Both the position numbers and the translations under genes were made by a program. From positions 806,001 to 870,000 of the forward strand of contig NZ_CP128170.1 in the NCBI RefSeq assembly GCF_030347395.1: DNA of 64,000 nucleotides. Reading direction: 5' to 3'. Under the pieces are notes generated by a model. The model saw only the letters and a program-made list of their open reading frames with translations, searched no databases and was not told the DNA's origin. Shown piece after piece: positions 1-64,000 of the stretch. The first letter of the stretch is position 1. Every line of letters begins with the position of its first letter. This stretch comes from Microbacterium sp. ET2 (GTDB taxonomy: Bacteria; Actinomycetota; Actinomycetes; Actinomycetales; Microbacteriaceae).

Positions 1-1311
1 CATGACGAATCGAGGGTCGGAGCGGTCCAGGGCCACGTCTCCGGCCTCGGCCTCGCCGAGCTCCAGGCAGTCAGGCCAGCGCAGGGCGCCCTTCCACGAG
101 CGCGAGGGCGCCCGGATGCCGGAGTTGTCCTGCTGGGTGGCGTACAGGTCGAACGGGAACCGGTGGTCCACGTCGAACCGGTAGAACTGCGCGGTCGGCT
201 GGTTGTAGATCGACGACCAGGTCATCCCGCCGTTGACGCTCACGCAGGCGCCCCCGTCGTTGCCGTTGATCATCCGCTGCGGGTCGCTGGGGTCGATCCA
301 CAGGTCGTGGTTGTCGCCGTGCGGGGTCTGGACCTGCTGGAAGGTCCGGCCGCCGTCGCGCGATCGCCAGGCCCACGTGTTCATGCACCACACGGTGTCG
401 GCCTCGGTGGGGTGCGCGATGATGTGGCTGTAGTACCAGGGTCGGCCCTGCACCGATCGCTCGGTCGACACGTGCGCCCAGGTCTGGCCCGCGTCATCCG
501 ATCGGTAGACACCGCCCTGTCCCCCGATCGCCTCGACCAGCGCCCACACCCGACCCGGCCGTGCCGGGCTGGCAGCGATGCCGATCCGTCCGAGCAGGCC
601 CGTGGCGAAGCCGGGGTGATCCGAGATCAGCTCCCAGGTGTCGCCGCCGTCGCGCGATCGCCACAGGCCCGAGTCCTCTCCGCCCGAGACGATGTCCCAG
701 GGGTGGCGGACCATCTGCCAGATGGAGGCGTACACGACCCGCGGGTTCGCCGGGTCCAGAACGAGGTCGGCGGCCCCGGCGCGATCTGAGACGTGCAGCA
801 CCAGATCCCAGGTGTCGCCGCCGTCGCGGGTGCGGTAGACGCCGCGCTCGGCAGAGGGGCCGAACACGTCTCCGAGCGCCGCGACGAAGGCGACGTCGGC
901 GTCGCGCGGATCGACCCGGACCTTGGCGATGTGCTTCGTGGCGTCGAGCCCCCGGTGCTGCCAGGTCCGGCCGCCGTCGACGGTGCGATACACCCCGTCT
1001 CCGGGCACGACGTTGTTGCGGGCGAAGGATTCACCCGTTCCCACCCACACCACCTGCGGATCGGCGTCGGCGACGGCGATCGCCCCCACCGAGGCGGATT
1101 CGAGGAACCCGTCGGACATGGGCTTCCAGTACTGGCCGGCGTCGTCGGTCATCCAGACACCGCCGGAGCACGCGCCCATCCAGAACCGGGAGCGGTCGGA
1201 GGGATCACCCGCGACGGCGACGACGCGGCCTCCGCGGGATGGTCCGACGCTGCGCCAGCGGATGACGTCGGGGCCGAGTTCGGCGGCCAGGTCCTCGCTC
1301 GAACGGGTCAT
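1..1311 (-). CDS. Asp-box (BNR/VPS10-like) beta-propeller protein, 3' end outside window
   Basis: The reading frame runs off the left edge, so about 437 codons are visible and the C-terminus is missing. Seven or more Asp-box blades can be read, of the form S/T-x-D-x-G-x-T-W, for example near residues 54-62 and 111-119, with variants TRDGGDTW, SRDGGDTW and SDDAGQTW. This is the pattern of sialidase/sortilin-type propellers often annotated as glycosyl hydrolase or WD40/YVTN/BNR-like proteins. No signal peptide is visible: the protein begins MTRSSEDLAAELG and enters the first blade by about residue 20. The ATG at 1311 has a good GAAGGAG ribosome site six bases upstream. It lies 16 bases after the PPOX gene and reads as the last visible gene of the importer 1 operon. 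Enzymatic activity cannot be inferred, because Asp boxes are structural. Confidence 0.8.
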   Translation of the reverse strand, partial: MTRSSEDLAAELGPDVIRWRSVGPSRGGRVVAVAGDPSDRSRFWMGACSGGVWMTDDAGQYWKPMSDGFLESASVGAIAVADADPQVVWVGTGESFARNNVVPGDGVYRTVDGGRTWQHRGLDATKHIAKVRVDPRDADVAFVAALGDVFGPSAERGVYRTRDGGDTWDLVLHVSDRAGAADLVLDPANPRVVYASIWQMVRHPWDIVSGGEDSGLWRSRDGGDTWELISDHPGFATGLLGRIGIAASPARPGRVWALVEAIGGQGGVYRSDDAGQTWAHVSTERSVQGRPWYYSHIIAHPTEADTVWCMNTWAWRSRDGGRTFQQVQTPHGDNHDLWIDPSDPQRMINGNDGGACVSVNGGMTWSSIYNQPTAQFYRFDVDHRFPFDLYATQQDNSGIRAPSRSWKGALRWPDCLELGEAEAGDVALDRSDPRFVM

Positions 1312-1327
1312 GCCTTCTCCTTCGCGC

Positions 1328-1702
1328 TCACGCATAGGGCCGGATCTTGCAGATGACGCGTTCGCTCTCGATCTGCTCTGCGATGTAGGAGCGGCCGAAG
1401 TAGCGTTCGGACAGCTCGTCGATGTGGGCGCGCGCGCGATCGCCGAGGATGAACTCGATCACCTCGCCCCGCACCTCGGCGTAGCTGTAGGGATTCGCCT
1501 GATCGATGATCAGCACCGCCACCCGGGGGTCGTGTCTCATATGACGGTACTTCAGACGGTGCACCTCGGTGTTGATGAGGATGTGCTCGTCGTCGCAATC
1601 GACCCACATCACCTGGGCGGTGGGCGATCCGTCTTTTCGCAGCGTCGTGAGCGAGGCGAAGTTCTTGCCCTTCGCGAGGGCGCGCGTGTGCTCGTCGAGC
1701 AT
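1328..1702 (-). CDS. PPOX-class flavin/F420-dependent oxidoreductase (pyridoxamine-phosphate-oxidase fold)
   Basis: This is a 124-residue split-barrel protein of the pyridoxamine 5'-phosphate oxidase-like family, close in size and layout to Rv1155-type F420-binding reductases. The visible family features are the N-terminal LTTLRKDGSPTAQVMW strand pair, the ILINTE strand and the basic segment RLKYRHMRHDPRVAV. Members bind FMN or deazaflavin F420 as homodimers and reduce diverse substrates. The specific substrate is unknown. The ATG at 1702 has AAAGG upstream. It sits 18 bases after the permease gene and 16 bases before the propeller gene, in one operon with peptide importer 1. An LLM-family oxidoreductase, another family that includes F420 users, is encoded about 8 kb away at 9242-10279. 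Confidence 0.85.
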   Translation of the reverse strand: MLDEHTRALAKGKNFASLTTLRKDGSPTAQVMWVDCDDEHILINTEVHRLKYRHMRHDPRVAVLIIDQANPYSYAEVRGEVIEFILGDRARAHIDELSERYFGRSYIAEQIESERVICKIRPYA

Positions 1703-1720
1703 GTTGACCTTTCTTGGATC

Positions 1721-2680
1721 TCACTTCACGCGGACGCGCGAATCGAGGAGCGCGTACACGATGTCGACCAGGATCGAGGAGATCACCACGAACAGCGAGG
1801 CCAGCAGCATCGTCCCGATGATGACCGGCTGGTCGCCGCGGGTGACCGACTGGATCGCCAGCCGCCCGATGCCGTTGATCCCGAAGATCTGCTCGGTCAC
1901 GACGAGGCCGCCCATGAGGACCGCGATGTCCAGGCTCACCTGGGTGACGACAGGGGTGAGGGCGCTCCGCATGCCGTGGCGGTACACCACCGCGCCTTCG
2001 CTCAGACCTTTGGCGCGGGCGGTGCGGATGTAGTCCTCACCGAGCACCCCCGCGAGCTGGCTGCGCGTGAGGCGGGCGTAAGTCGCCGCCGAGACGAAGC
2101 CGACGGTGATCCACGGGAGGATCAGATGGCGCGCCCACTCCCAGGGGTTCTCGGTGAGGGGCACGTACCCCGCGGCCGGGAAGAGCGGGAGCCCCAGCAC
2201 CGTCAGCTGGAAGAAGAAGACGTAGAGCAGGAGCAGACCGACGACGAAGGTGGGGACGCTCAGACCGCTGAGGACGAACACGGTGCTCACCCGGTCGCGG
2301 AAGGACCCCGGCCGCCGGGCGGCGCCGATGCCGATGCTGATGCCCATCAGGAGCGCCATCGCGAGCCCCCCGATCGCGATCGAGGCGGTCTCGGGCAAGC
2401 GCGAGACGATCGAGTCGAGGACCGGCTGCTGGTTGAAGAACGAGTACCCGAGGTCGCCTCTGAGCAGTCCGCCCATGTAGATCGCGTAGCGCTCGAGGAT
2501 CGGCAGATCCAGTCCCAGACGCTCGCGCACCTGGTCGACCTGGGCGTTCGTCGCCTGCACGCCGGCGATGGTGCGCGCCGGGTCGTTGGGCGCGACATAG
2601 AACAGGAGGAACATGATCGCGCTGATCGCGAACAGGGTGAGGATGCCGGAGACCACCCGGCGACTGAGGAAGCGGATCAT
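1721..2680 (-). CDS. Peptide ABC transporter permease, DppB type (importer 1)
   Basis: This is a 319-residue inner-membrane permease of the dipeptide/oligopeptide/nickel class. The N-terminus (MIRFLSRRVVSGILTLF) gives the first membrane helix, followed by the usual periplasmic loop with the PNDPAR motif. About five further helices follow, and the EAA loop (AKGLSEGAVVYRHGMRSAL) contacts the ATPase. The ATG at 2680 was chosen because it overlaps the end of the DppC gene as ATGA. Longer upstream reading in this frame is an out-of-frame extension through that gene. It works with the DppC partner and the fused ATPase to import peptides delivered by the lipoprotein encoded at 5626-7416. Confidence 0.92.
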   Translation of the reverse strand: MIRFLSRRVVSGILTLFAISAIMFLLFYVAPNDPARTIAGVQATNAQVDQVRERLGLDLPILERYAIYMGGLLRGDLGYSFFNQQPVLDSIVSRLPETASIAIGGLAMALLMGISIGIGAARRPGSFRDRVSTVFVLSGLSVPTFVVGLLLLYVFFFQLTVLGLPLFPAAGYVPLTENPWEWARHLILPWITVGFVSAATYARLTRSQLAGVLGEDYIRTARAKGLSEGAVVYRHGMRSALTPVVTQVSLDIAVLMGGLVVTEQIFGINGIGRLAIQSVTRGDQPVIIGTMLLASLFVVISSILVDIVYALLDSRVRVK

Positions 2681-3728
2681 GCGTGCGCGGCCTTCCGTGC
2701 GGCGCGCTTGGCGGCGCGGCGGCGGGCGAGACGGCGGCGACCGGCGAAGAGCGTCTGCCGCGGGTCCAGCGCGTCGCGGATCGAGTCGCCGAGGAGGTTG
2801 AAGGCGAGGGTCACCGACAGCAGCGCCGCCGAGGGGAAGATGACCAGCCACGGAGCGATCGTGTAGAGCGATCCCTGAGAGGCGATCGAGAGCATGTTCC
2901 CCCAGGTCGCCGTCGGGGGCAGCACGCCGAGACCGAGGAACGACAGGGTCGCTTCGAAGACGATCGCCTGCGGGATGAGCAGGGTGCCGTAGACGAGGAT
3001 CGGCACGAGCAGGTTGGGGAGGACGTCCACGCGCATGATGCGCCAGTTCGACGCCCCGAGCGAGCGCGCGGCTTCGACGAACTCGCGTTCGCGGAGCGAG
3101 AGCACCTGTCCCCGCACGACGCGGGCGATCGGTGCCCAGGAGAACAGGACGATCACGATCACCGTGGTCGTCAGGGACGGCCCGACCAGCGCCACGAGAG
3201 AGATGGCGAAGAGGAGCTGGGGGAGGCTGAGGGTGGTGTCCATCAGCCACGTGAGGACGGTGTCGACCCAACCGCGGAGGAATCCGGCGATCAGCCCGAC
3301 GAGAGTGCCGATCCCGAGGGCCCCGATCGTGGCGGCGAAGGCGACGATGAGGCTGACCTGCGCACCGTAGACGAGACGCACCAGCACGTCGCGGCCGAGG
3401 TTGTCGGTGCCCAAGAGGAACTCCGGCCCCGGCGCGACGGGTGCGCCGAACTCCGACAGCCCCGTATCGCGGAATTGCTCGTCCGGGCCATGACCGACCC
3501 AGGCGGCGACGAGGGGCGCGGCGACGGCTGCGAGGATGACGAGGATGATCACCGCGGCGGAGATCATCGCGGTGCGGTCGCGCCGCAGCCTGCTCCAGAC
3601 CAGCTGGAGGGGACTGCGCGCCGCGACGGCGGTCTGCCGGGTCAGCCCCGGAACGGCCTTCGCCTCGGCGGCTTCGGCCTCCTCCTCGTGCTCCGCCGCC
3701 ACGCGGGCATCCGTGGGTCCGGACCCGC

Positions 3729-3732
<4 letters not shown>
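2677..3732 (-). CDS. Peptide ABC transporter permease, DppC type (importer 1)
   Basis: This 351-residue permease is longer than the usual 280-300. It has a roughly 50-residue N-terminal extension rich in Glu and Ala before the first helix, and a strongly basic C-terminal tail of alternating Arg and Ala. The core shows the DppC features: an N-terminal helix (AMISAAVIILVILAAVAAPL), the HPLGTD-like stretch LLGTDNLGRDVLVRL, and the EAA loop SLGASNWRIMRVDVLPNL. The ATG at 3732 follows GGAG by six bases and overlaps the ATPase stop as ATGA, so translation is coupled. It forms the heterodimeric channel with the protein encoded at 1721-2680. Confidence 0.92.
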
Positions 3733-5576
<1,844 letters not shown>

Positions 5577-5615
5577 GTGGCACCTCCTTCTCTCTCATTT
5601 CGTGATTCTCAGGAC

Positions 5616-5639
5616 TCCTCGACGATCACTCGTCGAGGA
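5616..5639 (-). promoter_or_regulatory. Perfect hairpin between binding-protein and ATPase genes (importer 1)
   Basis: Ten-base arms (TCCTCGACGA and its exact complement) flank a TCAC loop that contains the stop codon of the binding-protein gene. No T tract follows. The position suggests an mRNA 3'-end stabiliser or partial terminator that leaves the binding protein in excess, as known for maltose-type operons. The function is inferred. Confidence 0.55.
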
Positions 5640-7416
5640 ACACCTTCGTCATGTCGCCGTTGTTGGTCCACGCGTTCCATTCGAACCCGCCGACCCGCTC
5701 CGAGTGGAAGACGGGGGTGCGAGCGAAGGCGATCGGGACCCAGGCCGCGTCCTCGGTCGCGACCGCATCGGCCTCGATCCACAGCTCGTTCGCCTGTTCC
5801 GGAGTCTCGGCCGCGAGGGCCTCGTCGACGAGGGTGTTGAACTCCTCGTTGTTCCAGCCGCCGAAGTTCGGTGAGCCGGCCTCGTAGCCGCGTCCGTCGA
5901 GCATGGGCACCAGGTAGGGGCGGCCGCCGAAGTAGTCGGCGCTCCACGCCGCCAGCGCGATGTCCCACTCGCCGGCCTCGGTGATGTCCTGGTTGAGCAG
6001 GAACTCGCTGTAGAAGGCGTTCTGCGTGGTGACCTTCATCTCCACCTGGAACCCGGCGGCTTCGAGGTCCTGTTGCATCGCCGTGGCGAGCGAGGCGTAC
6101 GGCTCGGTCTCGCGGTAGAGCAGCTTGACGGGCACACCGTCGGCGTAGCCTGCCTCCTCCAGCAGCTCCTGCGCGCGCGCGGTGTCGCCCTCGGCGGGCA
6201 CGTCCAGCACGTTGGCCTGCTCGGTTCCCAAGACCTCGGGGGGCAGGATCTGGGTTGCCACCTCGGCAAGGCCCGGGCCACCCAGGATCTGCTGCGACGC
6301 CGCGCGGTCGATGGCGAAGTTCAAGGCCTGACGGACGGTGGTATTGCCGTAGGCGCCGTCCGCGTTCGGGCTGAGGGTGTTGATCACGACGTAGGGGCGG
6401 ATCGCGCCGTCGCTGCCGATGACCAGACGCTCGTCGTTCGCGCCGATCAGCGCCGGCACCGAGGCGGTCGGGGTGACCGTGTCGGCCCACTGCATGTCGA
6501 CGGTGCCGGCCTCCAGCTGCTGCTGCACAGCGGCGGCGTCCTGACCCATCGAGATCTCGATGGCGTCGACGTTCGCGTCGCGGATCGGGTCGAGCTCGGC
6601 GTTCCATACCGGGTTGCGCTCGAGGGTGAAGCTCTCCTCGGGAACGTACTCGGCGATGCGGTACGGACCGGTGGAGATGATGTTCTGACGGAGCTCCGGG
6701 GAGTCGGGCAGGTACTCGAGGTACTCCACCGGCTGCGGCGCGAGGAAGACACCCAGCGCCATGATGTCGATGAAGTCCGCGGCCGGCTGCGTGATGGTGA
6801 ACTCGACGGTGCGCTCGTCCACGGCACGGACACCCTCGACGTCGTTGCCCTCGATGTAGGCCCGGATGGCCTCGACCGTCGGCTCGACCTCGGCGAAGCC
6901 TTCGCAGTACTCGGCGAGGCCGACGATGGTGTCGGTGAAGTAGCTCAGGGCGTTGGAGGGCGACACCGGGTTGCAGATGCGCTTCGCCGCGAGCACGACA
7001 TCCTCGGCGACGACCTCGCGGGCGCCGTCGGGCGCATCGAACTCCACGCCCTCCTGCAGCTCGACCGTGTAGACCGTGCCGTCCTCGGAGATCCCGCCGT
7101 TGTCCTCGGTCGGGATCTCCAGCGCCAGGTCGGGCACGATCTCGGTGTTGCCGGTGTCGTTACCCGTCGGGACGTGGGCGAACAGCGTCCGGGTCAGGGC
7201 GCGGTGGATCTGGTAGTCCGGCGCCGAGTACGATGCGGCGGGGTCGAGATAGAGGACATCGGAGTTGCCCGCCAGGCGCAGGGTCCCGCCGGTCGCGGCG
7301 TCGTCGCCGCCGGATGCGTCAGTCTCGCCTCCCCCGGGGTTGGAGCACGCGCTCAGGACGAGCGCGGGCAGCGCGAGGGCTGCGGCGATGACCGCCAGCC
7401 GTGATCTTTTGTGCAT
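5626..7416 (-). CDS. Peptide ABC transporter substrate-binding lipoprotein (family 5, importer 1)
   Basis: This 596-residue extracytoplasmic solute-binding protein has a lipoprotein signal: MHKRSR, a hydrophobic core, then the lipobox VLSAC with the lipidated Cys at residue 24. A Gly/Asp/Ser-rich linker follows, then the family 5 domain with motifs such as LYLDPAASYSAPDYQIHRAL and PYRIAEYVPEESFTLERNP. It captures peptides at the membrane surface for the adjacent permeases. The ATG at 7416 was chosen for its AGAGGAAA ribosome site and because it gives a clean signal peptide. The frame is open for another 40 codons upstream but those lack signal character. It is the first gene of the importer 1 operon. 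The ligand cannot be told from sequence. Confidence 0.93.
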   Translation of the reverse strand: MHKRSRLAVIAAALALPALVLSACSNPGGGETDASGGDDAATGGTLRLAGNSDVLYLDPAASYSAPDYQIHRALTRTLFAHVPTGNDTGNTEIVPDLALEIPTEDNGGISEDGTVYTVELQEGVEFDAPDGAREVVAEDVVLAAKRICNPVSPSNALSYFTDTIVGLAEYCEGFAEVEPTVEAIRAYIEGNDVEGVRAVDERTVEFTITQPAADFIDIMALGVFLAPQPVEYLEYLPDSPELRQNIISTGPYRIAEYVPEESFTLERNPVWNAELDPIRDANVDAIEISMGQDAAAVQQQLEAGTVDMQWADTVTPTASVPALIGANDERLVIGSDGAIRPYVVINTLSPNADGAYGNTTVRQALNFAIDRAASQQILGGPGLAEVATQILPPEVLGTEQANVLDVPAEGDTARAQELLEEAGYADGVPVKLLYRETEPYASLATAMQQDLEAAGFQVEMKVTTQNAFYSEFLLNQDITEAGEWDIALAAWSADYFGGRPYLVPMLDGRGYEAGSPNFGGWNNEEFNTLVDEALAAETPEQANELWIEADAVATEDAAWVPIAFARTPVFHSERVGGFEWNAWTNNGDMTKVFLDE

Positions 7417-7493
7417 GGTGTTTCCTCTCATGCGTTTCGTCGGCTTTCCCTCCGCACGGGCGCCGAAGGGGTTGTGAACACCGTGACGCGACT

Positions 7494-7583
7494 GTGTTTC
7501 AACGCACGGCCACGTGTGTTTCAGTTTTGCAAACAATCACTCTTCGTTGCGTGAAGTTTGGCTTTGACAAGCCTAATGCCAAA
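7494..7583. promoter_or_regulatory. Operator-like repeats upstream of importer 1
   Basis: The 194-base gap before the binding-protein gene is AT-rich for this genome. It holds a direct repeat GTGTTTCA at 7494-7501 and 7516-7523, exactly 22 bases or two helical turns apart. It also holds overlapping palindromes: TTTGGC at 7557 paired with GCCAAA at 7578, and GGCTT-TGAC-AAGCC at 7560-7573. These look like binding sites for one or two regulators. I could not assign a convincing -35/-10 pair. Confidence 0.4.
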
Positions 7584-7610
7584 TTCACCTTACATTCGAT
7601 ACCAATTCGA

Positions 7611-9245
7611 TTACGCCGGATCGAGGGTCGCCTCGATGGTGTCCAGGTCGCTCCGATCCCCGAGGATCTCCCATCGCTGCAGCGAGAAGGGCACATTGCC
7701 GTTCTGCCATACGCGGTCGTGGAGGCGCTGCAGAGAGAAGCTCTCCCCCTCGGCGACCATCGCGTCCGTGACGAGACGCAGCAGCTGCTGCTTTCCGACG
7801 TGGTACGACATCGCCAGTCCCGGGGTCGCCAGATACATGGCGCACTCCTCGCGCGCCGTCTCGACGTCCATCGGGACGAGGCGGACGAAGAAGTCGATGG
7901 CCTCGTCGAGGGAGAAGGCACCCGTCGCGAGATTCACGTCGACGACGACGCGCAGGCTCCGCAGGCGATTGAAGTTGTGGACGACCTCCTGGGAGTGGGG
8001 GGCGTCGTCGAAGAGCCCGGCCAGCAGCATCAGCTCCTCGTTGTAGAAGGCGATGCCCTCGTTCGCCACGGAGTCCACATAGCGACGGCGCACCGGATCC
8101 GGATTCGCCCACGACAGCGCGAGCTGCTTGTAGTGGGCGCCCTCGTGGATGATCCCCAAGCGGGGGTCGCGTGCATTGGCAGCGTAGAAGTAGGGCAGAT
8201 CCGGCCGGGGCGGTGGCATGTACGACACCCCGTCCTGATCGAGCCGGTCCTGGTCGGTGAGGTCGTCCGTCACGCCGAGGAATCGAATCGGCTCGAGGTA
8301 GGCCGGCATCGGGGCAACGTGGTATCGCTGCAGGCCGTCGGGCTGTGACAGCAGGCCCTCTCGCTCCGAGAAGGCTCGCACGTCGGCTTCCTGGGCGATC
8401 TGTCGCTGGACCTGGTCGTCGATGGTCGCGGCGATCGGATCGGACGGAAGGTCTCGGAAGCGGTTGCGGGTGACGGTCTCGGCGAGCACCGCGCGCCGGT
8501 AGTCCTGCAGGGCCGCGCGGACCAGCTCTTCCGGCTCCTCGGCGATGAGGGCGATGTTGCGCAGGAACCACACGAACTTCCCCCGGCCCACCGGCACCGA
8601 CGGGGCGAAGCCCGACGCCTCGGCGTCCAGCCACTCGCCGAAGCTCGCCAGCGCGTCACCGGCGGCCGGCGCGAGGAGGCGCAGCTCGCCGAGCACCTCG
8701 TCGGCGACGACACCGTCGAGGGCCTCGACGGAGGCGGCGAAGCGCTCGCGCATGCCGCGGAGCTCGAGCGCGGCGACGCGGGCCAGGTCGGCCACCCCGG
8801 CGCGCCGGAGGTTCTCCTCGGCCAGTGCGACCCGCTCGGGGATCGATCGGGCGACCTCGATGAGCCCCTGCTGCACATCGCCCGAGAAGGGAGGCCGCGG
8901 CAGGAGCAGGTCGAACCAGGGACCCAGGATCTGACCGACGAGGAAGACCGCATCGCGTTCCCAGTTGCGGAGCACGTCGGTGTCCCACTCCATCCTGTTC
9001 AGCACCGAGCGCAGCAGCCGCACATCGACCTGACCGGCGACGTCGCCGTCTTCGATCTCGAGTGCGTCCAGCCGTCCGCGGAAGTCCGCCACCGCCCGGC
9101 GACGCTCCTCGATGGAGGCGGGCGTGAAGTCCGGCACCCACCGCGGGTCGCGGCGCAGGCGTGGGATGTCGTCGGAGGAACGGAATGCCGCGCGGCGCGC
9201 CCACTCCTCGATGTCGTCCGAGAGCGCGATCAGGGCGTCGTTCAT
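7611..9245 (-). CDS. DUF885 family protein, predicted metallo-carboxypeptidase
   Basis: This is a 544-residue cytoplasmic protein with no signal peptide or membrane segment. DUF885 proteins are predicted zinc peptidases. Here the first metal motif reads HEGAHYKQ, in place of the usual HEGxPGHH, followed 20-30 residues later by NEGIAFYNEELML, which matches the family's second metal-ligand segment. The N-terminal two thirds is helical. The ATG at 9245 overlaps the LLM oxidoreductase stop as ATGA, so it is translated from the same mRNA as the aminotransferase and LLM genes. Lying just upstream of a peptide importer, it may process imported peptides. The substrate is unknown, and the altered first motif leaves activity to be shown. 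Confidence 0.85.
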   Translation of the reverse strand: MNDALIALSDDIEEWARRAAFRSSDDIPRLRRDPRWVPDFTPASIEERRRAVADFRGRLDALEIEDGDVAGQVDVRLLRSVLNRMEWDTDVLRNWERDAVFLVGQILGPWFDLLLPRPPFSGDVQQGLIEVARSIPERVALAEENLRRAGVADLARVAALELRGMRERFAASVEALDGVVADEVLGELRLLAPAAGDALASFGEWLDAEASGFAPSVPVGRGKFVWFLRNIALIAEEPEELVRAALQDYRRAVLAETVTRNRFRDLPSDPIAATIDDQVQRQIAQEADVRAFSEREGLLSQPDGLQRYHVAPMPAYLEPIRFLGVTDDLTDQDRLDQDGVSYMPPPRPDLPYFYAANARDPRLGIIHEGAHYKQLALSWANPDPVRRRYVDSVANEGIAFYNEELMLLAGLFDDAPHSQEVVHNFNRLRSLRVVVDVNLATGAFSLDEAIDFFVRLVPMDVETAREECAMYLATPGLAMSYHVGKQQLLRLVTDAMVAEGESFSLQRLHDRVWQNGNVPFSLQRWEILGDRSDLDTIEATLDPA

Positions 9246-10279
9246 GGGGTGCTCCTCAGGGCGGGAAGGACGCGGCGACCGAGAAGCTCGATCGCGGCGA
9301 CGGGATCGGGGCCGAGCGGGGGTCCGAAGGAAAGATGGTCGACACCGCGGGCCATCAGATCACGGCACCGCCGGATGACCGTGTCCGGGTCCCCGGAGAT
9401 GCCGAGAGAAAGCATCTGCGGGGTGATGGTGTCGATCGCGGCATCCTCATCGCCGTCGCGGAGGGCGTCGAGCGCCGGGGCGAAGTCCTCCGCGCGAAGG
9501 CCCGCCCGCTCGAGGAGGTACGGCGAGAACGCCCCGCCGTAGTAGGCGAGCTTGCGGGCGAGGGCGCGATCTGCCGAACGACGATCCTCGTCGATCGAGA
9601 GCCAGATGCAGGCGGGCATGTCGACCTCGGCCATCGTGCGGCCTGCGCGCTGCGCGCCGTCCGCGACCAGGGCCGAAGCGGTGGTGAAGTGCTCCGGTGG
9701 GAACAGCAGCGCAAGGACGCCGTCGGCCTCTTCGCCGGCGAATCCCAGCATCCGTGGGCTCATCGCCCCGATGTAGATGGGCACCGACGTCGGCGCGAGG
9801 CGCAGGTAGGCGTCACGGGTCCACCCCTCCCCCGCCCCGGCGACGTCCATCGGCCGCCGGCCGGACAGGAGTGCGCGCACAGCCCGGAGGGCCTCGCGGG
9901 TGGCGGTGAGGGGCGTGGGCTGGTCGATCCCGATCCATGACAGGAACTCCCCCGAGCCGGCCGCGAGGCCGAGCAGGAACCGCCCGCCGGAGATCTCCTG
10001 CAGGGTCGCTGCCGTCATCGCCAGCTCGGCCGGATGGACGGAGTACGGATTCATGATGCCGATGCCGAGGTGGATGCGCGTCGTGCGGGTGAACAGCGCA
10101 CCCAGGAGCGCGGGCGCGGAGCGCAGCATCAGGTCATGGGAGATCCACAGCTGGTCGATCCCCGCCTCCTCCGCGGCGAGGGCCATGGCGCTCAACGCCT
10201 CGAGCTCGAGGTCGTTGTTGACGCGCAGGCTGAAGCTGAGAGGCTTCTCGGTCGCGACAGCCGACAGCGTTTCGGACAC
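9242..10279 (-). CDS. LLM class flavin-dependent oxidoreductase
   Basis: This is a 345-residue TIM-barrel enzyme of the luciferase-like monooxygenase superfamily, which uses FMN or coenzyme F420. Visible family features include the N-terminal SLRVNNDLELEALSAMALAAEEAGID, the strand TRIHLGIGIMNPYSVHP, and GRFLLGLAAGSGEFL, a phosphate-binding type segment. The start is GTG at 10279 with GAGGAGT seven bases upstream. Further upstream reading overlaps the aminotransferase and was rejected. It lies two bases after the aminotransferase stop and overlaps the DUF885 start, so the three genes are one translational unit. Whether it uses FMN or F420 cannot be decided from sequence alone. Confidence 0.9.
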   Translation of the reverse strand: MSETLSAVATEKPLSFSLRVNNDLELEALSAMALAAEEAGIDQLWISHDLMLRSAPALLGALFTRTTRIHLGIGIMNPYSVHPAELAMTAATLQEISGGRFLLGLAAGSGEFLSWIGIDQPTPLTATREALRAVRALLSGRRPMDVAGAGEGWTRDAYLRLAPTSVPIYIGAMSPRMLGFAGEEADGVLALLFPPEHFTTASALVADGAQRAGRTMAEVDMPACIWLSIDEDRRSADRALARKLAYYGGAFSPYLLERAGLRAEDFAPALDALRDGDEDAAIDTITPQMLSLGISGDPDTVIRRCRDLMARGVDHLSFGPPLGPDPVAAIELLGRRVLPALRSTP

Positions 10280-10281
10280 CG

Positions 10282-11463
10282 TCAGACTCCTCGGGCCGTG
10301 AGACCGGAGCCGGCCGGCAGCGCGAGATGGGCCTCCCGCCACGCGAGGAAGCGTGCCAGTCCCTCCCGGATGGTCGCGTCGGCGGCCGCGAGCGACACCC
10401 GGAGGTGGTGCGGGACCTGGCGGCCGAAGGCGGTGCCCGGGGCGAAGGAGACACCGTGAGCGACGAGCTCGAGCGCGGCGGCGCGCGCATCGATGTCGCC
10501 CGGGAGCGGGAGCATCAGATAGAAGGCACCGTGGGGACGAACGATCTCGATGCCCGCACCGGCGAGGATGCCGCCGGCCAGATCCCGACGCCGACGGTAG
10601 GCGTCGCGCATCTCGGCGACGATCTTCTGCGGACCCGTGATCGCCGCCAGCGCCGCCGCCTGGGTGACGCTGGACACGCACGAGGACTGCAGCTCGAGGA
10701 TGCGCACGACGGTGTCGGCGAGCCAGCCCGGCACGAGGGCGTACCCCACGCGCCACCCGGTCATGGCGTAGGTCTTCGAGAAGCTGAACACCGACACGAC
10801 GTTGTGCGGGGCGAGAGCCGCCGCCGTGGTGTGGCCGCCGTCGAAGACCATCTCGTCGTAGACCTCGTCGCTGATGACGAGGATGTCGCGGGAGACGGCG
10901 AACTCGACGATCGCCGCCACCGTCTCGGCGGGCATCACCGCGCCGGTGGGGTTGCTCGGCGAGTTGATCACGATCACCCGTGTCCGGGGCGTCACGAGGG
11001 CGCGGATCTCGGCGATGTCGGGCTGGAAGGCATCGTCGGGACGCAGACCGTAGTGCACCGGCGTCGCGCCGAGCAGGGTGGCCTGCATCTCGTAGTTCGG
11101 CCACGCGGGGTCGGGGATGAGGACCTCATCACCGGCGGCGACCACCGCGGCCATCACCGCGTCGACGGCCTGGACGGCGCCGTGCGAGATCAGAACGCGT
11201 TCGATCGGGGCGCGCACGCCGTAATCGGCCTCCAGGCGGTCGGTGATCGCCTCGCGCAGCACCGGGATGCCGGCGGTCTGGACGTAGGAGGTCTTCTTCC
11301 GTGCCGCCTCGAAGGCGGCGTCGATGACATGTGCGGGCGTCGGGAAGTCCGGCTCCCCGATCTCCAGACGGATCATCGGCGATGACGAACCCAGCGCCAG
11401 GTCCACGATCTCGCGGATGCCCGAGTGCGGCAGGTGCGACGCCGGGATGGCGGTGCGTAGCAT
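10282..11463 (-). CDS. Class I/II pyridoxal-phosphate aminotransferase
   Basis: This 393-residue fold-type I aminotransferase belongs to the aspartate/aromatic subfamily. The PLP lysine lies in [15 protein letters not shown]. Other landmarks are the [10 protein letters not shown] motif, SDEVYDEMVF with the PLP-contacting Asp and Tyr, and the C-terminal carboxylate-binding Arg in HHLRVSLA. The ATG at 11463 has AAAGGA seven bases upstream and was preferred to one 18 codons earlier that lacks a ribosome site. It is the first gene of a three-gene unit with the LLM oxidoreductase and DUF885 genes and lies downstream of an Lrp-type regulator. The amino donor is unknown. A second, more typical aspartate aminotransferase is encoded at 44290-45492. 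Confidence 0.92.
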   Translation of the reverse strand: MLRTAIPASHLPHSGIREIVDLALGSSSPMIRLEIGEPDFPTPAHVIDAAFEAARKKTSYVQTAGIPVLREAITDRLEADYGVRAPIERVLISHGAVQAVDAVMAAVVAAGDEVLIPDPAWPNYEMQATLLGATPVHYGLRPDDAFQPDIAEIRALVTPRTRVIVINSPSNPTGAVMPAETVAAIVEFAVSRDILVISDEVYDEMVFDGGHTTAAALAPHNVVSVFSFSKTYAMTGWRVGYALVPGWLADTVVRILELQSSCVSSVTQAAALAAITGPQKIVAEMRDAYRRRRDLAGGILAGAGIEIVRPHGAFYLMLPLPGDIDARAAALELVAHGVSFAPGTAFGRQVPHHLRVSLAAADATIREGLARFLAWREAHLALPAGSGLTARGV

Positions 11464-11547
11464 CTCAGGTCCTTTCCGACAGGGGTGCTGACGCACGTCG
11501 CTGTCCGTCAGTCTCATTCATTCGTAAACATCACGATGCATTGACAT

Positions 11548-11595
11548 TTCCTATCGAAAGGAATCCTACGGGAAATCCCGAACAATTGGATTCCT
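11548..11595. promoter_or_regulatory. Nested palindrome cluster, candidate Lrp/AsnC operator
   Basis: In the 188-base gap between the Lrp gene and the aminotransferase gene, AGGAATCC at 11559-11566 pairs with GGATTCCT at 11588-11595. Inside it lies CGGGA-AA-TCCCG at 11569-11580, and TTCCT at 11548-11552 also pairs with AGGAA at 11559-11563. Such clustered palindromes suit an oligomeric Lrp-type regulator encoded just upstream. The assignment is inferred. Confidence 0.45.
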
Positions 11596-11651
11596 CATCG
11601 CGCACCCGCGAGCGCCCGGGAGCGCGTGGCCGGGCGGGTTCGGGGGGGATG

Positions 11652-12257
11652 TCAGGCGGCGTCGTCGCCCGAGTCGTCCGCGGCGTCGTCGACAGAGCCC
11701 TCGAGGAGCTCGCGCACCGCGCGTTCGCGGATGACCTCGCCCAGGCTCAGGAACGTCTCGATCCGCTGGAGCCCGCGGATCGGCCAGATCCGATCGAGCA
11801 GGAGCGCCTGCAGGTGGGCGTGGTCGCGGATGCGGAACCGGGCGATCATGTCGAAGCTGCCCGTGACCACGACCAGCTCGGTCAGCTCCGAGATCGACCG
11901 GAGCTCGGTGAGGATCTCGCCGAGGTCCGCGTCGGTCGCGAGCGTCATCGGGATGTACACCAGTCCCGGGTAGCCGAGCGCCGACCAGTCCACGACCGTC
12001 GTGTAGCCACGGATGACCTGCTGCCGCTCCAGACGCGCGATGCGCTCCCCGACCGCCGGGGGCGACATCCCCACGGCGCGAGCCAGCTGGCGCTGGGACA
12101 CCCGAGGATCGTCGCTGAGCAGGAACAGGATCTTCCGGTCGATCTCGTCGAGTTCGACGACCGGATGAGGCTTTTCGACCTCGCGCGTCATGTTCGACAT
12201 GGGCGAGCGCTTCGTGCGCACCTCCGGCGGTTCCTCCGGCGAGGATGATCGGGCCAT
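11652..12257 (-). CDS. Lrp/AsnC family transcriptional regulator
   Basis: This 201-residue protein has an N-terminal winged helix (VELDEIDRKILFLLSDDPRVSQRQLARAVGMSP.. through the recognition helix) and a C-terminal RAM/ligand-binding domain (LVVVTGSFDMIARFRIRDHAHL). It is about 40 residues longer than typical Lrp proteins, with an N-terminal extension and an Asp/Ala-rich C-terminal tail. The ATG at 12257 was chosen for AAGGAA six bases upstream. An internal Met (MSNM) is possible but lacks a ribosome site. It is transcribed toward the aminotransferase-LLM-DUF885 unit and away from the M24 peptidase terminator, so it probably senses an amino acid and controls that unit. Confidence 0.92.
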   Translation of the reverse strand: MARSSSPEEPPEVRTKRSPMSNMTREVEKPHPVVELDEIDRKILFLLSDDPRVSQRQLARAVGMSPPAVGERIARLERQQVIRGYTTVVDWSALGYPGLVYIPMTLATDADLGEILTELRSISELTELVVVTGSFDMIARFRIRDHAHLQALLLDRIWPIRGLQRIETFLSLGEVIRERAVRELLEGSVDDAADDSGDDAA

Positions 12258-12354
12258 GCCGTTCCTTGTCTGGTCGTGATGATGGTCTTCGTCGATCACT
12301 GTCGGATCGAGCATACGGTCGGCGTCCGCCGGGGTGACAGCGGCACGCGAGGGG

Positions 12355-12390
12355 CTGCGGGGGCGCCACAAGAGGGAAGCGCCCCCGCAG
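12355..12390 (-). terminator. Strong hairpin terminator after the M24 peptidase gene
   Basis: Twelve-base perfect GC-rich arms (CTGCGGGGGCGC and complement) enclose a 12-base loop immediately after the peptidase stop codon. No clear T tract is present, as is usual in this GC range. It separates the importer 2/peptidase transcript from the Lrp gene. Confidence 0.7.
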
Positions 12391-12391
12391 G

Positions 12392-13654
12392 TCAGTTGAC
12401 GACGGGCGCGTTGGGGTGATCGTTGATCGACGCGCAGCCGCCGTCGGAGAGCAGGAACACGTCCTCGACGCGCACCCCCACCCGGCCCGGCCAGAAGACC
12501 GACGGCTCGATGGTGAAGAGCATTCCTGCTTCCAGAGGCGTCTCATCCTCTTCGGAGATGTAGGGCAATTCGTGGACATCGAGCCCGATGCAGTGGCCGG
12601 TGCGGTGACGGAACCAGTCTCCGTATCCGGCATCCTCGATGACCGCGCGGGTTGCGCGGTGGACATCGCCGCCCGTCGCCCCGACGACCGCGGCCCGGCG
12701 CCCGGCCTCCTGGGCGGCGATGACGATGTCGTAGACCTCGAGGTATTCCTCGTTCGGATCGCCGATGTGGACCGTGCGTCCGAAGTCTGAGCAGTAGCCG
12801 CGGGTGATGGCACCGAAGTCGAAGCTCACACCCGACCCCGGGCCGAGGGTGTTCGTCGACACCCGCACCGAGGCGTCACGGCCGAGAGCCGGCCCCATCG
12901 CCCACACCCCGGTGTCGAACGAGGCGCCGGGAGACCCCAGGCGCCGCATCTGCAGATCCACCTCGGCGGCGAGATCGAGCTCGGTCACCCCCGAGACGAC
13001 CAGCGGCGCCACCGCCTGCATCACGTGATCCACGATCGCGGCCGACCGCCGCATGAGGGCGATCTCCTGGTCATCTTTGATCCGCCGGATCTCGCCGATG
13101 AGACCATCGGCCACGACGAAGTCGGCGTCCGGCCGGTGGTTGCGCAGCTCGACGGCGGTCTCGGCCCACGTGCGCCCGGCCAGCGCGATCCGCTCAGAGC
13201 TCACGCCCTCGTGCGCGCAGTGCTCGTCGGTCGGACGTGCGCCGATCGCCACCGCACCCGTGCGTGCGCGGTAGCTGTCGAAAGCACGGCGGAACACCTC
13301 GCGACCGTCGTCGCTCTCGGTGGCGGTGACCACCTCGCCCGACACCCCCTCGGGGAGGTCGAACTCCTGGAAGTGGCGCGTGAGGACGAACAGCGGTTCT
13401 TCGCCGGGACTGATGAAGGCCCCTGAGATCCAGTGATTGGTGTAGCCGATGTTCCCGAACGACGGCGCACGCCTGGGCACCCCGGTGAAGTACTCCAGGT
13501 CGGACTGTGAGGCGGGAAGAAACAGCACGTCGACACCGGCGGCGTCCATCTTCTCCCAGAGCCGGCGCTGCCGCGCAGCGTGATCGAAGGGAGCGGAGAG
13601 GATGTCGGTGCCCGACGCGGAATCGGTGGTGAGCATGAGGACAGTCTGCCTCAT
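12392..13654 (-). CDS. M24 family metallopeptidase (Xaa-Pro aminopeptidase/prolidase type)
   Basis: This 420-residue protein has the creatinase N-terminal domain (about 1-165) followed by the pita-bread M24 catalytic domain. All five metal ligands are visible: the two Asp in SFDFGAITRGYCSDFGRT, His in RTGHCIGLDVHE, Glu in FTIEPSVF and Glu in VGVRVEDVF. Family members cleave bonds to proline (prolidase, Xaa-Pro aminopeptidase), although some act on creatine or other amidines. It is the last gene of the importer 2 transcript and is followed by a strong terminator, which fits intracellular hydrolysis of imported Xaa-Pro peptides. The ATG at 13654 has a weak AAGG. A Met six codons later is possible. 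Confidence 0.9.
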   Translation of the reverse strand: MRQTVLMLTTDSASGTDILSAPFDHAARQRRLWEKMDAAGVDVLFLPASQSDLEYFTGVPRRAPSFGNIGYTNHWISGAFISPGEEPLFVLTRHFQEFDLPEGVSGEVVTATESDDGREVFRRAFDSYRARTGAVAIGARPTDEHCAHEGVSSERIALAGRTWAETAVELRNHRPDADFVVADGLIGEIRRIKDDQEIALMRRSAAIVDHVMQAVAPLVVSGVTELDLAAEVDLQMRRLGSPGASFDTGVWAMGPALGRDASVRVSTNTLGPGSGVSFDFGAITRGYCSDFGRTVHIGDPNEEYLEVYDIVIAAQEAGRRAAVVGATGGDVHRATRAVIEDAGYGDWFRHRTGHCIGLDVHELPYISEEDETPLEAGMLFTIEPSVFWPGRVGVRVEDVFLLSDGGCASINDHPNAPVVN

Positions 13655-13690
13655 CTGACCGCGCCTTGGCTAGCGATTGTCACGTGTACG

Positions 13691-13724
13691 GCCGGAATGC
13701 TTTGAAATTGAAAAGCACAGCCGG
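13691..13724. terminator. Interrupted hairpin between ATPase and M24 peptidase genes
   Basis: GCCGG-aat-GCTTT pairs with AAAGC-aca-GCCGG around an eight-base loop, directly after the ATPase stop. A short T run follows on the plus strand only. It may be a leaky terminator or an RNA-processing site that lowers peptidase expression relative to the importer. Confidence 0.4.
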
Positions 13725-13728
13725 CTTT

Positions 13729-14616
13729 TCACATTACTTTCGCCGCTCTCTGTTCCAGGGCTTCGGCGGCGACGAAGTGGCCGGGCCCGCACTCCACCAG
13801 CCGGGCGTCGTCGTCACCCACCTCTCGCGGGACGCTCCTGTCGGGTTCGCTCGGCAAGGGTGCTCCCCGACCGAGCCGCGGAATGGCGCCGATGAGAGTA
13901 CGGGTGTACGGGTGACGAGGCTGCGTCCAGATCGCCTCCGTCGGTCCGGTCTCCACGATGCGTCCGAAGTACATCACCGCGAGGCGGTGGGCGATGGTGC
14001 GCAGCCCCGACAGGTCGTGCGAGATCATCAGCAGGGCGACCCCCCGCGCCGTCGCGGTGTCGGAGAGGAGACCCGCCACCTGCTGCCGGGTCGAAGCGTC
14101 CAGTGCCGACACCGGTTCATCGGCGACGATCACGGTCGGATCGGATGCCAGAGCGCGTGCGATCGCGATGCGCTGGCGTTGTCCCCCGGAGAACTGGTGG
14201 GGGAAGCGCTGGAGGGCCGATGCCGGAAGACCGACGGATTCGAGCAGCTCTCCCGCCCGCGCCGAGCCGGCGCGGGCGGAGATCGCATCCTGGATCTGGC
14301 GGCCGATCCGCCGCCGCGGGTTGAGGGAGGAATAGGGATCCTGGAACACCATCTGCACCGCGCGATCGGCTATGGGCCGGGCGCGCCGGCGGAGGGGTGC
14401 GAGTTCTCGACCCTCGACCAGGATGTGTCCGGAGCTGAGCGGGTTCAGTCCCACGATCGCCTTGCCGAGCGAGGACTTGCCGCAGCCGGACTCGCCCACC
14501 AGTCCGACGACCTCCCCGGACTCGACCCGGAGCGAAACCCCCGAAACGGCTCGGACGGTCTTCGCGCCGGGGACGCGGTACTCCACGACCGCGTCCTGCA
14601 CCTCCAGTGCGCTCAT
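13729..14616 (-). CDS. Peptide ABC transporter ATPase, DppF type (importer 2)
   Basis: This 295-residue ATP-binding subunit has Walker A GESGCGKSS near residue 40, Q-loop QMVFQDPYSSLNPRRR, signature FSGGQRQRIA, Walker B VIVADEPVSALD and switch His in LMISHDLSG. The tail RHPYTRTLIGAIPRLG matches the oligopeptide-type C-terminal region. A short, irregular C-terminus follows. The ATG at 14616 overlaps the DppD-type gene as ATGA. It pairs with that subunit to power importer 2 and is the last importer gene before the M24 peptidase. Confidence 0.92.
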   Translation of the reverse strand: MSALEVQDAVVEYRVPGAKTVRAVSGVSLRVESGEVVGLVGESGCGKSSLGKAIVGLNPLSSGHILVEGRELAPLRRRARPIADRAVQMVFQDPYSSLNPRRRIGRQIQDAISARAGSARAGELLESVGLPASALQRFPHQFSGGQRQRIAIARALASDPTVIVADEPVSALDASTRQQVAGLLSDTATARGVALLMISHDLSGLRTIAHRLAVMYFGRIVETGPTEAIWTQPRHPYTRTLIGAIPRLGRGAPLPSEPDRSVPREVGDDDARLVECGPGHFVAAEALEQRAAKVM

Positions 14617-15398
14617 GCGATGGCCTCCGTGTCGGGCAGGGCGTCCACGAGCGCCCGGGTGTAGTCGTCGGTGGGTGCGGCGAGCACCTCTCGTGTGGGA
14701 CCCGTCTCGACCACGCGACCGGAGCGCATGACGTACAGCCGGTCGGTCACCACGTTCATCACCGCCAGGTCGTGGGTGATGAACAGCATCGCCATACCCA
14801 GCTCCTGCCGAAGTCCCTCGAGGAGGCGGAGGATCCCCGCCTGCACGGTGACATCGAGCGCGGTGGTCACCTCGTCGGCGATGAGCAGCTCGGGCTCGCA
14901 GGCCAGCGCCGACGCGATCGCGATGCGCTGCCGCATCCCTCCGGAGAATCGATGCGGATACGAGCGGATCGCGAGGTGGGGGTCGGGGATGCGAACGCGG
15001 TCCAGCAGCTCGATGCCGCGCTGGCGCGCCTGCTTGCGGGTCACCGACCGGTGGACGAGCTGATGCTCGGTGAGTTGGCGTTCGATGGTCAGCATCGGAT
15101 GAAGGGCCGTCATCGGATCCTGGAACACCACCGAGACACGGTCCCCACGCAGCGCCCGCAGGTCGGGCTTGCTGAGGGTCAGCACGTCACGACCGTCGAA
15201 GAGGACCTCCCCCGACGTGGTGGAGCCGTCGGGGAGGAGTCCGAGGGCGGTCAGGGCCGTGAGCGTCTTGCCGCTTCCGCTCTCGCCGGCGAGCCCCACG
15301 ATCTCGCCGGGGGCGACCGAGAGCGATACCCCGTCGACCAGGGCACGGCCCCCCAGGCGCAGGCGGAGATCGCGGATGTCGAGGAGAGGCGCGCTCAC
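14613..15398 (-). CDS. Peptide ABC transporter ATPase, DppD type (importer 2)
   Basis: This 261-residue subunit has Walker A GESGSGKT, Q-loop SVVFQDPMTALHP, signature FSGGMRQRIA, Walker B LLIADEVTTALD and switch His in LFITHDLAV. The usual Glu-Pro of Walker B is Glu-Val here, a common variant in this class. It is shorter than typical DppD (320-330) and lacks the cysteine-containing oligopeptide C-terminal extension, ending at ALVDALPDTEAIA. The start is GTG at 15398, overlapping the permease stop as GTGA. A longer frame upstream overlaps the permease and was rejected. Confidence 0.9.
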   Translation of the reverse strand: MSAPLLDIRDLRLRLGGRALVDGVSLSVAPGEIVGLAGESGSGKTLTALTALGLLPDGSTTSGEVLFDGRDVLTLSKPDLRALRGDRVSVVFQDPMTALHPMLTIERQLTEHQLVHRSVTRKQARQRGIELLDRVRIPDPHLAIRSYPHRFSGGMRQRIAIASALACEPELLIADEVTTALDVTVQAGILRLLEGLRQELGMAMLFITHDLAVMNVVTDRLYVMRSGRVVETGPTREVLAAPTDDYTRALVDALPDTEAIA

Positions 15399-16309
15399 AG
15401 CTCCACCGCCTGCACGGCGCGGGAGGTGCGGGGGTCGAGCGCGTCGCGGAGCGAGTCGCCGATGAAGTTGAACGCCAGCACGATGCTGAGGATCGCAACG
15501 CCCGGGAACAGGGCCACCCAGTAGTTGTAGAACACCCGCGAACCCTCCGAGACCATGGCCCCCCATTCGGGGGTGGGCGGCACCGCGCCGAGCCCGAGGT
15601 AGCTGAGCCCCGCCAGCAGCAGGATGGCGTTGCCGAGTTCGAGCGTGGAGATCACCGCGATCGGACCGAGGATGTTCGGCGCGATGTCACGCAGCAGCGT
15701 CCGCAGCGACGATGCGCCCAGCAGCCGGGAGGCGGCGATGAAGTTGCTGTCGCGCAACCCCAGCACGAGCGATCTCGTCACGCGGGCATAGGCGGGCCAC
15801 GACACCACCACGATGGCCAGCACCGCATTGACCAGAGACGGGCCGAGGGCCGCGGAGACGGCCATGGCCAGGATGATGGCGGGGAAGGAGAAGAAGAGGT
15901 CGACGATGCGCATCAGGACCGCATCGACGGCGCCGCCGAAGTACCCCGCGATCGCTCCCACCGTCGAGCCGACGATGAGCGACAGCGCGACGAGCATGAT
16001 CGCGATCGGGATGCTGATACGTGCGCCGTAAATCACGCGCGAGAGGACGTCGCGCCCCACCCCGTCGGTGCCGAAGGGGTGATCCAGCGAGGGCGGGAGG
16101 AAGCGGGCCGAGTCCTGGGCGAGCGGGTCGTAGGGGGCCAGGAGCGGGGCGAAGATGATCACGACGATCCAGAACACCACGATGACGATGCCGACGATCG
16201 CGAGCGGACGCCGCCATGCAGCGGGCAGACGCCAGCGCGGCATCCATCGGCGACCCTCTGCCTCCTGGATGGGATCGACCGTGTCGAGGGCCTTCTCTGT
16301 GGTGCTCAT
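15395..16309 (-). CDS. Peptide ABC transporter permease, DppC type (importer 2)
   Basis: This is a 304-residue permease. A cytoplasmic N-terminus of about 35 residues precedes the first helix (LAIVGIVIVVFWIVVIIF). The family motif HPFGTDGVGRDVLSRVIYG follows, then several helices and the EAA loop RLLGASSLRTLLRDIAPNIL. The ATG at 16309 overlaps the DppB-type stop as ATGA. It forms the channel of importer 2 with the protein encoded at 16306-17319. Confidence 0.92.
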   Translation of the reverse strand: MSTTEKALDTVDPIQEAEGRRWMPRWRLPAAWRRPLAIVGIVIVVFWIVVIIFAPLLAPYDPLAQDSARFLPPSLDHPFGTDGVGRDVLSRVIYGARISIPIAIMLVALSLIVGSTVGAIAGYFGGAVDAVLMRIVDLFFSFPAIILAMAVSAALGPSLVNAVLAIVVVSWPAYARVTRSLVLGLRDSNFIAASRLLGASSLRTLLRDIAPNILGPIAVISTLELGNAILLLAGLSYLGLGAVPPTPEWGAMVSEGSRVFYNYWVALFPGVAILSIVLAFNFIGDSLRDALDPRTSRAVQAVEL

Positions 16310-17319
16310 GCGCGCCGGATCCTCGGGTCGATGATGCCGTACAGGATGTCGGTGATCAGGTTCACGAAGATGTAGATCAGCGCGACGAAGATGGTCACTC
16401 CCACGATCGCCGACAGATCGAGCGTGGAGGCCGCTCGGTAGGCGTAGGAGCCGATGCCCGGCCAGGCGAAGATCTGCTCGACCAGCACCGTGCCCGCCAG
16501 AAGCGACGCGAACGCCGTTCCCACGACGGTGATCACCGGCACCAGCGCACCGCGAAGGACGTGGCCGAAGACGACCGAGCGGGGGCTGAGACCCTTGGCT
16601 TCGGCGGCGCGGATGTACTCCTGGCCGAGGACGTCGAGGACGGAAGCTCGCGTGAAGCGCATGAGGAGCCCGACCATCGGTGCCGACAGCACGATGGCGG
16701 GGAGGATCAGGTGGTCCACGGCCTGGAAGAAGAGGGGCAGATCGCCGGCCAGCAACGAGTCGATCGTGTAGAAGCCGGTGACGCGCGGCGGCGGGATCTC
16801 TCCGGCGTCCAACCGCCCGGAGGACGGGAACCACTGCAGGCGGGTGGCGAAGACCGAGGTGGCGATCAACGCGAACCAGAAGATCGGGATCGACACCCCG
16901 CCGAGGCTGAACGCCCGCAGCACGTTGTCGATCGCGGTGTTGGCGCGAAGGGCCGCCACGATGCCGAGCCCGCCGCCGACCACGACCGCGATCAGCGTGG
17001 CCGACAGCGCCAATTCCGCCGAGGCGGGCCCGAACAGCATGAGGTCGGTCAGGACGGGGCGGGTGGTCTGGACCGAGTCGCCGAGATCACCGCGGAAGAG
17101 TCCGCCGAGGTAGATGAAGAACTGCTCGTAGAGGGGGCGGTCCAACCCCATCTGACGCCGCATCGCCTCGACGATCTCGGGGTTGGCGGCGGCCTGTTCG
17201 CCCAGGCGCGCCGTTGCGGCGTCACCGGGCAGGACGGCGGTGAGCACGAACGCCACGAGGATGGTGCCGACGACCAGGAGAAGGGCAGCGCCGAGACGTT
17301 TGGCGATGAACAATGCCAC
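16306..17319 (-). CDS. Peptide ABC transporter permease, DppB type (importer 2)
   Basis: This 337-residue permease has the N-terminal helix ALFIAKRLGAALLLVVGTIL, the PGDAATARLGEQA periplasmic segment, about six membrane helices and the EAA loop AKGLSPRSVVFGHVLRGAL. It is the first membrane gene after the binding-protein gene and is separated from it by 85 bases that hold a perfect 16-base-pair hairpin. Its stop overlaps the DppC-type start. Confidence 0.92.
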   Translation of the reverse strand: MALFIAKRLGAALLLVVGTILVAFVLTAVLPGDAATARLGEQAAANPEIVEAMRRQMGLDRPLYEQFFIYLGGLFRGDLGDSVQTTRPVLTDLMLFGPASAELALSATLIAVVVGGGLGIVAALRANTAIDNVLRAFSLGGVSIPIFWFALIATSVFATRLQWFPSSGRLDAGEIPPPRVTGFYTIDSLLAGDLPLFFQAVDHLILPAIVLSAPMVGLLMRFTRASVLDVLGQEYIRAAEAKGLSPRSVVFGHVLRGALVPVITVVGTAFASLLAGTVLVEQIFAWPGIGSYAYRAASTLDLSAIVGVTIFVALIYIFVNLITDILYGIIDPRIRRA

Positions 17320-17360
17320 GCGACGACCTCGATCTGGATGGGGGTGGGGGGACGGGAGGC

Positions 17361-17396
17361 GAGCACGCTCCCGGGCGGGTGCCCGGGAGCGTGCTC
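17361..17396 (-). promoter_or_regulatory. Perfect 16-bp hairpin between binding-protein and permease genes (importer 2)
   Basis: Arms GAGCACGCTCCCGGGC and its exact complement enclose a four-base loop, nine bases after the binding-protein stop. It sits at the equivalent boundary to the importer 1 hairpin and is stronger. It likely protects the upstream mRNA or partially terminates transcription, giving more binding protein than membrane components. That role is inferred. Confidence 0.65.
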
Positions 17397-17404
17397 TGGG
17401 TCAC

Positions 17405-19000
17405 TCAGCGGCCGATGGCCGCGATGTCGAGTGAGAATACCGGGTCGTACGGCACGTCGCCGACGGCGCTGGTGGAGACCACCGATGCCGCGGGCTGGAA
17501 CAGCGGCACGATGACGCCCTCCTCATTGCTCAATTCCTGGAACTCCTGGTAGAGCGGCTCGCGCGCGGCCGGGTCGATCTCGCTGCGGACCTCGTCCATG
17601 ACGGCCTCGATCTCGGGGGCCATGCCTGCGGTCCAGCCGGCGCGCTCACCGACGATCCCGCCGGGCCCGAAGGCCAGGTAGTCGGCCGAGTCCGGGTAGT
17701 CCGGGTTCCAGAGCCAGAGGCCCATCTCCTCGGTGCCGGCACGATAGCTCTCGAGCGTCGTCGCGATGGGACCGGGAGCGAGGTTCACCGTGATGCCGAC
17801 CTCCGCGAGCTGAGCGGCGATGCGCTCGGCGAACGGTCCCATGCTCAGGCCGTTGCTGGAGAAGTCGCTGGCGTACTCCAGTTCGACGGTGACGTCGCCG
17901 CCCAGCCGCGCCACAGCCTCCTGGGCGCGCTCCACGTCGCGCTCCACCGCACTGTCGGCTCCGAGGGCCCCGAGGTACGACGAAGGCACGATGCCGTAGG
18001 CGCGCTCGGCACCCTCACCGGCGAGCTCGAGCATCGCATCGAAGTCGATGCCGTAGCGGACCGCCTCACGGAAGTCGGGAGACGAGGTGATCTCGGATAC
18101 CTCGGGGTTGGCGTTGAGGAAGAAGAAGAACATCGTCGGAGACTGGGAGGTGTTCACCACGACGTCGCCGCCGAGGCCGGCGATCTGGTCGGAACCGAGA
18201 TCGAGGGCGATGTCGGCCGTGCCGCTCTGGATGTCCATGAGCTGCGCCTCGGCGGTGGCATTGCGCAACACGACGCGGTCGTAGACCGGCGCCTCGCCCC
18301 AGTACTCCGGGTTGGCGACGAGAACCGTCTCCGTGGTGGTGTCGAAGGACTCCAGCACGTACGGCCCGCTGCCGGCCGACGTGGCGTTGAGGAACTCCTC
18401 CGCGGTGTCGGTCTCGGCGGCATCATCGGCGTCGGTTCCGCCGTTCTCCGTCACCAGGGCGCTGTTGACGATGCCGAGCGTCGGGCTCGTGACGATCGCC
18501 GGGACCGCGGTGTTGGATGTTTCGGAGGAGATGACGACCGTCGTCTCGTCGGGCGCGCTCACCGACAGCCCGTTCATCAGGAAGGAGCCGTTGCCCTGAA
18601 TGTTCTTCACCCTGTTCAGCGAATACACGACGTCGGCCGAGGTCAGCGGGGTGCCGTCGGAGAAGGTGATGCCGTCGCGGATCGTGAACGTGTACTCCGT
18701 GGCGTCATCGTTGACCGTCCATTCCGAGGCGACGCTGGGGAGCGGCTCGGTGGCGTCGCCGTCGGCGAAGGTGAGGAGACTGTCGTAGACGGCGTGCAGG
18801 ACGATGCCGCCGGTGGTCTCGAACATCCGGGCCGGGTCGGCGGTGACGAGGTCGAAGGACTTGTCGATGACGAGCGATTCGGTCTGCTCGCCCTCGGGCT
18901 GGTCGGTGTCGGTGTCGGCCGGTGCTGCGCACGCGGCGAGGGCGAGGGCCGTGGCGGCGACGAGGGTCGCCGTCGTGAGGAGCCTTCTGGATGTTTTCAC
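17405..19000 (-). CDS. Peptide ABC transporter substrate-binding lipoprotein (family 5, importer 2)
   Basis: This 531-residue family 5 binding protein has a lipoprotein signal peptide (KTSRRLL, hydrophobic core, lipobox ALAAC with Cys at residue 24) and an acidic linker rich in Asp, Thr and Glu. The mature domain starts near LVIDKSFDLVTADPARMFE and includes EYTFTIRDGITFSDGTPLTSADVVYSL, characteristic of the family. The start is GTG at 19000 with AAGAAGAG upstream. It lies 27 bases after the SnoaL-like gene, so both are probably on one mRNA. The ligand is unknown. The downstream M24 peptidase suggests proline-containing peptides. Confidence 0.92.
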   Translation of the reverse strand: MKTSRRLLTTATLVAATALALAACAAPADTDTDQPEGEQTESLVIDKSFDLVTADPARMFETTGGIVLHAVYDSLLTFADGDATEPLPSVASEWTVNDDATEYTFTIRDGITFSDGTPLTSADVVYSLNRVKNIQGNGSFLMNGLSVSAPDETTVVISSETSNTAVPAIVTSPTLGIVNSALVTENGGTDADDAAETDTAEEFLNATSAGSGPYVLESFDTTTETVLVANPEYWGEAPVYDRVVLRNATAEAQLMDIQSGTADIALDLGSDQIAGLGGDVVVNTSQSPTMFFFFLNANPEVSEITSSPDFREAVRYGIDFDAMLELAGEGAERAYGIVPSSYLGALGADSAVERDVERAQEAVARLGGDVTVELEYASDFSSNGLSMGPFAERIAAQLAEVGITVNLAPGPIATTLESYRAGTEEMGLWLWNPDYPDSADYLAFGPGGIVGERAGWTAGMAPEIEAVMDEVRSEIDPAAREPLYQEFQELSNEEGVIVPLFQPAASVVSTSAVGDVPYDPVFSLDIAAIGR

Positions 19001-19027
19001 GGGACTCTTCTTTCTCGGGTGGGGGGG

Positions 19028-19432
19028 TTACTGCTCGGGCAGGACGTCTTCGTGATTGTGGACGAGGAGCCACGTGCCCTCTCGCCTCCGCCAGACGCCG
19101 GTGTTCCGGACTCGTTCAGGACGGGCGGCGGGGTCGGTGAAACGGACGGTGAAGGTGTGTCGGACGAGGGCGAAGTCCTCCCAGACGTCGATGACCGGTT
19201 CCGTGACGTCGATTCCCGCGACGGCCCCTACGCTCCCCGGCGGGCGGCTGTCGCGCAGCGCGTTCAGGCCGGACAAGCCGAAGACGAGGGGCTCGTGCTC
19301 GGTGTCCCAGAGGGTCACGTCCTCGGCGATGTAGCTGTCGGCTCGCGCACGGTCGCTGGTCAGGTATGCGTCGTACATGGCGTACACCGCGTCGTGCAGC
19401 CACTTCTCGTCGTCGGTCACGGATGATGACAT
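19028..19432 (-). CDS. SnoaL/NTF2-like fold protein
   Basis: This 134-residue single-domain protein has the NTF2-like cone pattern: helix WLHDAVYAMYDAYLTSDRARADSYIAEDV, then strands VTLWDTEHEPLVFGLSGL, FALVRHTFTVRFTD and TGVWRRREGTWLLVHNHED. Proteins of this type include isomerases, hydrolases and non-catalytic ligand-binding domains, so no reaction can be assigned. The ATG at 19432 was preferred over a GTG two codons earlier because AGGAA lies six bases upstream. It is the first gene of the importer 2 transcript. Confidence 0.8.
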   Translation of the reverse strand: MSSSVTDDEKWLHDAVYAMYDAYLTSDRARADSYIAEDVTLWDTEHEPLVFGLSGLNALRDSRPPGSVGAVAGIDVTEPVIDVWEDFALVRHTFTVRFTDPAARPERVRNTGVWRRREGTWLLVHNHEDVLPEQ

Positions 19433-19569
19433 CGTCACTTCCTGAGTGTTCGGGAGAGCCGCGGATGCTCAGATGGAAACAGATTCTTCGTTTCAATCGT
19501 ATTTCGTAAGGAGAAGTCGATCTCAGGTCTTACGTTCAGAAGAAATTTGACGGATGAACCGGCCGTTTG

Positions 19570-19599
19570 TCTATAGCGAATTACAACGGAATCGTCACA
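19570..19599 (-). promoter_or_regulatory. Candidate promoter of the SnoaL/importer 2/M24 transcript
   Basis: On the minus strand TGTGAC (19594-19599) and TATAGA (19570-19575) are separated by 18 bases. This is the most promoter-like pair in the 162-base gap. The downstream leader of about 130 bases contains an inverted repeat GAAAC...GTTTC and a GTTCA...TGAAC pair that could be operators. Confidence 0.4.
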
Positions 19600-20527
19600 G
19601 TCCGAGCTGGCGGGTGAGGTCGTCCAGCTCGTCGATCACGGCTCCGATGCGATTGAGACGGTCCTCGCCCTCGGCACCCAGCTGCGCGAACGTCGTCAGC
19701 GGCGGGCGCACCGTTCCCATGGGGTAGCCTGCGCGCTCTGCGAGCCGCTTGGAGTAGCACTGGTGGCCGTACGTGGGATGCCCCGCGGCGATGATGGCGT
19801 CGAATCGCTTGATCAGACCGTCGATCCGTCGAGCATCCTCGATGCGCCCCTCCTCCAGGAGCCCCCAGATGCCTGCGGACGCGCGGGGGATGTAGTTCCC
19901 GTAGGGATTGACGTAGCCCTGTGCGCCCAGGAGGTAGGAGTCCACCACCCGCTCCCCCGCGTAGACGGTGATGGCGTCGCCGGCGAGATCGATCACGTCC
20001 CGCACCCGGGCGATGTCCTGCGAGGACTCCTTGATGTACGAGACGGTGGCGAAGTCCTTCGCCAGACGCGCGACGAGCTCCGCGCTCATGTCGACGTTCG
20101 AGGTGACGGGGTTGTTGTACAGCATGATCGGCAGATCGACGGCTCCGACGATCGCTTCGTAGTGACGATAGATCTCGTCGTCGGTGGGCGTGTAGTAGTA
20201 CGGCGGCACGATCATCAGGCCGTCGGCCCCCAGGTCCCGCGCCTCGACGCTGAACTGCACCGCCCGCGTCGTCGAGGCGTCGGCCGTGCCGACCAGCACG
20301 GGGATCCGCCCGGCGATGTGCTCCACGGTCGCTCCGACCAGCTCGCGACGCTCCTCCGGCGTGACCGAGAGGAATTCGCCCGTCGTTCCGAGCATGATGA
20401 TTCCGGGAACACCCTCCGCGAGCTGCCAATCGAGGAACGCACGCAGCCGGTCGAGGTCGACGCGGCTGAGGTCGTCGGTGAAGGGCGTGACCGCGACGGT
20501 GTAGGAACCCGAGAAGGTAGCGGGCAT
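19595..20527 (-). CDS. Dihydrodipicolinate synthase/N-acetylneuraminate lyase family protein
   Basis: This is a 310-residue TIM-barrel class I aldolase-type protein. The Schiff-base lysine lies in YIKESS, the conserved tyrosine in MIVPPYYYTPTDDE, and the phosphate/carboxylate-binding motif is LGTTGEF. It lacks features needed to call it lysine-pathway DapA. Its setting beside a DAO-type FAD dehydrogenase and an iron-sulfur flavoprotein matches pyrroline-4-hydroxy-2-carboxylate deaminases of hydroxyproline catabolism, which belong to this family. Other lyase or dehydratase roles are possible. The ATG at 20527 has AGAGAGG upstream. It is divergent from the FAD gene and shares the conserved 26-bp element at 20542-20567. 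Confidence 0.88.
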   Translation of the reverse strand: MPATFSGSYTVAVTPFTDDLSRVDLDRLRAFLDWQLAEGVPGIIMLGTTGEFLSVTPEERRELVGATVEHIAGRIPVLVGTADASTTRAVQFSVEARDLGADGLMIVPPYYYTPTDDEIYRHYEAIVGAVDLPIMLYNNPVTSNVDMSAELVARLAKDFATVSYIKESSQDIARVRDVIDLAGDAITVYAGERVVDSYLLGAQGYVNPYGNYIPRASAGIWGLLEEGRIEDARRIDGLIKRFDAIIAAGHPTYGHQCYSKRLAERAGYPMGTVRPPLTTFAQLGAEGEDRLNRIGAVIDELDDLTRQLGL

Positions 20528-20541
20528 GAAGTGACCTCTCT

Positions 20542-20567
20542 GCGAACAACTGTACGTAAAGTGAACA
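20542..20567. promoter_or_regulatory. Shared 26-bp operator-like element, copy A
   Basis: Read on the plus strand it fits GYGAAY-N4-GTRCG-N5-YGAACR, with the two GAAC half-sites exactly 19 bases apart. It lies between the divergent DHDPS-family and FAD-dehydrogenase genes, at about -45 to -20 relative to the inferred start of the latter. Three other copies lie at 23526, 25159 and 28027. Confidence 0.7.
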
Positions 20568-20574
20568 CCCAGGA

Positions 20575-20586
20575 TACGGTGTAGGC
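20575..20586 (+). promoter_or_regulatory. -10 box of a leaderless promoter for the FAD dehydrogenase
   Basis: TACGGT is followed by six bases and then the ATG at 20587, with no ribosome site between. This spacing puts the transcription start at the A of ATG, the typical actinobacterial leaderless arrangement. No -35 match is seen, and copy A of the 26-bp element occupies that region. Confidence 0.5.
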
Positions 20587-21744
20587 ATGGTGGATCGGAA
20601 GCATCCCAGGCATGTCTTCGATGTCGCGGTGGTCGGCGGAGGCGCGAGCGGGGCTGCGGCAACCTACCATCTGAGCCGAGCCGGACTCGATGTGGTGCTC
20701 CTGGACCGCAACGATCTCAACACCGAGGCGTCCGGGCGGAACGCCGGAAGCCTCCACGGTCAGATCCAGCACGAGCCCTTCTTGGAGGAGGGTGCCGAGT
20801 GGGCGGAGGCGTGGCTGCCCGCACTGCGGTTCCTGGCCGACTCCCTCACGCTCTGGGACGGACTGAGCGACGAACTGGGCACCGACCTGCAGGTGGCGAA
20901 GAAGGGCGGCATCCTCGTCGCCGACGACGTGAGCCAGCTCGCCGCGATCGAGCGGAAGGTCGCGCTCGAGAATCGAATCGGCATTCCCAGTCGGATGCTG
21001 TCCGCCGGCGAACTCCGGAGCCTCGCCCCGTGGCTCAGCGATTCCGTCGTCGGCGGGGAGCTGTGCCCGATCGAGGGCAAGGCGAATCCCCTGCTCGTCG
21101 CCCCGGCCTTCGCGCGTCGCGCCCTGGAGGCCGGAGCCGTGGTGCGCACCCAGACCCCGGCGGTGGGTTTCGACCGCGACGGCGACGCGCGCGTCATCCG
21201 CACTCCCGGCGGCGAGGTCCGGGCTCGACGTGTCATCCTCGCGGGAGGGGACGGGATGCCGGATCTCGCCCGCCACTTCGACCTCGATCTGCCGATCTCC
21301 AGCGGCGCGGTGCAGGTCAGTGTCACCGAGCGGGTCGATCCGATGGTGGCGCACCTCTTCTACTACGCCGGCGGAAAGCTGACCTTCAAGCAGGCGCAGT
21401 CCGGCACCCTGCTCATCGGCGGCGGATGGCCGGCCCGGCGCAACGCGGCAGGGGAATGGATCGTCAACCCCGACTCGCTGCGTGCGAACCTGGCGATGGC
21501 GATCCGCATCGCCCCGGTGATCGCCGACCTCGCGCTCCTGCGCACCTGGACGGGCATCGGCAACGGGACCCCCGACCACAGCCCGATCATCGGCCCCGTG
21601 ACGGCCGATGGCGACGTCATCGTCGGGTTCTACCCCTACATGGGCTTCACGGCGGCGCCGCTCATGGGGCGGATCCTCGCCGACCTCGCCCGGGGCGAAG
21701 ACCCCGGTCTCGACCTCACGCCGTTCGCCCCGACCCGCTTCTGA
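20587..21744 (+). CDS. FAD-dependent D-amino acid/imino acid dehydrogenase (DAO family)
   Basis: This is a 385-residue oxidoreductase with the N-terminal FAD-binding motif VAVVGGGASGAAATYHLSRAG and the adenine-pyrophosphate continuation VVLLDRNDLNTEASGRNAGSLHG. The C-terminal substrate domain ends with WTGIGNGTPDHSPIIGPV and GFYPYMGFTAAPL. This form is typical of the small subunit of heteromeric D-hydroxyproline, sarcosine-like and opine dehydrogenases. The convergent neighbour at 21793-23508 looks like the matching large subunit, so the two likely form one electron-transferring dehydrogenase for an imino acid or N-substituted amino acid. The exact substrate is unknown. Confidence 0.9.
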   Translation: MVDRKHPRHVFDVAVVGGGASGAAATYHLSRAGLDVVLLDRNDLNTEASGRNAGSLHGQIQHEPFLEEGAEWAEAWLPALRFLADSLTLWDGLSDELGTDLQVAKKGGILVADDVSQLAAIERKVALENRIGIPSRMLSAGELRSLAPWLSDSVVGGELCPIEGKANPLLVAPAFARRALEAGAVVRTQTPAVGFDRDGDARVIRTPGGEVRARRVILAGGDGMPDLARHFDLDLPISSGAVQVSVTERVDPMVAHLFYYAGGKLTFKQAQSGTLLIGGGWPARRNAAGEWIVNPDSLRANLAMAIRIAPVIADLALLRTWTGIGNGTPDHSPIIGPVTADGDVIVGFYPYMGFTAAPLMGRILADLARGEDPGLDLTPFAPTRF

Positions 21745-21792
21745 CCGCCAACCCGATTGCGAGAGGCTCGGCCGCCTCAGGCGGGAGCGCGC

Positions 21793-23508
21793 TCACCCCT
21801 GGGCGACGTCCCCCAGCGGCACGGGCTTGACCGGCGCCTGCGGGGCGAATCCCGAGCGCTCCGCGACAGCGACACCGGTGCGCGCGGCCTGCATCGCTGT
21901 GAGCACGGGGCCGCAGTACCGCCCCTGGCACTTCCCCATGCCGGCGCGCGTGACGCGCTTGACCGCACCGGCCGTGGTGACGCCGTCGGTCATCGACTCG
22001 GCGAGGTCTCCGTGCGTCGTGCCTTCGCACCGACAGACCACCGTGTCCGGCCGCGCAAGTTGATCGGTGAGGACAGGGGCCGCGAACAGCGTGTTCACGG
22101 CCCGCTGGAACGCCGCCTGACGGCGCGCGTCCGCCGCTGCCTGGCGGGGCGCGCCCGACGGCTCGCCCCGGAGGTCCCGGCGGATGGCGGCCGCGGCCAG
22201 TTTCGCCTGCGCCTGTGCGAACTTCGCGCCGCGCACGCCCGCGGCGTCGCCGATCGCGAAGACCGACTCGAGGGATGTGCGGCCCTCGTCGTCGGTCACC
22301 GTGCGCAGCGCTCCCCGGGCCGCGTCGACCTCATGCCGGCATCCGAGCGATCGCGCGAGGTCGTTCCCCGGCAGGAAGCCGTAGCCGAGGCACACTGCGT
22401 CGACGTCGAAGGACCGCAGCTCCCGCGTCATCCGTCCCTCTTCGTCGATGCGTCCGATGGTCGCGCGGGAGACGCCGGCCGCCGGATCCCCCTCGAGCCC
22501 CACCACGGCGGCGCCGGTGATGATCGGAACCCGCCGCGCCGTCAACTCGGCGAGGTAGCGGACGCCGTCGGCGGTGAGACCGGGGACCGCGAGGGCCATG
22601 CGCGCGACCGCGGCTGCGCGCAGCGGCGAGAAGATCCGAGCCGCCTCGACCAGCCCGACGACGTTCACTCCCCCGCGCGCCAGCTCGGCAGCCAGCTGCA
22701 CGTTCAGTGGGCCGTTCCCCGCGACGAGGACGCGGTCTCCGGGCGAGACCTGGTAGGACCGCAGCAGGGTCTGCCCCGCACCGGTGGTCATCACACCCGG
22801 CAGGGTCCAGCCCGGGATCGGCACGCCCCGCTCGTAGGCGCCGGCGGCGATCACCACCCGCCGGGGGCGGATGATCCAGCGCTCCTGATCCGACCGAGCG
22901 AGAAGGTGATCCGGCTCGAAGGCCGCCCACACGGTGGTGCCCAGGAGTGTGCGCACCCCCGCGGTCTGCGCCGCGCGGATCAACCGGCGGCCCGCGATGT
23001 ACTGGCGGTCCAAGCGGTCTTCGTCGACGCGGAACGCCGCGTCCGGTTGCTTGTAGTACTGCCCCCCGAGCTTCGGGCGATCGTCGACCAGCAGCACATC
23101 CAGACCCCCCTCAGCCAGCGCGGTCGCAGCGACGAGACCTGCGGGCCCTCCCCCGATGACGAGGACGTCGGGGGAGATCTCCGTCTCGGGGCGGGCCGGG
23201 GTGGTCGCGGCGGGAACCCGGCGCCGGGGCGGCTGGGTCTCGATGATCTGGCCGTTCCGCGCGGGGGTCATGCACGCGAGCCGGGCGTCCTCGCCATCGA
23301 TGCGCACTGCGCATTCGTGACACACGCCCATGCCGCACCAGACACCGCGCCGACCGCCCGCGTCATCGGCGCGATTGCCTCGCTCCCCCGCCGCGACCAT
23401 CGCGCTGGCGACGGAATCGGTGGCGCTGACCGCAACGGTGCGACCGTCGAAGCACAGCGCGCCGTCGCCCTCCGCGTCGCCGCCGATGCCGGGGGTGGTC
23501 ACTCTCAT
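21793..23508 (-). CDS. Fused [2Fe-2S]/FAD-NAD(P)/BFD oxidoreductase, large subunit of a heteromeric dehydrogenase
   Basis: This 571-residue protein has three parts. Residues 1-90 are a plant-type [2Fe-2S] domain with Cys in WCGMGVCHECAV and a fourth Cys in RLACM. Residues about 110-460 are a pyridine-nucleotide-disulfide-type flavoprotein (VLVIGGGPAGLVAATALAEGG, and VFAIGDAAGVRG near the FAD). The end carries a BFD-type [2Fe-2S] site (CRCEG ... GKCQGRYCG). Hydroxyproline (LhpE/LhpF-like), cyanide-forming glycine (HcnA/HcnB-like) and opine dehydrogenases have these parts, often on separate chains. Here the ferredoxin part is fused. The ATG at 23508 has AAGGAG six bases upstream. It lies 48 bases convergent to the DAO gene, its likely partner. 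Confidence 0.88.
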   Translation of the reverse strand: MRVTTPGIGGDAEGDGALCFDGRTVAVSATDSVASAMVAAGERGNRADDAGGRRGVWCGMGVCHECAVRIDGEDARLACMTPARNGQIIETQPPRRRVPAATTPARPETEISPDVLVIGGGPAGLVAATALAEGGLDVLLVDDRPKLGGQYYKQPDAAFRVDEDRLDRQYIAGRRLIRAAQTAGVRTLLGTTVWAAFEPDHLLARSDQERWIIRPRRVVIAAGAYERGVPIPGWTLPGVMTTGAGQTLLRSYQVSPGDRVLVAGNGPLNVQLAAELARGGVNVVGLVEAARIFSPLRAAAVARMALAVPGLTADGVRYLAELTARRVPIITGAAVVGLEGDPAAGVSRATIGRIDEEGRMTRELRSFDVDAVCLGYGFLPGNDLARSLGCRHEVDAARGALRTVTDDEGRTSLESVFAIGDAAGVRGAKFAQAQAKLAAAAIRRDLRGEPSGAPRQAAADARRQAAFQRAVNTLFAAPVLTDQLARPDTVVCRCEGTTHGDLAESMTDGVTTAGAVKRVTRAGMGKCQGRYCGPVLTAMQAARTGVAVAERSGFAPQAPVKPVPLGDVAQG

Positions 23509-23525
23509 CCGGTTCTCCTTCGGTT

Positions 23526-23551
23526 CGTTCGCACAACGCACCTTCATTCGC
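23526..23551. promoter_or_regulatory. Shared 26-bp operator-like element, copy D
   Basis: Read on the minus strand it has GAAT and GAAC half-sites 19 bases apart around a GTGCG core, matching the other three copies with one half-site change. It lies between the divergent iron-sulfur flavoprotein and SDR genes. A TATTAT box at 23567-23572 follows in the SDR direction. Confidence 0.6.
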
Positions 23552-23612
23552 CATACGAACCATGTCTATTATGATGGCCATTGACGTCCCGCGACCGTTC
23601 CCGGAGGCAATC

Positions 23613-23669
23613 ATGACCCGTCAGCGTGCTGTTCTTCCTCAGCGCGACCGCCTCGGCGGCGGACGATGA
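23613..23669 (+). CDS. Possible 18-codon leader ORF overlapping the SDR start
   Basis: The ATG at 23613 follows a strong GGAGG six bases upstream and encodes 18 residues (MTRQRAVLPQRDRLGGGR). The stop overlaps the SDR start codon as ATGA, whereas the SDR itself has no good ribosome site. The arrangement suggests translational coupling. A small indel that separated an original longer start from the SDR frame is the alternative. Expression is unproven. Confidence 0.35.
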   Translation: MTRQRAVLPQRDRLGGGR

Positions 23670-24430
23670 GCGAGTTGGCGGGACGGACGGTTCTCGTCAC
23701 GGGCGCCTCCGGCGGCATCGGCCGCGCAACCGTCGAGAGGCTCGCCTCATCCGGGGCCAGGGTCATCGCGCACGGTCGCTCCAATCCCGAGGGGGCCATG
23801 GAGGCCATCGCCGACTTCCCCGAGGGTTCCGCCACGGTCATCCAGGCCGACCTCGCCGACCCGCAGGGGGCATCGGAACTGTGGCGGGACGCCCTCCGCT
23901 GGGCGGGACGGATCGATGTGGTGGTTCTGAACGCGGCCATCATGCCCAAGGTCGAACTCGACGACACCGACGAGGCGTGGAACGAGACCTTCGAACGGGC
24001 CCTGCAGGTCAACACCCTCAGCCAGCTCACTCTCATCCGCCGGTCGCTTGCGCACTTCCTGGCCGAGGGCGGCGGCACGATCGTGGGACTGAGCAGCTGG
24101 GTGACACAGCGGGGAGCGGGAAATCCGAACCTCGTCGCCTACGCCGCCTCGAAGGCAGCGACGGCTGCGGCCCTGAAGACCGTCGCCCGCGCATATGCGG
24201 CCGACGGAGTCTGCACCTACCTCATCGCCCCCGGTGCGGTGGACACCCCGATGTCCGCTTCCGCGGGAGCGGACCGCGGCGGGCGGGAGGCCGTGCTGCA
24301 GACGCTCGCCATGGGAGAGATGGTGCCGCCGGCCGAGATCGCCGAACTGATCGCACTGCTGGCGAGCGGCCGGGTTCGCCATCTGAGCGGCGCCACGCTG
24401 GACGTCAACGGGGCCACCTACGTCCGCTGA
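23666..24430 (+). CDS. SDR family NAD(P)-dependent oxidoreductase
   Basis: This is a 254-residue classical short-chain dehydrogenase. It shows the cofactor motif TGASGGIG (residues 11-18), VVLNAAIM (NNAG-like), the catalytic Ser in GLSSW and the YAASK catalytic pair, ending with the usual LSGATLDVNGATYV. The AHGRS segment after strand 2 favours NADP. It is divergent from the iron-sulfur flavoprotein and convergent, by ten bases, with a second SDR-like gene. Its own ribosome site is weak and it is probably translated by coupling to the short ORF at 23613. The substrate is unknown; by position it may act on an intermediate of the block's pathway. Confidence 0.9.
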   Translation: MSELAGRTVLVTGASGGIGRATVERLASSGARVIAHGRSNPEGAMEAIADFPEGSATVIQADLADPQGASELWRDALRWAGRIDVVVLNAAIMPKVELDDTDEAWNETFERALQVNTLSQLTLIRRSLAHFLAEGGGTIVGLSSWVTQRGAGNPNLVAYAASKAATAAALKTVARAYAADGVCTYLIAPGAVDTPMSASAGADRGGREAVLQTLAMGEMVPPAEIAELIALLASGRVRHLSGATLDVNGATYVR

Positions 24431-24440
24431 CCGGCCGAGT

Positions 24441-25109
24441 TCAGCGAGTGCCGACACTCTCTTCGATGCGTTCGATGACGCTCCACCCCGACTCGATCAC
24501 CACGAGGGCGCCGGTGACGTGCCGGGACACATCGGAGGCGAGGAAGCGCAGCGCCGTCTCATCTTGATCGCCGGCGGGCGCCAGGGCGTTGACGCGCACA
24601 CCATGGGGCTCGAGCTCGTGAGCGAACTCCCGGACCATCTGGTTGATCGCCTCCGAGGACATCGCGCGGGTGCCGCGTTCCGCGCCGGTCGCAGCCCGCG
24701 CTCCCGAATAGGCGATGATCGACCCGCGACCTCGGGCCGCCATCGCGGGAGCGAAGTGCCGAAGCGCCGCCCAGCATGACGCGACCTCGGCGGTGAACGC
24801 ATCGACGAGGTCGTGCTCCGCCGCGATCGGAACACCCGCTGAGTACCCTCGGTCGGCGCAGTGGATCAGCACCTCGGTGTCGTCGAACTCCGCAGCCAAT
24901 CGCTGCACATGACTGCCGTCGGTGATGTCGACGTCCCATACCCGGAAGCGGTCATCGGCGCCGAAGACGGCCTCGAGCTGCGCCACATCCTCGTCGGCGA
25001 CGATCACCCGCGCCCCGTGCCCGGCCAGCGTGCGCGCCGCCGAGCGTCCCATCGCGCCTGCGGCGCCGAGGACCAGCACGGTGCGGCCGATCAGGTCAGG
25101 GGCGCACAT
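24441..25109 (-). CDS. SDR-like protein lacking the catalytic Tyr/Lys
   Basis: This 222-residue Rossmann protein is clearly of SDR descent: VLVLGAAGAMGRSAARTL at the cofactor site, the strand IIAYSGARAATG carrying a Ser, and VRVNALAPAGDQ. Where SDRs have Tyr-x-x-x-Lys it reads TRAMSSEAINQ, so the Tyr position is Ala and the Lys position is Glu. The Asn-Ala-Gly motif is also altered to IHCADRG. It is therefore unlikely to be a normal dehydrogenase and may be a regulatory or partner subunit. The ATG at 25109 has no clear ribosome site. Copy C of the 26-bp element lies 50-75 bases upstream. Confidence 0.82.
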   Translation of the reverse strand: MCAPDLIGRTVLVLGAAGAMGRSAARTLAGHGARVIVADEDVAQLEAVFGADDRFRVWDVDITDGSHVQRLAAEFDDTEVLIHCADRGYSAGVPIAAEHDLVDAFTAEVASCWAALRHFAPAMAARGRGSIIAYSGARAATGAERGTRAMSSEAINQMVREFAHELEPHGVRVNALAPAGDQDETALRFLASDVSRHVTGALVVIESGWSVIERIEESVGTR

Positions 25110-25158
25110 GTCGCATCCGTCGGTAGCGGGGTGTGATCACGGGGGTATCCTCGCCTAT

Positions 25159-25184
25159 TGTTCGCTTACCGCACATGCGTTCAC
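25159..25184. promoter_or_regulatory. Shared 26-bp operator-like element, copy C
   Basis: The minus-strand reading fits GYGAAC-N4-GTGCG-N5-CGAACA with 19-base half-site spacing. Identity with copy B continues beyond the core, to 24 of 32 aligned bases. It precedes the SDR-like gene and is followed by AGGATAC, which also follows copy A in the FAD-gene direction. Confidence 0.68.
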
Positions 25185-25238
25185 TGTGCGATCGCTCTCT
25201 CTATCTTGCACCAGAACCACGGGGCTCGCATCCTCCGC

Positions 25239-26054
25239 CTAGGCGGACGTTCCTTCCGCGTCCTCGACACCGGAGCGCGTATCGAGGATGCGGGAGAGGA
25301 ATCGTCGGGTCCGCTCCTCGACGGGTCGGTCGAGCACCTCCCTCGCACTGCCGCTCTCCACGATCCGACCGTCATCCATGAAGACGACGCGGTCGGCGAC
25401 CTCCCGCGCGAATTCGATCTCGTGCGTGACGACGATCATCGTCAGCCCTTCGGAGGCCAGGCGCCTCATGACCGAGAGGACCTCCCCGACAGTCTCGGGA
25501 TCCAGGGCCGAGGTGGGCTCATCGAACAGCATCACGCGAGGGCGCATGGCCAGAGCACGCGCGATCGCCGCACGCTGCTGCTGTCCTCCGGAGAGCTGGC
25601 GCGGATAGGCCGCTTCTTTCCCGCTCAGCTGCACCCACTCCAGCAGCTGACGCGCATGCGTCTCCGCCTCCGCCCGTGGTGTGCGCAGCACCTGGATCGG
25701 GGCTTCGATGATGTTCTCGAGCACCGTCATGTGCCCGAACAGATTGAAGTTCTGGAACACCATCCCGATCTCGGTGCGCTGACGGGCGAGCTCTGCGGGG
25801 CCGATCTCGACCAGGTGTCCCCGGCTCTCTCGCACCCCCACGGGCTCGTCACCGAGCCACACGATTCCGGCGGTCGGCGTCTCGAGATGATTGATGCAGC
25901 GCAGGAGCGTGGACTTGCCCGACCCGGAGGGACCGATCACACAGACGACCTCGCCGCGGAAGACCTCCAGATCCACCTCACGGAGGACCGCGAGCGCCCC
26001 GAAACTCTTGCTCACAGCCTGCAGACGGATGACGGGGTCGACGATCGCGGTCAT
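25239..26054 (-). CDS. Polar amino-acid ABC transporter ATPase (GlnQ/HisP type)
   Basis: This 271-residue ATPase has Walker [11 protein letters not shown]-loop [19 protein letters not shown], signature [12 protein letters not shown], Walker [13 protein letters not shown] and switch His in VVTHE. The [13 protein letters not shown] segment is diagnostic for the polar amino-acid uptake family. Translation is coupled to the permease by an ATGA overlap, giving the order binding protein, permease, ATPase. The importer belongs to the regulon marked by the 26-bp element and probably brings in the substrate of the neighbouring dehydrogenase/lyase genes. Confidence 0.93.
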
Positions 26055-27067
26055 GCCGGCGTCCTCTCCCTCGGCCCGGAGACGGGTGTCGTCCTCGGCA
26101 GGAGCTTGCGGAGCTTCTGCAGATACGTATCGGGTGCGCTCCGTGTCGCGCCTCGTGCGTAGTACTTCTCGATGTAGTGCTGACCGATCGAAAGCACCGT
26201 CGTCAGCACGAGATACCAGATGCAGGCCACCACCAGAAGCGGAATGGTCTCGAAGGTGCGGGCGTAGATCACCTGGACGGTGTAGAGGAGTTCACTGATG
26301 GCGACGATGCTCACCAGGCTCGTCCCCTTGAGCATCGAGATCACCTGGTTCCCCGTCGGCGGGACGATCACCCGCATCGCCTGCGGCAGCACGATGCGCC
26401 GCATCGCCCGGCGCCGCGACATCCCGAGCGCGGCGGCGGCCTCGCTCTGGCCCTGGTCAACCGACTGGATGCCGGCGCGGATGATCTCGGACATGTAGGC
26501 ACCCTCGTTCAACCCCAGCCCCAGCAGCGCAGCGACCAGGGAGCTGATCACCGTGTTGGTATCCCACTCGAACCACTGCGGTCCGAAGGGGATGCCGAGG
26601 GTGAGCTTCGGCAGGAAGCTGGCGAGGTTGTACCAGAACAGCAGCTGAACGAGCAGGGGCGTTCCCCGGAACAGCCAGATGTAGGCGTCGGCGGCCACGT
26701 TGAACAGAAGGCTCTGAGAGATCTTCATCAGGGCGAGGATCAACCCGATGAGGCATCCGAGCACCATCGCGACCGCGGTCAGGAAGAGCGTGAGCCCGAC
26801 GCCCTGCAGCACCCGGTCGCTGAAGAGATACTCTCCGACCACATCCCACCGCATGGCGTCAGCGGTGAGAAATTTCGAGATGATCTCCAGCACGAACAGC
26901 ACGAGGAGGATCCGCAGCGCCCATCCCGCGGTCTTCACGGCGAGGTGGCGCGCCGTGGTGGTGCGCACCCGGGGCCCTTCGGGGCCCCGTCCGATCTGCA
27001 GCGTGGTGGTCAGCGGCCCCCGGCTCGAGCGCTCATCGGGAGCCTCATCGGTGCCGGTCGAGGTCAC
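26051..27067 (-). CDS. Polar amino-acid ABC transporter permease (HisM/GlnP type)
   Basis: This 338-residue permease is longer than the family norm of about 220-250. It has a roughly 45-residue N-terminal cytoplasmic extension and a C-terminal extension after the last helix. The core includes [37 protein letters not shown] and the EAA loop [20 protein letters not shown], all typical of the polar amino-acid class. A single permease implies a homodimeric channel. It overlaps the binding-protein stop and the ATPase start, both as ATGA. Confidence 0.93.
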
Positions 27068-27990
27068 TGCTCGACGCTCGGATTGACGACCGCCTCATCG
27101 AGCAGGCCGAAGTCGACATCCCAACTGGTCATGATCGTCTCGTAGGTGCCGTCCTCGATGAGCTCGTTCACCGCTGCCGCGATGGCCTCGGTCATACCGG
27201 AGTCCTTCCCCACCGCTACTCCCTCGAGGTTCGGCTGGTAGTCCAGCGGCTGGATCTCCAGACCCTCGGCACTGCTGTCCTCGCGCAGCAGCCACGACAG
27301 CTGACCCTTTGCGGTCATGAACGCGTCGATGCGGTCGGAGCTCACGGCGAGGATCGCCGCAGCCTGCTGCGGGAACGAATCGATGGTCGGCGCCGGTTCT
27401 CCGGCGTCGTCGCAGATCGTCACGATCTCCTCGATCTGGATGAGGAACGCCGACCCTGCCAGCGCGCCGACGCGGAGCCCGCACAGGTCCTCGGGCGTGC
27501 TGATGTCCAGACCCGCATCCTCACTCGTGATGACTCCGGTGGTGCTCTCGTGCACGGCGACGATGTCGACGACGTCGAGCCGCTCTTGGGTGACGATGAT
27601 GGATGCCCACGAGCTGTCGAATCGGCCGTTCTCGATACCTGGGATGAAGGTGTCGAAGGCGCCCGACACCTCGGCGGTGTACTCCAATCCCAGCAACGCA
27701 GCGGCGGCGCGTCCGAGATCGGGGCCCCACCCCGCGATCTGGTCGTTCTCGTCGAGGAATGTGTCTGCCGGTGCGTTGTCGAACTGGATGGCGGTGAGGG
27801 TTCCGCGTTCAGCCACATCCTCGGGTACGAGTTGTGCCAGCTCGTCGTTGGTCTCGATGGTGACGCCGGCGACCTCGATCGATCCGCTGGAATCGTCCCC
27901 GTCGCCCGAGGCGCAGCCCGCGAGAGTGAGACCCAGAACTGAAAAGGCGGCGAGGCCGACGAGAACGCGGCGGGTGGCGGGGATGTTCAT
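27064..27990 (-). CDS. Polar amino-acid ABC transporter substrate-binding lipoprotein (family 3)
   Basis: This 308-residue protein has lipobox LTLAGC with Cys at residue 26 and a Ser/Asp/Gly linker. The family 3 domain includes AGWGPDLGRAAAALLGLEY, in place of the usual GFDVDL, and NGRFDSSWASIIVTQERLDVVDIV and LCGLRVGALAGS. These substitutions suggest a non-standard ligand. The ATG at 27990 was chosen over an upstream Met because AAGGAG lies eight bases before it and a signal peptide follows directly. It opens the importer operon, and copy B of the 26-bp element is 37-62 bases upstream. Confidence 0.92.
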   Translation of the reverse strand: MNIPATRRVLVGLAAFSVLGLTLAGCASGDGDDSSGSIEVAGVTIETNDELAQLVPEDVAERGTLTAIQFDNAPADTFLDENDQIAGWGPDLGRAAAALLGLEYTAEVSGAFDTFIPGIENGRFDSSWASIIVTQERLDVVDIVAVHESTTGVITSEDAGLDISTPEDLCGLRVGALAGSAFLIQIEEIVTICDDAGEPAPTIDSFPQQAAAILAVSSDRIDAFMTAKGQLSWLLREDSSAEGLEIQPLDYQPNLEGVAVGKDSGMTEAIAAAVNELIEDGTYETIMTSWDVDFGLLDEAVVNPSVEQ

Positions 27991-28026
27991 CGAGGCGGCT
28001 CCTTGCAGGTCGGACGAGGTCAAGTG

Positions 28027-28052
28027 TGTTCGTTGTACGCACGAGTGTTCAC
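28027..28052. promoter_or_regulatory. Shared 26-bp operator-like element, copy B
   Basis: The minus-strand reading fits GYGAAC-N4-GTGCG-N5-CGAACA with half-sites 19 bases apart. A third GTTC lies 11 bases beyond. It precedes the polar amino-acid importer operon. Confidence 0.68.
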
Positions 28053-28102
28053 TATGCGTTCATCGAAGTCAACACATTCGCTGGGCGCACAACCCGGACC
28101 GA

Positions 28103-28597
28103 TCAGCGGAACGAATCGACGACGGCGTTGCGGTGGTAATCGAAGATGATGTTCGTCCGGGTCGAGGCCACGCGGTCATGACCGGAGATCTGCTCCACGA
28201 CGAAGCGACGCAATGCCGAGGAGTCGGTCACGGCCACGTGAACGATGAAGTCGTCGGCGCCGCCGAGGAAGAACACCTGCACGACCTCGGCGAGCGAGCG
28301 GGTGTGTTCGGCGAAATCGGTGATACTCGCCTGACGTGCGCCGGGGCGGAGCGTCACCCCGACGAGGGCCTGCAGCGCCACGCCGAGCCTGGCCTGTGCG
28401 ACGCTGGCCGTGAACGACGAGATGACGCCGCGGTCGATGAGCCCGCGCAGGCGCGTATGGGCAGTCGACGGGGCGACGCCGACTCGCTCCGCTAGCGCGG
28501 CATTGGTGATCCTGCCGTCCGCCGTCACCGCCTCGAGGATCCGACGATCGAGCTCGTCCAACGGAACAGGTTGTGGATCGTTCGGCTCAGGTGCCAT
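28103..28597 (-). CDS. Lrp/AsnC family regulator (AldR-like)
   Basis: This 164-residue regulator has a winged-helix N-terminus (LDELDRRILEAVTADGRITNAALAERVGVAPST) and a RAM domain (VVQVFFLGGADDFIVHVAVTDSSALRRFV). The ATG at 28597 has AAGGAGGT upstream, and earlier in-frame codons are not needed. It is transcribed divergently from alanine dehydrogenase across a 122-base gap, the usual arrangement for an alanine-sensing activator of ald such as mycobacterial AldR. It is also the nearest regulator to the 26-bp-element regulon, but nothing in the sequence ties it to those sites. Confidence 0.92.
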   Translation of the reverse strand: MAPEPNDPQPVPLDELDRRILEAVTADGRITNAALAERVGVAPSTAHTRLRGLIDRGVISSFTASVAQARLGVALQALVGVTLRPGARQASITDFAEHTRSLAEVVQVFFLGGADDFIVHVAVTDSSALRRFVVEQISGHDRVASTRTNIIFDYHRNAVVDSFR

Positions 28598-28669
28598 CCG
28601 AGACCTCCTTCTTCGACACGGGCCCGTCAATCGGCGGAGAATGCCGAATGTTCATCGGATGGCCTGCCG

Positions 28670-28698
28670 TTTTGACGACTTTTCTCCAACACTATTCA
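28670..28698 (+). promoter_or_regulatory. Candidate alanine dehydrogenase promoter
   Basis: TTTTGA (28670-28675) and TATTCA (28693-28698) are 17 bases apart, ending 21 bases before the start codon of ald. This AT-rich patch contrasts with its surroundings and lies in the regulator/ald divergent gap. Confidence 0.4.
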
Positions 28699-28719
28699 TC
28701 AACTGCGAAAGGAGCGGTG

Positions 28720-29838
28720 ATGCGAGTCGGTATCCCAGCGGAGATCAAGAACAACGAAGACCGCGTGGCAGCGACGCCGGCGATCGTGGACCAGCTGCGT
28801 CGCCGCGGCCATGAGGTCGTCATCCAGGCGGGCGCCGGTGAGGGCTCTCGCATCTCCGACGCCGACTTCGTCGCCGCAGGGGCCAGGCTCGCCGCGACCG
28901 CGGACGACGTGTGGGAGCAGGGCGACCTGATCCTCAAAGTCAAGGAGCCGATCGCCGCGGAATACGGCCGGATGCGACGGGGACAGGTGCTCTTCACCTT
29001 CCTTCACCTCGCGGCCTCGCGCGCGTGCACCGAAGCCCTGCTCTCGAGCGGGGTCACCTCCATCGCCTACGAGACTGTTCAGCTGCCCGATCGCTCGCTC
29101 CCCCTGCTCACCCCCATGAGCGAGGTCGCCGGGCGCCTCTCGATCCAGGTCGGTGCCACCCATCTGATGCGCCCGGCCGGGGGACGCGGCACGCTCCTGG
29201 GCGGTATCGCCGGCACCCGCAAAGGCAAGGTCGTGGTCATCGGCGGCGGAGTCGCCGGTGAGAACGCCGCCCGCAACGCCGTGGGCTTCGGCGCGGACGT
29301 CACGGTGATCGACATCTCGCTCCCCCGCCTGCGGGCTCTGGAGTCGGAGTTCGGCGGTCTCATCCAGACCCGGCACTCGTCGCCTCTCGAGATCGCCGAT
29401 CAGCTCGTCGACGCCGATCTCGTCATCGGATCGGTGCTGATCCCGGGGGCTGCCGCGCCGAAGCTCGTCACCGACGAGATGGTGGCGGCGATGAAGCCTG
29501 GATCTGTGCTCGTGGACATCGCGATCGACCAGGGCGGCTGCTTCGAGGGCTCGCGACCCACCACCCACGACGAGCCGACCTTCGCGGTGCACGGGAGCCT
29601 GTACTACTGCGTCGCGAACATGCCCGGCGCCGTTCCCGAGACCGCCACGCGGGCCCTGACCAACGCCACCGCGCCCTACGTGCTGCGCCTGGCCGACCGC
29701 GGATGGCAGGATGCCCTCCGCGCCGATCCGGCGCTGAAGGCCGGCCTCAGCACCCACAACGGGCTGCTCACCAACGCCGATGTCGGTGCGGCACTGAAGC
29801 TGGATGTGGCAAGCGCCGACGTTGTGCTCGCGGCCTGA
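28720..29838 (+). CDS. ald: Alanine dehydrogenase
   Basis: This 372-residue NAD-dependent enzyme converts L-alanine to pyruvate and ammonium, or the reverse. Visible landmarks are the N-terminus RVGIPAEIKNNEDRVAATP, the substrate-binding Lys in LILKVKEP, the catalytic His in LFTFLHLAAS, the NAD motif VVVIGGGVAGENAARNA and SVLVDIAIDQGGCFE. The length matches family members (about 370). The ATG at 28720 has AAAGGAG seven bases upstream. A divergent Lrp-type regulator precedes it and a bidirectional terminator follows it. It can feed alanine from peptide uptake into pyruvate. Confidence 0.96.
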   Translation: MRVGIPAEIKNNEDRVAATPAIVDQLRRRGHEVVIQAGAGEGSRISDADFVAAGARLAATADDVWEQGDLILKVKEPIAAEYGRMRRGQVLFTFLHLAASRACTEALLSSGVTSIAYETVQLPDRSLPLLTPMSEVAGRLSIQVGATHLMRPAGGRGTLLGGIAGTRKGKVVVIGGGVAGENAARNAVGFGADVTVIDISLPRLRALESEFGGLIQTRHSSPLEIADQLVDADLVIGSVLIPGAAAPKLVTDEMVAAMKPGSVLVDIAIDQGGCFEGSRPTTHDEPTFAVHGSLYYCVANMPGAVPETATRALTNATAPYVLRLADRGWQDALRADPALKAGLSTHNGLLTNADVGAALKLDVASADVVLAA

Positions 29839-29853
29839 TCGGCAGGGACCGAC

Positions 29854-29892
29854 CACGGGGTGGGTGCGGCAGAGCGCCGTACCCACCCCGTG
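29854..29892. terminator. Bidirectional terminator between ald and the aldehyde dehydrogenase gene
   Basis: CACGGGGTGGGT pairs exactly with ACCCACCCCGTG, and an inner GGC/GCC pair extends the stem after a two-base mismatch. It lies between two convergent genes. Confidence 0.75.
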
Positions 29893-29896
29893 ACGC

Positions 29897-31261
29897 TCAG
29901 CCGGCTACCCGGATCAGCTTCTTGTTGACGAACTCGTCGGCGCCGATGAGACCGAGCTCGCGCCCGGTGCCCGAGCGCTTCACCCCGCCGAAGGGAAGCT
30001 CCGGCGAATCGGCGAGCACCACGTTGACGTAGACCATGCCGGCGTCGATCTCGTCGGCCACCCGCTGGGCCTGGTCGGGATCAGTGGTGAAGACATACGA
30101 GCCCAGTCCGAACCCGGTGTCGTTGGCGATGCGGATCGCCTCCGCCTCGTCCTTCACCCGGTAGACGACCCCCGCCGGGCCGAAGAGCTCTTCGCCGTAC
30201 ACATCCATCTCGGGGGTGACGTCGGTGAGCACTGTGCCCGGGAAGAACGCCCCATCCCGCGCCCCTCCCGTCACCAGTCGGGCCCCCTGCGAGACGGCGT
30301 CGTCGATCTGCTTCTGCAATCTCTCGGCCGCCGTTTCGGACGAGAGCGGGCCGAGGACGGTGTCCTCGGCCAGCGGATCGCCGACCTTGGCCGCACCCAT
30401 CGCCGCGGAGAACTTCTCGAGGAAGGGCTCGTACAGCTCGTCGACGACGATGAAGCGCTTGGCCGCGTTGCAGGACTGCCCGTTGTTGTCCAGTCGCGCG
30501 TCGACCGCTGCCTGCACGGTGGCGTCGAGATCATCCGTGGACAGGAGGATGAAGGGGTCTGAACCCCCGAGCTCGAGCGCGACCTTCTTCAGGTGGCGCC
30601 CGGCGACCTCGGCGACCGCCGCGCCGGCCCGTTCCGACCCCGTGACCGACACGCCCTGGACGCGCGGATCGGCGATGACTGCCGCGGCCTGATCGTTCGT
30701 GGCGTAGATGTTCGTGTAGGCGCCGACGGGGAGTCCCGCGTCGCGGTACATCGCCTCGAGGGCGGCTGCGGACTCGGGACACTGCGGCGCGTGCTTGAGC
30801 AGGATGGTGTTGCCGAGGATCAGGTTCGGCGCCGCGAAGCGCGCGACCTGGTAGTACGGGAAGTTCCACGGCATGATTCCCAGCAGCACACCGAGCGGTG
30901 TCCTGCGGATGACGGCGGTGCCCTCCCCCTCGATCTCCAGCGGCTGGTCGGCGGTGACCCGCTCGGCGACGTTCGCGTAGTACTCGGTGATGTCGGCGGC
31001 GAAGTCGACCTCGCCGAGCGCCGCGACGAGCGGCTTGCCCATCTCGCGCACGATGATGGCCGCCAGTTCGTCGCGACGCTCCCGGTGCAGGTCGGCGACC
31101 CGGCGGAGCAGGGCGGCGCGCTCCGAGACCGGCAGGTGGCGCCAGGAGCGATAGGCGATGTCGGCCCGATCGATCGCCGCGGCCAGTTCGTCGTCGCTGA
31201 TCGTCGGATAGGTGGCGAAGGTCTCCCCCGTCGCGGGGTTGATGACGGCATAGTCACTCAT
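29897..31261 (-). CDS. Aldehyde dehydrogenase, succinate-semialdehyde/4-aminobutanal type
   Basis: This is a 454-residue NAD(P)-dependent aldehyde dehydrogenase. The catalytic Cys lies in NNGQSCNAAKRF and the general-base Glu in VALELGGSDPF. MPWNFPYYQVARFAAPNL and the end PFGGVKRSGTGRELG are typical of the short succinate-semialdehyde dehydrogenase branch (about 455 residues). As the last gene of the putrescine/GABA operon it should oxidise succinate semialdehyde made by GabT to succinate, the 4-aminobutanal made by putrescine oxidase to GABA, or both. The ATG at 31261 has AAAGG upstream. Confidence 0.92.
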   Translation of the reverse strand: MSDYAVINPATGETFATYPTISDDELAAAIDRADIAYRSWRHLPVSERAALLRRVADLHRERRDELAAIIVREMGKPLVAALGEVDFAADITEYYANVAERVTADQPLEIEGEGTAVIRRTPLGVLLGIMPWNFPYYQVARFAAPNLILGNTILLKHAPQCPESAAALEAMYRDAGLPVGAYTNIYATNDQAAAVIADPRVQGVSVTGSERAGAAVAEVAGRHLKKVALELGGSDPFILLSTDDLDATVQAAVDARLDNNGQSCNAAKRFIVVDELYEPFLEKFSAAMGAAKVGDPLAEDTVLGPLSSETAAERLQKQIDDAVSQGARLVTGGARDGAFFPGTVLTDVTPEMDVYGEELFGPAGVVYRVKDEAEAIRIANDTGFGLGSYVFTTDPDQAQRVADEIDAGMVYVNVVLADSPELPFGGVKRSGTGRELGLIGADEFVNKKLIRVAG

Positions 31262-31313
31262 CGGTTCGTGCCTTTCTTGTCGTTCAGTCGTATCGGGCAT
31301 CGCCGTCTGATGG

Positions 31314-32891
31314 TCAGCGACGGCGGAGGCTCTCCGGTGCGTCGAGGCTGAGCGTCTCACCCCGGAAGAACGCCGGGCGCCTGATCGACTGCCAGATCAT
31401 GATGACGATACCGAGACCGATGATGACCACGCCGAGCACGAACACGCTTCCGACCCCGAACCATTCGGTCCCACTGCCGTAGTCCGGGTCCAGGCTCTCC
31501 ACCAGGGTGATGACGAACAACGCTGCCAGGATCACACCGCCGACCAGGGGGAACAGCAGCGTGAAGACGAAGCTGCGCACCGAGTCGAACCACTGCCGGC
31601 GGAAGTACCACACGCACGCGAACGCCGTGATGCCGTAGTAGAAGCAGATCATCATGCCGAGGGTCGTGATGGTGTCCCACAGCACATTCTCATTGATGAA
31701 GCGCATCACCGTGTAGAACACCGAAGCCACGACGGCCGAGACGATGGTGGCGTAGCCGGGTGTGAAGAACCGCGGCGAGACGCGGGCGAACTTCGCGGGG
31801 AGCGCGCCGTAGTGCCCCATCGCGAGGAGCGTGCGGGCGGGGCCGACGAAGGTCGACTGCAGCGACGACGCCGAGCTGGTGAGCACGGCGAGCGAGACGA
31901 GGAACGCCAGCGGCCCCAGGATCGGCCCGGAGAGGTAGAAGAACACGTTCGCCTGGATGTCGGGGTTGCCCAGACCCAACCCCTCCTCGCCCGTTCCCGC
32001 GAAGGCGAGCAGCGCGATCGAGATGAGGAGGTAGAGCGTGACGATCGTCACCACGGTGACGGTCGCTGCGCGTCCGGGGGTCTTCTCGGGGTTGCGGGTC
32101 TCCTCGTTCATCGTGAGGGTGACATCCCACCCCCAGAAGATGAAGATCGACAGCGACAGGCCGGCCACGATCGCGATCGCCGGTGTGACGACCAGCGGAT
32201 CGAACCAGGAGAGCTCGATGGGGCTCGCGTCGAATGCGGTGCCGTTCGCGACGTGCACGAAGGCGGCGATCGAGAAGACGAGCAGAACCAGCACCTGGAA
32301 GCTCACCAGCACGTACTGCAGCTTCTGGGTCGTCTGCATGTCCCGGTAGGAGATGACGGTCGCGCCCAGCATGAACAGCAGGCAGACCGCGACGTTGATG
32401 AAGGGGTTGAAGGCGAGTTCGGCGATCGTCCCGGGGCTCCCCGCGATCTGATCGATCAGCAGGAAAAGGAACTCCACGGCGATGCCGGCGAGATTCGACA
32501 GCACCAGGATCGTCGCAGCGACCAGGCCCCAGCCCGCCATCCAGCCCACCCACGGCCCGAAGGCGCGGACAGCCCAGGTGAACGATGTGCCCGAGTCGGG
32601 CATCGTGCGGTTGAGCTCACGGTAGCCGAATGCGACCAGCAGCATCGGGATGAATCCGAGCAGGATGATCGCGGGCACCTGGAAGCCGACCTCCGACACC
32701 GTCGGGCCGAGCGCCGCGGTGAGCGTGTAGGCCGGTGCGATGCAGGAGATGCCGATGACCACGGCGCCGATGAGGCCGACCGTCCCCGCACTCAGGCCCT
32801 TCTTCGACAGTCCGCCGGTCAGTGCCTCGGAGGCGGGTGGGGTGGCGGTCGTCGGGCCGCCGCTGCGCGGCCCGCTGTGTGCAGCGCTCAT
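31314..32891 (-). CDS. APC family amino acid/polyamine permease
   Basis: This 525-residue integral membrane protein has about 12-14 helices of the APC superfamily. The first helix holds the glycine-rich signature GLIGAVVIGISCIAPAYTL, followed by YRELNRTMPDSGTSFTWAVRAFGPWVGWMAGW, typical of amino-acid/polyamine/GABA permeases. It is probably the putrescine or GABA uptake system of the operon. The ATG at 32891 overlaps the stress-protein stop as ATGA, with GGAG seven bases upstream. The longer upstream frame is a shadow. Confidence 0.92.
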   Translation of the reverse strand: MSAAHSGPRSGGPTTATPPASEALTGGLSKKGLSAGTVGLIGAVVIGISCIAPAYTLTAALGPTVSEVGFQVPAIILLGFIPMLLVAFGYRELNRTMPDSGTSFTWAVRAFGPWVGWMAGWGLVAATILVLSNLAGIAVEFLFLLIDQIAGSPGTIAELAFNPFINVAVCLLFMLGATVISYRDMQTTQKLQYVLVSFQVLVLLVFSIAAFVHVANGTAFDASPIELSWFDPLVVTPAIAIVAGLSLSIFIFWGWDVTLTMNEETRNPEKTPGRAATVTVVTIVTLYLLISIALLAFAGTGEEGLGLGNPDIQANVFFYLSGPILGPLAFLVSLAVLTSSASSLQSTFVGPARTLLAMGHYGALPAKFARVSPRFFTPGYATIVSAVVASVFYTVMRFINENVLWDTITTLGMMICFYYGITAFACVWYFRRQWFDSVRSFVFTLLFPLVGGVILAALFVITLVESLDPDYGSGTEWFGVGSVFVLGVVIIGLGIVIMIWQSIRRPAFFRGETLSLDAPESLRRR

Positions 32892-33784
32892 CGCCGCTCT
32901 CCATTCATGCTTTCGTGGACGCGTGTTCGGGGCACGACGACCATCGGGACGGGAAGCTCGTGCAGCATCTTCGCCGCGGTCGAGCCGAGGAACAGCCGCC
33001 GGGGCTGCGCGAGGCGACTCGATCCGACGATCGCGAGCTCCCCGGGCTCCCAGCCGAGGTGCGAGACGGCGTCCTCGATGCTCTCTCCGCGCGCGACGAC
33101 CACGTCGGCCGTGATGCCCTCGGGAAGAGACCCCAGCGCCGTGCGGAGCACATCGTCGGCGTGGGCGGCGCCCGCCAGGCGGATGACACCGGTGTCGACG
33201 CTCGCGGGCAGGTCGACCGAGACGAGGGACAGCAGCCGCAGCTCCGCTCCGGTCGCGATGGCGAGCGCGATGCTCTCCTCCATGAGCGCGTCGGCACCCG
33301 GGCGCGTGCCGATCGCGGCCGTGATGCGGGTGACGCCGAGAGCGGGGTCCTGGCGACGCGACCCTTCGGGAGCCAGCACGACCGGAACGTCGGAGGAGTG
33401 CAGCAGCTCGGTGGCGACCGTGCCGAGGCGATGCCGACCGCGCAGCCCACCGTTGGCCGCGCCGACCACGACGTGCGACGCCTCGAACTCGTCGGCGGCG
33501 GCGACGAGGCCCTCGGCGAACGAGTCGCTGTAGCGGACGTGACCGACGTGGGAGACGCCCGCGGGGATGCCGGCGGCCGCACCCTCCAGCCACATCGTGG
33601 CCTGCTCGCGCAGGTATCGGTCGTAGCTGGCATTCGGCGGCGTGATGACGCTGCGATCGTCGCCGGGCAGCACGACGACGAGGTCGAGCTGCGCACCGGT
33701 CGCCTTCGCGAGGCGCGCGCCCAGCGCGACGGCGTCGGCTCCGGCATCCGTGGCGGTGTAGCCGACCACGATGCGGCCACTCAT
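32888..33784 (-). CDS. Universal stress protein, two UspA domains
   Basis: This 298-residue tandem UspA protein starts MSGRIVVGYTATDAGADAVALGARLAKA, the first domain's strand-helix. Domain 1 ends with VVVGAANGGLRGRHRLGTVATELLHSSDVPVVLAP and domain 2 with the equivalent VGSSRLAQPRRLFLGSTAAKMLHELPVPMVVVP. The G-x2-G-x9-G-S/T ATP-binding pattern is present in both. It is tucked between putrescine oxidase and the permease, with four-base overlaps at both ends, so it is made in step with them. A role in coping with the peroxide produced by the oxidase, or in controlling the permease, is conceivable but not shown. Confidence 0.92.
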   Translation of the reverse strand: MSGRIVVGYTATDAGADAVALGARLAKATGAQLDLVVVLPGDDRSVITPPNASYDRYLREQATMWLEGAAAGIPAGVSHVGHVRYSDSFAEGLVAAADEFEASHVVVGAANGGLRGRHRLGTVATELLHSSDVPVVLAPEGSRRQDPALGVTRITAAIGTRPGADALMEESIALAIATGAELRLLSLVSVDLPASVDTGVIRLAGAAHADDVLRTALGSLPEGITADVVVARGESIEDAVSHLGWEPGELAIVGSSRLAQPRRLFLGSTAAKMLHELPVPMVVVPRTRVHESMNGERR

Positions 33785-35154
33785 GCGCGCGCCGCCTCGA
33801 CGATGTTCTCGGCGACGAGGCGGCCCATGCGGATGGCACCGTCGACGTGCTGATAGCCGAGCCCTGCCATGTCGCTGCAGGCGAAGTGGATCGGACCGAC
33901 CGGTTCGCGCTGATCCGCGCCGTATCGGGTCAGACCGCCGAGGTCGAAGCTCGCGGCGTAGGCACCGCGCGTCCACTCCTCGGCGCCCCAGTCGCTCTCG
34001 TAGTAGACCACCGGATTCTTCGCCTCGGGCCCGTAGTAGTGCGAGAGCGACTCGAGGATGCGCTCCTTGCGCTCCTGGGGCGACAGGCGGAACACGTCAT
34101 CGGCATGACGGTCGGAGACGAACCCGACGAGAGTGCCGCGCTCGTCACCGTGGTTGGTGTTGTCGTACGCCTCGTGCGAGAGCTCGTAGGGGCTGAATGC
34201 CGTCCCCGACAACCCGTTGTCACGCCAGAAGGGCCGCTCGTAGACCGCGTGGACCTTGATGACGAGTCCCATCGAGATGTGCTGGTGCATCTGATGCTGA
34301 AGCCTCGGCAGCGGAGGCGAGAACGAGATGCGCGGGTAGAGCACCGGGGCGAGGGCCAGGATGACGAAGCGGGCGCGCACCGTCATGCGGTCGGCCTCCA
34401 CGGTCACGCCGCCGTCGGTCCAGTCGATGCGGCGCACCGGCTGGTCGAGGAAGACGTCGCCCCCGAGGCGCTCGGCGAGCAGGAGCGGCACCTGCTGCAG
34501 ACCGCCGACGACGCGCTTGTCGAGGATGAAGTCGGCGTCGACCAGGTGCGAGAAGCTCCCGGCCGAGGCCGCCATCAGCAGCGCCTGGAGGGTGGAGAAG
34601 GCGTGAGGGGGCTTGGTGAGCATCGCCCCCGCGATGAACAGCGCGATGTTGTCCCGGGCCTCGACGTCGTCGGTCTGCTCCGCCAGCCATGTCTCGAAAG
34701 AGGTGCGGTCGAGCTTCTCTGCGTCGGGATGCTCCCACGGACGGTCGGGATCGATCTCTGCGACCATCCGGTCGAGCCGCTCGATGAGGTCGACCATCAC
34801 CTTCTCCGTCGCCGCGGGCACAGGGAAGATCTCGCCGGTGAACCGGGTGAGCTCGCCGTCGGCGTTGATGTACACCGAGTCGCCCTCGCGGTAGCGGGAG
34901 TAGGTCTCCAGCCCCAGGTCCTCGAGCGTCTCGATCAGGGCTTCCTGGTCGGGCGAGACCCACTGGCCGCCCACTTCGAGCATCGCGCCGTCGATGACAT
35001 CCGTGTGCAGGCGCCCGCCGACCCGGTCGCGCGCCTCGAGGACGGCGACCGAGAGGCCTGCTTTGCGCAGCTCGTTCGCGGCCGCCAGGCCTGCCGCTCC
35101 CGCGCCGATGACGACGACGTCTCGCGTCAGCACGTCGGTGGTGGGGTCTGTCAT
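33781..35154 (-). CDS. puo: Putrescine oxidase (flavin monoamine oxidase family)
   Basis: This is a 457-residue FAD enzyme. The N-terminus has the dinucleotide motif VVVIGAGAAGLAAANELRKAG and EARDRVGGR, and the C-terminus GYQHVDGAIRMG. Internal stretches such as AMLEVGGQWVSPDQ, LFIAGAMLTKPPHAFS, SHLVDADFILDKRVVGG and QHQMHQHISMGLVIKVHAVY closely match the Micrococcus and Rhodococcus putrescine oxidases as I recall them. It oxidises putrescine with oxygen to 4-aminobutanal, ammonia and hydrogen peroxide. The ATG at 35154 has AAGGAG five bases upstream. It is the second gene of the operon after gabT and couples to the stress-protein gene. Confidence 0.93.
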   Translation of the reverse strand: MTDPTTDVLTRDVVVIGAGAAGLAAANELRKAGLSVAVLEARDRVGGRLHTDVIDGAMLEVGGQWVSPDQEALIETLEDLGLETYSRYREGDSVYINADGELTRFTGEIFPVPAATEKVMVDLIERLDRMVAEIDPDRPWEHPDAEKLDRTSFETWLAEQTDDVEARDNIALFIAGAMLTKPPHAFSTLQALLMAASAGSFSHLVDADFILDKRVVGGLQQVPLLLAERLGGDVFLDQPVRRIDWTDGGVTVEADRMTVRARFVILALAPVLYPRISFSPPLPRLQHQMHQHISMGLVIKVHAVYERPFWRDNGLSGTAFSPYELSHEAYDNTNHGDERGTLVGFVSDRHADDVFRLSPQERKERILESLSHYYGPEAKNPVVYYESDWGAEEWTRGAYAASFDLGGLTRYGADQREPVGPIHFACSDMAGLGYQHVDGAIRMGRLVAENIVEAARA

Positions 35155-35217
35155 GGTGCTCCTTCGCATCGGGTTCGAGCAGGCCACCCGGCGCCGCGGC
35201 ACCGGGTCTGTCGGGGG

Positions 35218-36630
35218 TCAGTCTGCCGTGGGTGCGGGGGCGTCGTCGCCGGCGAGCGCCGGCTCGCTGTCGGTGCGCGATTCGTCGAGCACGCGGGCGA
35301 GCACGTCGAGGCCCTCGGTCAACAGCTCGTCGCCGATCGCCAGCGGAGGAAGAAACCGGATGACGTTGCCGAACGTGCCGCAGGTGAGCACGATCACGCC
35401 CTCGGCGATGCACGCCTTCGCCACCGCGGCGGTGAGGGCTGGATCCGGCGCGCCGGTCGCCGGATGCACGAATTCGACCGCCACCATCGCGCCGCGGCCG
35501 CGCACCTCGCCCAGCCGCGGGTCCGCCGCCTGCATCGCCCGGAGGCGCTCGGTGAGGATGCCGCCGATCTCGCGCGCCCGCTCGATGAGGCCCTCTGTCT
35601 CGAACGCTTCGATCGCGGCGAGGGCCGCCGCGCAGGCGATGGGGTTGCCGCCGTACGTGCCGCCCAGTCCGCCGAGGTGCGAGGCGTCCATGATCTCGGC
35701 GCGGCCGGTCACCGCGGCCAGGGGCAGGCCGCCCGCCATCCCCTTGGCTGTGGTGATGAGGTCGGGCACGATGCCGAAGACGTCGCTGGCGAACATCGCG
35801 CCGGTGCGGGCGAAACCGGTCTGCACCTCGTCGGCGATGAAGACCACGCCGTTGGCACGGCTCCAGTCCACCAGTGCCGGAAGGAAGCCGTCGGCGGGGA
35901 CGATGAACCCGCCCTCGCCCTGGATCGGCTCGATGATGACGGCGGCGAGGTTGTCGGCCCCCACCTGCTTCTCGATGACCGAGATGGCCCGCGCCGCGGC
36001 ATCCGCCCCGCTCAGTCCGTCCCGGAACGGGTACGACAGCGGTGCCCGGTAGATCTCCGAGGCGAACGGCCCGAACCCGCTCTTGTACGGCATCGCCTTG
36101 GCGGTGAGCGCCATCGTGAGATTCGTGCGCCCGTGGTAGCCGTGGTCGAAGGCGACGACGGCCGGCTTGCCGGTGTACTTGCGGGCGATCTTGACGGCGT
36201 TCTCCACCGCCTCGGCACCGGAGTTGAACAGCGCGCTCTTCTTGGCGTGGTTGCCGGGGGTGACGCGGTTCAGCGCTTCGGCGACGGCGACGTACGACTC
36301 GTACGGCGAGATCATGAAGCAGGTGTGGGTGAATTGCGCGACCTGCGCCTGCACGGCCTCGACGATGCGGGGGTGGGCGTTGCCGACCGTGGTGACGGCG
36401 ATACCCGACCCGAGGTCGATGAAGGAGTTGCCGTCGGCGTCGACGACAACCCCGCCGCCGGCGGCGACGGCTTCGACCGGGACGGTGTGTCCGACACCGG
36501 CGCTGACGGCTGCGGCCTTCCGGGCGAGGAGCTCCTGCGAACGAGGCCCCGGGATGGAGGTGACGAGTCTGCGCTCCTGCGGAAGGGTCGGTCCGCCGAG
36601 CGGGGGCGCGGTGAGGGTGGCAGCGGTCAT
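35218..36630 (-). CDS. gabT: 4-Aminobutyrate-2-oxoglutarate aminotransferase
   Basis: This 470-residue class III PLP aminotransferase has GSGIAVTTVGNAHPRIVEAV near the start and NSGAEAVENAVKIARKYTG at the cofactor phosphate site. VIIEPIQGEGG and ADEVQTGFARTG carry the cofactor-contacting Glu and Asp, TTAKGMAGGLPL holds the PLP lysine, and RFLPPLAI closes the domain. It converts GABA and 2-oxoglutarate to succinate semialdehyde and glutamate. The ATG at 36630 has no ribosome site; a TACGCT -10 box six bases upstream indicates a leaderless mRNA. It heads the operon gabT, putrescine oxidase, stress protein, permease, aldehyde dehydrogenase. Confidence 0.95.
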   Translation of the reverse strand: MTAATLTAPPLGGPTLPQERRLVTSIPGPRSQELLARKAAAVSAGVGHTVPVEAVAAGGGVVVDADGNSFIDLGSGIAVTTVGNAHPRIVEAVQAQVAQFTHTCFMISPYESYVAVAEALNRVTPGNHAKKSALFNSGAEAVENAVKIARKYTGKPAVVAFDHGYHGRTNLTMALTAKAMPYKSGFGPFASEIYRAPLSYPFRDGLSGADAAARAISVIEKQVGADNLAAVIIEPIQGEGGFIVPADGFLPALVDWSRANGVVFIADEVQTGFARTGAMFASDVFGIVPDLITTAKGMAGGLPLAAVTGRAEIMDASHLGGLGGTYGGNPIACAAALAAIEAFETEGLIERAREIGGILTERLRAMQAADPRLGEVRGRGAMVAVEFVHPATGAPDPALTAAVAKACIAEGVIVLTCGTFGNVIRFLPPLAIGDELLTEGLDVLARVLDESRTDSEPALAGDDAPAPTAD

Positions 36631-36642
36631 GCCGGGAGCGTA
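36631..36642 (-). promoter_or_regulatory. Leaderless -10 box of gabT
   Basis: Minus-strand TACGCT (36637-36642) ends six bases before the ATG, the same hexamer and spacing as upstream of the aminotransferase at 44290. No Shine-Dalgarno sequence is present. Confidence 0.55.
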
Positions 36643-36695
36643 GGGTTCGAGATGCCGCCGGCGCACCGGCCGCCGCGTACATTCTGCGGCCGGAG

Positions 36696-36712
36696 CTGTA
36701 CCATCCGTACAG
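36696..36712. promoter_or_regulatory. Candidate PucR operator in the gabT/pucR divergent gap
   Basis: CTGTAC-N5-GTACAG is a perfect interrupted palindrome 54-70 bases upstream of the inferred gabT start and 38-54 bases before the regulator start. It is positioned to control both directions. Binding by the adjacent PucR protein is inferred. Confidence 0.5.
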
Positions 36713-36749
36713 TGGCGCGGCGCGGGCCGCTCCCCCGCGAGGAGACACG

Positions 36750-38303
36750 ATGACGACGTCGGCCGAAGCAGCTGCACCCCCCACCCTCCGCTCCCTCCTC
36801 GCTCGCGCCGACCTCCACCTGCGGGCGGAGGACACCGCTCCTGACGACGCCCTGTCGCGCCCCGTGCGGTGGGTCCACAGCACCGACCTGCTCGATCCGA
36901 CGCCGTTCCTCTCGGAAGGCCTCGTGCTGCTGACCACCGGCACGCAGTTCCTCCCGTCCGCGGACGAGGCTTCCGTCGTCGACGCCTACGTGCGGCGCCT
37001 GTCCGAGCGAGGCGTCGTGGGAGTCGGCTTCGGCACCGAGGTCGTGCGCGACGGCATCCCGCCGACCCTCGTCGAGGCATGCGGACACCACCGCATGCCG
37101 CTGTTCGAGGTGCCCTACCGCACGCCCTTCATCGCGGTCGCCCGCGCCAACGCCGAGGCGATCGCCGCGGTCGGGTACGCCCGCCGGTCGTGGGCGCTCG
37201 CGGCGCAGCGCGCCATCTCGATGGCGGCCCTGCGCCCCGACGGGCTCGGAGCGACGGTGGCGGAGCTGGCCAAGCAGCTGGGCACCTGGGTCGGACTCTT
37301 CGACGCCGCGGGCGAGCTCTCACGCGAGCACCCGGCCGGGGGGCTGGACGAGCCGACCGCGGGGGCGCTGCACGGCGAGATCGGCGCGGTGCTGCGTCGC
37401 GGCGCCCGTGCCGGTTCGTCGATGCGCCTGGGAGGTCTGCCCTTCACCCTGCAGACCCTCGGCCGGGGCGGTCACCTGCGCGGCGTCATCGCCATCGCCG
37501 CGGGCGACCTCGATCAGGAGGGCCGCGGGGTCGTGACCGCGGTGATCGCGATGGCAGGCCTCGCCCTCGAACAGCAGCAGGGGCTCGCCCGAGCCCGCGG
37601 CTCCCTTCGAGCCGGGCTCGTGCAGTCGCTGCTGTCGGGCGACCCCGCTCTCGCGCGACGGATCTCCCGCGACCTGTGGGGAGCGCTGCCGGCCGCGCCG
37701 GTGGTGGTGGCCATGACGGATGCCGCGACCGCGCGCATCGACAGCGTCGCCGAATTCCTCGAGCTGCGCGCCGAGGAGCGACGCGGGGCGGTGTTCTTCG
37801 GGCGAAGCGGCGACGGACTCGCGGTGGTCGTCCCGGCTGCGGCGCCCGACGTGCTCGACGAGCTCGTCGACAGGTTCGACGCGCGGATCGGCGTCTCGGA
37901 CGGTGCAGGCTACGACGGATTCGCGGCCGCGGTCGAACAGGCGCGCATCGCGCGGGACCGCGCCGCCGAGCGCGGCGGCGGACCCGTCGCCCACTTCGCC
38001 GAGGTGGCCCGTTCGGGCGTGCTCGCCGCACTCACCTCGCTCTCGGGCGAGGCCCGCGCGGTCGCCGCCGCCGAGCTGGCGCCGCTGGCGACCCACGACG
38101 CCGAACACGGCACCGCGCTCGTCACGACACTGCGGACCTGGCTCGAGCAGGACTGCTCGCACGAGGCGTGCGCGCTCGCCCTCGGGGTGCACCGCCACAC
38201 GGTGCGCACCCGGCTGGGCCTCGCCGAGCGGGTGCTCGGGCGCGACCTGTCGTCGTTCGCGGTGCGCGCGGAGCTCTGGGCCGCGTTCGCGGCATCCTCC
38301 TGA
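36750..38303 (+). CDS. PucR family transcriptional regulator
   Basis: This 517-residue protein has an N-terminal PucR purine-catabolism-type sensory domain (about 12-135; SEGLVLLTTG, RGVVGVGFGTEVV). A middle GGDEF-like region follows, and the C-terminal PucR helix-turn-helix sits near 450-510 (EACALALGVHRHTVRTRLGLAERVLG). It starts at 36750 with GAGGAG eight bases upstream. Divergent placement from gabT and the size fit the PucR-type activators of GABA catabolism known in actinobacteria such as corynebacterial GabR. The ligand is probably GABA or an upstream amine, by inference. Confidence 0.92.
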   Translation: MTTSAEAAAPPTLRSLLARADLHLRAEDTAPDDALSRPVRWVHSTDLLDPTPFLSEGLVLLTTGTQFLPSADEASVVDAYVRRLSERGVVGVGFGTEVVRDGIPPTLVEACGHHRMPLFEVPYRTPFIAVARANAEAIAAVGYARRSWALAAQRAISMAALRPDGLGATVAELAKQLGTWVGLFDAAGELSREHPAGGLDEPTAGALHGEIGAVLRRGARAGSSMRLGGLPFTLQTLGRGGHLRGVIAIAAGDLDQEGRGVVTAVIAMAGLALEQQQGLARARGSLRAGLVQSLLSGDPALARRISRDLWGALPAAPVVVAMTDAATARIDSVAEFLELRAEERRGAVFFGRSGDGLAVVVPAAAPDVLDELVDRFDARIGVSDGAGYDGFAAAVEQARIARDRAAERGGGPVAHFAEVARSGVLAALTSLSGEARAVAAAELAPLATHDAEHGTALVTTLRTWLEQDCSHEACALALGVHRHTVRTRLGLAERVLGRDLSSFAVRAELWAAFAASS

Positions 38304-38338
38304 CCGCGCGTCCTCTCCCCGCCTTCCCGCGTCCCCGT

Positions 38339-38417
38339 GCGCAACGGCGGGGCCCGGCCGAAGACACGCCGGAGCCAGGCGAACATCGCCAGCGTGTTGC
38401 TTCCCCACCCCGCCGTT
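38339..38417. repeat. Structured palindromic element upstream of the DUF559 gene
   Basis: The left arm GCGCAACGGCGGGG (38339-38352) and right arm CCCCGCCGTT (38408-38417) share ten complementary bases. Inside are ACACGC/GCGTGT and GGCGA-acat-CGCC pairs, giving a multi-stem fold of about 80 nt. TATGTAACG follows the right arm. An element with the same outer arms lies on the other side of the gene at 39383-39464. Confidence 0.6.
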
Positions 38418-38541
38418 ATGTAACGCCAAGCGTCGTCGGGCACCCGGCATCCTCTCCTCCCCAGCCGGGATCGCTGCAAACTCGTCCACACAACGGGCCC
38501 CGGGGGCTCTACGGTCGGTGCCCGCCGAACACCATGTCGTC

Positions 38542-39372
38542 ATGTGCACCGAGAAGGATGCCGTGGTTTCCGCGGCCGCGCTCCGGCGCGGAGGACTCAC
38601 CCGGCGAGACGTCGACCGCTGCCTCGAGCACGGCGTGCTCGCGCGGCTGCGCCGCGGCGTCTACGCCCGGCCCGGCGCTTGCCCCGACGCGCGGAGCGCC
38701 GCATCTCACGGAGGCCGGATGGCCTGCGTGACCGCCGCCCGCCATCTCGGGCTCTGGGTGCTGGACGACGGCGACGCCGCGCACGTGTGGCTACGCGGTC
38801 ACGGTCACTCTTACCGTCACGACGCATGTCGGTGCGTTGAGCATTGGGACGACAGCACGGCATCGGATTCCTTCGGCCTGCCCTCGGTCCCCCGCATCCT
38901 TCGCCAGATTCTGAGATGCTGCGGCATCGAAGGGTTCTTCGTGGCGCTCGAATCTGCCCTTCACCTGAGACGCATCTCGCGGGAGGGGGTCGCGTGGCTT
39001 CGCGCGGTGTGTCCCGGGAAGGCGCGTGAGGCGATCGCTCTTGCGCGGGGCGAAGCCGACAGCGGACTCGAGTCGCTCGTGCGGTGGCGGTTGCGCGACC
39101 TCGGCCTGCGCATCCGGGCTCAGGTGACGATCGTCTCGGTCGGACGCGTGGACTTCCTGATCGGCGACCGGCTCATCATCGAAGTCGACGGACGGGCGGG
39201 GCACGACGACCCGGCGAGTCGGCACAAGGCTCGGGTGCGCGATGCGAACGCGGCGATGTGGGGCTACATCACACTGCGATTCGATTACGCCATGGTGGTG
39301 CACGACTGGGACGTCGTCGAGCGGGCGATCCTCGCGCATGTCGTATCGGGCCGTCACCTCGCGGGCGGATGA
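38542..39372 (+). CDS. DUF559 (Vsr-like nuclease) protein with AbiEi-type N-terminal domain
   Basis: This 276-residue protein has an N-terminal winged-helix segment like AbiEi antitoxins (LTRRDVDRCLEHGVLARLRRGVYARPG). The C-terminus carries the DUF559 restriction-endonuclease-like fold: VDFLIGDRLIIEVDG with the D...E-x-D metal pattern, then HKARVRDANAAMWGYITLRF. Such proteins are abundant in Microbacteriaceae with unknown function. There is no ribosome site at 38542. A TACGGT box at 38510-38515 could start an mRNA just upstream, and a GTG at 38518 is an alternative start. The gene sits alone between pucR and ramB, flanked on both sides by related palindromic elements, which suggests a small mobile or repeat-associated unit. 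Confidence 0.75.
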   Translation: MCTEKDAVVSAAALRRGGLTRRDVDRCLEHGVLARLRRGVYARPGACPDARSAASHGGRMACVTAARHLGLWVLDDGDAAHVWLRGHGHSYRHDACRCVEHWDDSTASDSFGLPSVPRILRQILRCCGIEGFFVALESALHLRRISREGVAWLRAVCPGKAREAIALARGEADSGLESLVRWRLRDLGLRIRAQVTIVSVGRVDFLIGDRLIIEVDGRAGHDDPASRHKARVRDANAAMWGYITLRFDYAMVVHDWDVVERAILAHVVSGRHLAGG

Positions 39373-39382
39373 CCGCACCCAT

Positions 39383-39464
39383 GCGTAACGGCGGGGATGC
39401 GGCGCAACTCGCCGACGCCGCAGCGCGGGCGATCGGCGCGTCATCCCTCCGGCCCGCCGTTGCG
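39383..39464. repeat. Structured palindromic element downstream of the DUF559 gene
   Basis: GCGTAACGGCGGGG followed by ATG (39383-39399) pairs imperfectly with CATCCCTCC then CCCGCCGTTGCG (39453-39464). The interior holds GCGGCG/CGCCGC pairs. The outer arms match those of the element at 38339. It starts 11 bases after the DUF559 stop and ends 18 bases before the ramB stop, so it could also terminate both transcripts. Confidence 0.6.
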
Positions 39465-39481
39465 TCCGCCGGGAGGACGGG

Positions 39482-40978
39482 TCAGGAGCCGGATGCCGGG
39501 GCGTGCGCCTGCAGGAACTCGTAGACCTCCGTCGTGTCCACCCCGGGGAACGAGCCGGTCGGAAGCGTCGCCAGCAGGGTGCGTGGGGTCCGGACATTCG
39601 GCCACGAGTGCTCGCGCCACGCCGACTCCAGCTCCGCCGGCGCACGACGGCAGCAGACCTCAACCGAATGCCGGGAAACACCCCGGTTCGGGGTGTCGCG
39701 ACCGTGGAACCACTTGGTGTCGTCGAAGCGGACCCCCACCGACACCGAGTGCGCGCCCTCGCTGGAGGGCTCCACCCGCGCGGTGCACCAGTAGGTGCCG
39801 TTGCCGGTGTCGGTGTACTGGTAGTACGGGTTGAACTTGTCGGCGATGTCGAACACGACCCGCGAGGTCCACCGCCGGCAGCACATCTGTCCCTCGATCG
39901 AACCGAGTCGATCGGTGGGGAAATTGACGTCGTCGTTCTCGTAGGCCTTCGTGATCGTTCCCGACTCATGCACCTTCAGGAAGTGCACCGGGATGCCCAG
40001 ATGCACCGTCGCGAGGTTGGTGAAGCGGTGCGCGGCGGTCTCGTAGGTCACCGAGTAGGCGTCGCGGAGATCTTCGATCGAGATCGCGCGATCCTTCTTC
40101 GCCTCCTGCAGGTACGGCACCACGTGCGCCTCGGGAACGAGCAGCGCCCCGGTGAGATAGTTCGTCTCCACGCGCTGGCGGAGGAACTCGGCGTAGCTCG
40201 TGGGCTCCTGATGACCCAGGATGCGGCTCGACAGCGCCTGCAGCACCGCGGTGCGCGGGTCGCCCTTGGCGGGCACGCGACTGGAGAGGTAGAGCCGGCC
40301 GTTCTTCATGTCGGCGACGCTCCGCGTCGTCTGCGGCAGATCCGCGACGTAGTGCAGCGTGAAGCCGAGGTGCGCCGCGATATCGGAGGCCGCGCGCTGG
40401 GTCAGCGGCCCGCCGGGGTGATCCACCGCTTCGAGCACCCGCCGGGCCTCGGCCTCGAGCTCGGGGAAGTAGTTGTCCTGCGTGCGCATCAGGCGCCGGA
40501 GCGCCACGTTGGCCCGCCGCGCCTCTTCAGGCGTGGCCGAGCGCTCGTCGCGGAGCCGTTCGATCTCGCCCTGGAGGGAGAGCAGGGCTGAGAGCACCTC
40601 CGTCGGAATCGTCTTGCCGACGCGGAACGGGGGAATGCCGAGCGCCTGGAAGGTCTGCCCCCGCATGGCGCGCTCGAGGGACACCTCGAGCGTCGCCCGC
40701 TCGTCGAGCGGATCGCCCGCGAGCAGAGCGTCGAGCGTCGTGCCGAGCGCCTTCGCGATCGCCTGCAGCAGCGACAACCGTGCCTCGCGGCGGCCGTTCT
40801 CGATCATCGAGAGCTGGCTCGGTGCCCGGCCGACGGCGTCGGCGAGGGATTCCAGCGTCATCCCGCGCTGCGTGCGCACGGCCCGGATGCGACGGCCGAT
40901 CATCAGCGGATCGAGCACGTCATCGTCGGCGCCCGAGTCGGGCTCGAGTGCTTCTTCACGGTCGGCTGCGAGCGTCAT
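39482..40978 (-). CDS. ramB: RamB-type regulator of acetate/glyoxylate metabolism
   Basis: This 498-residue protein has an N-terminal Cro/C1-type helix-turn-helix (GRRIRAVRTQRGMTLESLADAVGRAPSQLS). A long middle region of the IrrE-like/short-chain fatty-acid regulator type follows, with a C-terminal domain containing paired cysteines (CCRRWTSRVVFD and VEVCCRRAP). The size and domain order match corynebacterial and mycobacterial RamB, which represses aceA and aceB. It is divergent from aceA here. The start is uncertain: ATG at 40978 or 40987, both without a ribosome site. A CAGAAT box seven bases before 40978 would fit a leaderless mRNA. Confidence 0.9.
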   Translation of the reverse strand: MTLAADREEALEPDSGADDDVLDPLMIGRRIRAVRTQRGMTLESLADAVGRAPSQLSMIENGRREARLSLLQAIAKALGTTLDALLAGDPLDERATLEVSLERAMRGQTFQALGIPPFRVGKTIPTEVLSALLSLQGEIERLRDERSATPEEARRANVALRRLMRTQDNYFPELEAEARRVLEAVDHPGGPLTQRAASDIAAHLGFTLHYVADLPQTTRSVADMKNGRLYLSSRVPAKGDPRTAVLQALSSRILGHQEPTSYAEFLRQRVETNYLTGALLVPEAHVVPYLQEAKKDRAISIEDLRDAYSVTYETAAHRFTNLATVHLGIPVHFLKVHESGTITKAYENDDVNFPTDRLGSIEGQMCCRRWTSRVVFDIADKFNPYYQYTDTGNGTYWCTARVEPSSEGAHSVSVGVRFDDTKWFHGRDTPNRGVSRHSVEVCCRRAPAELESAWREHSWPNVRTPRTLLATLPTGSFPGVDTTEVYEFLQAHAPASGS

Positions 40979-41014
40979 GACCGGCATTCTGTCACAGCAG
41001 CAGAATTTCGTCGA

Positions 41015-41056
41015 AACTTCACACCGCAGATTGTCTTCTCCGCGGCGGAACTTCAC
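41015..41056. promoter_or_regulatory. Repeated AACTTCAC motif, candidate RamB sites
   Basis: AACTTCAC occurs at 41015-41022 and 41049-41056 in the ramB/aceA divergent gap, each preceded by a purine-rich G/A stretch. The AACTT core resembles the AACTTTG-type RamB site described in corynebacteria, as I recall it. Binding is inferred. Confidence 0.45.
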
Positions 41057-41124
41057 GGAGAGTGAGTTCACGTCCTCCTCGTCCCGATCCGGTCGGCACG
41101 AGACATCCGATGAAGGAGAGCACC

Positions 41125-42438
<1,314 letters not shown>

Positions 42439-42471
42439 CCCCGTGCTTTCTCGAACCCGAAGGACCCGATC

Positions 42472-44145
42472 ATGACCCTCACCACCGCCCCACCGCCCCT
42501 GACCACGCCGCCGCCGACCATGCGGCCGACCACCGGGCCCATCCGCACCCATCAGCCGACGATCCGCGTCACCGGGGAGATGTCACCGCGGTACGACGAG
42601 ATCCTCACGCCTGAGGCCCTCACCTTCGTCACGGCCCTGCACGACCGCTTCGGCGGACGCCGCCACGACCGCCTCGCCGAGCGGATGCGCCACCGGTTCG
42701 AGATCGGCAACGGTCGCGATCCGCACTTCCGCCACGACACCGCGCACATCCGCGACGATCCGCAGTGGCGGGTGGCCGGTGCCGGCCCGGGTCTGGAGGA
42801 TCGTCGCGTCGAGATCACCGGTCCGACCGATCCGAAGATGACGATCAACGCGCTGAACTCCGGCGCGAAGGTGTGGCTCGCCGACCAGGAGGACGCCACC
42901 TCGCCGACGTGGCGGAACGTCATCGAAGGGCAGCTGTCGCTCTTCGATGCGATCCGCGGACGGCTGTCGTACACGAGTCCGGAGGGAAAGAGCTATCGGG
43001 TGACGGCGGATCAGACGCCGACGATCGTGATGCGACCCCGGGGCTGGCATCTGCCCGAAGCGCACATCGAGTTCACTGATCGCACGGGTCGCACGCTGTC
43101 GGCGTCGGGATCGCTGGTCGACTACGGCCTGTACGTGTTCCACAACGCCCAGGCCCTGATCGACGCGGGCCGCGGACCGTACTTCTACCTCGCAAAGCTC
43201 GAGAGCGCGGAGGAGGCGCGGCTGTGGGATGACATCTTCACCTTCACCGAGCGCGCCCTGGGCATCACCCACGGCACGATCCGCGCCACGGTGCTGATCG
43301 AGACGCTCCCGGCGGCGTTCGAGATGGAGGAGATCCTGTTCGAGCTGCGCGACCACTGCGCGGGGCTGAACGCCGGGCGCTGGGACTACATCTTCTCGAT
43401 CATCAAGAACTACCGCGGGCGCGGCGCGCGATTCGTCCTTCCTGACCGTAGCGACGTGACGATGACGGTGCCGTTCATGCGGGCCTACACCGAGCTGCTG
43501 GTGAAGACGTGCCACAGGCGCGGGGCGTTCGCGATCGGGGGGATGAGCGCCTTCATCCCGAACCGGCGCGACCCCGAGGTGACCCAGCGGGCGTTCGAGA
43601 AGGTCGCCGCCGACAAGAAGCGCGAGGCCGCCGACGGCTTCGACGGCACCTGGGTGGCCCACCCCGACCTCATTCCGATCGCCCGGGCGGAGTTCGACGC
43701 GGTGCTGGGCGGCCGGCCGAATCAGGTCGACCGCCGGCGCGACGACGTGTCGGTGACCGCGGCGCAGCTGATCGACGTGCACATCGGACTGCCGATCACC
43801 GCCGCGGGTGTGCACGCCAACGTGTCGGTGGCCATCCGCTACCTCGAGGCGTGGCTGCGGGGTGTGGGTGCGGTCGCCATCGACAACCTGATGGAAGACG
43901 CGGCCACCGCCGAGATCAGCCGCTCGCAGATCTGGCAGTGGATCCACCAGGACCGCACGCTCTCCGACGGCACACCCATCACGGCCGACTACGTCGAGGG
44001 ACTCATCGTCCAGGTGCTGGGTGAAGTGGCTCGCAGCGACGGCGACCGGTTCGACGACGCCGCCGAGCTGTTCCGCGAGGTCGCTCTGCAGCCCGAGTTC
44101 CCCACGTTCCTCACCGTCCCGGCCTACGTCCGCTACCTCGCCTGA
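42472..44145 (+). CDS. aceB: Malate synthase A
   Basis: This 557-residue enzyme condenses glyoxylate with acetyl-CoA. The family signature is clear: TVLIETLPAAFEMEEILFEL and GLNAGRWDYIFSIIKNYR. GAFAIGGMSAFIPNR and the C-terminal ISRSQIWQWIHQ also match. Size and motifs are those of malate synthase A (about 530-560) rather than the 720-residue G form. A Pro/Thr-rich N-terminus of about 30 residues precedes the domain. It forms a glyoxylate-shunt operon with aceA and is followed by a hairpin terminator. Confidence 0.97.
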   Translation: MTLTTAPPPLTTPPPTMRPTTGPIRTHQPTIRVTGEMSPRYDEILTPEALTFVTALHDRFGGRRHDRLAERMRHRFEIGNGRDPHFRHDTAHIRDDPQWRVAGAGPGLEDRRVEITGPTDPKMTINALNSGAKVWLADQEDATSPTWRNVIEGQLSLFDAIRGRLSYTSPEGKSYRVTADQTPTIVMRPRGWHLPEAHIEFTDRTGRTLSASGSLVDYGLYVFHNAQALIDAGRGPYFYLAKLESAEEARLWDDIFTFTERALGITHGTIRATVLIETLPAAFEMEEILFELRDHCAGLNAGRWDYIFSIIKNYRGRGARFVLPDRSDVTMTVPFMRAYTELLVKTCHRRGAFAIGGMSAFIPNRRDPEVTQRAFEKVAADKKREAADGFDGTWVAHPDLIPIARAEFDAVLGGRPNQVDRRRDDVSVTAAQLIDVHIGLPITAAGVHANVSVAIRYLEAWLRGVGAVAIDNLMEDAATAEISRSQIWQWIHQDRTLSDGTPITADYVEGLIVQVLGEVARSDGDRFDDAAELFREVALQPEFPTFLTVPAYVRYLA

Positions 44146-44150
44146 GCCGG

Positions 44151-44208
44151 CCCGCCGAGACCGCATCCGCCCGTCGAGACGTGCGCCCACGCGTGCGGTC
44201 TCGGCGGG
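44151..44208 (+). terminator. Hairpin terminator after aceB
   Basis: CCCGCCGAGACCGCA (44151-44165) pairs perfectly with its complement at 44194-44208 around a 28-base loop, five bases after the aceB stop. There is no T tract. Confidence 0.6.
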
Positions 44209-44277
44209 CGATGTCGGTCTCGGCGTGGACAGGACCCGGCGGAGGCCCATCGACCGGTGGCCGACGCGGCCCGCCGC

Positions 44278-44289
44278 TACGCTTCTACC
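44278..44289 (+). promoter_or_regulatory. Leaderless -10 box of the aspartate aminotransferase gene
   Basis: TACGCT (44278-44283) is followed by six bases and a GTG start codon. No ribosome site is present. It is the same hexamer and spacing as at gabT. Confidence 0.6.
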
Positions 44290-45492
44290 GTGACCTCCCG
44301 TGCTCCTCTCTCCCGCAAACTGTCCGCCATCGCCGAATCGGCCACCCTCAAGGTCGACGCGAAGGCCAAGGCTCTGCAGGCCGCCGGGCGCCCGGTGATC
44401 TCCTACGCCGCCGGTGAACCCGACTTCGCCACGCCCCCGTTCATCGTCGACGCCGCCGCCGAAGCTCTGAGCGACCCTGCGAACTATCGCTACACCCCCG
44501 CGGCGGGTCTGCCGGTGCTGCGCGAGGCGATCGCCGCCAAGACCCTCCGCGACTCCGGGTGGGATGCCGAGCCGTCGCAGATCATCGTCACCAACGGCGG
44601 CAAGCAGGCCGTGTTCCAGGCCTTCCAGGCCGTGGTGAACCCGGGCGACGAGGTGCTGCTGCCCGCGCCGTACTGGACGACCTATCCCGAGGCGATCCGC
44701 CTCGCGGACGGAGTGCCGGTAGAGGTCTTCGCCGGGGCCGATCAGGAATACAAGGTCACTGTCGAGCAGCTGGAGGCAGCGCGCACCGAGCGGACGACGG
44801 TGCTCGTCTTCGTCTCACCCAGTAACCCCACCGGCGCGGTGTACTCCGCCGATGAGACCCGGGCGATCGGCGAATGGGCGCTCGAGCACGGCATCTGGGT
44901 GATCTCCGACGAGATCTACCAGAACCTGGTCTACGACGGCGCCCGGGCCACCTCGATCGTCGAGGCGGTGCCGGATGTCGCGGGTCAGACCATCCTCGTC
45001 AACGGCGTCGCCAAGACCTACGCCATGACCGGGTGGCGGGTGGGCTGGATGGTCGGCCCGACAGATGCGATCAAGCTCGCCGCCAACCTGCAGTCGCACC
45101 TGTCGAGCAACGTCAACAACATCGCACAGCGTGCCGCGCTGGCCGCGCTCACGGGGCCGCAGGTCGAGGCGGAGAAGATGCGGAACGCCTTCAACCGGCG
45201 TCGCCGCGTGATCGTGACCGAGCTGGCCAAGATCCCCGGTGTCACGGTGCCCAATCCGCTCGGCGCCTTCTACGTCTACCCCGACGTGCAGGGGCTGCTC
45301 GGCCGCGAGTGGGCCGGGGTGACACCGACCACCACCCTGGAGCTCGCCGACCTCATCCTCGAGAAGGCCGAGGTGGCCGTCGTTCCCGGTGAGGCGTTCG
45401 GACCCAGCGGATACCTCCGCCTGTCGTACGCCCTCGGCGACGATGCGCTCCTGGAAGGCGTGCAGCGCCTCCAGCGCCTCTTCGGCGCCTGA
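44290..45492 (+). CDS. Class I aminotransferase, aspartate aminotransferase type
   Basis: This 400-residue PLP enzyme has the lysine in [39 protein letters not shown] and [12 protein letters not shown], with the carboxylate-binding Arg in GYLRLSYA. These features match the actinobacterial/Thermus-type aspartate aminotransferases that also serve aromatic or prephenate substrates. The GTG at 44290 was preferred over an upstream ATG at 44257 because a TACGCT box lies six bases before it. It links oxaloacetate/aspartate with glutamate. It is monocistronic as far as visible; the next gene has its own leaderless box. Confidence 0.92.
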
Positions 45493-45554
45493 CCCCGCTG
45501 CGGGCCCTCGCATCGGATCGACCGCCGGTGGATCCAGCGGTTGTGATCGGATGC

Positions 45555-45566
45555 CACACTGTCAGC
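45555..45566 (+). promoter_or_regulatory. Possible leaderless -10 box of the MerA-like gene
   Basis: CACACT is followed by six bases and a GTG start. It fits the spacing of the other leaderless starts but is a weaker hexamer match. Confidence 0.4.
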
Positions 45567-46967
45567 GTGACCCCCCACACCGCCTCATACGACCTCGCCG
45601 TCATCGGAGCAGGGCCCGCGGGCACGGCCGCCGCCCTCCGAGCCGCGGAACTCGGCGCCACGGTGGTCGTCCTCGAGGCCTCCGACCGCCTCGGCGGCAC
45701 CTGCGTGAACACCGGCTGCGTCCCCACCCGCGTGCTCGCCAAGGCCGCGCGGTTGATGCGGGAGGTCGGCGCCGCGCGGGAGTACGGCGTCGTGACGCAC
45801 CCCGAGGCCCTCGATTGGCCCGCCACCGTCGCCCGTGTCCGCGACCGGGTCGACCGCGTGCGCGCAGTGAAGAACGAAGCCGACAGGTTCACGTCGGCGG
45901 GAATCGACCTCATCCAAGAGGGGCGAGCACGCTTCACCGACCCCCACACCGTCGCGCTCGACTCCGGACGGCGCGTCCGTGCCTCCTCTGTCATCGTGGC
46001 GGTCGGCGGCCACTCCCGCCGCCTCCCCGTCCCCGGCGCGGGACTGGCGACCGTACCCGAGCACGTGCTGGAGCTGCCGAGCCTCCCGCAGCGTGCGGCG
46101 ATCATCGGCGCCGGGAACACCGGCGCGCAGCTGGCGACCGTCTTCGAGTCGTTCGGTGCGCAGGTGACACTGCTCGACGTCGCACCGCGCGTGCTGATGG
46201 CCTCCGACGCCGACGTGTCGGCCGCCATCGCCTCGTCGTTCGAAGACCACGGGATGACGGTGCGCACCGGCATCGCCGGCGTCGACGCCCTCGAGGGGGA
46301 CGAGGGCCGGATCGTCCTCCGGTGGCGCGAAGGCGATGGAGCGGAGGATACCCGGTGCTCCGACAGCTTCGACGTCGTCGTCATGGCCGCCGGCTGGCCG
46401 GCCGACGTCGAAGACCTCGGCCTGGAGCATGCGGGCGTCGAGGTCGAGCGCTCCGCGATCCCCGTCGACGCCTATTTCCGATCGCCGGTGCCGCACATCC
46501 TCGCGGTGGGGGATGCCACCGGGCGCGACATGCTCGTGCAGGCCGCGCAGTTCGAGGGCGAGGCGGCAGCCGAGAATGCGGTCCTGGGGGTGAACCGTCG
46601 AACCCCGCACCATCTCCTCCCCGCGGGAGGGTTCACCGATCCCGACTACGCCGGGGTGGGCCTCACCGAGGATCAGGCGCGCGAACGCGATGGGCGCTGC
46701 ATCGTCGCGATCGCGCGTTACGCCGACCTGGAGCGCGCTGTCATCGACGACCGCGCCGTCGGTTTCCTCAAACTGATCGCCGACAACCGGCGGGAGCTGA
46801 TCCTCGGCGCCCACGCCGTCGGCGAGAACGCGGTCGAGGTGATCCAGTCGGTGACGACGGCGATGGCGGCCGGGATCGACGTCGCAACCCTCGCGGGCGT
46901 GAAGTTCGCCTACCCGACGTACAGCGCGATCATCGGCCTCGCGGCCCGGCAGCTCCTCCGATCCTGA
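45567..46967 (+). CDS. Class I pyridine nucleotide-disulfide oxidoreductase family protein (MerA/Lpd-like)
   Basis: This 466-residue flavoprotein has an FAD motif (LAVIGAGPAGTAAALRAAELGA) and the redox disulfide GGTCVNTGCVPTRVL. The NAD motif is AAIIGAGNTGAQLATVFESFG, and the second FAD motif is HILAVGDATG. The C-terminal dimer domain is present, but the His-x4-Glu active-site pair of lipoamide dehydrogenase/mercuric reductase (normally in HAHPTxSE) reads FAYPTYSA. The disulfide chemistry must therefore differ, or the protein acts as an NAD(P)H-dye/quinone reductase. There is no N-terminal metal-binding domain. The start is GTG at 45567 by the six-base rule. Confidence 0.85.
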   Translation: MTPHTASYDLAVIGAGPAGTAAALRAAELGATVVVLEASDRLGGTCVNTGCVPTRVLAKAARLMREVGAAREYGVVTHPEALDWPATVARVRDRVDRVRAVKNEADRFTSAGIDLIQEGRARFTDPHTVALDSGRRVRASSVIVAVGGHSRRLPVPGAGLATVPEHVLELPSLPQRAAIIGAGNTGAQLATVFESFGAQVTLLDVAPRVLMASDADVSAAIASSFEDHGMTVRTGIAGVDALEGDEGRIVLRWREGDGAEDTRCSDSFDVVVMAAGWPADVEDLGLEHAGVEVERSAIPVDAYFRSPVPHILAVGDATGRDMLVQAAQFEGEAAAENAVLGVNRRTPHHLLPAGGFTDPDYAGVGLTEDQARERDGRCIVAIARYADLERAVIDDRAVGFLKLIADNRRELILGAHAVGENAVEVIQSVTTAMAAGIDVATLAGVKFAYPTYSAIIGLAARQLLRS

Positions 46968-46994
46968 GCGCCCGGCCTGAATTCCCCGCATCCC

Positions 46995-47055
46995 GTTCGT
47001 TCGTCGCAGATGTACGCCCGGAGCACCCGCCCGCGTACATCTTCGACGAACGAAC
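46995..47055. terminator. Long bidirectional hairpin between convergent genes
   Basis: Twenty-three-base arms, starting GTTCGTTCGTCG and ending AGATGTACGC on the left, pair with one mismatch around a 15-base loop. It lies between the MerA-like gene and murB, which converge here. Confidence 0.75.
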
Positions 47056-47120
47056 AGAAGGAGCCCGGCGACGAAGGGCCGAGGCAGAGGGCGACCGGCC
47101 CCTGAGACGGGTCGCGCGCT

Positions 47121-48257
47121 CTACAGGTCGACGCCGACCAGGACGGGCTCGGGCTGGAGCAGCAGCCCGAACTCGGCGTGCACGCGACTCTGGATGAACC
47201 GCGCCAGCTCGGCGATCTCGGCGGCGGTCGCGTCACCCCGGTTGGTCAGCGCGAGAGCGTGCTTGGTCGACACCGCCGCGCGCGAACGAGGAAGCTTGAA
47301 GCCCTTGCGGATGCCCGACTGCTCGATGAGCCAGCCGGCGCTGACCTTCACATCGGACTCGGCGCTCGACAGGCGCGGGACACTGCCGTCGAAGCTGGTC
47401 AGCGGCACGACCACGACGGGATCGAAGTCGGGCGCGACCGGCCAGCGGGGACATTCCGGCGGGAGGGTGCGGGCGAAGGATGCCGACACGACGGCGTTCT
47501 GGAAGAAGGATCCGGCGCTCCACGTGTCGGGATCGGCGTCATCGAGCACCATCCCTTTCCGCGCGCGGATCTGCAGCACCTGCTCGCGCACGAAGGCCAA
47601 CGTCGCCACGGCCCCGGGCTGCAGGCCGAGCGCGGTCCGCAGCTGATCGCCATGGATCTCACGGGGCGCATCTCCGATGACGGCGAGCTCGACCGTGACC
47701 GACAGGATGACCGCGCGTCGCTCGGGAACCGAGCCGTGGTGGTGTTTGAGCACCGAGGTGCGGAAGCCGAGCCCGAGCTCGTCGGCCGGCACAGTGGACA
47801 CCTCGCCGGTGGTCTCGTCGATGAGCTCGACCTCGACGAGGGTCTGGACGATCTCCTGGCCGTACGCGCCGATGTTCTGCACGGGCGCCGCCCCGACCGT
47901 GCCGGGGATCCCGGACATCGCCTCGACGCCCGCGAACCCGTGCTCGACGGTGTACCCGACGAACGCGTCCCAATCGTGCCCGGCCTGCACCCTCAGGCGG
48001 ATGAACCCCTCGCGTGCGGCGGGGAGCGTCTCGATCCCGTCGGTCAGGATGCGCACGACCGTGCCCGGGAACGGCTCGTCGCCCACGAGCAGGTTCGACC
48101 CGCCACCGAGCACGAACCACTCCTCGCCCGTCGCCCACACCTCGCGGAGCGCGTCGACGAGTTCATCGGTCGTCCGCGCCTCGATCATCCGATCGGGAAC
48201 CCCGCCTGCGCGAAGGGTCGTCAGGCCCGACAGCGCGACGGGGGGAACCTCGGTCAT
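47121..48257 (-). CDS. murB: UDP-N-acetylenolpyruvoylglucosamine reductase
   Basis: This 378-residue FAD enzyme reduces UDP-GlcNAc-enolpyruvate to UDP-MurNAc in peptidoglycan synthesis. The FAD-binding region shows FVLGGGSNLLVGDEPFPGTV. SGIPGTVGAAPVQNIGAYGQE and the catalytic Ser in SAGSFFQNAVV match type I MurB, and the final Glu lies in LQPEPVLVG. The ATG at 48257 overlaps the stop of the MaoC-like gene as ATGA. The last gene of a hydratase-murB transcript, it ends before a large bidirectional hairpin. Confidence 0.96.
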   Translation of the reverse strand: MTEVPPVALSGLTTLRAGGVPDRMIEARTTDELVDALREVWATGEEWFVLGGGSNLLVGDEPFPGTVVRILTDGIETLPAAREGFIRLRVQAGHDWDAFVGYTVEHGFAGVEAMSGIPGTVGAAPVQNIGAYGQEIVQTLVEVELIDETTGEVSTVPADELGLGFRTSVLKHHHGSVPERRAVILSVTVELAVIGDAPREIHGDQLRTALGLQPGAVATLAFVREQVLQIRARKGMVLDDADPDTWSAGSFFQNAVVSASFARTLPPECPRWPVAPDFDPVVVVPLTSFDGSVPRLSSAESDVKVSAGWLIEQSGIRKGFKLPRSRAAVSTKHALALTNRGDATAAEIAELARFIQSRVHAEFGLLLQPEPVLVGVDL

Positions 48258-48691
48258 CGAGTCCCGTCGCCCGCAGCCGCGGCGGTGTCCGCCGGCCGCA
48301 CGCGCACCTGCGCCTTGCCGAGCACCGTGGTGTCGGCGGAGGTCACGGTGAGGTCGACCCGGACCGCGTCGCCCGCCACCTGACCGACCCTGGCGACGAT
48401 GTGAAGGTCGGCCCCGTCTTCCGCGTCGACGACGACGGGTCGGGTGAAGCGCACCCCGTAGTCGAGGATGCGACCGGCATCGCCGAGCCACGGCATGATC
48501 GTGCCGACGGCGATACCCATCGTGAGCATGCCGTGCGCGAGGACCCCGGGAAGCCCGACCTCGGCGGCGATGTCGTCGCGGTAGTGGATGGGGTTGAAGT
48601 CGCCGGACGCACCGGCGTAGCGCACCAGCGACTCGCGTGTGAGGTGGATCGTGCGTTCGGCGACGACATCGCCCACGGTGACGGCGCTCAT
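48254..48691 (-). CDS. MaoC family dehydratase (HadB-like)
   Basis: This is a 145-residue hot-dog fold protein. The hydratase-2 motif is visible as YAGASGDFNPIHYRDDIAAEVGLPGVLAHGMLTMG, with the catalytic Asp and His in GDFNPIH. Together with the N-terminal-type partner encoded immediately upstream it should form a heterodimeric (3R)-hydroxyacyl-thioester dehydratase like mycobacterial HadAB. In an organism without mycolic acids it may serve general fatty-acid or acyl metabolism. The ATG at 48691 overlaps the partner's stop (ATGA). Confidence 0.9.
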   Translation of the reverse strand: MSAVTVGDVVAERTIHLTRESLVRYAGASGDFNPIHYRDDIAAEVGLPGVLAHGMLTMGIAVGTIMPWLGDAGRILDYGVRFTRPVVVDAEDGADLHIVARVGQVAGDAVRVDLTVTSADTTVLGKAQVRVRPADTAAAAGDGTR

Positions 48692-49137
48692 GCGTCGCCC
48701 TCGCCCACGAGCAGGACGGATGTCGCGGTCACGACGTGGGCACCGGCGGCGTCGACCATCTCGGCTTCGCTGGTGACCATGGCATTGCCGCCCAGGGTGC
48801 GGATGCCGGTGACGCTCAGCTGGGCGGTCAGCTCGTCACCTGCCACGATCGGACGCGAGTACTGGAAGCGCTGCTCGGCGTGAAGCACGCGCGACAGCTC
48901 GATGCCGCTGTCCGGCTCGGCGAGCAGCTGCTGGAGGGTGACGTCCTGCAGCACGATCGGGAACGTCGGGGGCGCGACGACATCGGCGTATCCCAGCGCG
49001 CGCGCGGCGTCGGGGTCGCGGTGCTGGGGGGCATCGGCGAAGACCGCGCGCGCGAACTCACGCACTTTCTCGCGGCCCACCAGATACGGCGGCGTCGGGG
49101 GGAACACTCGGCCGACGAGTTCGGGGTTCACTGGCAC
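48688..49137 (-). CDS. MaoC N-terminal-domain dehydratase subunit (HadA/FAS1-like)
   Basis: This 149-residue hot-dog protein of the FAS1-type dehydratase group (UPF0336-like) starts VPVNPELVGRVFPPTPPYLVGREKVREFA and contains LHAEQRFQYSRPIVAGDEL. It lacks the hydratase Asp/His motif, which the HadB-like partner supplies, so it is the non-catalytic substrate-shaping subunit. The start is GTG at 49137, with a TAGGAT box six bases upstream and no ribosome site, implying leaderless transcription of the hadA-hadB-murB operon. Confidence 0.88.
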   Translation of the reverse strand: MPVNPELVGRVFPPTPPYLVGREKVREFARAVFADAPQHRDPDAARALGYADVVAPPTFPIVLQDVTLQQLLAEPDSGIELSRVLHAEQRFQYSRPIVAGDELTAQLSVTGIRTLGGNAMVTSEAEMVDAAGAHVVTATSVLLVGEGDA

Positions 49138-49149
49138 CAGATCATCCTA
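49138..49149 (-). promoter_or_regulatory. Leaderless -10 box of the hydratase-murB operon
   Basis: Minus-strand TAGGAT (49144-49149) is followed by six bases and the GTG at 49137. It overlaps the stop codon of the TauE-type gene. Confidence 0.6.
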
Positions 49150-49944
49150 CCGAGCGGTCTTGCGCCCCCGAATGGCGCGCACGGCCATCTGCACGGCGAT
49201 GATCGTCAGGAACGCTGCGAACAGGATGTTCCCCAGCTGCGGGTCGACGACGGTGGCAAGCCACGTGCCGACGGGGGCGGTCGCACACGCGGCGACTCCG
49301 ACGATCGCGGCGGCGGGCAGGTCGACGTTCTTGCGGATCAGGTTGCCGACGGTGCCCGAGATCGCCGTCGGGATCATCATCAGCAGCGATGTCCCCTTCG
49401 CCAGCAGGTCACTCGTGCCGAAGAGCAGGAGCAGAACCGGCACGACGATCACGCCGCCGCCGACGCCGAGAAGACCCGCGAGGATGCCGGTGACGACACC
49501 GAGCGCGATGAGGCCGAGCACCGTCACGACGGTGAGAGGAAGGCCGGCATCTCGCGAGGGGATCACCAGGAACAGCGACACGATCACGATCACGAGGAAA
49601 CCGACGAAACCCCAGCGGAGCACTGTCACGGGCGTCCGCGGGAGCAGCCACGTGCCGATCTGCGCCCCCACGACCGCGCCGGCGGCGAGGATCAAGGCGG
49701 GGATCCAGGCGACGGAATCGTTCACCGCATAGGCGATCACGCCGACCGCGGCCGTCGGAACGATGGCCGCGAGCGACGTTCCCGCCGCGAGCCGCTGACC
49801 ATAGCCCAGCACGAGGACGAGGAGCGGTACGACGACGGTGCCGCCGCCGACGCCGAACAGCCCGGACATCAGGCCGGCGATGAAGCCGACCCCGAGGCAG
49901 GTGAAGACGAAACGCGCACCGCGCGCGGTGGGGGCGTCGGTCAT
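49147..49944 (-). CDS. TauE/SafE family sulfite/organosulfonate exporter-like membrane protein
   Basis: This 265-residue protein has about eight membrane helices in two repeats, each containing the family motif: LMSGLFGVGGGTVVVPLLV in the first half and LAGLLGVGGGVIVVPVLL in the second. Family members export sulfite, taurine-type sulfonates or related anions. The substrate here is unknown. The ATG at 49944 overlaps the DUF2510 stop as ATGA. Confidence 0.92.
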   Translation of the reverse strand: MTDAPTARGARFVFTCLGVGFIAGLMSGLFGVGGGTVVVPLLVLVLGYGQRLAAGTSLAAIVPTAAVGVIAYAVNDSVAWIPALILAAGAVVGAQIGTWLLPRTPVTVLRWGFVGFLVIVIVSLFLVIPSRDAGLPLTVVTVLGLIALGVVTGILAGLLGVGGGVIVVPVLLLLFGTSDLLAKGTSLLMMIPTAISGTVGNLIRKNVDLPAAAIVGVAACATAPVGTWLATVVDPQLGNILFAAFLTIIAVQMAVRAIRGRKTAR

Positions 49945-50678
49945 TCGCCTACGAAGGCGTTGTCGATGACCCAGGCACCGTCGATCTCGACCACGGTGTA
50001 CTGCCAGGTCTCCTCGATCGGCTCCGGGGTGTCCAGCGGCTCGCCGTCTGCGTTGAAGAGGCTGTCGTAAGTCTCGGTGGTGTCGACGAAGATCGTCCGC
50101 TCGGAGGAGCTGACACCCACGACCTCGACCTGGTAGTTCTCCACCGACTGCGTGAAACCGGCCGACTGCTCTTCGAACGCGGCGCAGTCGGTGAGCTGGT
50201 TGCCGGTGCGGAAGGCCTCGGACGTCGCTTCGAGGTACTTGTCGCAGTCCCCCTCGCGCCATGCCTCGTCGTAGAGCTCGACCGCGCGCACGGCCTCCTG
50301 CTGGTCGGCTTCGTCGACCCCGCCACCCGACGAGAAGACCCCGATCAGGATCGGGATCAGCACCGCGGCGGCGATGACGATGCCGAGGAGCACCACGCCC
50401 AGCACCACCCACAGGATCCAGAGCTTGGACTTCTTCGGCTCGGTCGCTGCAGTGAAGGCGCCGCCCGCGGGTGCGTACCCGGGCGCGCCGGTGAAACCAG
50501 GCCCGGACGGCGGGGCGCCGGCGGAGGCGTATTCAGACGACTGAGCGTCATCGGGACCGGCCGGCGGCGCATCCGTCCCGTCCTCGGTCGACTGCACGTG
50601 CTCGGTCCACTTCGCGCCGTCCCACCACCGGCGCGTGCCGGGGCCGTAGTCGTACCAGCCGGGAGGGTTCGTGCTCAT
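49941..50678 (-). CDS. DUF2510 domain membrane protein
   Basis: This 245-residue protein has an N-terminal DUF2510 motif (PPGWYDYGPGTRRWWDGAKWTEHV) and a Pro/Gly/Ala-rich linker. One membrane helix (KLWILWVVLGVVLLGIVIAAAVLI) precedes an extracellular C-terminal domain of about 130 residues with paired Cys (CDKYLEATSEAF, LTDCAAFEE), resembling DUF4878/NTF2-like lipoprotein domains. The topology places DUF2510 inside and the Cys domain outside. The function is unknown. Its stop overlaps the TauE-type start, so the two are co-translated. Confidence 0.85.
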   Translation of the reverse strand: MSTNPPGWYDYGPGTRRWWDGAKWTEHVQSTEDGTDAPPAGPDDAQSSEYASAGAPPSGPGFTGAPGYAPAGGAFTAATEPKKSKLWILWVVLGVVLLGIVIAAAVLIPILIGVFSSGGGVDEADQQEAVRAVELYDEAWREGDCDKYLEATSEAFRTGNQLTDCAAFEEQSAGFTQSVENYQVEVVGVSSSERTIFVDTTETYDSLFNADGEPLDTPEPIEETWQYTVVEIDGAWVIDNAFVGE

Positions 50679-50736
50679 GCTCGCTCGTTTCTTCTTCTTC
50701 CGGCCGTGCGAGGAACCGGTGGCCGCCGCACTAACA

Positions 50737-51081
50737 CTACTGCCGCCGCTCGGCGCAGCGAACGCAACGGGTCGCGGTGGGACGCACCTCCAGCCGTCCC
50801 TCCGGGATGGGGTTCGCGCACACCTCGCAGATGCCGTACGTACCCGCCGACACGCGGTCGAACGCGGCGTCGATGCCCTCGAGTTCGGCAACCACGCCGA
50901 CACGCACACCTTCGATGCGCGACCACTCCGCCGACAGGGTTCCCCCCTCTGGATCGTGCTCGTCGTCGGCTGACTCGGCGCCCCGCGCGTCGCGCAGCTG
51001 AGCGAGCTGCACCTCGACCTCGGCGAGGCGTCGGCGCGCTGACTCACGCGCCGTACGGAGGGCGTCGACGGGGACCTTCAT
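50737..51081 (-). CDS. DksA/TraR family zinc-finger protein
   Basis: This 114-residue protein has an N-terminal helical hairpin (VDALRTARESARRRLAEVEVQL) and a C-terminal zinc finger with C-x2-C...C-x2-C (GICEVCANPI and TRCVRCAERR). The finger is close to the DksA/TraR C4 type. Such actinobacterial proteins may bind RNA polymerase. The coiled-coil tip acidic pair of DksA is not obvious here. The ATG at 51081 has TAGCGT six bases upstream and no ribosome site (leaderless). Confidence 0.9.
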   Translation of the reverse strand: MKVPVDALRTARESARRRLAEVEVQLAQLRDARGAESADDEHDPEGGTLSAEWSRIEGVRVGVVAELEGIDAAFDRVSAGTYGICEVCANPIPEGRLEVRPTATRCVRCAERRQ

Positions 51082-51124
51082 ACGCGCACGCTACCGGCCC
51101 GGTCCGACATCGGCGCCCTAGGCT
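51082..51124. promoter_or_regulatory. Back-to-back -10 boxes of the divergent DksA-like and epimerase genes
   Basis: Minus-strand TAGCGT (51088-51093) ends six bases before the DksA-like ATG. Plus-strand TAGGCT (51119-51124) would start an mRNA near 51131, giving the epimerase gene a leader of about 38 bases. The two promoters overlap in their -35 regions. Confidence 0.5.
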
Positions 51125-51168
51125 CGAGGGGTGCGCCGGCGCCCCGCCCGCACGGAGAGGTGGGCAGC

Positions 51169-52140
51169 GTGCGCGTCGTCGTCATCGGCGGAACCGGCCA
51201 CATCGGCACCTTCCTCGTTCCACGGCTCGTCCGCGCCGGCCACGAGGTCGTCTCGATCAGCAGAGGTGCGAGGCCTCCCTACGTCGCCTCCCGGGAGTGG
51301 GACGCGGTGCACCAGGTCGTCGCCGACAGAGAGGCCGCCGACCGCGACGGCACCTTCGGCGAGACCGTGCTCGCCCACGACCCCGACGCCGTCGTCGACC
51401 TCCTCGCCTTCACGCCGGAGTCCTCGCGCTTCCTCGTCGAGGCCCTGCGCGGTCGCGTCGGGCACCTCGTCCACTGCGGGACCCTCTGGCGCTACGGCCC
51501 GAGCGATCGCGTGCCGATCCGTGAGGGCGAGGGCACGCCGCCCTTCGACGAGTACGGGATCCTCAAGGCCGAGATCACCGCGCTCCTGGCCGCCGAGACC
51601 GCCGCCGGGGGGCTCGTCACCACCACCGTAGATCCGGGTCACATCGTCGGCCCGGGCTGGGCGCCGGTCGGGCCGCTCGGCAACGGCGATCCGGGCGTCT
51701 GGTCCGATCTGTCGGCGGGCCGCACCCTCCGGGTGCCCGGCGGCGACGGCGCCCTCATGCACCATGTCCACGCCGACGACGTCGCGCAGGTCTTCGAGCT
51801 CGCCCTCGCGCATCGCGACGCCGCCGCGGGCGAGGACTTCCACGCCGTGGCACCGTCCGCGCTCACCGTCCGGGGATACGCGGCGGCAGCGGCATCCTGG
51901 TTCGGAAAGCCCCTGTCTCTGGAGTGCATCACCTGGGAGCAGTTCCGGGCAGAGACCAGCGAACGGCACGCGGACGCGAGCTGGGGGCATCTGCACCGCA
52001 ACCACTACCTCAGCATCGATAAAGTCCGCTCGGTGCTCGGCTACCGACCCCGCTACGAACCCGCCGAGGCGATCCTGGAGTCGCTGAGGTGGCTGATCGA
52101 GAACGACAGGCTGGATGTCGCGGGGCCGCTCGTGGTCTGA
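51169..52140 (+). CDS. NAD-dependent epimerase/dehydratase family protein (extended SDR)
   Basis: This is a 323-residue extended SDR with cofactor motif VVVIGGTGHIGTFLVPRL, the catalytic YxxxK as YGILK (in FDEYGILKAEI), and HIVGPGW and HHVHADDVAQVFELAL downstream. The substrate is unknown. The catalytic Thr/Ser position is HCGTLWRYG. The GTG at 51169 is preferred over an earlier GTG at 51160 because GGAGAGG lies eight bases before it. It is divergent from the DksA-like gene. Confidence 0.87.
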   Translation: MRVVVIGGTGHIGTFLVPRLVRAGHEVVSISRGARPPYVASREWDAVHQVVADREAADRDGTFGETVLAHDPDAVVDLLAFTPESSRFLVEALRGRVGHLVHCGTLWRYGPSDRVPIREGEGTPPFDEYGILKAEITALLAAETAAGGLVTTTVDPGHIVGPGWAPVGPLGNGDPGVWSDLSAGRTLRVPGGDGALMHHVHADDVAQVFELALAHRDAAAGEDFHAVAPSALTVRGYAAAAASWFGKPLSLECITWEQFRAETSERHADASWGHLHRNHYLSIDKVRSVLGYRPRYEPAEAILESLRWLIENDRLDVAGPLVV

Positions 52141-52244
52141 GACGGCGTCGTCGCGGCGGCCGACATACGGCGGTTTCGAAGCGAGGACCGATAATGTGGC
52201 CGCCATGCCGAAAACTGCGGACGGATCCGACTGTCATAGTCCCG

Positions 52245-52266
52245 GCGCCCGGGTGACCCCGGGCGC
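52245..52266 (+). promoter_or_regulatory. Hairpin in the leader of the CNNM/CorC gene
   Basis: GCGCCCGGG-TGAC-CCCGGGCGC is a perfect nine-base-pair stem directly before the GGGAGG ribosome site. With a GATAAT box at 52189-52194 it implies a leader of about 90 bases. No known riboswitch was recognised, so it is noted as a possible regulatory fold. Confidence 0.4.
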
Positions 52267-52290
52267 GTCCCCGCGAGGGGAGGTGAACCG

Positions 52291-53589
52291 ATGAACGGCG
52301 ACCTCCTTCTCAACATCGCCCTGGTGGTGGTCTTCGTCCTCATCGGCGGTGTCTTCGCCGCCACCGAGATGGCACTCGTGACCCTGCGCGACAGCCAGGT
52401 GAACGCCCTCGCCGCACGCGGCAAACGCGGCCAGAAGGTGGCCGATCTGGCGCGCAATCCGAACAGGTTCCTCTCTGCCGTGCAGATCGGCGTGACGGTC
52501 GCCGGTTTCGCGTCGGCCGCGTACGGTGCGTCGTCGATCGCGCCCAGCGTCGCGCCCCTCTTCGTTTCGCTGGGCCTCGACGAGGGCTTCTCGCTCACGA
52601 TCGCCACCGTGGTCTTGACGCTGATGATCGCCTACCTGTCCCTCGTGCTGGGCGAGCTCGTACCCAAGCGCCTGGCGATCCAGCGCAACGCGCAGTTCGC
52701 CTACGGAGTCGCCCCGGTGCTGAACGGGTTCGCCGTGCTCATGCGTCCGGTGATCTGGCTGCTGTCGGTGTCGACGAACGCGGTGGTGCGGCTCCTCGGC
52801 GGCGACCCGCACAAGACCGGCGAGGAGCTGAGCGAGGAGGAGCTGCGCGACATCGTGTCGAGCCACCAAGGTCTCCCGGAGGATGAGCGGCGCATCCTCG
52901 ACGATGTGCTGTCGCTGCGGGGACGTCAGATCAGCGAGGTCATGCGACCCCGGCCCGAGGTCGTCGCGCTCGATCACGCCGAGGAGGTGGGCGAAGCTGC
53001 CGTGCGGGTGCGCGAGCTGCCGTACTCGCGCTACCCCGTCGTCGACCAGTCGATCGACGACATCACGGGATTCGTCCACGTCCGCGACCTCTTCGAGGCC
53101 GCGGCGGTCGACCCGCGTCAGCCCATCGAGCCGCTCGTCCGCGCCATCCCCTATCTGCCCTCGACCGCGCGCGTGCTTCCGACCCTGACGGGCATGCGGG
53201 CGGGCGGCGATCAGATCGCCGTCGTCGTCGACGAATACGGCGGCACCGACGGGATCGTCACCCTCGAGGACCTGGTCGAGGAGGTCGTCGGCGAGATCTT
53301 CGACGAGTACGACACCGATGCCGCGACCGCCGACCTCTCCGAGAACGGCGGCGCGGTCGACGGTCGATTGAACCTGCAGGACTTCGAGGAGGCCACCGGC
53401 CTCACCCTTCCCCGTGGGTCATCCGACACGATCGCCGGCTTCATGCTGGAGCGGCTCGGGCGCCTCGCCGTCGTCGGGGATACGGTCGAGGTGGACGGAG
53501 CCACGCTGCGGGTGACCGCGCTGGACCGCCGACGCATCTCCGAGCTCTCGGTCGCACCCCATACGGCTGCGGACGCGGTGGGCGAGTGA
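52291..53589 (+). CDS. CNNM/CorC (hemolysin C-like) transporter-associated protein
   Basis: This 432-residue protein has an N-terminal DUF21/CNNM membrane domain (about 1-180, four helices; FAATEMALVTLRDS, VLGELVPKRLAI). A pair of CBS domains follows (about 195-330; RQISEVMRPRPEVVAL, YSRYPVVDQSIDDITGFVHVRD), then a CorC/HlyC domain (about 345-425). Relatives are magnesium or cobalt efflux/homeostasis proteins; the hemolysin name is historical. The ATG at 52291 has GGGAGGT six bases upstream. It converges with the Gdx gene across 21 bases. Confidence 0.93.
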   Translation: MNGDLLLNIALVVVFVLIGGVFAATEMALVTLRDSQVNALAARGKRGQKVADLARNPNRFLSAVQIGVTVAGFASAAYGASSIAPSVAPLFVSLGLDEGFSLTIATVVLTLMIAYLSLVLGELVPKRLAIQRNAQFAYGVAPVLNGFAVLMRPVIWLLSVSTNAVVRLLGGDPHKTGEELSEEELRDIVSSHQGLPEDERRILDDVLSLRGRQISEVMRPRPEVVALDHAEEVGEAAVRVRELPYSRYPVVDQSIDDITGFVHVRDLFEAAAVDPRQPIEPLVRAIPYLPSTARVLPTLTGMRAGGDQIAVVVDEYGGTDGIVTLEDLVEEVVGEIFDEYDTDAATADLSENGGAVDGRLNLQDFEEATGLTLPRGSSDTIAGFMLERLGRLAVVGDTVEVDGATLRVTALDRRRISELSVAPHTAADAVGE

Positions 53590-53610
53590 GCCGCACGCGC
53601 CTCGCCCGCC

Positions 53611-53934
53611 CTACTCGGCGTCGCTGACGAGCTTCAGCCCGACGATGCAGCCCACGAGACCGATGATCAGGAGCATCCGAACCCAGGAGAAGCCCTCATC
53701 TCCGGTGATCATCGCGTAGAGCACGGTGAGAGAGGCGCCGATTCCGACCCAGACGGCATACGCGGTGCCGGTCGGGATCTCGCGCATCGCCCACGCGAGG
53801 CCGCCCATGCTCGCCACGAGGGCGACACCGAACACGACGCTCGGCCAGAGCTTGGTGAACCCCTCGCTCTTGCCGAGGGCGGTGGCCCAAACGGCCTCGA
53901 GGACTCCGGAGATGATGAGGATGACCCACGACAT
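53611..53934 (-). CDS. gdx: Guanidinium exporter of the SMR family (Gdx/SugE)
   Basis: This is a 107-residue protein with four membrane helices. The membrane Glu lies in SGVLEAVWATALGKSEGFT, and LAWAMREIPTGTAYAVWVGIGA follows, matching the Gdx (SugE) branch rather than EmrE. Gdx proteins work as antiparallel dimers that exchange guanidinium for protons. The ATG at 53934 was chosen over one five codons upstream because GGAGG lies eight bases before it. The leader carries a guanidine-III riboswitch, which supports the substrate assignment independently. Confidence 0.95.
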   Translation of the reverse strand: MSWVILIISGVLEAVWATALGKSEGFTKLWPSVVFGVALVASMGGLAWAMREIPTGTAYAVWVGIGASLTVLYAMITGDEGFSWVRMLLIIGLVGCIVGLKLVSDAE

Positions 53935-53949
53935 GATGCTCGCCTCCAT

Positions 53950-53992
53950 GGCCAGTCTTGTCGCTCACCGGGTACTGAACCCTCGTCCGGGG
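53950..53992 (-). promoter_or_regulatory. Guanidine-III (ykkC-III) riboswitch
   Basis: The minus-strand RNA reads CCGGACGAGG, then a CAGT strand, TACCCGG, a purine-rich stretch ending GACAAG, and ACTGGC. These blocks match, in order, the guanidine-III aptamer (the Thermobifida fusca type, from memory). CAGT/ACTG form the hairpin (53974-53977 with 53953-53956), and the 5' CCGG (53987-53990) can form the pseudoknot with the inner CCGG (53968-53971). There is one extra base before GACAAG. The ribosome site of gdx begins a few bases after the aptamer, so control is probably translational. Confidence 0.88.
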
Positions 53993-54211
53993 ATCCGGTC
54001 GGGATCCGACCGCGATGCTACCGGTCGTACCTGGTCGCCGTCTGGGCAGCGGTCCGGATGTCACAACCGCCGGACCGGCGCAGAGAGAAAGAGGTAACCC
54101 GACCGGTTCCTGCCGACGCACCGGAGGAAACACCCCGTCCCTAGCGTCGGGTCATCGGCACCACCGCCACCGCCGGCACCGCCGGCGCCGCCGGACAGGG
54201 AAGGAACCGCC

Positions 54212-55111
54212 ATGACCTACGTACCGCCCGCCGAACTCGTCGGAAACGCCATCGACGCCGGCGCCTCGAAAGTGCTCCTTTCCACGCGTGACACTCTGGT
54301 GCGCGCGATCCTGGGAGGGGCAGTGCTCTCCATCGCGGCCGCGTTCGCCGTGACCGTGTCGGTGACCACCGGAGTCCCTCTTCTGGGCGCGGTGCTGTTC
54401 CCGGTCGGCTTCATCGTGCTCTACCTCCTCGGGTTCGACCTGCTCACCGGGGTCTTCGTGCTCGCACCCCTGGCCTGGCTGGACAAGCGCCCCGGAGTCA
54501 CCCTCGGAGGCGTCCTGCGCAACTGGGGCCTGGTGTTCCTCGGCAACTTCATCGGCGCCTTCACCGTCGCGGTGCTGATGGCCGTGGTGGTCACCTTCGG
54601 CTTCTCCGAAGCTCCCAATGCGGTGGGCGAAGCCATCGGCCACATCGGGGAGGGGCGCACCGTGGGCTACGCCGAGCAGGGGGCAGCCGGCATGCTGACC
54701 CTGTTCGTGCGCGGCGTGCTGTGCAACTGGATGGTCGCCACCGGGGTCATCCTCGCCATGATCTCCAAGGACGTCATCGGCAAGGTCGTGGCGATGTGGA
54801 TGCCGATCATGCTCTTTTTCTTCATGGGATTCGAGCACTCGATCGTCAACATGTTCCTCTTCCCCTCAGGGCTGCTCCTGGGCGGTGACTTCACGCTCGT
54901 CGACTACCTGATCTGGAACGAGATCCCCACCGTGCTGGGCAACCTGGTGGGGGGACTGGCGTTCGTGGGCATCCCGCTCTACCTCACCTACGGACGTCAG
55001 CGCGCTCCGCGGGCTCGTCGTCCCCGCCGCAACACCGACGGCGTCCTCCGTCCCGCGAGAGCAGCCTCGGCGGAAGCCGAGCGGGACCTTCGCTCCTCGG
55101 CCACGGTCTGA
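54212..55111 (+). CDS. Formate/nitrite transporter family channel (NirC-like)
   Basis: This 299-residue FNT-family protein has six membrane helices. Visible motifs are the N-terminal EAG-like AIDAGASKVLL, VFVLAPLAWLDKRPGVTLGGVLRNWGLVFLGNFIGA with the helix-break region, and RGVLCNWMVATGV and FMGFEHSIVNMF with the central His. A basic cytoplasmic tail of about 45 residues follows. The ATG at 54212 has GGAAGGAA seven bases upstream. Next to nirB it should import or export nitrite. The 5' region holds an ACCGCC-type low-complexity run at 54158-54195. Confidence 0.92.
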   Translation: MTYVPPAELVGNAIDAGASKVLLSTRDTLVRAILGGAVLSIAAAFAVTVSVTTGVPLLGAVLFPVGFIVLYLLGFDLLTGVFVLAPLAWLDKRPGVTLGGVLRNWGLVFLGNFIGAFTVAVLMAVVVTFGFSEAPNAVGEAIGHIGEGRTVGYAEQGAAGMLTLFVRGVLCNWMVATGVILAMISKDVIGKVVAMWMPIMLFFFMGFEHSIVNMFLFPSGLLLGGDFTLVDYLIWNEIPTVLGNLVGGLAFVGIPLYLTYGRQRAPRARRPRRNTDGVLRPARAASAEAERDLRSSATV

Positions 55112-55125
55112 GAGGAGGACGACCG

Positions 55126-57777
55126 ATGGTCCGAGACGTCAAGAGCCCGAAACACGCCACTGACGTGCCGGCAACACCGTCGCCGTACGGTGCCGACATG
55201 AGCTCCGCCGGCACCACTGGGTCGCATCTCGTGGTGGTCGGAGCAGGCATGGTCGCCCACCGGTTCGTCGAGAGCCTCCTCGCCCGCACGGGAGAGGAGT
55301 GGCGCCTCACCGTCGTGGGAGAGGAGCAGCACCACCCGTACGATCGGGTCGCCCTCACTTCCTTCTTCTCCGGGGCGTCGGCCGAAGACCTGGCACTGGA
55401 CCGGTCGGTCCTGACCGATCCCCGGGTCGATCTGCGGCTGGGCGTGCGGGTCACCCGGATCGACCGGCAGGAACAGCGGGTCCGCCTGAGCGACGGGAGC
55501 GTTCTCGGTTACGACCGGCTCGTGCTCGCGACCGGCTCCTACGCCGCGCGCCCGGTCGTCGACGGCTTCGACTCCGCCGGGTGCTTCGTCTACCGCACTC
55601 TCGACGACGTGGCAGACCTGCGGGCGTTCGCCTCGTCCCGCGCCGCCGAGGTGGGCCGGCCCGTGACGGGGACGGTGATCGGAGGTGGCCTGCTCGGTCT
55701 GGAGGCGGCCGGCGCGCTGCAGGGAATGGGCGTCGAGTGCACCGTCGTGCAGGCGTCGGATCGGCTGATGTCGGCGCAGCTCGACCGGCCGGCCGGCGAC
55801 GCCCTCCGCCGCCTCATCGAGGCGCGTGGCATCCGCGTCCGGACGAGCTCGGTGACAACCCGGCTGGACGCCGACCGTCGCGGTCGGGTGCTGGGACTGG
55901 AGTTCCGCGAGGGCGACTACCAGCAGACCGACGTCGTGGTGTTCACCGTCGGGGTCCGCCCGCGCGACGAGCTCGCTCGGGATGCCGGCCTGGCGGTGCA
56001 TCCGCGAGGCGGCGTGGTGGTGGACGAGGGGTGCGGCACGTCCGATCCGCGAATACTCGCGATCGGCGAGGTGGCGAACTTCGACGGGATGTCCGTCGGA
56101 CTCGTCGCGCCCGGGTACGCCATGGCCGAGGTCGCGGCGACGCGCCTCCTCGGCGGGGCGGCCGATTTTCCCGGCTACGACCTGTCCACCAAGCTCAAGC
56201 TCTCGGGGGTGGACGTCGCGAGTTTCGGCGACGCGTTCGCCGAGACGCCCGGCGCGCTCGACGTCGTGTACGCCGATCCGGTCGCCGGCGTCTACAAGAA
56301 GCTGGTGCTCTCCGATGACGCCCGAACCCTCCTGGGCGGCATCCTGGTGGGCGACGCCTCCGCCTACGGCTCACTCCGCCCCCTCGTGGGCGGACCACTG
56401 GGCGGCGACCCCTCCGCGTACCTGGTGCCGGAGGGCTCTTCGTCCGCGCCCTCGGGCGACCTCCCCGATGCCGCGACGGTGTGCTCCTGCAACAGCGTGA
56501 CCGCCGGGGCCATCCGATCCGCGGTGCATGACGAGGGGTGCGCCGACATCGCTGCCGTCAAGGCGTGCACGCGCGCGGGGGCGGCCTGCGGCTCGTGCGT
56601 CCCGCTGATCAAGAAGCTCGTCGGCGCCGAGCTCGCACGGGCCGGTGCGACGATCAGCAGCGCACTGTGCGAGCACATCGGGATGTCGCGGCGCCAGCTG
56701 TTCGACGCCGTGCGGGTGTCGGGTTCGACCACCTTCAGCGCCATCATGGCGCGCTTCGGCACCGGACGGGGATGCGACATCTGCAAGCCGGTGATCGCCA
56801 GCATCCTCTCCACTCTCACGCACGCCCATGTGCTCGACGGCGAGAACGCCGCACTCCAGGACACCAACGACCACGTGATGGCGAACCTGCAGAAGGACGG
56901 CAGCTACTCGGTCGTGCCACGGATCCCGGGAGGTGAGATCACTCCCGAAGGACTCGTGGTGATCGGGGAGGTCGCCCGCGACTTCGGTCTCTACACGAAG
57001 ATCACTGGGGGCCAGCGCATCGACATGTTCGGGGCGCGCCTGGAGCAGTTGCCGCAGATCTGGAAGCGGCTGGTCGATGCCGGATTCGAGTCGGGGCACG
57101 CCTACGGCAAGTCCCTGCGGACGGTGAAGTCGTGCGTGGGTTCCACGTGGTGCCGATACGGGGTGCAGGACTCCGTCGGGATGGCCGTCGCGCTCGAGCT
57201 GCGCTATCGCGGGCTGCGCTCTCCGCACAAGCTGAAGATGGGAGTGTCGGGGTGCGCCCGCGAGTGCGCCGAAGCGAGAGGAAAGGACGTCGGCGTCATC
57301 GCCACCGAGGCCGGGTGGAACCTGTACGTCGGCGGGAACGGCGGCTTCACTCCGCGGCACGCGGTCCTGCTCGCCGAGGGCCTGAGCGATGACGAGCTGC
57401 TGACCGCGATCGACCGCTTCGTCATGTACTACATCTTCACCGCCGACCGGTTGCAGCGGACCGCGCCGTGGCTGGAAGATCTCGACGGCGGCGTGGAGGA
57501 GCTCCGATCGGTGATCTTCGACGACCGCTTGGGGATCTGCGGAGACCTCGACGCCGCCATGGCGCGGCACATCGAGGCCTACGAGGACGAGTGGAAGGCG
57601 ACGCTCGAGGACCCGGAGAAGCTCCATCGCTTCGCGTCGTTCGTGAACGCCCCGACGACGCCCGACCCCTCCCTGGCGTATGTCTCGGAGCGGGGACAGC
57701 CGAGGCCCGCGACCTCCGCCGAGCGCTCCGACGGCGCCGTCGTCATCGCCGGAACCACGTTGGAGGTGCGGCGATGA
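55126..57777 (+). CDS. nirB: Assimilatory nitrite reductase [NAD(P)H] large subunit
   Basis: This is an 883-residue protein. An N-terminal FAD/NAD oxidoreductase spans about 25-430 (LVVVGAGMVAHRFVE, TVIGGGLLGLEAAGALQGMG). Two BFD-type [2Fe-2S] segments follow (VCSCNSVTAGAIRSAV with CTRAGAACGSC, then a second with GRGCDICKP). The last third is the sulfite/nitrite reductase domain, with siroheme-[4Fe-4S] cysteines in SCVGSTWCRYG and GVSGCARECAEARG. It reduces nitrite to ammonium with NirD. A roughly 25-residue N-terminal extension precedes the FAD domain. The ATG at 55126 has GAGGAGG upstream. It overlaps nirD. Confidence 0.96.
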   Translation: MVRDVKSPKHATDVPATPSPYGADMSSAGTTGSHLVVVGAGMVAHRFVESLLARTGEEWRLTVVGEEQHHPYDRVALTSFFSGASAEDLALDRSVLTDPRVDLRLGVRVTRIDRQEQRVRLSDGSVLGYDRLVLATGSYAARPVVDGFDSAGCFVYRTLDDVADLRAFASSRAAEVGRPVTGTVIGGGLLGLEAAGALQGMGVECTVVQASDRLMSAQLDRPAGDALRRLIEARGIRVRTSSVTTRLDADRRGRVLGLEFREGDYQQTDVVVFTVGVRPRDELARDAGLAVHPRGGVVVDEGCGTSDPRILAIGEVANFDGMSVGLVAPGYAMAEVAATRLLGGAADFPGYDLSTKLKLSGVDVASFGDAFAETPGALDVVYADPVAGVYKKLVLSDDARTLLGGILVGDASAYGSLRPLVGGPLGGDPSAYLVPEGSSSAPSGDLPDAATVCSCNSVTAGAIRSAVHDEGCADIAAVKACTRAGAACGSCVPLIKKLVGAELARAGATISSALCEHIGMSRRQLFDAVRVSGSTTFSAIMARFGTGRGCDICKPVIASILSTLTHAHVLDGENAALQDTNDHVMANLQKDGSYSVVPRIPGGEITPEGLVVIGEVARDFGLYTKITGGQRIDMFGARLEQLPQIWKRLVDAGFESGHAYGKSLRTVKSCVGSTWCRYGVQDSVGMAVALELRYRGLRSPHKLKMGVSGCARECAEARGKDVGVIATEAGWNLYVGGNGGFTPRHAVLLAEGLSDDELLTAIDRFVMYYIFTADRLQRTAPWLEDLDGGVEELRSVIFDDRLGICGDLDAAMARHIEAYEDEWKATLEDPEKLHRFASFVNAPTTPDPSLAYVSERGQPRPATSAERSDGAVVIAGTTLEVRR

Positions 57778-58169
57778 GTCTCGCAGCCGTTCGCAGAGAC
57801 GCCGTCGGCATCCCCAGCGCGGCGCCCGAGGGCTGGGTGCGCGTGTGCGCTCTGAGCGACCTCGCCGTCGAACGAGGGTCGGCGTGCCTCCTCGACGACA
57901 CCCAGATCGCCCTCTTCCGGCTGCACACCGGGCGGGTGCATGCGGTGGCCAATCACGACCCGTACAGCGGTGCGCAGGTCATCAGCCGTGGCATCGTCGG
58001 CACGCGCGACGGCATTCCGACGGTCGCGTCGCCCATGTACAAGCAGGTCTTCGACCTTCGGACAGGTGTCTGCCTGGACACTCAGGGACGCGAAGCCGCC
58101 GGGCTGCAGGTGTTCCCGGCATCCGTTCTCGGGGGCGATGTCTGGATCCGGTGGGGGGATGAGAGATGA
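57774..58169 (+). CDS. nirD: Nitrite reductase small subunit
   Basis: This 131-residue Rieske-fold protein is of the NirD type, lacking the iron-binding Cys/His pairs of true Rieske proteins: the segments read LHTGRVHAVANHDPYSG and SPMYKQVFDLRTGVCLD. The ATG at 57774 overlaps the nirB stop as ATGA with GGAGGT upstream. It completes the NAD(P)H nitrite reductase with NirB and is itself coupled to the siroheme synthase gene. Confidence 0.94.
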   Translation: MSLAAVRRDAVGIPSAAPEGWVRVCALSDLAVERGSACLLDDTQIALFRLHTGRVHAVANHDPYSGAQVISRGIVGTRDGIPTVASPMYKQVFDLRTGVCLDTQGREAAGLQVFPASVLGGDVWIRWGDER

Positions 58170-59401
58170 CCGCACTGATCGGACTGTCGTTGCACGGGCG
58201 AGCCGTGCTCTTCGTGGGCGGCGGTGCCGTCGCCGCACGCCGTCTTCCGCGGTTCGTCCGCGAGGGTGCACGGGTCAGCGTGGTGGCTCCGAAGCTGTCC
58301 CCGCAGGTGCGGGCGCGTGTGGACGCCGGCGAGATCCGGTGGCTCGCCCGAGGGGTCGAGGAGGAGGATGTCCACGACGTCTGGCTCGTGCACACGGCGA
58401 CCGGGGACGCCCGGGTCGACGCGGCAGTGGCCCGCTGGTGCGATGCGCGCAGGACATTCTGCGTCAACGCGTCCGATGGAGCGCATGGGAGTGCACGGCT
58501 CGCCGCCGAGGCCCGGTCGGGCGACGTCGTCGTCGGCGTGGCATCCGACAGCGGCGTCGACCCCCGTCGCGCAGCGCGAGTGCGCGACGGCATCGCTGCT
58601 CGGCTCCGCGACGGCGCGTACCCGGTGCGGTCCCGCCGGCGCCGCCTCGGCGGCGGGCGCGTCGACCTCGTCGGCGGGGGCCCCGGACCCCTCGATCTCC
58701 TCACGGTGCGGGCGCGACGGCTCCTGGCGGAAGCGGACGTGATCGTGGCCGACCGGCTGGGCCCGGTCGATCTCGCTGGTGAGGTCGACCCTGATGTCGA
58801 GATCATCGACGTCGGCAAGCGGCCGGGCCATCACCCGGTGCCGCAAGAGGAGATCAACGACCTTCTCGTGCGGCTCGCGCGAGAGGGCAAGCGGGTCGTC
58901 CGGCTCAAGGGCGGCGACCCCTTCGTCTACGGCCGGGGCGGCGAGGAGGTCGCCGCGTGTCTGGCCGCCGGCGTGCCCGTCGACGTCGTGCCGGGTCTCA
59001 CCAGCATCGTCTCCGTCCCGCAGGCAGCCGGCATTCCCGTCACGCATCGCGGGGTCTCGGCGGGCGTGCACGTCGTCAACGGGCAGGGCGAGATCTCGCC
59101 GACCACCCTGGCCGCGCTGGGCGACCCGGCGATGACGACCGTGGTCCTCATGGGCGTCGCCGCACTTCCCCGCCTGGTCGCCGCCGCGGCGGCGGCGGGA
59201 GTCCCCCGCTCCCGACCGGTGGCCATCGTCGAGAGAGGTCACACCCCGCAGCAGCGCACGACGTGGACGAACCTCGGAGATGCTCTCGCCGACGCCGCGT
59301 CGGCGGGTGTCGAGAACCCCGCGGTGATCGTCGTCGGCGATGTCGCACGGGCAGGGCTGCTGCTGCCCCGGCCTCAGTTGGCGGGTGATGCGTCGAGGTG
59401 A
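58166..59401 (+). CDS. cysG: Siroheme synthase: precorrin-2 dehydrogenase fused to uroporphyrinogen-III methyltransferase
   Basis: This 411-residue protein joins an N-terminal NAD-binding precorrin-2 dehydrogenase (LSLHGRAVLFVGGGAVAARRL, about 1-115) to a C-terminal SUMT methyltransferase (about 160-400; VDLVGGGPGPLDLLTVRARRLL, VRLKGGDPFVYGRGGEEV, VVPGLTSIVSVPQAAGIPVTHRG). It is shorter than E. coli CysG (457); the central dimerisation region involved in ferrochelation is reduced. A separate sirohydrochlorin chelatase is encoded at 60541, which would take over iron insertion. It overlaps nirD by ATGA and hemD by GTGA. Confidence 0.93.
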   Translation: MTALIGLSLHGRAVLFVGGGAVAARRLPRFVREGARVSVVAPKLSPQVRARVDAGEIRWLARGVEEEDVHDVWLVHTATGDARVDAAVARWCDARRTFCVNASDGAHGSARLAAEARSGDVVVGVASDSGVDPRRAARVRDGIAARLRDGAYPVRSRRRRLGGGRVDLVGGGPGPLDLLTVRARRLLAEADVIVADRLGPVDLAGEVDPDVEIIDVGKRPGHHPVPQEEINDLLVRLAREGKRVVRLKGGDPFVYGRGGEEVAACLAAGVPVDVVPGLTSIVSVPQAAGIPVTHRGVSAGVHVVNGQGEISPTTLAALGDPAMTTVVLMGVAALPRLVAAAAAAGVPRSRPVAIVERGHTPQQRTTWTNLGDALADAASAGVENPAVIVVGDVARAGLLLPRPQLAGDASR

Positions 59402-60544
59402 CGTCCCCCGCACACCCTGCCCTCTCCGCCGCCCTGGCCGGCTGCACAATCGTGATCGCCGTGGACCGACGCTCGGCCGAGCTCACCGCTGCGCTCGAGC
59501 GTCACGGGGCGGAGGTACGCCAGGCCGCGCCGCTGACGATCGTGCCGCACATCGACGATGAGGCGCTGATCGACGCGACTCGGGCGCTCATCGCCGGCCC
59601 CCCGGACGTGGTGGTCGCGACCACCGGAGTAGGGTTCCGCGGCTGGATGGAAGCGGCGGAGGAGGCCGGGCTGAGTGCTTCCCTGCACGACGCGCTCGCC
59701 GGGGCCCAGATCGTCGCCCGGGGCCCCAAGGCCCGGGGCGCCATCCAGCAGGCCGGCCTCACCGCGGACTGGGTGGCCGAGTCGGAGACCTCGGCAGAGC
59801 TCGGAGAGTTCCTCCTCGCCGAAGGCGTGTCCGGCCGCAGGATCGCCGTGCAGCACCATGGCTCCGGCGCCGACGGCCTCGACGAGCTCTTCGCGGAGGC
59901 GGGGGCCGAGGTCGTCAGTCTCACCGTGTACCGGTGGGGGCCCCCGCCCGACCCGGCGGTGGTCACCCGCTCGGTCACCGCGAGCGCACGCGCCCAGGTC
60001 GATGCGGTCCTGTTCACCTCGGCCCCCGGGGCGGCGGAGTGGCTGGCGGCGGCGCGGCGCGAGACCGCGCTGGCCGACATCGTGCGGCTGTCCGATTCCG
60101 GTGAGCCTCGTCGTCGCCGCCGTCGGGCCGGTCACGGCGGCCCCGCTCCTCGACGCGGGCATCCGGCCCCTCATCGCCGAGCGCGGTCGGCTCGGCTCGC
60201 TGGTGCGTGCCGTCGTCACGCACTTCGGCGGCGGTCGCGCTCCCTCCGTGAGCACCTCGGTCGGAGTGCTGGAGATCCGCAGCGGCGGAGCGGTCCTGGA
60301 CGGCCGGTTCACGCCTCTCTCACCGACGGGAGTGGCCCTGCTGCGACGGCTGTTCGCCGCCCGGGGCGGGGTTGTCTCCCGCACCGAACTGCAAGCGGCA
60401 CTGCCCCGCTCCGGCGAGAGCACCCACGCGGTCGATGTCGCTGTCGGGCGGATCCGGGAGGCGCTCGGCTCGCCCGACCTCATTCGCACCGTCATCAAGC
60501 GCGGCTACCGACTGGACGCCCACGACACAGGAGATCATGCATGA
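59398..60544 (+). CDS. hemD: Uroporphyrinogen-III synthase with C-terminal winged-helix domain, apparent frameshift
   Basis: From the GTG at 59398 the HemD domain reads normally (TIVIAVDRRSAELTAALERH, VVATTGVGFRGWMEAA, VLFTSAPGAAEWL) to about codon 235 (RLSDSGE). The continuation, AAVGPVTAAPLLDAGIRPL and an OmpR-like winged helix (LSPTGVALLRRLFAARGGVVSRTEL, VDVAVGRIREALGSPDLIRTVIKRGYRL), is found one base out of frame up to 60544. Joined near 60100-60106, the product would be about 381 residues, the size of actinobacterial HemD-regulator fusions. The uninterrupted frame instead gives an Arg-rich shadow. It is either a sequencing error, a real mutation or recoding. It overlaps cysG and sirB by four bases each. 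Confidence 0.82.
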
Positions 60545-61242
60545 CGCCGACCCTCATCGCCTGCTCGCACGGCACCGATTCCCCGGCAGGACGCGCGGCG
60601 ATCCGGAGCATCGTCGACGACCTGCGCGGACTGCTCCCCCATGTCGACGTCCACGAGGCCTTCGTCGACGTGCAGGAGCCGGCTCTGCCCGATGTCCTGG
60701 AGCGGTCGACCCGTGCCGGCGCGGCGATCGTGGTGCCGCTCCTCCTGTCCACGGGCTACCACACGAAGGTCGACATCGCACACGCCGTCGCGGCGCATCC
60801 GCAAGCCGCGGCCGCGGCGCACGCGCTCGGACCGCATCGGCTTCTGACGGACATCCTCGAGGATCGGCTGGCCGCTGTGGGATTACGGGATGACGATGCC
60901 ATCGTCCTGGCCGCGGCCGGGTCGAGCGACCCCGCGGCCGCCGTCGATGTCGACGTCACCGTCCGTCGGCTCGCGGAGCGCCTGGGGCGTCCTGTCACGA
61001 CGGGCGTCGCCTCGGGCGCGGGTCCCCGCATCGGATCGGTCGTCGCCGCCGCGCGCGCGGCCGGGGCCGGTCGGGTCGTGGTCGCAAGCTACGTGCTGGC
61101 GACCGGCTATTTCGCCGGCGTCATCGCCCGCGCGGGCGGTGACGTCGAGACGGCGCCGCTTGCTCCCGATGAGCGCCTGGCTGTCATCGCCGCCGACCGC
61201 TACCGGAACGTGCTCGGTACGCGCGCGGCGTCAGCGGCGTGA
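60541..61242 (+). CDS. sirB: Sirohydrochlorin chelatase (CbiX/SirB type)
   Basis: This is a 233-residue two-half chelatase. The N-terminal half has PTLIACSHGTDSPAGRAAI with the metal-binding His and IVVPLLLSTGYHTKVDI with the second His. The C-terminal half repeats the fold with IVLAAAGSSDPAA and VVVASYVLATGYFAGVI, without the histidines. It inserts iron into sirohydrochlorin to give siroheme, the cofactor of NirB. The ATG at 60541 overlaps the stop of the shifted hemD frame as ATGA, which supports that frame as the true 3' end of hemD. Confidence 0.93.
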   Translation: MTPTLIACSHGTDSPAGRAAIRSIVDDLRGLLPHVDVHEAFVDVQEPALPDVLERSTRAGAAIVVPLLLSTGYHTKVDIAHAVAAHPQAAAAAHALGPHRLLTDILEDRLAAVGLRDDDAIVLAAAGSSDPAAAVDVDVTVRRLAERLGRPVTTGVASGAGPRIGSVVAAARAAGAGRVVVASYVLATGYFAGVIARAGGDVETAPLAPDERLAVIAADRYRNVLGTRAASAA

Positions 61243-61326
61243 GGTTCCCTCACTCACGTCGGAGGTCATGCGCAAACCCTCGACGTCTCGGTGTGCTCGA
61301 CCTCGATGCCGGAGCGGGTCCTTCGG

Positions 61327-61400
61327 TAGCAGGAGCGGGGCTTGAACCCGCGACCTCACGATTATGAGTCGTGCGCTCTCACCAACTGAGCTACCCTGCC
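61327..61400 (-). tRNA. tRNA-Met (CAT)
   Basis: The 74-nt cloverleaf begins GGCAGGG. The D arm contains AGTTGGTGAGAGC, the anticodon stem CACGA/TCGTG holds loop CTCATAA with anticodon CAT, and the T arm is GCGGG-TTCAAGC-CCCGC. The discriminator is A. CCA is not encoded. A paired first position (G-T) and the general sequence suit the elongator type rather than the initiator. Confidence 0.95.
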
Positions 61401-61434
61401 GCGATACACCGGCAGCAAGATGCCGGATGCTGCG

Positions 61435-61506
61435 AGCCCCGAGTCAGGATTGAACTGACGACCCCTTCCTTACCATGGAAGTGCTCTGCCACTGAGCTAT
61501 CGGGGC
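61435..61506 (-). tRNA. tRNA-Thr (GGT)
   Basis: The 72-nt cloverleaf has acceptor GCCCCGA/TCGGGGC and D arm GCTC-AGTGGCA-GAGC. The anticodon stem CTTCC/GGAAG has loop ATGGTAA with anticodon GGT, and the T arm is GTCAG-TTCAATC-CTGAC. The discriminator is T and CCA is not encoded. It lies 34 bases upstream of tRNA-Met in the same direction. A TATTCT box at 61534-61539 is a plausible common promoter. Confidence 0.95.
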
Positions 61507-61570
61507 GTGCTGCCCTGCGCGGGCAACTCAACGAGAATACCAGAGCCGAGGCTCCCCGTTGAATCGGCGG

Positions 61571-63046
61571 TCACCCGCCCGCATGCTGCCGAAGCCACGG
61601 CAGCGGGTCGATCGGCGTGGTGCCGTTCATGAGCAGCTCGAAGTGCGTGTGCGCGCCGAACGAGCGACCGGTGTTGCCGGTGCGACCGAGGACGGTGCCG
61701 ACCGTGACCTGCTGACCCGGGACGACCTGCATCGAGCCGTACTCCATGTGCGCGTAGTGGCTGGAGACCAGCTGGCCGTCCACGACGTGGTCGATGATGA
61801 CGTGCACGCCGTAGGCGCCACCCGACTCGCTCGCCACTCGCACGGTGCCGTCGGCGATCGCCTGGATCGGTGATCCGGCGCCGGGGATGAAGTCCAGACC
61901 CTCGTGCATCTTCCCCGAGCGCATGCCGAAGCCGTAGCTGATGGGCACGCCGACCGCGAAGGGCCACTGGATGGCGGCGGTGGGGTCGTTGACGTAGAAG
62001 TTCGAGAAGTTCGTGATTCCCGACGCCGCGGCCAGGTCGGCCACCGTCACCGTCTCGTAGCTCTCGCCTCGGGCGATCTGGGCGTTCTCGGTGGTGGCCG
62101 GAGCCACGTAGGCCTGGATCTCGTCGGGGTCGACCGAGAGGTCGGTCGACGCCGGTGCCATCGTGGAGAGCGAGGCCGATTCGGCGCCGGTGGCCGCAGC
62201 CACGGCCTGGGCGGGCGTCGTCGTGGCGACGGCGAGGAGACCGACGATCCCCATCACGCTCACCGAGAAGGAGGCCGTGGCGGCGCGACGGAACGCCGCT
62301 CCGCGTCCCGGGCGACGGCGACGAGCGGCCGCGACGTGGGCGGCGATGTCGGGGGCCGGCGGTGCAGCGTCGCTGTCGACCGGGCCGTCGTCGTCGGCAG
62401 CGGCGTTCTGCACCGGTGTCTCGCCGGTGAAGCAGAACAGTCGCGCGGCGGCTTCGAACTCGTCGTCCGGGTGAACGGCAGCGTCGGGGATGTCGTCCGC
62501 ATCCGGGGTCGGAGCCTCGTCGGCGACCGAGTGACCCATGGGCGGCTCGAGAAGGCGGAAGGGTCCGGTCGTCGTGGACGCGTCGAAGAGGATCGCGCCG
62601 GCACCACCGGTGAAGGTGGCCGGGGACTCGGGATGCTCGGGATCCGCACCCTCCGCTTCGGCTGTGTCGGTGTCGGTGTCGGTCGACGATCCCTCCGCCC
62701 AGGCCTCGGGCACCTCGGTGACGCTCGCCTGGGCAACGGGGGCGGACTCTGCGGGCGTCGCCGTCACCGATGAAGCGGGCGAGTGCGCGACATCCGCGGC
62801 GTCACCGGTCGTCGAGGCGGAGCCGGCAACCGGCACGGCCCCGGTCGAGAACACGGGGTTGATGAGGAACGGCTGAGCGGCTGCCCGGGCGCGCATCGCG
62901 CGGCGGGTCATCGCAGGAGGAGCAGACGAGGGCTCACCGACGGAGGGAACCGTCGTCGTCTCGGCTGGGATCTGAACATCCGCGGGGGAGAGTCGACTCG
63001 ACCGGCGAGTGCGCGGGAGAAGAGCCGAGGAGGAATCGTGGGGCAA
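61571..63046 (-). CDS. M23 family metallopeptidase, membrane-anchored cell-wall hydrolase
   Basis: This protein has up to 491 residues. A long acidic, Pro/Ser/Thr-rich N-terminal region (to about 235) is followed by a basic RRRRPGRGAAFRR stretch and one membrane helix (FSVSVMGIVGLLAVATTT). The exported C-terminal LytM domain has metal motifs H-x3-D in MHEGLDFIPG and HxH in HTHFELLMNG, with YAHMEYG between. It should cleave peptidoglycan cross-bridges. The start is uncertain: the frame opens with TTG at 63046, and the first ATG is at 62911, neither with a good ribosome site. A GTG-led ORF in another frame just upstream (63128) raises the possibility of an N-terminal frameshift. Confidence 0.85.
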   Translation of the reverse strand: MPHDSSSALLPRTRRSSRLSPADVQIPAETTTVPSVGEPSSAPPAMTRRAMRARAAAQPFLINPVFSTGAVPVAGSASTTGDAADVAHSPASSVTATPAESAPVAQASVTEVPEAWAEGSSTDTDTDTAEAEGADPEHPESPATFTGGAGAILFDASTTTGPFRLLEPPMGHSVADEAPTPDADDIPDAAVHPDDEFEAAARLFCFTGETPVQNAAADDDGPVDSDAAPPAPDIAAHVAAARRRRPGRGAAFRRAATASFSVSVMGIVGLLAVATTTPAQAVAAATGAESASLSTMAPASTDLSVDPDEIQAYVAPATTENAQIARGESYETVTVADLAAASGITNFSNFYVNDPTAAIQWPFAVGVPISYGFGMRSGKMHEGLDFIPGAGSPIQAIADGTVRVASESGGAYGVHVIIDHVVDGQLVSSHYAHMEYGSMQVVPGQQVTVGTVLGRTGNTGRSFGAHTHFELLMNGTTPIDPLPWLRQHAGG

Positions 63047-63213
63047 AACGGGGGCGTGCTTCCGAGTCGTTGCCGCGCATGGGGGTGCACGGCAGGCGGT
63101 CGTTGGGGGATACTTCCGGTTCGGACACCAAAAGTAACGAACGGATAAACACTACCCGGCGACGTCTGGGAATGCCATGTACGACACCGGAGCGCAACCA
63201 CCCACGCGATCGC

Positions 63214-64000
63214 TCAGTCTGTGGTAAGGGAGAGCAGACGCTCGAAGACGCCGGGACCGGCGGCGACTGTGAGGAGCCGCTCCGCGGCATCCGGCATCTC
63301 CACGCGCGCGAACCTCCCGCCCGCCTCGGTCACCAGGAGAGCGCCGGCCGCGAAATCCCACGGCTGCAGTCCGCGTTCGAAGTACCCGTCGAGCCGACCC
63401 GCGGCCACGAAAGCGAGATCGAGTGACGCGGCACCGATACGCCGGATGTCGCGGGCGATCGTCATCGCGCGGCCGACACGTGCGAGGTCGGAGGCATGGG
63501 TCGCGGGGTTGTAACCGAATCCGGTGGCCAGGAGCGCTCCGGCGGCGGCCGGTTCGGCGTTGACGGTCAGCCGGGCTTCGTGCAGCCACGCACCCTCGCC
63601 CTGGGTGGCATGGAAGAGCTCCCCGCTCGCGGGGTTGAAGACGGCGCCGGCGAGGGCATCCCAGTGCTCCGGGTCGCTGCCGCCCGCGACAGCGGCGACG
63701 CTGACCGCGTACGACGGGATGCCGTAGGCGTAATTGACCGTGCCGTCGATCGGATCGATGACCCAGGTGACGTCGGAGTCGCCGCCGTGCGACACCGGCG
63801 CTGCACCCGACTCCTCACCGAGGAAGCCGTCACCCGGGCGCTCGCGGCGGAGCCGATCGCGGATCAGATCCTCGACCTCGCGGTCGGCCTCGGTGACGAT
63901 GTCCGCGAGGGCCGACTTCGTCGCGGCGATCGCGACACCCTCGGTGCGGCGGCGACGGGCGAGCTCCCCGGCCTCCCGGGCGATGTCGACGGCCAGATCG
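63214..64000 (-). CDS. Inositol monophosphatase family protein, 5' end outside window
   Basis: The C-terminal 261 codons are visible and the start codon lies beyond the right edge. The metal-binding motifs of the family are clear: Glu in LGEESGA, DPIDGTVNYAYG, and the C-terminal WDFAAGALLVTEAGG with its Asp. ATKSALADIVTEADREVEDLI corresponds to the first metal-site helix. Members hydrolyse inositol phosphates, histidinol phosphate, PAP or fructose-1,6-bisphosphate. The substrate cannot be chosen from this fragment. Confidence 0.92.
   Translation of the reverse strand, partial: DLAVDIAREAGELARRRRTEGVAIAATKSALADIVTEADREVEDLIRDRLRRERPGDGFLGEESGAAPVSHGGDSDVTWVIDPIDGTVNYAYGIPSYAVSVAAVAGGSDPEHWDALAGAVFNPASGELFHATQGEGAWLHEARLTVNAEPAAAGALLATGFGYNPATHASDLARVGRAMTIARDIRRIGAASLDLAFVAAGRLDGYFERGLQPWDFAAGALLVTEAGGRFARVEMPDAAERLLTVAAGPGVFERLLSLTTD

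Follow-up and report, generated by a model that had tools for sequence, protein, structure and literature searches.

The four 26-bp elements that accompany the catabolic block in the window, a 64,000-nucleotide stretch of the Microbacterium sp. ET2 genome, are very probably operators of an IclR regulator of the PcaR/PcaU/PobR branch, predicted here from sequence comparison, and in the host the most likely such regulator is a protein designated IclR-A. An earlier note had proposed that a single shared element defines an undescribed regulon in this region. The shared element stands, as the motif occurs above background and is conserved at orthologous promoters, and the set of apparently co-controlled genes is real, but it is of an already known kind.

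All four elements match the pattern GYGAAY-N4-GTRCG-N5-YGAACR without gaps or mismatches at the coordinates originally reported for them, and all are placed in promoter regions, as had been claimed. Site 1 (20542..20567, + strand) lies between the divergent genes of a DHDPS-family lyase/aldolase (19595..20527, - strand; 310 aa; Pfam PF00701, 185.5 bits) and an FAD-dependent amino-acid dehydrogenase of the DAO family (20587..21744, + strand; 385 aa; PF01266, 200.9 bits), with its centre ~28 bp from one start codon and ~32 bp from the other. Site 2 (23526..23551, - strand) separates the gene of a 2Fe-2S/FAD oxidoreductase (21793..23508, - strand, start 23508; 571 aa; Pfam Fer2_4, Pyr_redox_2 and Fer2_BFD) from that of a divergent short-chain dehydrogenase (SDR; 23666..24430, + strand, start 23666; PF13561). 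An alternative start of the oxidoreductase at 23547 (584 aa) is possible, in which case the gene would overlap site 2 in part. Site 3 (25159..25184, - strand) is found upstream of the gene of an SDR-like protein (24441..25109, - strand, start 25109; PF00106), and site 4 (28027..28052, - strand) upstream of an amino-acid ABC importer operon (25239..27990, - strand; PF00005, PF00528 and PF00497) encoding an ATPase (25239-26054), a permease (26051-27067) and a solute-binding protein (27064-27990, start 27990). The DHDPS-family enzyme, the FAD dehydrogenase, the oxidoreductase, the SDR beside site 2 and the importer are presumed targets; no specific substrate could be assigned to the enzymes from NCBIfam models. 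A sigma-70 promoter scan returned two matches, compared with a mean of 0.7 in shuffled sequence, and one of these overlaps the end of site 2. The four sites score 31.4-37.9 and nothing else in the window exceeds 13.8 (at 49715); the reported absence of the motif from the peptide-importer and putrescine regions therefore holds.

The elements had been read as two direct half-sites 19 bases apart. The outer boxes are indeed direct repeats at this spacing, but the description is incomplete, as the middle GTRCG is part of a third, inverted half-site, and the two-half-site reading was dropped once this box had been noticed and found to correspond to three-box sites in the literature. Each site thus consists of three boxes of alternating direction, with boxes 1 and 2 inverted across a 2-bp gap, boxes 2 and 3 inverted across a 5-bp gap, and boxes 1 and 3 direct at 19 bp (in site 1, 20543-20548, 20551-20556 and 20562-20567, the second inverted). 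In Suvorova and Gelfand 2021 (PMC8222616), IclR operators of the PcaU/PobR/HmgR type are described as a palindromic pair with an extra direct-repeat box in alternating directions, the IclR consensus falls into a TGT-11-ACA type (group 1) and a type with an N1-2 gap (group 2), and site centres lie mostly at -20 to -80 from the gene start. One box pair of the window sites fits the group 1 consensus and the other pair group 2, though individual letters vary between copies, and for five of the six predicted starts the centres (~-28, -32, -30, -62 and -50) fall within the published range, the sixth, that of the SDR at 23666, lying at ~-127. The likeness to PcaU/PobR/HmgR operators (PMC8222616) extends to a GTNCG-N5-CGNAC core, alternating boxes, proximity to the start codon and a regulator from the same IclR branch, whereas the presumed targets of the host sites are an importer and an island for amino-acid-type catabolism, and not genes for 4-hydroxybenzoate/protocatechuate, and the candidate regulator is encoded 38 kb from the block. 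With three alternating boxes, a dimer could bind a site in different registers, or a site could accommodate two or more dimers. A DeoR-type repeat operator was set aside early; inspection of the island gene lists by eye showed no such regulator.

The gene for IclR-A (genome positions 787453-788253) lies outside the window, ~38 kb upstream of site 1, where it follows a succinate-semialdehyde dehydrogenase (SSADH) gene that is itself behind a one-mismatch site. The IclR-A gene also adjoins a second, paralogous block that carries further boxes in an array. IclR-A matches TIGR02431, the PcaR/PcaU/PobR model, with 281.7 bits over residues 12-256 of 267 (next model, 130.1), and carries a winged helix-turn-helix (PF09339 at G000:C1:787498-787641, 53.3 bits against a cut-off of 22). 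As the TIGR02431 score lies 3 bits below the curated threshold (284.75), IclR-A is regarded as close kin of the subfamily, in a clade distinct from that of PcaR, and not as PcaR itself. Orthologs of the oxidoreductase at 70% identity or more occur in seven of 198 genomes, the host included, and all seven of these block genomes have IclR-A (at least 81% identity) and at least one exact motif. The earlier note saw no regulator inside the block, which is true of the host, but gene maps show that five of the seven block genomes encode one there, the IclR-A paralog IclR-B (69-71%). At that place the host and its nearest relative, G086, alone among the seven, have the SDR-like gene at 24441..25109 (89% identical between them). 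Both lack the IclR-B gene, a remnant of which was not found by tblastn over window positions 19001-29000 (best E 1.8), and control of the block in these two genomes presumably falls to the distant IclR-A. The 38-46 kb between the IclR-A gene and the window sites counts against this assignment. M. kunmingense keeps IclR-A (93%) with no site nearby, thus gene and motif are not perfectly coupled. The host genome also holds 28 other matches to the HTH_IclR model, although some of these belong to different helix-turn-helix families, as does the Lrp protein considered below.

A rival reading, in which the protocatechuate regulator PcaR (encoded at genome position ~2.193 Mb) is the main protein on the host block sites or shares them with IclR-A, is improbable, though the likeliest of the competing readings. 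De novo motif discovery upstream of pcaI, which also speaks for the IclR-operator reading as such, returned this three-box layout at 18 of the 19 Microbacterium loci, with an information content of 29.8 in the best and 24.9 in the worst of eight runs compared with 12.1-12.8 in six shuffled runs, so that PcaR, whose operator shares this layout, could bind the block in the host. A matrix built from 14 of the 18 site-bearing pcaI loci (L191 was left out, as were L201-L203 because their genomes hold IclR-A) ranks three window sites 1-3 and the fourth 7 in 100 kb, with only two of the four exceeding the top score from 60 shuffles (25.5, the mean top score being 13.6). These pcaI sites, like the relatives' sites used for a second matrix, were gathered with a window-derived matrix and are partly circular, a circularity that the de novo run was done to remove. 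The recognition helices of IclR-A, IclR-B and PcaR also share R-A-x-x-R-R, with three of 14 PcaR rows having G for the first paired R. Conversely, in G017, G095 and G131, which have the block and the motif, the matches to IclR-A at E<=1e-30 among the best 13 candidates per genome are IclR-A and IclR-B only, and it is IclR-A/B, and not PcaR, that are physically linked to the block and its sister. Microbacterium PcaR, its gene beside pcaIJF, resembles the IclR-A/B system in motif layout and recognition helix but is 45-49% identical to IclR-A/B among the pairs compared (48% for the host paralog and IclR-A), has different targets and forms a separate clade, with IclR-A, IclR-B and the Leucobacter and Aeromicrobium genes grouping apart from it (100/100). 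In favour of the IclR-operator reading, 11 of the 22 exact sites in the genus sample lie within ~5 kb of a PcaR or IclR-A/B gene.

Binding by the Lrp/AsnC-type protein encoded at 28103..28561 (- strand), divergent from alanine dehydrogenase and a candidate named in the earlier note, is very unlikely. Lrp-family proteins can bind arrays of sites, and this gene is the nearest regulator gene to site 4 (51 bp). The distribution of the Lrp gene does not follow that of the motif. Of 198 genomes, 95 have a homologue (E<=1e-30), and the exact motif is absent from 83 of these and present in 12. M. kunmingense retains an Lrp gene (98% identity) opposite Ald, but the block is absent and the surrounding 20 kb hold no site of 14 bits or more. 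In Leucobacter soli and Aeromicrobium, where both the motif and the block occur, nothing in the 20 kb examined matches the window Lrp at E<=1e-15. The lrp-ald intergenic region itself has no site of at least 9 bits.

It should be noted that the 26-bp pattern was fitted to the same four sites, and fair tests are therefore the relatives' matrix, the orthologous promoters and the genus sample. The only exact matches in the 3,604,840-bp host genome are the four window sites; allowing up to two mismatches gives 20 (four exact, two with one mismatch and 14 with two) versus five for a reversed control pattern, the one-mismatch sites being at C1:785794, in the aminotransferase/SSADH promoter, and C1:2244935, at an MFS transporter. 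The 198 genomes of the genus sample hold 22 exact matches in 14 genomes and none to the control pattern, and thus not the background frequency that would have spoken against a regulon. The relatives' matrix scores the window sites at 35.8, 34.8, 24.5 and 21.2, whereas 60 shuffles of the 100 kb around them reach at most 19.8. The sites are also conserved at orthologous promoters. Site 1 is kept in G086, G017, G095, G153, G193 and G131 (locus L184); site 2 has an orthologous site in G086 and weaker ones (17-22 bits) in G017, G095, G193 and G153; site 3 has a counterpart of 34.0 bits in G086; and site 4 has exact copies at the importer promoter in G017, G095, G131, G153 and G193 and a copy with one mismatch in G086. 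The exception is site 2 in G131 (L184), where nothing reaches 14 bits. Site 2 is the weakest of the four under the relatives' and pcaI matrices (21.2 and 19.1), and these low scores, with its absence at 14 bits from G131, were counted against the assignment to IclR-A. Further afield, Leucobacter soli and Aeromicrobium have the enzymes, the importer, motif copies and one IclR gene as a single cluster, though with weak sites in Aeromicrobium (14.0-18.5 bits). That the likeness is due to chance or base composition, or that the element is a mobile repeat and not an operator, is scarcely credible: the pattern was read off the sites that it describes, and the count in the window at three mismatches is not above chance (seven matches against 4.9 expected), but the matrix built from sites of other species recovers all four, all lie in promoter regions with counterparts in orthologs, the control pattern is absent from the genus sample, and the letters at the N positions differ among the copies, which are therefore not copies of one repeat.

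Under control by IclR-A, the regulon would cover the DHDPS-family enzyme, the FAD dehydrogenase, the Fe-S/FAD oxidoreductase, the SDRs and the amino-acid importer of the window. The regulon as first drawn holds for this block but continues outside the window, where a second catabolic block and, near the IclR gene, an aminotransferase/SSADH pair belong to it; the predicted members there are an aminotransferase/glycine-dehydrogenase-like operon, the SSADH beside IclR-A and the paralogous sister block. Copies of pcaIJF within the island in four relatives (G017, G131, G095 and G370) hint, but do not prove, that 3-oxoadipate is the end point of the pathway. The DHDPS-family enzyme, Fe-S/FAD dehydrogenase and aldehyde dehydrogenase of the island would presumably fit L-hydroxyproline catabolism; no epimerase for that route was recognised among the genes listed for the island. 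Alternative routes to 3-oxoadipate were likewise considered. It is a tentative possibility that a PcaR-like IclR regulator with two paralogs was recruited to an undescribed route in which an amino-acid-like nitrogen compound is imported and converted by FAD/Fe-S dehydrogenation, transamination and aldehyde oxidation to 3-oxoadipate, which the regulator senses, and that one paralog was lost in the host species while the other runs both blocks at a distance. What the comparison shows directly is the presence of the sites, how they are conserved and built, and which genes they are linked to; that IclR-A binds them, acts at a distance, controls the genes in a given direction and responds to a 3-oxoadipate-like effector is inferred.

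For a catabolic island that is otherwise unassigned, a candidate regulator can thereby be named, its operator defined and the extent of the regulon delimited, and the link between the island and pcaIJF narrows the search for its substrate. The host species is also a naturally occurring example in which a regulator has been lost and a distant paralog has presumably taken its place.

Judged from sequence, the four 26-bp copies of GYGAAY-N4-GTRCG-N5-YGAACR in the window make up a real, conserved set of predicted operators whose type is already known. Each matches the pattern exactly, as the earlier note had described (20542-20567, 23526-23551, 25159-25184 and 28027-28052), and a pattern scan of the whole host genome (one contig of 3,604,840 bp, in which the window spans C1:806001-870000) returned no further exact match. 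Two sites carry a single mismatch, one at C1:785794 between a class III aminotransferase gene and an SSADH-like gene, the other at C1:2244935 in front of a gene for an MFS transporter; the counterpart of this gene in the relative G086 also has a similar site, ~10 kb from pcaR. Eleven of the 14 two-mismatch sites fall within predicted coding sequence, and the pcaI promoter is one of the three that do not; three-mismatch sites within the window are not above chance. One two-mismatch site (L038, C1:2788800-2788825) lies 18 bp ahead of a sucC-like gene, presumably for the succinyl-CoA synthetase beta subunit, and may be a chance occurrence.

The half-sites had been read as a direct pair, which holds for the outer boxes but is incomplete, as an inverted middle box was overlooked. 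In the direction of the motif, the boxes occupy positions 2-7 (YGAAYR), 10-15 (NGTRCG, inverted) and 21-26 (YGAACR), such that boxes 1 and 2 are inverted and separated by 2 bp, boxes 2 and 3 are inverted and separated by 5 bp, and boxes 1 and 3 are direct repeats at a 19-bp spacing. In a survey of the IclR family, Suvorova and Gelfand (PMC8222616) describe sites in which one box pair follows GKTYCRYW3-4RYGRAMC and the second follows TGRAACAN1-2TGTTYCA; they name PcaU, PobR and HmgR as earlier three-box cases, and place site centres mostly at -20 to -80 relative to the start codon. The window sites match the layout of these operators, and five of six predicted starts of window genes agree with the positional rule. 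Additional alternating boxes occur at several promoters, e.g., C1:796895-796979, where hits on the two strands overlap. The array there (L071:8895-8979), flanked by a VOC-family gene and a divergent SDR gene, is longer than the window three-box sites.

A matrix built from 20 sites in relatives, to which neither the host nor G086 contributed, ranked 785794, the four window sites and the 796.9-kb array at the top of C1:770001-870000, with all four window sites above the best of 60 shuffles (19.8). A second matrix from 14 pcaI-upstream sites recovered the same top set, with only two window sites beating its best shuffle (25.5); a weakness of both is that their training sites were collected by a window-derived matrix. 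A de novo search with no prior motif covered the 150 bp preceding pcaI at 19 loci (20 were fetched, one without a pcaI call) and returned WRCGnACRnnYGTTCGCAnAGCGAAC in 18 of them, with an information content of 29.8 in the best and 24.9 in the worst of eight runs versus 12.1-12.8 in six shuffled runs; in the remaining locus (L194) pcaR is divergent. PcaR is a sister IclR regulator, and its presumed operator therefore shares the layout of the window motif. The 198 genomes sampled from the genus yield 22 exact matches, spread over 14 genomes: 11 within ~5 kb of a gene for PcaR, IclR-A or its paralog IclR-B, one at ~10.6 kb, seven at 38-46 kb from IclR-A (host and G086), and three unlinked (G107, G152 and G175), of which two fall within coding sequence. 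Counterparts of the site at 23526-23551 are weak in relatives, and G131 has none of at least 14 bits.

IclR-A, an IclR-type gene outside the window (C1:787453-788253), comes after the SSADH gene that the one-mismatch site precedes, and reaches 281.7 bits against TIGR02431 (PcaR/PcaU/PobR), whose cut-off is 284.75. The catabolic block of the window, marked by an Fe-S/FAD oxidoreductase ortholog of at least 70% identity, is present in seven of the 198 genomes, host included, and all seven have IclR-A (identity at least 81%) and at least one exact motif. An eighth genome with IclR-A, M. kunmingense (93%), lacks the block; there IclR-A abuts Lrp-Ald (L171), the surrounding 20-kb locus has no site of at least 14 bits, and the sole genomic site with at most one mismatch lies elsewhere, apparently a natural loss of targets with the regulator kept. 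IclR-B (69-71% to IclR-A) sits within the block between the SDR and importer genes in five of the seven genomes (G153, G095, G017, G131 and G193); IclR homologue comparison and block gene maps place none in the host or G086, where that position is taken by an SDR gene that has a site of its own. In Leucobacter soli and Aeromicrobium, one cluster holds these enzymes, the importer, a lone IclR gene and copies of the motif, which are strong in L. soli and weak in Aeromicrobium. In a tree of 30 IclR proteins, these IclRs, IclR-A and IclR-B form one fully supported clade, with PcaR apart. IclR-A is a well-supported candidate regulator of the four sites, with binding predicted.

Several observations concern the island genes themselves. 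In the sister block near IclR-A, Fe-S flavoprotein and FAD dehydrogenase functions are combined in one 898-aa protein (L071:2714-5410), unlike the separate convergent genes at window 20587-23508; the oxidoreductase genes are ~34 kb apart, and both are present in all six sampled block-bearing relatives. Two loci titled Planococcus sp. APC 4015 (L176 and L184) carry island genes and are probably mis-named Microbacterium.

It is possible that PcaR, given its similar presumed operator, plays a role at the window sites in the host, but G017, G095 and G131 hold block and motif with no IclR-A match at E ≤ 1e-30 besides IclR-A and IclR-B, so PcaR is not generally needed. The host pcaF and pcaR form a single 648-aa frame (L073:5662-7608, C1 ~2,191,661-2,193,607) and are separate genes in G086 and M. 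kunmingense; because the end of the host thiolase part looks unlike that of relatives, a true fusion is less likely than a frameshift or sequencing error. The Lrp at 28103, which the earlier note put forward, is rejected as the motif distribution does not follow it: homologues (E ≤ 1e-30) occur in 95 of the 198 genomes, exact motifs in 12 of the 95, and the siteless M. kunmingense locus encodes a 98% identical Lrp.

The pcaIJF genes give a hint of the pathway. An island copy lies behind its own three-box site in G017 (20.2 bits), G131 (30.1) and G095 (30.4), and in Plantibacter (G370) pcaIJF comes after gcvPB within the aminotransferase operon. The intradiol dioxygenase domain PF00775 has no match in G095 and a single weak one in G370, and the protocatechuate-operon pcaIJF copies of G017 and G131 lack any site of at least 14 bits. 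Together these suggest that the island yields 3-oxoadipate or another 3-oxoacid like it, which IclR-A may sense. In the host aminotransferase operon (L070:10283-13197), GcvPA/GcvPB-like proteins score above NCBIfam cut-offs, and no GcvT or GcvH gene was recognised beside them.

No description of the regulon was found in the literature searched. Its operator type is already known, and its candidate IclR regulator, predicted to bind these sites, lies outside the window.
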